A model generated the notes under the pieces. It was not told the origin of the DNA. It saw only the letters and a list, made by a program, of their open reading frames with translations, and made no database searches. Below, piece after piece: positions 1-21,323 of a DNA stretch of 21,323 nucleotides (positions are counted from its first letter, which is position 1; each line of letters starts with the position of its first letter). A program made the translations under genes and the position numbers. This stretch comes from a virus: positions 1 through 21,323 of IMG/VR virus record IMGVR_UViG_3300048586_000216; one strand, 5' to 3'.

Positions 1-68
1 CGGCAATAAAACTCGACTACCAGACGAGTCAGCTCGTCCTCCGGGAGATCGCGCGCCGTCTCCAGGAG

Positions 69-1484
69 GTGCCGACGTTTGTGGATCCTTCGTTTCCGAA
101 GCAGGCCGAGTTTGTCCTCGCGCCCGATCGCTGGCTTGCCATCTTCGGGACGCGGCGGATGGCCAAGACCGACTCCATGTGCAGGCGCCTCCTTCATACG
201 GGCTTCAAACGCTCGCGCGTTCCCCTCCTCTACATTTCCCTGACGCGCGACCAGGCGCGGCGGATTTTCTGGGAGGGAACGCTCAAGCCCATGCTCGACA
301 GGCTGGGCCTGACAGGGCGCGTCAGGCTTAACGAGCAAAGGATGGAGTGCCGGCTCCCGAACGGGGCCATCCTCTATGTGCTCGGAATGGATGCCGATGA
401 GGCCCAGATGAATAAGCTCCTCGGGGGCAAGTATGCGGGCGTGGCCGTGGATGAGTGCGGATCCTTTCGCATCAATCTGGAAAAGCTTTACCGCGATAAG
501 CTTCGCCCTGCTCTCATCGACCTTAGGGGATGGATCTGCTTTGGGGGAACACCCGAGGACTTTACGGGCGGATTTTTTTATCTCCTTACGCGCGACGATG
601 AAACGCCAAGGCTTTCCGGCTGGCGTGTTTTCGAGTGGACCGGCTGGGATAATCCTTACGTCCGCGTTCAGTGGGAGGAGGAGATCGAGGATCTCAAGCG
701 GGAAAATCCCGATGTGATCCGAACGCCCCACTTTCAGCGTAACTACCTTGGAAAGTGGACACGCGATAAATCAAAGCTTTGCTATAAGGCCCAGCCCGGG
801 ACCTTTGTGCGTGAGCTTCCCGAGGGAAAATACTACTACGCCCTTGGCGTCGACCTTGGTTATAACGATGCGACCGCCTTCTCCGTGCTGGCTCTGGCCG
901 AAGGGCAGAGAAAAGCCTACGTTGTTTATCAGTATAAAGCCTCGGAGATGATACTCCATAAGGTTTACGAGGCCGTTGAGGTCCTCCAAAAGCGTTTCTT
1001 TTTTCTGAGCTACATCATCGACGGCGCCAACAAGCAGGCCGTGGAAACCCTGAAGCAATATTTCTCGGTCCCTTTCGAGTCGGCAGACAAGGCGGGAAAG
1101 GCTGAGGCGATTGATCTCATGAATTCAGCCATGATCATGGGAGAGCTTTTCGTCTTGTCCGCAGCGGGAGCCCCTACTCCTCTTGAGCTTGAGTGGGACG
1201 CCCTTATCTGGGACGAAAAGAAACTTCCGAAAAAGGTTGAGCATGATGGGTGTGAAAACCATATGTCAGACGCGACGCTCTATGTGTGGCGAAAGCTTAT
1301 GATGATGCACTACGAAAACGTGCGGCCAATGAAGGCCCCGCCGAAAACTGATGAGGAGAAGGTCGATGAGTGGGAGGAGCGAAAATCAAGAGCCGTCCGC
1401 AGAGGCAAGACAGGGGGCCTATTCCGGAGGGAAGACGATGAGTCGGGCGAATGGGAAGACGACGACGACATGCTCTATGGATGA
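69..1484 (+). CDS. terL: Phage terminase large subunit (ATPase-nuclease)
   Basis: Motor protein that drives DNA into the prohead and cuts the concatemer. The N-terminal ATPase shows a degenerate Walker A (GTRRMAKT, residues 27-34) after a hydrophobic strand, and a Walker B ending in Asp128-Glu129 (GVAVDECG). The C-terminal RNase H-like nuclease shows its three expected acidic positions: Asp262 (GVDLGYNDAT), Asp318 (YIIDGAN) and Asp401 (HMSDATLY). Both domains therefore look intact, and 471 residues is a normal family length. The start is uncertain. GTG at 69 overlaps a strong AGGAGG (64-69), so it is a poor initiator; GTG at 81 lies 11 nt after that AGGAGG. The frame also stays open to base 3 of the window, so the true N-terminus may lie outside. 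The next gene overlaps its 3' end by 47 nt. Function follows from clear family motifs; the cutting mode (cos or headful) cannot be told. Confidence 0.95.
   Translation: MPTFVDPSFPKQAEFVLAPDRWLAIFGTRRMAKTDSMCRRLLHTGFKRSRVPLLYISLTRDQARRIFWEGTLKPMLDRLGLTGRVRLNEQRMECRLPNGAILYVLGMDADEAQMNKLLGGKYAGVAVDECGSFRINLEKLYRDKLRPALIDLRGWICFGGTPEDFTGGFFYLLTRDDETPRLSGWRVFEWTGWDNPYVRVQWEEEIEDLKRENPDVIRTPHFQRNYLGKWTRDKSKLCYKAQPGTFVRELPEGKYYYALGVDLGYNDATAFSVLALAEGQRKAYVVYQYKASEMILHKVYEAVEVLQKRFFFLSYIIDGANKQAVETLKQYFSVPFESADKAGKAEAIDLMNSAMIMGELFVLSAAGAPTPLELEWDALIWDEKKLPKKVEHDGCENHMSDATLYVWRKLMMMHYENVRPMKAPPKTDEEKVDEWEERKSRAVRRGKTGGLFRREDDESGEWEDDDDMLYG
1426..1431 (+). promoter_or_regulatory. Ribosome-binding site GGAGGG inside the terminase gene
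   Basis: A near-consensus Shine-Dalgarno lies 6 nt before ATG 1438, within the terminase coding region. It decides the start of the overlapping small gene in favour of 1438 over the longer frame that opens at 1351, which has no comparable site. Confidence 0.75.
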
Positions 1485-1728
1485 GATGCAAAAGCTCATT
1501 TCACATGCGCGGAAAGAGGGAGTGAGATCGCTCCGCCTTTCAGGTGGAGATCTCAAAGTTGAGTTTTTCCAGCGCGAAGGGGATCTCATCCCGCCCGAGG
1601 ATCCGGGGGAGCCGCAGGCTGAAAAGCTTGAGCGGCAGGGAAAGCGTGAGGATAATCCAACGGGCGGTCTACTCTCTCCCGAGGACGTTCGCCTTCTCAT
1701 GGATCCATATCACGGAGTAAAGGAGTAA
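1438..1728 (+). CDS. Small conserved-looking phage protein between terminase and portal, unknown function
   Basis: A 96-residue protein that begins inside the terminase gene (47-nt overlap, different frame) and ends 6 nt before the portal gene. After a Thr-rich leader, residues 13-35 predict one amphipathic helix (DEMQKLISHARKEGVRSL). A short beta-hairpin follows (LRLSGGDLKVEFFQ), then an acidic, proline-rich tail. A comparable helix-hairpin peptide next to the portal gene is familiar to me from environmental podovirus genomes, but I know no assigned function. The GGAGGG site 6 nt upstream and the position in the head operon argue that it is expressed. It could be a small capsid- or portal-associated factor; nothing in the sequence supports calling it the small terminase, since no DNA-binding helix-turn-helix is apparent. 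Confidence 0.7.
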   Translation: MSRANGKTTTTCSMDEMQKLISHARKEGVRSLRLSGGDLKVEFFQREGDLIPPEDPGEPQAEKLERQGKREDNPTGGLLSPEDVRLLMDPYHGVKE

Positions 1729-1734
1729 GAGCTT

Positions 1735-3624
1735 ATGGCATTTGCAAAAGAGGTTATCAAGGCCGAGTATTACAACCAAAAGCCGGATCTCACAAAGGAG
1801 CGCTGGTGGAGGGCTCCCGATGAAAAGATCCATATCCTTGTAACGGAGGAGGCTGAGCGGATTAAAAAGGCCCAGAGCCAAAGAATGAGCCGCCTCACCT
1901 TTTTATCGCAGATTTATCAGAATGAGGACATCAGTCCTTTCCGTTCGGGATACTACATCCAAAACCGCATTTCAACCGCGTCAAGACCTACGATAAACGT
2001 TATCAAATCCAATACGGATACGCTCTGCAGCAAGATCTCAACCAAAAAACCGCGCCCTGTTTTTCTCACAAAAAAGGGCTCATGGTCCCTTCAGCGCCGG
2101 GCGAAAAACCTGACGAAATATATTGAGGGCGTTTTCCAAACGGGCGGCGCCTATCCCGAGGGCCGCATGGCTTTCCGGGATGCATGCATCACGGGATCCG
2201 GGTTTATTCATCCCAAGATCCAGGGCAAAAGGATTGTCTTTGAACGGGTGAGTGAGTCGGAAATCATTGTCGACGAATACGAAGCCATCTATGGGCGGCC
2301 GCCCCAGCTCTTTCGGGAATACTGGGTGCAGGTCGATATCCTGAAAGAGCAGTATCCCGACCTCTCCGATGAGATCGACGACTCAGCGTCGACCGTCGTT
2401 CCCGAAGGCGGCGCCAAGGCCACAATCCGCATGGTGCGCGTAACGGAAGCCTGGAGGCCAAAGACTGATTTTTCCAAAGGCAAATGGGCCAAGGTCATCT
2501 CAAAGGCTCTTTTGGATTCGGAGGAATATGATTCAACGCTTTATCCCTTTGCCGGGATGCGCTACACGAAAAAGCTTTTCGGATACTTCGGGCTTTCCCT
2601 TTCCGAGGATGTCCTTGGGATTCAGCTGGAGATCAATAAGCTCCTTCGCACAATCGCCAAGGCTCAGCATTTGATGTCAACGCCTCAGGTATGGCTTGAG
2701 GCGTCGAGCGCGGGCGTTACAAATCAGCTGAACAATAAGATTGGCGGAAGAAATTACTACAAGGGCAATCCTCCCATGTTTCTCGTGCCCCAGGCCATGG
2801 GCGCTGAGGTCTATAATCACCTCGAATATCTCGTTCAAAAATCCTACCAGGTAACGGGCGTGAGTCAGCTCTCAGCCATGGGCAAAAAGCCCTCGGGCGT
2901 GGATGCCAAGGTCGCCTTAAGGGAGCTTCAGGATATCGAGTCCGAACGCTTTCAGGTGACTGAGCAGGGCTATGATGAAATGTATCTGGAGCTCGTTCCG
3001 ATTGTGATCGAGCTCACCGAAAGACTTTCAAAGGTTGAGAAGAATCTCATGGTGAAGGTCGCGGGTAAAAAAGAGATGGAAGCCATACGCTGGTCGGATG
3101 TGAAGATGGAGATGGACCAGTACATCTTCCAAATCTTCCCTTCAAGCCTTCTCCCCTCAACGCCTTCCGGCCGTCTTCAGTTTGTGCAGGAGATGATGCA
3201 GTCTGGCATTTACGACAAGGAGCAGGCCGTCGCCCTTCTCGACTTTCCGGATGTGGAGGCTGCAAACAGTCAAATTACAGCAACGCGCGATGGCATCCTT
3301 CGGATCATCGCCGATATCGAGGATGAGAAGGGCTATGATCCGCCCGAGCCTGAGATGCATCTGGAGTATGCGCTTGCCCTTTCCACGACGGCATACAACG
3401 CAGCCAGAAACGACGGGGCTCCTCCCACGGTCACGGAAGACATGCTCGGGCTCCTCGACGACATCAAGGGGCTTATCGAAAAACGTGACCAGGCTGCGGC
3501 AAGAAAGGCCCAGATGATACAGCAGGGAGGCAATATGCCTCCCCAAAATTCGTTAATGGATGGATCCGGCGCTTTGGCGAAACCTGCGGAGCCGCCGGTT
3601 TCCGAGCTTATGGCCATTGCGTGA
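1735..3624 (+). CDS. Portal protein
   Basis: Forms the dodecameric ring at one capsid vertex through which DNA is packed and ejected. The length (629 residues) suits the larger podovirus-type portals. Recognisable blocks are the N-terminal stretch PTINVIKSNTDTLCSKI, then KKPRPVFLTKKGSWSLQRRA, a mixed alpha/beta wing region, and a long helical segment around SGVDAKVALRELQDIESERF corresponding to the stem/crown side. The C-terminal 100 residues are Gln/Ala/Pro-rich and probably flexible. It follows the small post-terminase gene with a clean AAGGAG about 8 nt before ATG 1735 and precedes the scaffold, which is the standard head-operon order. The assignment rests on family resemblance and position. 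No protease signature is fused to it. Confidence 0.9.
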   Translation: MAFAKEVIKAEYYNQKPDLTKERWWRAPDEKIHILVTEEAERIKKAQSQRMSRLTFLSQIYQNEDISPFRSGYYIQNRISTASRPTINVIKSNTDTLCSKISTKKPRPVFLTKKGSWSLQRRAKNLTKYIEGVFQTGGAYPEGRMAFRDACITGSGFIHPKIQGKRIVFERVSESEIIVDEYEAIYGRPPQLFREYWVQVDILKEQYPDLSDEIDDSASTVVPEGGAKATIRMVRVTEAWRPKTDFSKGKWAKVISKALLDSEEYDSTLYPFAGMRYTKKLFGYFGLSLSEDVLGIQLEINKLLRTIAKAQHLMSTPQVWLEASSAGVTNQLNNKIGGRNYYKGNPPMFLVPQAMGAEVYNHLEYLVQKSYQVTGVSQLSAMGKKPSGVDAKVALRELQDIESERFQVTEQGYDEMYLELVPIVIELTERLSKVEKNLMVKVAGKKEMEAIRWSDVKMEMDQYIFQIFPSSLLPSTPSGRLQFVQEMMQSGIYDKEQAVALLDFPDVEAANSQITATRDGILRIIADIEDEKGYDPPEPEMHLEYALALSTTAYNAARNDGAPPTVTEDMLGLLDDIKGLIEKRDQAAARKAQMIQQGGNMPPQNSLMDGSGALAKPAEPPVSELMAIA

Positions 3625-3644
3625 AAACATAGGAGCGCACGCGT

Positions 3645-4709
3645 ATGAATACAGAAGTAGCACGAGTACAGCACGACGCATCAAGTCCCACCGGCCAGCG
3701 GGGAGCCACACCGATTCGGCGTCCTCCGAACGCTGCTCCTCCCTCTGAGGCCCCAAGGCGTGAGACGGCCCTGCCCCGCTCGTTTCAGGCTGAGCAGGGC
3801 TATGGGTTTCAGCCTGAGGCCGGAAATCCTCGCCCGGCGGATCCGAGGAGCGTTCATCCAAACGAGGCTCATCCTGGAGCCCCTGATTCCCAGCCAGCGG
3901 CCGTGGACACGCCAGCGCCATCAGAGCCGGAACACAGGCCCGATGAGTGGGCTCAGCGTTATGCCCAGATCCAAAGGCGCGAGCGGCAGATTCACATGCA
4001 GTCGCAGGACATGAAACGCCGCGAGCAGGAGCTGCAGCAGCGTGAGGCTCGCGTAAGGGAGTACGAGGAGGCCCAGGCTCTCAAGGAAAAGGATCCAAAA
4101 GCGTTCCTTGAGAAAAATGGGCTTTCATATGAGCGGATCACCGACGTATATTTGAACGACGGAAAGCCGACACCTGAGCAAAAGATCGAAGCCCTTGAAG
4201 CCCGCATACAGTCACTCATTGAGGGGCGAGAGCAGGAAAAAGAGGAGGAGATCTCGAAATCAGCTCAGGAAAAGGTTGAGGGCTTTAAACGCACAATAGA
4301 GGGCGTGATCGAATCAGAGGGTGAGCGTTTTGAGCTCATCAAAGCCCAGAAAGCCCACAGCCTTGTGTTCGATGTGATCCAGAATTACTGGCGGGAAACA
4401 GGACAGATGCTTCCCGTCGCCGAAGCCGCTGACTTTGTCGAGAATGAGCTCTTTACCGAGGCCCAACAACTGATGGGCCTGAGCAAATTCAAGCCGAAGC
4501 CTCAGCCTGCAGACGCGATGGCAGAAGATCAGATTCCCGACAGACCTACGCAAAGACCGCCCGAGCCTCAGCGCAATCCTACGAGGCAACAATCGCAGCA
4601 CGTTCCAGGCAGATCACAAACAGTCGTGAGAGATTCGGGCGGGATCAATAACCTTTCGTATGCTCAGCAGACGAAAAAGGATGCCGCCCGAATGATTCGA
4701 TTCAGATAG
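3645..4709 (+). CDS. Probable capsid scaffolding protein
   Basis: A 354-residue, highly charged protein with the layout of a phage scaffold: a disordered Pro/Ala/Arg-rich N-terminus (about residues 1-100), a long coiled-coil rich in Gln, Glu and Arg (about 105-145, e.g. RREQELQQREARVREYEEAQ), a helical middle with EALEARIQSLIEG, and a disordered basic C-terminus. The segment KDPKAFLEKNGLSYERIT resembles a motif common in scaffolds placed between portal and capsid genes. Such proteins bind the inner face of capsid subunits, shape the prohead, and leave before or during packaging. AGGAG at 3631-3635 fits the ATG at 3645. The call is by composition and synteny; no catalytic protease motif is seen, so self-cleavage is not implied. 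Confidence 0.78.
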   Translation: MNTEVARVQHDASSPTGQRGATPIRRPPNAAPPSEAPRRETALPRSFQAEQGYGFQPEAGNPRPADPRSVHPNEAHPGAPDSQPAAVDTPAPSEPEHRPDEWAQRYAQIQRRERQIHMQSQDMKRREQELQQREARVREYEEAQALKEKDPKAFLEKNGLSYERITDVYLNDGKPTPEQKIEALEARIQSLIEGREQEKEEEISKSAQEKVEGFKRTIEGVIESEGERFELIKAQKAHSLVFDVIQNYWRETGQMLPVAEAADFVENELFTEAQQLMGLSKFKPKPQPADAMAEDQIPDRPTQRPPEPQRNPTRQQSQHVPGRSQTVVRDSGGINNLSYAQQTKKDAARMIRFR

Positions 4710-4729
4710 CGGAGTCATCGCAGGGACGC

Positions 4730-4764
4730 GGATGGCTCCGCCCCTAATCATTCAGGAGCCATCC
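4730..4764 (+). promoter_or_regulatory. Perfect 10-bp hairpin enclosing the capsid gene's ribosome-binding site
   Basis: GGATGGCTCC (4730-4739) is the exact reverse complement of GGAGCCATCC (4755-4764), with a 15-nt loop between. The Shine-Dalgarno AGGAG (4754-4758) of the major capsid gene, whose ATG is at 4766, lies almost wholly in the 3' arm. No T-run follows, so it is not a standard terminator. It could control translation initiation, act as a processing site, or stabilise a 5' end of capsid mRNA. Confidence 0.65.
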
Positions 4765-4765
4765 A

Positions 4766-6016
4766 ATGACTTTGGATTTGACATCATACGAAGCTGGACT
4801 CAAGTATCACTACACTTCCGATCATGTTGAAAACCTTGCCTACTACGACAATCCTTTCTTTGCCTTGATCCCAAAAGACGAAAACTTCGGCGGCCGTGCC
4901 GAGCCCATGCCCATCATCTACGGCAATCCCCAGGGCCGTTCGGGAACATTCTCCCGCGCGCAGGCCAACTCCCGCCGCACATCCACGCGTATCGAGGAGT
5001 TTATGCTCACGCGCGCGAAGGATCACTCCATCTTTGCGATTGATAACGAGACGATCAAGGCATCGGAAAAGGATGTCGACGCCTTCATGGAAGCCTCCAC
5101 AACCGAGATGGATGGCGCGATCCAGTCGCTTTCCAACTCGATTGCATCGAAGATGTATCGCTCGGGTTGGGGTGAGATCGGCCGCATCTCGACCTCAAGC
5201 TTTGCGACCACTACGCTCACGCTCACCGATCCCGAGGATATCGTCAATATCGAGGTAGGGATGGAGCTGGTTACCGCAGCCGATAACGACTCGGGTAACA
5301 TCAAGGGCCTCGGAACTTCCGGCAATGGCCTTTTCGTGACCGGCGTCAATCGCCGCGCGGGCACGTTTACGATTGGGGCCAATGCGAACGATAACACGGA
5401 CGGCATCCCGCTCATTGCCCAGAACGATTATCTTTTCGTTCGAGGCGATCGCCAGGAGGCCAACACGCCCTCGCGCCTTATCCTGACCGGGCTTGAGGCG
5501 TGGCTCCCCTACGGCGGAGCTTCGGCTACCCTTTTCTTTGGCGTTGACCGTACAGTCGATACGCGCCTTTCCGGGCAGTATCTCGACGGCACTGACGCGC
5601 CTATCGAGGAGGTTTTGAATGAGGCGATCGGTATCGTCGGCCGTGAGGGCGGGCGCCTTGATCACTTTTTCATGCCGTACAGCAAGTGGACTGACCTGGA
5701 AAACAGCCTTGGCTCCAAGGTCAACTATGTCGACCTTATGGCCAACGGAACCATTGGTTTCCGGGGCATCCAGGTCAACGGCCCCAAAGGCCCGGTGAAA
5801 TGTATTGCGGATCGTAACTGCCAATCCAATCGCATCTGGGGCATTCAGCTTGGCGTCTGGAAACTCAAATCCCTCGGCAAGGCCGTGGAAGTCTTTGAGA
5901 CAGACGGCACGCAGCTCCTTCGGATGAGCGATGAGGATGGCGTTGAGGGGCGTCTGCACTTTTACGGAAACCTTGGCTGCCGGGCTCCTGGCTGGAACAT
6001 CAACATCGCGGTCTGA
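4766..6016 (+). CDS. Major capsid protein
   Basis: A 416-residue protein placed straight after the scaffold, matching in length and pattern the HK97-fold capsid proteins of a podovirus group seen in environmental genomes. The N-terminal block includes YYDNPFFALIPKDENFGG and then YGNPQGRSGTF. It is followed by a helix-rich part (DAFMEASTTEMDGAIQSLSN, residues about 109-128) matching the long spine helix, and IASKMYRSGWGEIGRIS. The central and C-terminal parts are beta-rich with an insertion-type beta domain (about 150-210). No N-terminal delta/protease domain is evident. Its ribosome-binding site lies inside a hairpin and a strong intrinsic terminator follows its stop codon, both suited to separate control of the most abundant virion protein. 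Confidence 0.9.
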   Translation: MTLDLTSYEAGLKYHYTSDHVENLAYYDNPFFALIPKDENFGGRAEPMPIIYGNPQGRSGTFSRAQANSRRTSTRIEEFMLTRAKDHSIFAIDNETIKASEKDVDAFMEASTTEMDGAIQSLSNSIASKMYRSGWGEIGRISTSSFATTTLTLTDPEDIVNIEVGMELVTAADNDSGNIKGLGTSGNGLFVTGVNRRAGTFTIGANANDNTDGIPLIAQNDYLFVRGDRQEANTPSRLILTGLEAWLPYGGASATLFFGVDRTVDTRLSGQYLDGTDAPIEEVLNEAIGIVGREGGRLDHFFMPYSKWTDLENSLGSKVNYVDLMANGTIGFRGIQVNGPKGPVKCIADRNCQSNRIWGIQLGVWKLKSLGKAVEVFETDGTQLLRMSDEDGVEGRLHFYGNLGCRAPGWNINIAV

Positions 6017-6039
6017 GAGCCGTCCCGTCCTCCATAGCG

Positions 6040-6061
6040 GCCCCGGAAACGGGGCTTTTTT
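6040..6061 (+). terminator. Rho-independent terminator after the major capsid gene
   Basis: GCCCCG (6040-6045) pairs with CGGGGC (6050-6055) around a GAAA tetraloop (GNRA class), followed at once by six T residues (6056-6061). This is a textbook intrinsic terminator 24 nt after the capsid stop codon. The downstream genes run in the same direction, so it must be partial, antiterminated or followed by another promoter. Confidence 0.85.
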
Positions 6062-6085
6062 CCATCTCATGGGAGCCAGAGAATC

Positions 6086-6484
6086 ATGGCAAATAGATAT
6101 TTCAAAGGTGAATGCAAGACGCTGGAAGGCGGCGTGATCAAGCTTTACGGAAAGTTTGTTACGACGACCAGCGGGACGATCGGATCGCAGAGCTGCAAGG
6201 GTTTCAGCGTGGCCAAGACCGGCTCGGAAGCGGGCCGCTACACGGTGAGCCTTGAGGACCAGTACATGGCCCTTCTTATGGTGAATGCGATTGTTGTGGG
6301 CGCGGCTGATACCGCCTACACGACTACCAAGGGCCTCATCCCCATGCTCCGTAACGTGGATGTCACCGACTCGACGCCGGGCTTCGATCTGCAGTTTGTA
6401 CAGAGCTCGCTCGCGGATGCGGAGCTCCTTGATGCGGCTGAGGTGTATATCGAGATCACGCTCAAGAACACGAGCGCGTATTGA
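6086..6484 (+). CDS. Small capsid-associated protein, probable head decoration protein
   Basis: A 132-residue protein with alternating hydrophobic strands and almost no long helices, ending in the beta-strand YIEITLKNTSAY. This small beta-rich pattern directly after the major capsid gene is typical of decoration (cement) proteins that bind the outer capsid lattice. I recognise the general C-terminal style (a strand followed by LKNTS) from proteins in this position but cannot name a family. GGGAG at 6071-6075 serves the ATG at 6086. A terminator precedes it and a GC-rich hairpin follows, so its transcript level may differ from that of the capsid gene. Alternatives are a minor head or neck protein. 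Confidence 0.6.
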   Translation: MANRYFKGECKTLEGGVIKLYGKFVTTTSGTIGSQSCKGFSVAKTGSEAGRYTVSLEDQYMALLMVNAIVVGAADTAYTTTKGLIPMLRNVDVTDSTPGFDLQFVQSSLADAELLDAAEVYIEITLKNTSAY

Positions 6485-6493
6485 TCGGCTTTT

Positions 6494-6520
6494 GGGGCCG
6501 GGCAGCGTTTCCCCGGCCCC
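6494..6520 (+). other. GC-rich 9-bp hairpin after the decoration-type gene
   Basis: GGGGCCGGG (6494-6502) pairs perfectly with CCCGGCCCC (6512-6520) around a 9-nt loop. It begins 9 nt after the stop of the preceding gene. No T-run follows on this strand, so it is at best a pause or stability element or a Rho-aided end. It lies just before the AAGGAA ribosome-binding site of the next gene. Confidence 0.55.
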
Positions 6521-6542
6521 GCTTGATGGAAAGGAACAAAGG

Positions 6543-6893
6543 ATGATTATGCTCAATCCCAATAAAGGCCGCGTGACTACGATTGTTGCCAGCATCATGA
6601 AGAAAAAAGGCGTCGGCGGGCAGAACGGAAATGAGCCGGCAGGTGAAATGTATGAGGAGGAGGAGCGGCCCGAGTCGGATGCGATGGCCGCGAAGATGGC
6701 CGCCATGGATTCCTTGGCCGTTGCCATGGAAAAGCGGGACGCCAAGGGCATGGTGCGGGCCATGCAGACCTTCCTTGAGGTTTGCGAGTATGGCGAGCCG
6801 GAGGAGAAGGAGGAGGATGATGGGAATGAAAGACGCGAGGATTCTCCTGCCTATTCATCGCCGCAGTATGGCTCACAAAAGCAAGGGTACTGA
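6543..6893 (+). CDS. Small acidic phage protein of unknown function
   Basis: A 116-residue protein. It begins NPNKGRVTTIVASIMKKKG, continues into an acidic stretch (EMYEEEERPESDA), and then has a clear helical hairpin at about residues 45-80 (DSLAVAMEKRDAKGMVRAMQ, then TFLEVCEYGEPEEK). The motif ME-KRDAKGMVRAMQTFLEVCE follows a pattern I know from short phage proteins encoded between capsid and adaptor genes (paired helices around an xKDAKxxxxALxxxxELC signature); their function is not established. The C-terminus is disordered (Ser, Tyr, Gln). The ATG at 6543 is preferred over the longer open frame because AAGGAA (6531-6536) lies just before it. The stop sits 2 nt before the adaptor start, which suggests translational coupling. 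Confidence 0.65.
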   Translation: MIMLNPNKGRVTTIVASIMKKKGVGGQNGNEPAGEMYEEEERPESDAMAAKMAAMDSLAVAMEKRDAKGMVRAMQTFLEVCEYGEPEEKEEDDGNERREDSPAYSSPQYGSQKQGY

Positions 6894-6895
6894 CT

Positions 6896-7582
6896 ATGGC
6901 GACTACATGGGCCGAGATTGTAACAAGGGCCAAGGCCCGGGTGGATATGAGCCAGAGCGGTTTTGTCGAGCCAGACGAATGGCTCGAATATGCCCGCGAC
7001 TCCTATCGAAAGCTCCATAGCATTCTGAGCTCCTCCTTTCAGGACTATTTCAATCAGCCTTCAAATCCCCTTACAGTCGCAAGCGACGGGACGGCGGACG
7101 TTCCTACGGATTTTCAAAAGCTTCATGCGGTCGACATCAAATATGGATCCGAGTGGATCCCTCTTAAGGGGAGGACTCAGGCGGAGCGATCCAACGGCGG
7201 GCGTCGCAGCGCCTTCATGCGCGTCTTTCGCTCGATCGGCTATCGGCTCATGGGGGAGAAGGTTTATTTTTATCCGGCCGAGTCTGCAGCCGGGCAGGTT
7301 GTAAGGCTATGGTATACGCCGCAGCCTGAAAAGCTTCCAAACACATCGGGAAACGTTCCCAGGGATATGGAGCGATGGACCGAGTTTTTGGTCCTTGATA
7401 TGGCGATCATGGCCGCGATCAAGGAGGAAACCGATGACTCGCAGCTCGTGCGCGACAGGGAGATCATAAGGGCCGAGATCAAAGAGCAGGCCATGCAAAG
7501 GATGCTTGAGGATCCGGGCGGCGTCGAGGACGTGAGGGGCGATGACCTTGATGGCTATGGCTTTTACCGCGAGGAATTTTAA
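6896..7582 (+). CDS. Head-tail adaptor (connector) protein
   Basis: A 228-residue, mainly helical protein with a beta-rich centre. It starts TTWAEIVTRAKARVDMSQSG, continues with WLEYARDSYRKLHSIL, and then has a strand-rich part with VPTDFQKLHAVDIKYG and RLMGEKVYFYPAESAAGQ, which is the usual pattern of phage adaptor proteins in this position. It ends in a long helix (DREIIRAEIKEQAMQRMLED). Adaptors form a ring under the portal and bridge it to the tail nozzle. Its place between capsid genes and the nozzle-like gene supports this role. Its stop codon overlaps the next ATG by one base (TAATG). The assignment is from fold pattern and synteny. Confidence 0.7.
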   Translation: MATTWAEIVTRAKARVDMSQSGFVEPDEWLEYARDSYRKLHSILSSSFQDYFNQPSNPLTVASDGTADVPTDFQKLHAVDIKYGSEWIPLKGRTQAERSNGGRRSAFMRVFRSIGYRLMGEKVYFYPAESAAGQVVRLWYTPQPEKLPNTSGNVPRDMERWTEFLVLDMAIMAAIKEETDDSQLVRDREIIRAEIKEQAMQRMLEDPGGVEDVRGDDLDGYGFYREEF

Positions 7583-7917
7583 TGCTTAAGGAATTTTCAT
7601 CGCTTCGCATGATGCAAGGGCCCGGCGATGCCGCGGGGCTTGATCTTATGCAAAGGCAGCTTCAAACCTGCCTCAAGGATCTTTACGGCGTTGAGATCAC
7701 AAAGGGGCGGCTTGTCGAGGTTACTTTTCCATCCTTTGCCAATAACGATATCTCCGTGAAGCACGGTCTGGGGCGGGTGCCTACGGGCTTTGTTACTGTG
7801 CAGATATCGACGGCGGCGATCATCTATAACTCGTCGACAGTCGCCGCGGCGCCCAAGGATGAGATTATTCTGAGGGCGAATGTTGGCGACGTAATTACAA
7901 AACTATGGATTTTCTGA
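7582..7917 (+). CDS. Small beta-rich neck or tail protein
   Basis: A 111-residue protein with a helical N-terminus (LDLMQRQLQTCLKDLYGVE) and a beta-sandwich-like rest. The signature ISVKHGLGRVPTGFVTVQ, a mid-strand with VYNS-like IIYNSS, and the hydrophobic end ITKLWIF form a pattern I have seen repeatedly in small phage structural proteins (HGLGRxPxG followed by an LWxF ending). It is coupled to the adaptor gene by a TAATG overlap, and its stop overlaps the ribosome-binding site of the nozzle-like gene, so all three are probably made together. A neck or tail-attachment role is inferred from context only. Confidence 0.6.
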   Translation: MLKEFSSLRMMQGPGDAAGLDLMQRQLQTCLKDLYGVEITKGRLVEVTFPSFANNDISVKHGLGRVPTGFVTVQISTAAIIYNSSTVAAAPKDEIILRANVGDVITKLWIF

Positions 7918-7920
7918 GGG
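7916..7920 (+). promoter_or_regulatory. Ribosome-binding site GAGGG deciding the start of the nozzle-like gene
   Basis: GAGGG overlaps the TGA stop of the preceding gene and lies 7 nt before ATG 7928. The in-frame GTG at 7922 is only 1 nt away, too close to be used, so 7928 is chosen as the start. Confidence 0.75.
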
Positions 7921-7927
7921 TGTGATC

Positions 7928-10873
7928 ATGGTCCTCGCAAAACAGCCTTTCACGCTCCCGCTTGCTCAGGGGATGAACCAGAAGAAAAATCCGAAGGTCC
8001 TGACGGGCGGCGTAACGCTTGTTGAGAATGGAGTCCATAGAAAGGATGAGGAGCTTAAAAAACGCTTTGGATGGACTTCCCTTGCGCGAACAAAATCAGA
8101 CTCCTCATCCATCACGGCGGCCGATGCCATGGCCACATACGAGAGCGAGCTGCTTATCTGGAGTCAGAACCGGATCCTTACATGGTCTGAGGCTCAGGAT
8201 AAATGGTATGACCGCGGCGCTGCATATTCGACCGCCGTCTCCACAAGGCCCATCAACGCCTCGGCGACTTCCTATAACGTTTCTGACAGCGTTTATGCCA
8301 GTGGCGCTGTTCTTGTCTGCTATGAGATCTCGATTGAAACGCGCTATCAGATTTATGACTACGTGACCGGCGCTGTTTTAAAGTCGGAAACCCAGGTGGA
8401 GCCTGCGGCGATCTCGGTTTCCCCGAAGTGCGTGAGCATTGGCGGGCTCTTTTTTGTGATCTATGCGGGATCAACAAACGTCATTAAGGGCGTGATTATC
8501 AATCCTGCGACGGGAGCGGTTACATCGACTGTAACGCTTGCCACGGACTGCTTTGCAAATAACAGCTTTGATGCCATCGCGGTCGACTCGGCGACGATCA
8601 TGCTCGTCTATTCGTCGACCACAACAACAATCGAAATCAAATATCTGAATACGGCGCTTGGGCAAAAGGGCGGATCATACACGGACTCATCGACCTCGGC
8701 CGCCTCCTCAATCCCGCGGCTCATCCCGCTTTCATCCTCGCGCGTTCTTCTCGCCTACAAGGGCTCATCCAACATCATGGCCCGGGTTATCAGCTCGACG
8801 GGCTCGGTGGGCTCTCAGCTCGATACGGGGCTCACAGGAACGAATGCGACGCAAATCTCGGGACACCTGGCAGGAACCGATGGCCGCGTCTATGTGCAGT
8901 ATACGAGCTCGCCGGAAACGAATAACCACGTCTATAAAATCGACGTATCGACATCGGGGGGAGCCCATACCTCGGCCCTGTTCCTTCGCTCGGTAGGGCT
9001 TGCCACACGCGGCTTTGTACATAACGGCCAGGGCTTTGTTGGTATCTTTCATAAGTCGGATTTGCAGTCGACGTTTTTCATTGCCGACGATGATGGCGTA
9101 ATCGTTTCAAGGCATCAGCCAGGGACCGGAGGCTCGGGAGCCTATCAGAACTGCGTAAGTAATGTCTGGTCAGCAGTGAGCGCAAAGTATGAGTTTTCCA
9201 TTACATACAAAACGCGCGTGATCTCGGAAACCGATACCGGGGCGCTTTATAACTTTTCGGGCGGGGCGCCTTCGTCCGCAAACCTTTTCAGTACGCTCAA
9301 TGTGGCCGTTACCTCGCTTGACTTTCAAAGCAATTCCAACTTTTCTGCGGCCGAGCTCGGAGGAACGCTTCTCATCGTCGGCGGCGTTCTTTCCATGTAC
9401 GACGGGCTTTCCATGGTTGAGCATGGATTTTTCCTATATCCCGAGGGACTCAGCGCAACATCGGCCGCGGCGGGATCGGTTGAGAACGGGACCTATCTTA
9501 TTTGCGCGTGCTATGAATGGACGGACGCCAAGGGGAATATCCATCGGTCAGCGCCTTCCATTCCCTTGAGCCATACGGTCGCCGCGGGCCCCAAGACAAT
9601 TGCCGTTGTTGTTCCAACGCTAAGGCTCACGGAAAAGAAAACGCCAAGGACCGAGGCAAGGATCGTTCTTTATCGAACGATGAAAAATCAGACCGGCCCA
9701 TTTTATCGCGTAACCTCCATCTCGTCTCCGACCTCAAACTCAGTCACCTCAGACACTGTAACGATCAATGATTCGGTGGCTGACAGCTCTCTCACCGGGC
9801 GCGAGTATCTTTATACGACGGGCGGGATCCTCGATAACGCGGCCGCCCTTCCGGCGAAATACATCAAAGTCTGGCGCGGGCGCGTGGTCCTTGCAGGAGG
9901 CGAGGAAAACGTCATTCAGTATTCAAAGCCTTGGCAGAAGGGCGGTCCCGTTGAGTTTGCGGCTGAAAATACGCTTGAGATCGAATCCGACGGCGGGGAG
10001 CCTACGGGGCTCGACATTCTTGATGAGCGTCTTGTCCTCTTCAAGGAGCAATCCGCCTATCTCACATATGGCGAAGGTCCGGATGCTTCTGGGCTGGGAG
10101 GCGCTTTTTCTCCACTCACACGCATCTCCACTTGCGATGTGGGATGCATCGACCAGCAGTCGACTGCTTCTCTGCCAGGGGCCATTATTTTCAAGTCCTC
10201 CAAGGGCTACTATCTCCTTGGGAGTGACCTCACGGCGTCCTACATCGGCGATGCGGTCGAGGACTATAACAGTCTTTCCGTTACGTCGGCGACGCTCTTT
10301 TCCGAGGAAAATGAGGTCCGAATAACAAACTCAGACGGCGTGGCCCTGGTCTTTAACTACTACTTTAGAAAGTGGTCGGTCTTTACAAACCATGAGGCGG
10401 TCGATGCCCTTCGCTGGCGCGGGGGCTTTGTGCATCTTAAGTCTGACGGGAAAGTCTGCGTGGAAACAGAGGACAGCTTCCGCGATGATGGCGTGAATTA
10501 CGATCAGGCAATCGTGACTGGATGGCAAAGCTTTGGCGATATCGCTGGCTTTCAAAGGATCTACCGGGCCCAGATTGTGGGCGAGTATGTTTCCCCTGTA
10601 AGCCTTTCCCTAAGGGCCGCATATGATTTTGATAACGATTGGATTGACCTTGGATCACTCGCTCTTTCGGCAGAGGGCTACCGCTGGCAGTTTCATATGA
10701 AGCGGCAAAAATGCGAGAGCATGCGCTTTAAGATCACGGCGGCCGTGAGCGAACTTGTCCTATCAGGGGAAGGCGTAAGGCTTACGGCGATGGGCTTACT
10801 ATTCGGAATAAAAATGCCTCTCAGCAAAATTCCATCCAGTGCAAAAGCGGGACTTACAACCATCACACCATAA
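7928..10873 (+). CDS. Large beta-rich tail nozzle-like / stabilisation protein
   Basis: A 981-residue protein, almost entirely Ser/Thr/Gly/Val-rich beta structure. The N-terminus (PLAQGMNQKKNPKVL, VENGVHRKDEELKKRFGW) matches the opening of a phage tail-protein family I recognise, in which a GLxxKxxPKxL stretch is followed by a KRxGW motif. Central repeated strands suggest a beta-propeller. Later segments include RGRVVLAGGEENVIQYSKPW and YLTYGEGPDASGLG, also typical of this family. In podoviruses, proteins of this kind (compare T7 gp12 or P22 gp10) form the nozzle below the adaptor. Its position right after the adaptor fits, and no tail tube gene is present. The nozzle call is inference from pattern and context; an equally large tail hub is the main alternative. 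Confidence 0.68.
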   Translation: MVLAKQPFTLPLAQGMNQKKNPKVLTGGVTLVENGVHRKDEELKKRFGWTSLARTKSDSSSITAADAMATYESELLIWSQNRILTWSEAQDKWYDRGAAYSTAVSTRPINASATSYNVSDSVYASGAVLVCYEISIETRYQIYDYVTGAVLKSETQVEPAAISVSPKCVSIGGLFFVIYAGSTNVIKGVIINPATGAVTSTVTLATDCFANNSFDAIAVDSATIMLVYSSTTTTIEIKYLNTALGQKGGSYTDSSTSAASSIPRLIPLSSSRVLLAYKGSSNIMARVISSTGSVGSQLDTGLTGTNATQISGHLAGTDGRVYVQYTSSPETNNHVYKIDVSTSGGAHTSALFLRSVGLATRGFVHNGQGFVGIFHKSDLQSTFFIADDDGVIVSRHQPGTGGSGAYQNCVSNVWSAVSAKYEFSITYKTRVISETDTGALYNFSGGAPSSANLFSTLNVAVTSLDFQSNSNFSAAELGGTLLIVGGVLSMYDGLSMVEHGFFLYPEGLSATSAAAGSVENGTYLICACYEWTDAKGNIHRSAPSIPLSHTVAAGPKTIAVVVPTLRLTEKKTPRTEARIVLYRTMKNQTGPFYRVTSISSPTSNSVTSDTVTINDSVADSSLTGREYLYTTGGILDNAAALPAKYIKVWRGRVVLAGGEENVIQYSKPWQKGGPVEFAAENTLEIESDGGEPTGLDILDERLVLFKEQSAYLTYGEGPDASGLGGAFSPLTRISTCDVGCIDQQSTASLPGAIIFKSSKGYYLLGSDLTASYIGDAVEDYNSLSVTSATLFSEENEVRITNSDGVALVFNYYFRKWSVFTNHEAVDALRWRGGFVHLKSDGKVCVETEDSFRDDGVNYDQAIVTGWQSFGDIAGFQRIYRAQIVGEYVSPVSLSLRAAYDFDNDWIDLGSLALSAEGYRWQFHMKRQKCESMRFKITAAVSELVLSGEGVRLTAMGLLFGIKMPLSKIPSSAKAGLTTITP

Positions 10874-10882
10874 GGGGAGCTC

Positions 10883-12292
10883 ATGGCCTGGTACAACTCA
10901 ACAAAGGACCTTGGGAGATCACTGGGCGTCAATCGAAGCGTTGCCGATCGCTTCGGCGGCGGTGACAAGATGTTTGGCGATCGGAATAATGCGGGCGTGC
11001 TCGGGACCGGTCAATACCGTACGGATCAATACCAGGTCGACGAGTCCGCCTTCGGCGAAAGTCCCGAAGCGAAACAGCGCCAGATCGAATTTGCAAACGC
11101 CCTTCCGGCCGTGATCAATCGTCAGGCTCCGCAGATGAATGAGGCCCAGGCCAACCAATGGCGGGCCCAGCAGAATCAGCTCGCGGGGAATCTTCAGGCA
11201 ACGCTAAGGGGCGAGGGGCCGAGCGTGGCCCAGCTTCAAATGCAGCAGGGCCTCAACCAATCGCTTGGCAATGCGGCATCCATGGCGGCATCGCAAAGAG
11301 GGGTATCCCCTGCAATGGCCATGCGCCTTGCTCAGCAGAATCAGGCTCAGATGGCTCAGAACACGGTCGGGCAAAGCGGAATGCTGAGAGCCCAGGAGCA
11401 GATGGCTGCAAGGGGCGAGCTCGCGGGCCTTGCAAATGCGGCGAGGACTCAGGATCTGAATGTGGCGGCCGCGAATCAGCGCGCGGCCATGGAGCAGGGC
11501 CAGCTGAACGATAATATGGAGCGTTTTTTCCGTGAAGGCCAGATGGGCATGGACGAGAGAAACCGCCAGGCAAAAATCGAACGCGAGCGGATGAAAAGCC
11601 AAAACGCTATGGGAACAAGTCAGGTCAATGCGGGCGCCTATCAGGCTGCAGCGCAAAACAGAGCCGGTATGCTTGGAGGCATTGGAGCCGGTATCGGTGC
11701 GGCCGTTTCGATGTTTTCAGATGAGCGCCTCAAGACTGATATTCAAAAAGTGGATTTTGACAGTCCCGCGAATTGGGGCTTTCAGCCATCCAAGCCCTCC
11801 CCTGCCCCTATGCAGGAAAGCTCCTTTGAGCCGACGCGTGAAGCGGCTTCAAAGGAAAGCACAAAGAAGTTTCTGAATGCGCTGCAAGGCTCACAAAAAG
11901 GCGATGAATCCCCACACAATAAGATGGGGCAAAGCATCGGCATGGGCCTTGCGGCCGCGGCCATGGCGCTGAGTGATAAGAACGCGAAGACCGGCGCGAA
12001 GAAAGGAAATAGCGAGGTCCAGAGTTTTCTGGATGCAATAGATGCCTACACCTATCGCTATAAGGATCCCGCATACGGCGAAGGGAAACAGCTGAGCCCC
12101 ATGGCTCAGGACCTTGAGAAGACTCCAATCGGAAAAGAGCTTGTGGTCGATACGCCCGAAGGAAAGATGATCGACTATGGAAAAGCGGGCGGCGTGATGA
12201 TGGCATCGCAGGCCATGCTCAATGATCGACTGAGGGAGCTTGAAAAGGAGATGGCTCAGTTCTTTAAAGCGAAGGGTAATAAAAATGGCTGA
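10883..12292 (+). CDS. Helical virion protein with a C-terminal S74-type (intramolecular chaperone) domain
   Basis: A 469-residue protein. Residues about 75-265 are Gln/Ala/Met-rich helix, including MAASQRGVSPAMAMRLAQQN and AQEQMAARGELAGLANAART, a pattern I know from phage virion proteins in this position. The C-terminus resembles S74 chaperone domains, which trimerise an appendage and then cut themselves off: FLDAIDAYTYRYKDPAYGEG, MAQDLEKTPIGKELVVDT and EGKMIDYGKAGG, then a terminal helix. Two candidate Ser-Lys motifs occur, SDERLK (279-284) and SDKNAK (364-369), each after a Gly/Ala-rich helix. GGGGAG fits the ATG at 10883. The gene ends by overlapping the next one by 8 nt. The role may be a tail appendage or an ejected protein; self-cleavage is inferred, not shown. 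Confidence 0.65.
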   Translation: MAWYNSTKDLGRSLGVNRSVADRFGGGDKMFGDRNNAGVLGTGQYRTDQYQVDESAFGESPEAKQRQIEFANALPAVINRQAPQMNEAQANQWRAQQNQLAGNLQATLRGEGPSVAQLQMQQGLNQSLGNAASMAASQRGVSPAMAMRLAQQNQAQMAQNTVGQSGMLRAQEQMAARGELAGLANAARTQDLNVAAANQRAAMEQGQLNDNMERFFREGQMGMDERNRQAKIERERMKSQNAMGTSQVNAGAYQAAAQNRAGMLGGIGAGIGAAVSMFSDERLKTDIQKVDFDSPANWGFQPSKPSPAPMQESSFEPTREAASKESTKKFLNALQGSQKGDESPHNKMGQSIGMGLAAAAMALSDKNAKTGAKKGNSEVQSFLDAIDAYTYRYKDPAYGEGKQLSPMAQDLEKTPIGKELVVDTPEGKMIDYGKAGGVMMASQAMLNDRLRELEKEMAQFFKAKGNKNG

Positions 12293-13811
12293 GAAAAAAA
12301 GAACTGAGGATGAGCTTCAAAAGGACTTTGTAAACGCTCTGATCGGTGCCGGTCAGGGAGCGACGCTTGATTTTGGCGATGAGCTTTACGGAGCAGGCGG
12401 CGGGCTGGAGGCCCTCATGCATGGCCAGGATCCAAGGCAGGGATACATGGACGCGCGTGATGAGGCGAGGGCCAGGATCAAACAGGCTGAGACAGAATCC
12501 CCGAACGCTTTTATGGCGGGCGAGATCGGGAGCGCATTCATTCCGGGGCTCGGTGCGGCGGGCGCGGTTTCCAAGGCATCGAAACTGAAAAAGGCCCTGC
12601 AAATGGCTGTCATGGGCGGCGCAGGAGGGCTCGGCCGATCCGAGGCGGATGATGCCGGTGAGATGGCAAAGGATACTCTTTCATCTGCGGCGCTGAGCGC
12701 CGGGACCGGCGTAGGCATGGATCAGGTAATGCGCCGGATCGGGGATGTGATCGACTTTAAGAAGATGAGGGATAAGCTCAGAAAGGAAAGGCTTGAAAAG
12801 CCAGACGGTGAGACTGGATATCCTGCATATCCTGGACATCATGGCCGCAGGACATCAGAGACAATCCAGGAGCTTCAGAAATGGAAAAAGAATAGATATT
12901 CCGATGAGGAACGTTTCCAGCATGGGAGGGAGGAAATAGAGCTTTCAAAGCTTCATCCCGAGGATAAAAAAGCGGCCCTTTTGGAGTTCGATGAAAAGCA
13001 TAGGCGCACTCCGTCGGTTGAGGAATATACGCCCGAGAATGCTTTGGAGCGTGTGAAGTCCAGGCTGGATGTTGAGACTAAGGATTCTCCGACGACGAGA
13101 CTTATAAGCAAAGTTGAAAGTGAAGGTGCTGATGAGCCTTATGTCGGCCGTGATTATCATGCGGTGATCGCACTCGAAAACCCAAGGAACCGCGACGTAT
13201 CCCAGCCTTTGCCGGTCCCTCCATCCAAGGTCGGGGATCTCAAGGGTGTTCTTGGTAAGGGCGTTCTTACAGGGGATTCGGATCCTTTTGCTTGGGTCGA
13301 TGCAAAATATGGAGTGAGCAGGGCCCTCCTTGAGCGTGAAAAGGAAAAGCCTCTCAAGATTTTTACGCGTTCCGACCTTATCGGGCATGATGATTATCTT
13401 GAGAAGATCGGCAAAAAACATGAAGTGAATATGGTGTTCTCGACTCCGAATAAGAGTGTAGGTCGAATGATCGAGCCAGGGGCACCGAGCCTTGCCCGCC
13501 GCATTACAGCTGCAAACAAGCTTGCTGAGAATGGCGTCAACGTGAAGTTTCATTATCAGATGTTTGATAATAAAAAAATGCCAGCGTCATGGGCCCAGTT
13601 CCAGCCATCTGAGGTCGAGGTCTTAAGGGAGCTTCGGGAAATGGGGCTTAACCCTTCCATAAAGCTTACCGTCGAGAAGACTCCGATCAAAGATAAAAAC
13701 ATGAAAGAGATGCTGAACGTGCTCGGGCTTGAAATGGATCCGAAGATGGCCGCGAAGGAAAGAGCACTGGATAAGGCCCGCGGACGCACGAAAAAAAAGG
13801 ATGAGGAATAA
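12285..13811 (+). CDS. Virion-type protein with an ejection-like N-terminus and a cysteine-free radical-SAM-like C-terminal region
   Basis: A 508-residue protein; ATG 12285 overlaps the previous gene by 8 nt. Residues 15-150 resemble the N-terminal module of phage internal proteins: GAGQGATLDFGDELYGAGGG (21-40), a Gly/Ala-rich hydrophobic run, GLGRSEADD (115-123), then a second Gly/Ala segment. Residues 160-315 are charged and unassigned. Residues 323-430 read like the second half of a spore-photoproduct-lyase-like radical SAM barrel: TGDSDPF (329-335), PLKIFTRSDLI (356-366), EPGAPSLARR (397-406), then KLAENGVNVKFHYQ. The defining CxxxCxxC cluster motif is absent, and the whole protein has no cysteine. 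It cannot be a normal [4Fe-4S] enzyme. It may be a repurposed fold or a remnant. Its lysine-rich tail could bind nucleic acid. The similarity is my reading by eye. Confidence 0.55.
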   Translation: MAEKKRTEDELQKDFVNALIGAGQGATLDFGDELYGAGGGLEALMHGQDPRQGYMDARDEARARIKQAETESPNAFMAGEIGSAFIPGLGAAGAVSKASKLKKALQMAVMGGAGGLGRSEADDAGEMAKDTLSSAALSAGTGVGMDQVMRRIGDVIDFKKMRDKLRKERLEKPDGETGYPAYPGHHGRRTSETIQELQKWKKNRYSDEERFQHGREEIELSKLHPEDKKAALLEFDEKHRRTPSVEEYTPENALERVKSRLDVETKDSPTTRLISKVESEGADEPYVGRDYHAVIALENPRNRDVSQPLPVPPSKVGDLKGVLGKGVLTGDSDPFAWVDAKYGVSRALLEREKEKPLKIFTRSDLIGHDDYLEKIGKKHEVNMVFSTPNKSVGRMIEPGAPSLARRITAANKLAENGVNVKFHYQMFDNKKMPASWAQFQPSEVEVLRELREMGLNPSIKLTVEKTPIKDKNMKEMLNVLGLEMDPKMAAKERALDKARGRTKKKDEE

Positions 13812-13813
13812 TC

Positions 13814-14158
13814 ATGGCCAAAAACATCGTTAAAGCATTCAAGATTCTGGACGGCGGGGATATGTCGGGCAATCTCGTATCGAGCAGCATTCCCTGCGAA
13901 CGCCTTGACAATATAGCGATCCAGCTTCAATGGACGGGAACGCCAGTGGGTGATTTTTTCGTCGACGCAAGGATTGATGAGGATGCTCCATGGACCGAGC
14001 TGGATCTGGATCCGGCAGTGGTCGCATCGGGAGCCGCATCGGACTGGATCATGAGCTTTGGCCAGACGCCTTATTCTGAGCTGCGTTTGAGATATCAAAG
14101 TTCCAGCGGATCAGGAGCACTTACGGCGTGGGCACGCGCCAAGCAGATTGGGGGCTAA
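13814..14158 (+). CDS. Small beta-sandwich protein upstream of the tail fibre
   Basis: A 114-residue protein with regular beta-strands: ERLDNIAIQLQWTGTPVGDF, then WTELDLDPAVV, SELRLRYQSSSGSGAL and a final strand. This layout (LDNIxIQLxxTGTPxGxF, then an SGTG-type turn) is familiar to me from small phage structural proteins, often near fibre genes. It ends 2 nt before the fibre ATG and starts 2 nt after the preceding stop, so it is co-translated with both. It resembles the protein encoded just after the fibre (17456-17791), which suggests an ancient duplication. Possible roles are fibre attachment, fibre chaperone or a minor tail protein. No catalytic motif is seen. Confidence 0.62.
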   Translation: MAKNIVKAFKILDGGDMSGNLVSSSIPCERLDNIAIQLQWTGTPVGDFFVDARIDEDAPWTELDLDPAVVASGAASDWIMSFGQTPYSELRLRYQSSSGSGALTAWARAKQIGG

Positions 14159-14160
14159 TC

Positions 14161-17100
14161 ATGGCGGCACGCGAAAGCAAGTGGTCTGGAGTCTTTGGGG
14201 GCGGCGGCGGTGGAGGCGGCGATGTAACGGGGCCAGGATCCTCAACGGATGGATCCTTGTCTGAATTTAACGGGACATCGGGCGAGTTAATTCGGGAGTC
14301 GACGGCGAGGATTGAAAGCGATGATCTTTCGCTTGCAGGGCAGCTTGTCAAATTCAATCGGGGCGGAACGGACGGCACGGCCGAGGGCTCGGGGCTAAGG
14401 GCTTTGGGCAATGCCGGGGCGACTCTGGCAGAGCTTTTATACGACTCGACGCTTGCATCAAAGTGGAAGGCAGGTCCGAACGGATCCTTATCTGCAGTCT
14501 TGACTGCGGGCGCCACGCAGACTGTTCAGAACAAGACGCTTGATAACACAAACTCCATCGACGTTCCGGATGATCAGCTCCGTATTGAGGACACTGCGGA
14601 TCCCACGAAAAAGATCCGCTTTGATGCGGGAGCAGTAACCGCAGGCCAGACGCGGGTTATATCAGCGATTGATGAGGACCTTGAGCTCCTTGGCAGAACA
14701 AACACGCAGACTGTTCAGAACAAGACGCATCAGGACTCCATCTTCGATGGCGGCTCGGCATCATCTGCTAGAAAGATCATCCTCCCCAAAGGCATAAAAA
14801 CGGCCCTGGATGCTCTCACTCAGGAGGAGGGCCTCCTTACTTATGCGACCGATGAGGATCGCGGCTATCTCTCAAATGGCACGGCTCAGATCAAAATCGG
14901 AACGGTCGATGGGCCCGCATCGGCGACCGATAACCAGCTTGCCCGCTTCGATGGCACGACGGGGAAGATGATCCAGGACTCAGCGATCGGCGTTAACGAT
15001 AGCGGGGATATGGCGGGGATTCGTGATCTTGATATGACGGGTGATCTTCTCGTCGGCGGCAATGCCGTGATCACCGGGAACCTTGAAGTGCAAGGGACAG
15101 AGACTACGCTCAACACTGACGAGCTCCAGGTCGAGGATCCGACGATCCAGGTCAATTTCGGAGGCACGGATGCCTCGGCCGAGGGCGCGGGGATCGAAGC
15201 CCTTGGAACCGGCAACGTCGCCAGGGCAAGGCTCCAGTACGACTCAGCCCTTCCAAGCAAGTGGAAAGCCGGTGCGGCAGGATCGGAGAAGGAGATCCTG
15301 ACGGCCGGCGATACACAGGCTGTTTCAAGCAAAACGCTGAATAACACAAACAGCGCGGCTTTGAAAGACGATCAATTTACGCTTGAGGATCCGGCCGACT
15401 CGACGAAAAAGCTTCGGTTTGATGCAGGAAACGTTACGCCAGGCCAGACGCGGGTTATATCGGCAATTGATGAGGACATTGAGCTCCTTGGCAGAACGAA
15501 CACGCAGATAGTTACCAATAAGGACATTGACGGCGGGACTGCTGCAGATACACGGAGGATCACGCTTCCAAAGGATACCTTTGCAAATCTTCTCCTTCTC
15601 ACACGCAAAGAGGGCACGCTCCTTTATGCGACTGATCTTGATCAGGTGTTTTATGATAATGGATCATCGCTGCTCCCGGTCGGCTCGGGATCATCCGGAG
15701 AAAAAAACTATATAGTCAACTCCGCAGCAAACAGCACAAACGGCTGGGCGGCGACGGGAGGGACGTTTGCGAGGACGACGACAGCCGCGAATTTGCCGCG
15801 GGAATTTACAACGGGATCAGCTCTTGCATTCACATCCAGCACAGACGAGGAGTATGTTCGGTATCGCTTCAGCCTGGACGATGTAGACCTGGGCGCAAAG
15901 CTCAAGTGGGTTCTTGACTACATCTCCTCCACGGCCAACTTCCGTTTGGAAATGTGGAAGAACACTGCTTCGGATTATAGTAGTTCATACACTGAGATTC
16001 CATTGGAGTGGGATGTTTCAGGCGATAGCTACCTTGTGGCTGCAGCATCGTCTGCAAATTACAAAACCACGTTCGATACAGATACCACTCCATACCTGGA
16101 ACTTCGCATCGTCCACAACGGGACTGGTACGGACACGATCTATTTCAGCGATGTGCTGGTGGGGCCTCGGACGACAGAGACGGTGCCTGCGGTTGGGAAA
16201 TGGCAATCTCTTCCAGTCACGTTGACAAATATGGGTACTGGAGCTTCTGCCAGTTTGCGCTACAAGCAAGACACAGACAGTATAGAAATCGAAGGTACGT
16301 TTACAACGGGAACATCCATACCCGCCTCTGTAGGGAAAATCACCTTAGGGTTGACAGGTATCTCTTTCACTCCCTCCGTTGTTCGCATTGTTGGTATGAG
16401 TGGTATATCCAAAGCTATCACCGACAACGTTTTGAATATGGCCGGGGTCCTTATTGACCCAGCCAGTGACCCAAAGGGTCTATTCTTCTCTCAAATGGCT
16501 ACGGGAGCTGCAACAAACAACCATACTGCATTGAATGCCAGCTCAATATTCAGCGCATCTACCACGCATTCTTTGTTTGCCCGCATCCCTATCGCCGAAT
16601 GGGCTGGCGCCGGTCTGAACACGGGACCGGGAGTTGATGGAGAGCTTAAATCGACCAGTGGAACATGGGACGCAAATAGCTCCACAACGGTCAGTGGAGG
16701 CTCTGCCATAGGAGGCACTCTTACAGCAGCACGGACGAAGACAATAACATGGACCTATCCGATACAATCTGACGATGATTTGGAAGTTTTGTATTCCCCA
16801 GATAACATCATCTGGACTCCATTTAATGCCTCACGTATCGGAACCACACCAATTATTCCCGGCATTGATAGCACTGGCACTGAAGTTTCGGGCGTATTCT
16901 GGAAACATATCAGCTCTACTCAGACAGAAATTTTGTTCGGTCGCTTTGCAAATATAGCTAATGACGACAGTCCTACAGCAAACTATCCAGCTTCTGGCTA
17001 TTGGGCTGCACGCAAACGAAGAGCAAATAGTATTCCATTCCCAAAAGCCAAGGCGTATCAGAGTGGTTTGGTTGCTCCGAGGACAGGGCAGACGAGCCTC

Positions 17101-17439
17101 ACAGTAACAGGCACGAACTGGACGACCGCCAGGGCAGTCGGCATCTATTATCAAGACCAGGACGGAAACCATCGTTTAAAATTCAACATAATGGGTACCC
17201 TATCTTCCGCTGCTGCGTCCTTTACTGGAAGTATCTCAGGGGTGACATTCAAAAACCTGAGCAACTATTTTCAGGCTATATCTGCGTACACACAAGAGGA
17301 TAGCGTTGCAATTCGCACCATAGTTGGCTCCTATGTGCAACCAAACGCCTCCACGTTTTATGTAGGAAGTAGCGGCAATGCCAATAGAATTACGGTATCC
17401 GCTGACGTAGAAATCGAATCCAAACCAACCTGGGCATAA
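14161..17439 (+). CDS. Tail fibre / receptor-binding protein
   Basis: A 1092-residue fibre. A short virion-attachment leader (MAARESKWSGVF) is followed by eight glycines (13-20), a flexible hinge. The shaft has two TGPxSxTD-type units (from 24 and 250) ending in IRES or IQDS, a motif typical of trimeric phage fibres. It also has two copies of a module of about 180 residues (65-247 and 331-508). From about residue 560 the sequence becomes beta-domain-like (possible carbohydrate-binding folds) and ends without an S74 domain. ATG 14161 is chosen over an earlier in-frame GTG (14128) because it follows the upstream stop. DNA from about 15.82 kb to the end is visibly different: TTG (Leu) and GGT (Gly) codons are frequent and GATC is nearly absent. 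This suggests a swapped receptor-binding end. Confidence 0.87.
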   Translation: MAARESKWSGVFGGGGGGGGDVTGPGSSTDGSLSEFNGTSGELIRESTARIESDDLSLAGQLVKFNRGGTDGTAEGSGLRALGNAGATLAELLYDSTLASKWKAGPNGSLSAVLTAGATQTVQNKTLDNTNSIDVPDDQLRIEDTADPTKKIRFDAGAVTAGQTRVISAIDEDLELLGRTNTQTVQNKTHQDSIFDGGSASSARKIILPKGIKTALDALTQEEGLLTYATDEDRGYLSNGTAQIKIGTVDGPASATDNQLARFDGTTGKMIQDSAIGVNDSGDMAGIRDLDMTGDLLVGGNAVITGNLEVQGTETTLNTDELQVEDPTIQVNFGGTDASAEGAGIEALGTGNVARARLQYDSALPSKWKAGAAGSEKEILTAGDTQAVSSKTLNNTNSAALKDDQFTLEDPADSTKKLRFDAGNVTPGQTRVISAIDEDIELLGRTNTQIVTNKDIDGGTAADTRRITLPKDTFANLLLLTRKEGTLLYATDLDQVFYDNGSSLLPVGSGSSGEKNYIVNSAANSTNGWAATGGTFARTTTAANLPREFTTGSALAFTSSTDEEYVRYRFSLDDVDLGAKLKWVLDYISSTANFRLEMWKNTASDYSSSYTEIPLEWDVSGDSYLVAAASSANYKTTFDTDTTPYLELRIVHNGTGTDTIYFSDVLVGPRTTETVPAVGKWQSLPVTLTNMGTGASASLRYKQDTDSIEIEGTFTTGTSIPASVGKITLGLTGISFTPSVVRIVGMSGISKAITDNVLNMAGVLIDPASDPKGLFFSQMATGAATNNHTALNASSIFSASTTHSLFARIPIAEWAGAGLNTGPGVDGELKSTSGTWDANSSTTVSGGSAIGGTLTAARTKTITWTYPIQSDDDLEVLYSPDNIIWTPFNASRIGTTPIIPGIDSTGTEVSGVFWKHISSTQTEILFGRFANIANDDSPTANYPASGYWAARKRRANSIPFPKAKAYQSGLVAPRTGQTSLTVTGTNWTTARAVGIYYQDQDGNHRLKFNIMGTLSSAAASFTGSISGVTFKNLSNYFQAISAYTQEDSVAIRTIVGSYVQPNASTFYVGSSGNANRITVSADVEIESKPTWA
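14353..14901 (+). repeat. Tail-fibre module, copy A
   Basis: Encodes fibre residues 65-247. It starts near GGTDGTAEGSGLRALGN, passes TAGATQTVQNKTLDNTNS, RFDAGAVTAGQTRVIS and AIDEDLELLGRTNTQ, and ends near YLSNGTAQIKIG. Copy B repeats the same order of motifs. Between 14642-14710 and 15440-15508 I count 65 identical bases of 69. Confidence 0.85.
15151..15684 (+). repeat. Tail-fibre module, copy B
   Basis: Encodes fibre residues 331-508. It contains GGTDASAEGAGIEALGTGN, TLNNTNSAALKDDQFTLED, RFDAGNVTPGQTRVIS and AIDEDIELLGRTNTQ, and ends YDNGSSLLPVG. The motif order matches copy A. The NKTHQDSIFDGG part of A is shortened to NKDIDGG here. Confidence 0.85.
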
Positions 17440-17455
17440 AAAAAGGGAAATAAAA

Positions 17456-17791
17456 ATGTCTTACAAAGGCTACAAAAAAACATTTGAAGGCGGCGCCACA
17501 CTCACTGGAGTCCAGATCGCATTTGTCGATGCGGAGCTTTTAAACTGGCTCTCCTTTCAGATCCGCCCGACAGTCGCAGGAGCCCCGCCGGACATCACGT
17601 TCACGGTTGAGGAAAGTAACAACGGCGAAAACTGGATTGCTACCACGACACTCAAACAGTACACAACGGCCGGAGCGAAAAACGATATGCTCGCCATCCA
17701 GCAGGCCACATCCCGCTATTACCGTATCGTACCGACGATTGTCGCCGGGACACTGACAAGCTACGAAGTACATGTGATCGGAAAGGGGTAA
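17456..17791 (+). CDS. Small beta-sandwich protein downstream of the tail fibre
   Basis: A 111-residue beta-rich protein: LNWLSFQIRPTVAGAPPDI, ITFTVEESNNGENWIATT, RYYRIVPTIVAGTLTSYEVH and a final GKG. The strand order and the spacing of the LxxLxFQI and ESxxGxxW elements resemble the protein just upstream of the fibre (13814-14158), although identity is low. An AAAGGGA sits about 8 nt before the ATG. It lies 16 nt after the fibre stop, beyond the compositionally odd fibre end, and GATC reappears within it (17515). It may cap, attach or help fold the fibre; this is inference from position. Confidence 0.6.
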   Translation: MSYKGYKKTFEGGATLTGVQIAFVDAELLNWLSFQIRPTVAGAPPDITFTVEESNNGENWIATTTLKQYTTAGAKNDMLAIQQATSRYYRIVPTIVAGTLTSYEVHVIGKG

Positions 17792-17795
17792 GGCC

Positions 17796-19331
17796 ATGGC
17801 TCTGCTCGATAAATCCAAAGCCCAGCTTGCTCTTGAGCGGGGCCTTATAAACCAGGATCAGTTTGGAAAAATGTTTCCGGCCGCGGGAGCGGAGATGCCT
17901 CCGCCTCCGGAGGCTGCTGTTCCTAAGCAGCAGTTTCAGGCTCCGATCGGCCCTGAGATGGCGCCCGATTTCATCCCGACCGATGCGCCGGGAGCCATGC
18001 AGTATGCGGGGATGATGTATGGAGCCCGCCCTGGAATGAGCCTTGGGGATCTCGATCCATTCAACGGCCAAAGGGCCCAGGAGATGAGAAGGGAGTCGGC
18101 AAAGCGTGATCAGGAGGCTTTCGTTCCTCCGGTGAATACGGCGCCGCCTCCCGTGAATGAGGATCCCTACCTTGCCTGGGATCAGGAGAGGGAAAGAGCT
18201 GATGCCCTTATGAATGGCGGCTCGCTTGACTATCCAGGCTCGGGGGCCTATGGCCAGATGCGTCAGGGCATTATCGAGCAGGGAAAGGCTCTGCAGGAGG
18301 CGAGCCGTGAGCAGGCATTATCCTATCAGCGGGCCATGGATCAGATCGAAAGCTATGCAAAGGATGGAAGCGTCAGGGACATCGCCCAGCAAAAGCAGAG
18401 TGAGAAGGCTCTCCAGGACCTTGAAGCCATGCGGGCCGACCTTCAGTCGACCACAATTGATTCAAAGCGTCTTTTTCACAATATGGGAACGGGCGATAAG
18501 ATCCTCGCGTCGATTGGCCTTATCCTTGGAGGATTTGGCGGAGCCGTCTCAGGAGGTCAAAACCGTGCGGTTGAGGCGATTGAGCGGGCGATCGAGCGGG
18601 ATGTGAACGATCAAAAGGCGGCTTACAATATCAAAAAGGAGGGCCTTCAGAATAAGGACTCCCTTTACGGCCGCATGCTGGAGCGTTTCAAAAACGAAGG
18701 CGCGGCGCGTGAGGCGTCGAAAATGAATATGCTCAAAGCCGCAGAGCTCAAGCTCGCCGAGATCGGAGCAAGGTATCAGGACGCCGCGACTCAAGGGAAG
18801 GTTACTGAGCAGCTTGGAAAGCTTCAGCTCCTTCAGGAGCAGGCCCAGGCCGCTTTCCTTAATTCGCTTATGGGGAGCGATGATCCATACAGAAACATGG
18901 ATGAAAAGCAGGGCGCGCGCTATGTTCCAGGTTATGGCTTTGCGCCGGATCCGAAGCTCAGAGACAAGGCGGTCGAGGCGACTTCGATGGCTGACAATAC
19001 CATTTCCAATATCAATACGATCCTTTCAAAGGCGGGCCGCGCGGGACGCTTTGATTTCGGCGCGAATAACGAGATTGGAACACTCGTTCAGCTCCTAAGA
19101 TCTGAAAGCCGCGAGGCCATCCTCGGCCCGGGCACTGTGCAGGAGGCTGAGCGCGAGCTCATTGCGGACCTTATCCGAAATCCGGGCGAGGTTTTTGCGA
19201 ACAGAGCCAAGGCGCAAAAGGCGCTGGAGGTTATCCGCGATGCCGCCGGAAGAACCCGCGATCAAAAGCTGAAAGCCTTTGGCGTTCGCGGCCGCCAGGA
19301 TCGTTTCAAATCCCTGAGGTATGAGCAATGA
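17796..19331 (+). CDS. Internal virion (probable ejection) protein
   Basis: A 511-residue, mostly helical protein. The N-terminus (about 1-125) is Pro/Met/Gln-rich and disordered. Residues about 150-230 form long polar helices (YQRAMDQIESYAKDG, EKALQDLEAMRADLQ). Next comes a short hydrophobic Gly-rich segment, ILASIGLILGGFGGAVSGGQ, followed by NRAVEAIERAIERDVNDQKA. That combination is a signature I know from phage internal or injected proteins. More helices follow (KAAELKLAEIGARYQDA, KLQLLQEQAQAAFLNS). The C-terminus (GANNEIGTLVQLLRSESREA, then ELIADLIRNPGEVF) resembles that of similar phage proteins. Such proteins leave the virion with DNA and cross the host envelope. It overlaps the next gene by 4 nt (ATGA). 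The assignment is by architecture only. Confidence 0.6.
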   Translation: MALLDKSKAQLALERGLINQDQFGKMFPAAGAEMPPPPEAAVPKQQFQAPIGPEMAPDFIPTDAPGAMQYAGMMYGARPGMSLGDLDPFNGQRAQEMRRESAKRDQEAFVPPVNTAPPPVNEDPYLAWDQERERADALMNGGSLDYPGSGAYGQMRQGIIEQGKALQEASREQALSYQRAMDQIESYAKDGSVRDIAQQKQSEKALQDLEAMRADLQSTTIDSKRLFHNMGTGDKILASIGLILGGFGGAVSGGQNRAVEAIERAIERDVNDQKAAYNIKKEGLQNKDSLYGRMLERFKNEGAAREASKMNMLKAAELKLAEIGARYQDAATQGKVTEQLGKLQLLQEQAQAAFLNSLMGSDDPYRNMDEKQGARYVPGYGFAPDPKLRDKAVEATSMADNTISNINTILSKAGRAGRFDFGANNEIGTLVQLLRSESREAILGPGTVQEAERELIADLIRNPGEVFANRAKAQKALEVIRDAAGRTRDQKLKAFGVRGRQDRFKSLRYEQ

Positions 19332-21323
19332 CTGACTACCCGCTTTTCAATGTAAAAACGCGCCAGCGCGAGCTTCTGGATGACGATCTTATAAATGATG
19401 CGGTGCTCGGCGGAACACATTCATTCGCGGCCGACGCGGCCGTCCCGATCATGGATCCGGATGGAAGACGCGGCACCATTGGAGCGGGCGAGCTGCGGGC
19501 GGCATTAAAGGAAGGCTTTCGCGTGGTCGGCCCGAGGGAGCTGGCGATCGGCGAGTATCTGAAAGAAAACGACAATCTGGCCGGAGCCGCGAAAGTCTTT
19601 TTCGGGCAGGCTTTGGATGAATTCGCCCTCGGCGTTCCTGAGCTGATCGCGGACTACTCTGAGGATCCTTTTGAGGCGGCCAAGCGTGAGGCCATCAAAA
19701 GCCAGCATGAGCTCGCCAATACACTGGGCGGGGTTACAGGCTTTGTCGGATCAGCCCTCTGGGGCCCTGCCCGCATAGGGACGGCCGTTTCAAAGCCGAT
19801 CTCCGGCGTTGCAAAAAAAGCCATAGCTGCACGGATCGGAGGAACAAAGGCCGCACAAAAAATGGCGGGCGGCGTTCTTCAAAAGATTGGCGGATCAACG
19901 GTTGACGGCATTGCCGAGGGCGCCCTCCTCTCCCTTCCCCATGCGATCACTGAATCCGCGTTCGGAGATCACGAGGCGGCCGCCGAGTCGATGCTCTTTG
20001 GAACCATGGCGGGCGGTGTCTTTGGAGCGGGAGGCGGACTTGCAGGCGAGCTCCTTAACGCCACAAAAAATGGCTCAAGCCGCTTTTACTCCTGGGCCGA
20101 GGGGCGCCCTCTGACAGGGGCCGAGGTATCAAAAAAGCTCGCGCGCACGGTGACGGGCGTTCCGGAGGAGCATATCGCTCACCTGGCCGACGAGGGAAAC
20201 CTTGAGCGGATGATACGGCGAAAGCCCGAAGGCGGATACGATGTGATCATCCCCGAGCGGGAAGCGATCGCCGATGAGGCGGAGGCTGTCCTTTCTCAGA
20301 TCCAGGAAAACCAAAGGCTCGCGCGTGAGAGTTACACGCAGATCATGGCCGACTCGACGACAGCATTCAATCGGGAGCTTGACGATATCGGCCGCGGATC
20401 CGCTCCGGAGCCTGTTATCCAAAGGATTACGGACTATCTCGACCGGATGAAAGAGGATAGCTCCACGCTCCGGATCGAATACGATAACACCTTAAAGCAG
20501 ATCGAAGACCTTGTGGTAAGTGCGGGCGGTCCCGATTCACTCAAAAAGATGCCGCACTATATTCCAAAGCAGACTCTGACAAAAATGCTCAACGGGCTTG
20601 ATAACGCTCTGGGCGCCGAATCCGCAAGACTTGGCCCCACCGACCTTACGGCGAGCCCCGGCAATATCTCGGCAAGATCACGCCTTGCAACGGTCAGAGA
20701 GATGATCGAGGGGTATTACCAAAGAATCGACGATGAGATCGGCCGTGAGGCTGCTCCCGGGATGGATCTTCTCTTTGCCAGAAACATCGTGCGGGACCTT
20801 GACGATATCGCCCGTTATGGGAAAGCGTCAGGAGAGTTTGACACTGCAGTCCAGAAGACGATCAAGGGCGTTCAGTCTGAGCTCCGGGAGTCCATCCGCA
20901 TGAAGCTGGCCCAGCTCCAGGATACGCGCCTTACATCAAAGGTCGTGGATCCCATGACAGCCGATGCCGTGGGCCAGATCGCCCGAAGGAGCGTTGACAT
21001 CTGGGACGCTCAGATCAGAAAGGCGCGGGCTCTGGATGATGCCTCCGATTTTTTCTCAGTCCCTCAAAGAACGGCCAATGCCCTTGACGCCATGAGCGGA
21101 AAGAATTTCAGATCCTCGGAGATTGCCAAGGCTCTGGAGGCGGTTGAGCGTGAGGTCGGAGAGCCGATCATGCCCATGCTGGATGAATGGCTTTATCGAA
21201 AAGAGTTATACAAAAAAGCAAAGATAAGCCCGAGGGACAAGGAGGAGGTATTCCGTGAGCTCCTTCCTTCGCAGGCTGACGTACTCGACAAGGCCCGTCT
21301 GAGAGCAGATGCGGCTGACGCAG
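19328..21323 (+). CDS. Large virion-associated protein, 3' end cut by the window edge
   Basis: At least 665 residues; the frame stays open to the last base. ATG 19328 overlaps the previous stop (ATGA) with GAGG upstream. The N-terminus contains a short module, IMDPDGRRGTIGAGELRAAL then KEGFRVVGPRELA (about 38-72), which I recognise from large phage and predatory-bacterium hypothetical proteins. Next come FFGQALDEFALGVPELIADY (about 91-110) and a Gly/Ala-rich hydrophobic tract (about 133-242) with ESAFGDHEAAAESMLFGTMA and FGAGGGLAGELL. The rest is long charged helices. Similar proteins are often very long and end in enzymatic or toxin domains, which here would lie beyond the window. An ejected or internal virion role fits the context. 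No catalytic motif is visible in the part present. Confidence 0.6.
   Translation, partial: MTDYPLFNVKTRQRELLDDDLINDAVLGGTHSFAADAAVPIMDPDGRRGTIGAGELRAALKEGFRVVGPRELAIGEYLKENDNLAGAAKVFFGQALDEFALGVPELIADYSEDPFEAAKREAIKSQHELANTLGGVTGFVGSALWGPARIGTAVSKPISGVAKKAIAARIGGTKAAQKMAGGVLQKIGGSTVDGIAEGALLSLPHAITESAFGDHEAAAESMLFGTMAGGVFGAGGGLAGELLNATKNGSSRFYSWAEGRPLTGAEVSKKLARTVTGVPEEHIAHLADEGNLERMIRRKPEGGYDVIIPEREAIADEAEAVLSQIQENQRLARESYTQIMADSTTAFNRELDDIGRGSAPEPVIQRITDYLDRMKEDSSTLRIEYDNTLKQIEDLVVSAGGPDSLKKMPHYIPKQTLTKMLNGLDNALGAESARLGPTDLTASPGNISARSRLATVREMIEGYYQRIDDEIGREAAPGMDLLFARNIVRDLDDIARYGKASGEFDTAVQKTIKGVQSELRESIRMKLAQLQDTRLTSKVVDPMTADAVGQIARRSVDIWDAQIRKARALDDASDFFSVPQRTANALDAMSGKNFRSSEIAKALEAVEREVGEPIMPMLDEWLYRKELYKKAKISPRDKEEVFRELLPSQADVLDKARLRADAADA

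Follow-up and report, generated by a model that had tools for sequence, protein, structure and literature searches.

How does a phage virion-type protein without a single cysteine come to carry the motifs of radical SAM proteins? The question is raised by one gene of a viral contig (IMG/VR virus record IMGVR_UViG_3300048586_000216; the whole stretch analysed, 21,323 nucleotides, is referred to as the window). Radical SAM proteins are recognised through their cluster cysteines, so that descendants without the cluster are easily missed by annotation. The first-pass annotation of the window had described five motifs in the product of positions 12285-13811. Translation of this gene gave an intact reading frame of 508 aa with no cysteine, here called P0001, with all five motifs in the described order (TGDSDPF at residues 329-335, PLKIFTRSDLI at 356-366, FSTPNKSVGRM at 385-395, EPGAPSLARR at 397-406 and KLAENGVNVKF at 412-422). 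The frame opens with an ATG and shares its first 8 bases with the end of the upstream gene. The parts of the gene are as follows, in window positions:

12285..13811, plus strand: P0001, 508-aa virion-type protein with a C-terminal radical-SAM-like domain without cysteine (translation; open frame)
12306..12719, plus strand: N-terminal phage module, residues 8-145 (profile match to phrog_5880, E 1.4e-8; likeness to the L112 protein over 54-145)
12720..13004, plus strand: polar linker, residues 146-240 (no match in family searches)
13137..13193, plus strand: possible degenerate cluster-site segment PYVGRDYHAVIALENPRNR, residues 285-303, set against PYRGCEHGCIYCFARP by BLAST (L028, L054, L078, L091)
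13263..13289, plus strand: beta2 motif VLTGDSDPF, residues 327-335, counterpart of GTxTDPY (alignments)
13275..13547, plus strand: radical-SAM core from beta2 to beta5, residues 331-421 (NCBIfam, PHROG and Pfam matches; 54-bit profile score)
13353..13382, plus strand: beta3 motif LKIFTRSDLI, residues 357-366, counterpart of ITKSxLV (alignments; model strand 358-361)
13422..13448, plus strand: beta4 segment EVNMVFSTP, residues 380-388, counterpart of VSITT (alignments; strand 380-385 in both models)
13473..13502, plus strand: EPGAPSLARR, residues 397-406, signature segment past beta4 (E, P, A and R change little or not at all across 47 sequences)
13503..13562, plus strand: alpha4 and beta5, residues 407-426 (model helix 403-415, strand 419-426)
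13605..13748, plus strand: predicted alpha5-beta6-alpha6, residues 441-488, which would complete the side of the barrel (helices 441-452 and 471-484 and strand 456-461 of the model)

Comparing P0001 with curated families showed that its motifs reflect real homology to radical SAM proteins, with a core at about residues 328-421. The NCBIfam model rSAM_PA0069 matched with an E-value of 8.2e-8 over residues 328-421 only, in line with the region of about 320-430 singled out by the first-pass annotation, and further matches were obtained for rSAM_Rv2578c (E 8.3e-6) and phrog_13321 (E 3.3e-7), a family that takes in intact radical SAM proteins. Scores against the PA0069/Rv2578c models were about 32-34 bits and did not reach the cut-off of 360, which is set for the whole protein (31.6 bits for PA0069, NF033668). 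Likewise below their gathering cut-offs were Pfam Radical_SAM (PF04055; C-terminal fragment, E 5.2e-4, 20.7 bits, cut-off 29.5) and Pfam SPL (PF20903; E 0.028 for whole P0001 and 0.007 for the C-terminal fragment, 15.7 bits, cut-off 27). A profile of 53 bacterial relatives scored P0001 at 54.0 bits, compared with -2.1 for reversed P0001; none of 2,000 shuffles exceeded 4.9 and none of 192 other window ORFs exceeded 3.0. For the beta2-beta5 part, P0001 reached 98 bits against the bacterial profile and intact phage relatives 60-100 bits. A PDB sequence search with P0001 alone gave no match; the alignment-derived profile reached spore photoproduct lyase (SPL) among solved structures with an E-value of 1e-5. 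The motifs are short and had been read by eye, which would speak for a chance resemblance or an assembly artefact; given the profile E-values and shuffle controls, together with the presence of the same gene in a second contig, we regard this as improbable in the extreme.

Within the core, P0001 retained D333-P334 (of TDPY), T361 and S363 (of TKS, with K replaced by R at 362), D369, E397-P398, A400-P401, R406 and G417, and its alignment with the relatives revealed the loss of the three cysteines and of a proline-containing segment past beta5. The proposed kinship with SPL-like proteins thus held as homology, but the nearest curated family was PA0069/Rv2578c (NF033668, NF038135) rather than SPL itself. 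Members of this family resemble P0001 in the beta2-beta5 core with its DPY, TKS, TT and EPxAPxxxR motifs; unlike P0001, they stand alone as proteins of about 350 aa and have CxxxCxxC and a conserved C-terminal half. In the phylogeny, the P0001 domain formed a very long branch and was placed in no supported group.

The radical SAM superfamily fold is a partial TIM (beta/alpha)6 barrel. AlphaFold2 run on residues 241-508, with an alignment of 46 radical SAM relatives as guide, gave a model with a mean pLDDT of 71 and a pTM of 0.68 (pLDDT about 90 over 341-420), in which helices alternate with strands at 358-361, 380-385, 419-426 and 456-461 and a short one near 327. These correspond to beta3, beta4, beta5 and beta6 plus a short beta2; the first, cluster-bearing unit (beta1) was not formed clearly. 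Top PDB matches to the guided model were SPL structures (Z 13.4-13.7 over 219-223 residues; the best, Z 13.7 over 221), followed by viperin, SuiB, RlmN and MoaA, all of them radical SAM proteins (Foldseek was also run). SPL (SplB; PF20903; PDB 4FHC) was accordingly the closest structural match of the model, with the EPG...R segment common to both proteins. Of the suggestion that P0001 keeps the second half of the barrel, the retained core stood, but "half" proved too small, and a half barrel only was rejected since the guided model reaches beta6/alpha6 and covers 221 residues on SPL. At the sequence level, family similarity was absent from residues 441-488 in the profile comparison. The alignment-free model was poor (pLDDT 42) and nonetheless had strands at 380-385 and 419-426. 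Taken together, the models make a radical-SAM-type barrel with the first, cluster-bearing unit missing or changed the probable fold of the P0001 C-terminus; it is called only probable because the guide alignment favours the radical SAM fold and alignment-free folding was uninformative.

In known radical SAM enzymes, three cysteines are required for cluster ligation. The hallmark of PF04055, CxxxCxxC, is absent from P0001, as the first-pass annotation had noted, and so is any cysteine along the 508 residues. Cysteine is likewise lacking in seven further window products, among them that of the gene just before P0001 and that of the long fibre-like gene after it, so the zero count is partly a property of the gene block; what carries the information is the absence of CxxxCxxC. 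Nothing in P0001 aligned to the cluster region of the bacterial profile, where most intact phage relatives scored 26-36 bits; one phage relative (L100) was likewise unaligned there despite having the cysteines, probably owing to an insertion. When P0001 was compared by BLAST with several bacterial relatives, PYVGRDYHAVIALENP (residues 285-300) was paired with PYRGCEHGCIYCFARP, in which case the cysteines would correspond to R289, A293 and A296. Scored as a cluster motif, PYVGRDYHAVIALENP reached 0.4 bits with the N-terminal profile, with 81 of the 4,788 scored shuffles equally good, and gave a p-value of 0.14 with a cysteine-masked PSSM. Neither score establishes the assignment, and we treat it as no more than a possible degenerate cluster motif, with Cys changed to Arg, Ala and Ala at 289, 293 and 296 (p 0.02-0.14).

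SPL needs C91, C95 and C98 (B. subtilis numbering) for its cluster, and mutating any of the three destabilises the cluster and kills activity; its hydrogen donor is a further, catalytic cysteine, C141 (PMC3742179). P0001 has none of these and, having no cysteine, should be incapable of SPL-type radical SAM chemistry. Could the domain still be a working metallo- or SAM enzyme that holds its cluster through other residues or with the help of a partner protein? P0001 retains core residues that are conserved in active relatives, which fits such an enzyme, but the complete lack of cysteines where known enzymes need three, and a sister phage contig in which no intact radical SAM gene was found elsewhere, render it highly improbable. 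As the cluster-holding cysteines are lost, the C-terminal half of P0001 probably acts in binding or as a structural element and not as a radical SAM enzyme.

Loss of the cluster site set P0001 apart from its relatives. Scanning bacterial genomes yielded 80 loci, and a CxxxCxxC-type motif was kept in all 53 ORFs extracted from them. A six-frame check of all loci (101 with a radical SAM match) returned as motif-less ORFs the phage gene copies, two ORFs cut by contig ends (L021, L087) and one interrupted ORF (L051). None of the last three was accepted as a further cysteine-less relative: those of L021 and L087 end at the contig edge, and that of L051 (positions 1-1600), a PA0069-like radical SAM gene, is interrupted between the cysteines, within the cluster motif, probably by an intein. 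The cysteines are also kept in six relatives encoded by phages (L096 has two; L098, L100, L101 and L102 have one each). These matched phrog_13321 where tested, and their local identity to P0001 reaches at most 44%, in a stretch of about 65 residues that contains TKSDLIGEDDY and EPGAPS. Every full-length relative found, phage ones included, thus keeps CxxxCxxC, and the cysteine-free version is known only from the window and one sister contig. None of the outcomes named in the first-pass annotation as counting against its idea turned up in the fold prediction, the profile search or the homologues.

The sister copy is identical in its first 500 codons, with neither synonymous nor nonsynonymous differences. 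Compared with the sister contig L005, P0001 and its surroundings (positions 10001-13500) are 98.6-100% identical, whereas identity further downstream is 88-97%, which suggests that the block around P0001 was recently exchanged.

A phage module in a virion-type setting had been proposed for the N-terminus, and both the phrog_5880 match and the neighbouring tail-type genes agree with this. Residues 54-145 showed 40% identity over 98 columns to a prophage-type protein of a bacterial genome (L112) whose C-terminus is unrelated. In samples of 398 and 297 genomes from two phyla (695 bacterial genomes), phrog_5880 matches turned up in 22 and 1, respectively, and the phrog_5880-bearing loci fetched from them gave no radical SAM match. 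Phage proteins of phrog_5880 likewise have the N-terminal module in common with P0001, and the examined members show no radical SAM match. The phrog_5880 match, the likeness to L112 and the lack of radical SAM matches in phrog_5880 loci support a phage virion-type module that appears to be joined to different C-termini.

Upstream of P0001 lie genes for the terminase large subunit, portal, coat and an SU10-type adaptor, then one for a Peptidase_S74-domain protein; downstream follow a long fibre-like protein and two other large ones, none of which contains cysteine. P0001 is thereby placed between tail-type genes. In the Peptidase_S74 protein (positions 10883-12292), the chaperone domain is at residues 364-413 (E 5.7e-9), and a SDERLKTDIQKV segment upstream of it, around residue 282, gives the impression of a duplicated chaperone start. 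The fibre-like protein (positions 14128-17439) has internal repeats, with recurring YDSxLxSKWKAG and KTLxNTNS segments, and its second half is unlike that of the sister contig L001. Defence families (PADLOC) gave no match. P0001 might act in the host cytoplasm during infection and not in the virion, for example as a decoy for a radical SAM enzyme of the host or as its inert partner. This would be in keeping with the L100 phage relative, which is encoded among replication rather than virion genes; with the P0001 gene inside the virion block and its N-terminus of phage virion type, we consider this improbable.

The explanation that we favour, with moderate confidence, is that P0001 is a virion-type protein with an exapted, cluster-less radical SAM domain, non-catalytic and kept for ligand or partner binding. 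Here, P0001 would be a two-part phage protein with a putative virion or ejection module at the N-terminus and a C-terminus whose ancestor was a radical SAM enzyme of PA0069/SPL-like type, which in phages and bacteria occurs as a protein of its own with the cluster. With its [4Fe-4S] site lost, the domain would no longer cleave SAM reductively, and the remaining barrel core would most likely serve as a non-catalytic module binding SAM or a nucleotide, nucleic acid or a partner, either within the virion or once it has been delivered into the host. Counted against this explanation are the single lineage (the sister copy being identical), the very long branch and the alignment-guided model.

The same long branch would also fit a decaying or purely structural spacer, a captured gene part that provides bulk or packing and binds no ligand, as would the loss of the cluster site and of later family motifs (the proline segment past beta5, the C-terminal half) and the variation of C-terminal regions among proteins sharing the N-terminal module. 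This reading is less probable, if a serious one: the most specific core motifs (SDPF, TRSDLI, EPGAPSxxRR) persist, although the cluster motif has diverged so far that statistics no longer recognise it. This points to selection having continued on the core once the cluster was lost. Because the core was apparently so maintained, we prefer a retained binding module to a purely structural remnant, without strong confidence.

P0001 thus combines a barrel core that survives without its cluster with a phage virion-type module, and in the openly licensed literature we found no account of a phage virion-type protein whose radical SAM domain lacks the cluster. If binding is retained, P0001 would be a rare pseudoenzyme of the radical SAM superfamily and possibly a virion-delivered ligand-binding protein. 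A further-reaching version, in which virions carry a radical SAM pseudoenzyme that is delivered with the genome and immediately on entry binds SAM, a nucleotide, DNA or a host radical SAM protein (e.g., a viperin-like defence enzyme), seems to us unlikely.

Several of the intact relatives have surroundings of their own. Large intact radical SAM proteins of 465-505 aa are encoded in phage contigs L096 (6379-8837), L100 (2484-3542 and 7320-8837), L101 (2291-3772) and L102 (7446-8843), and L096 and L100 encode a second radical SAM protein of about 350 aa. An intact radical SAM gene in MT838272.1 (L003, "Bacteriophage sp.") was not counted as phage-carried, as its neighbours are bacterial metabolic and transporter genes and the record is probably chromosomal. 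In L100, the radical SAM gene and its neighbours are located among replication genes. A PLP-lyase-like gene lies a short way upstream of the radical SAM gene in L100-L102, and a conserved gene of 240-280 aa directly downstream in L096, L100, L101 and L102; the gene set looks like an undescribed phage pathway.
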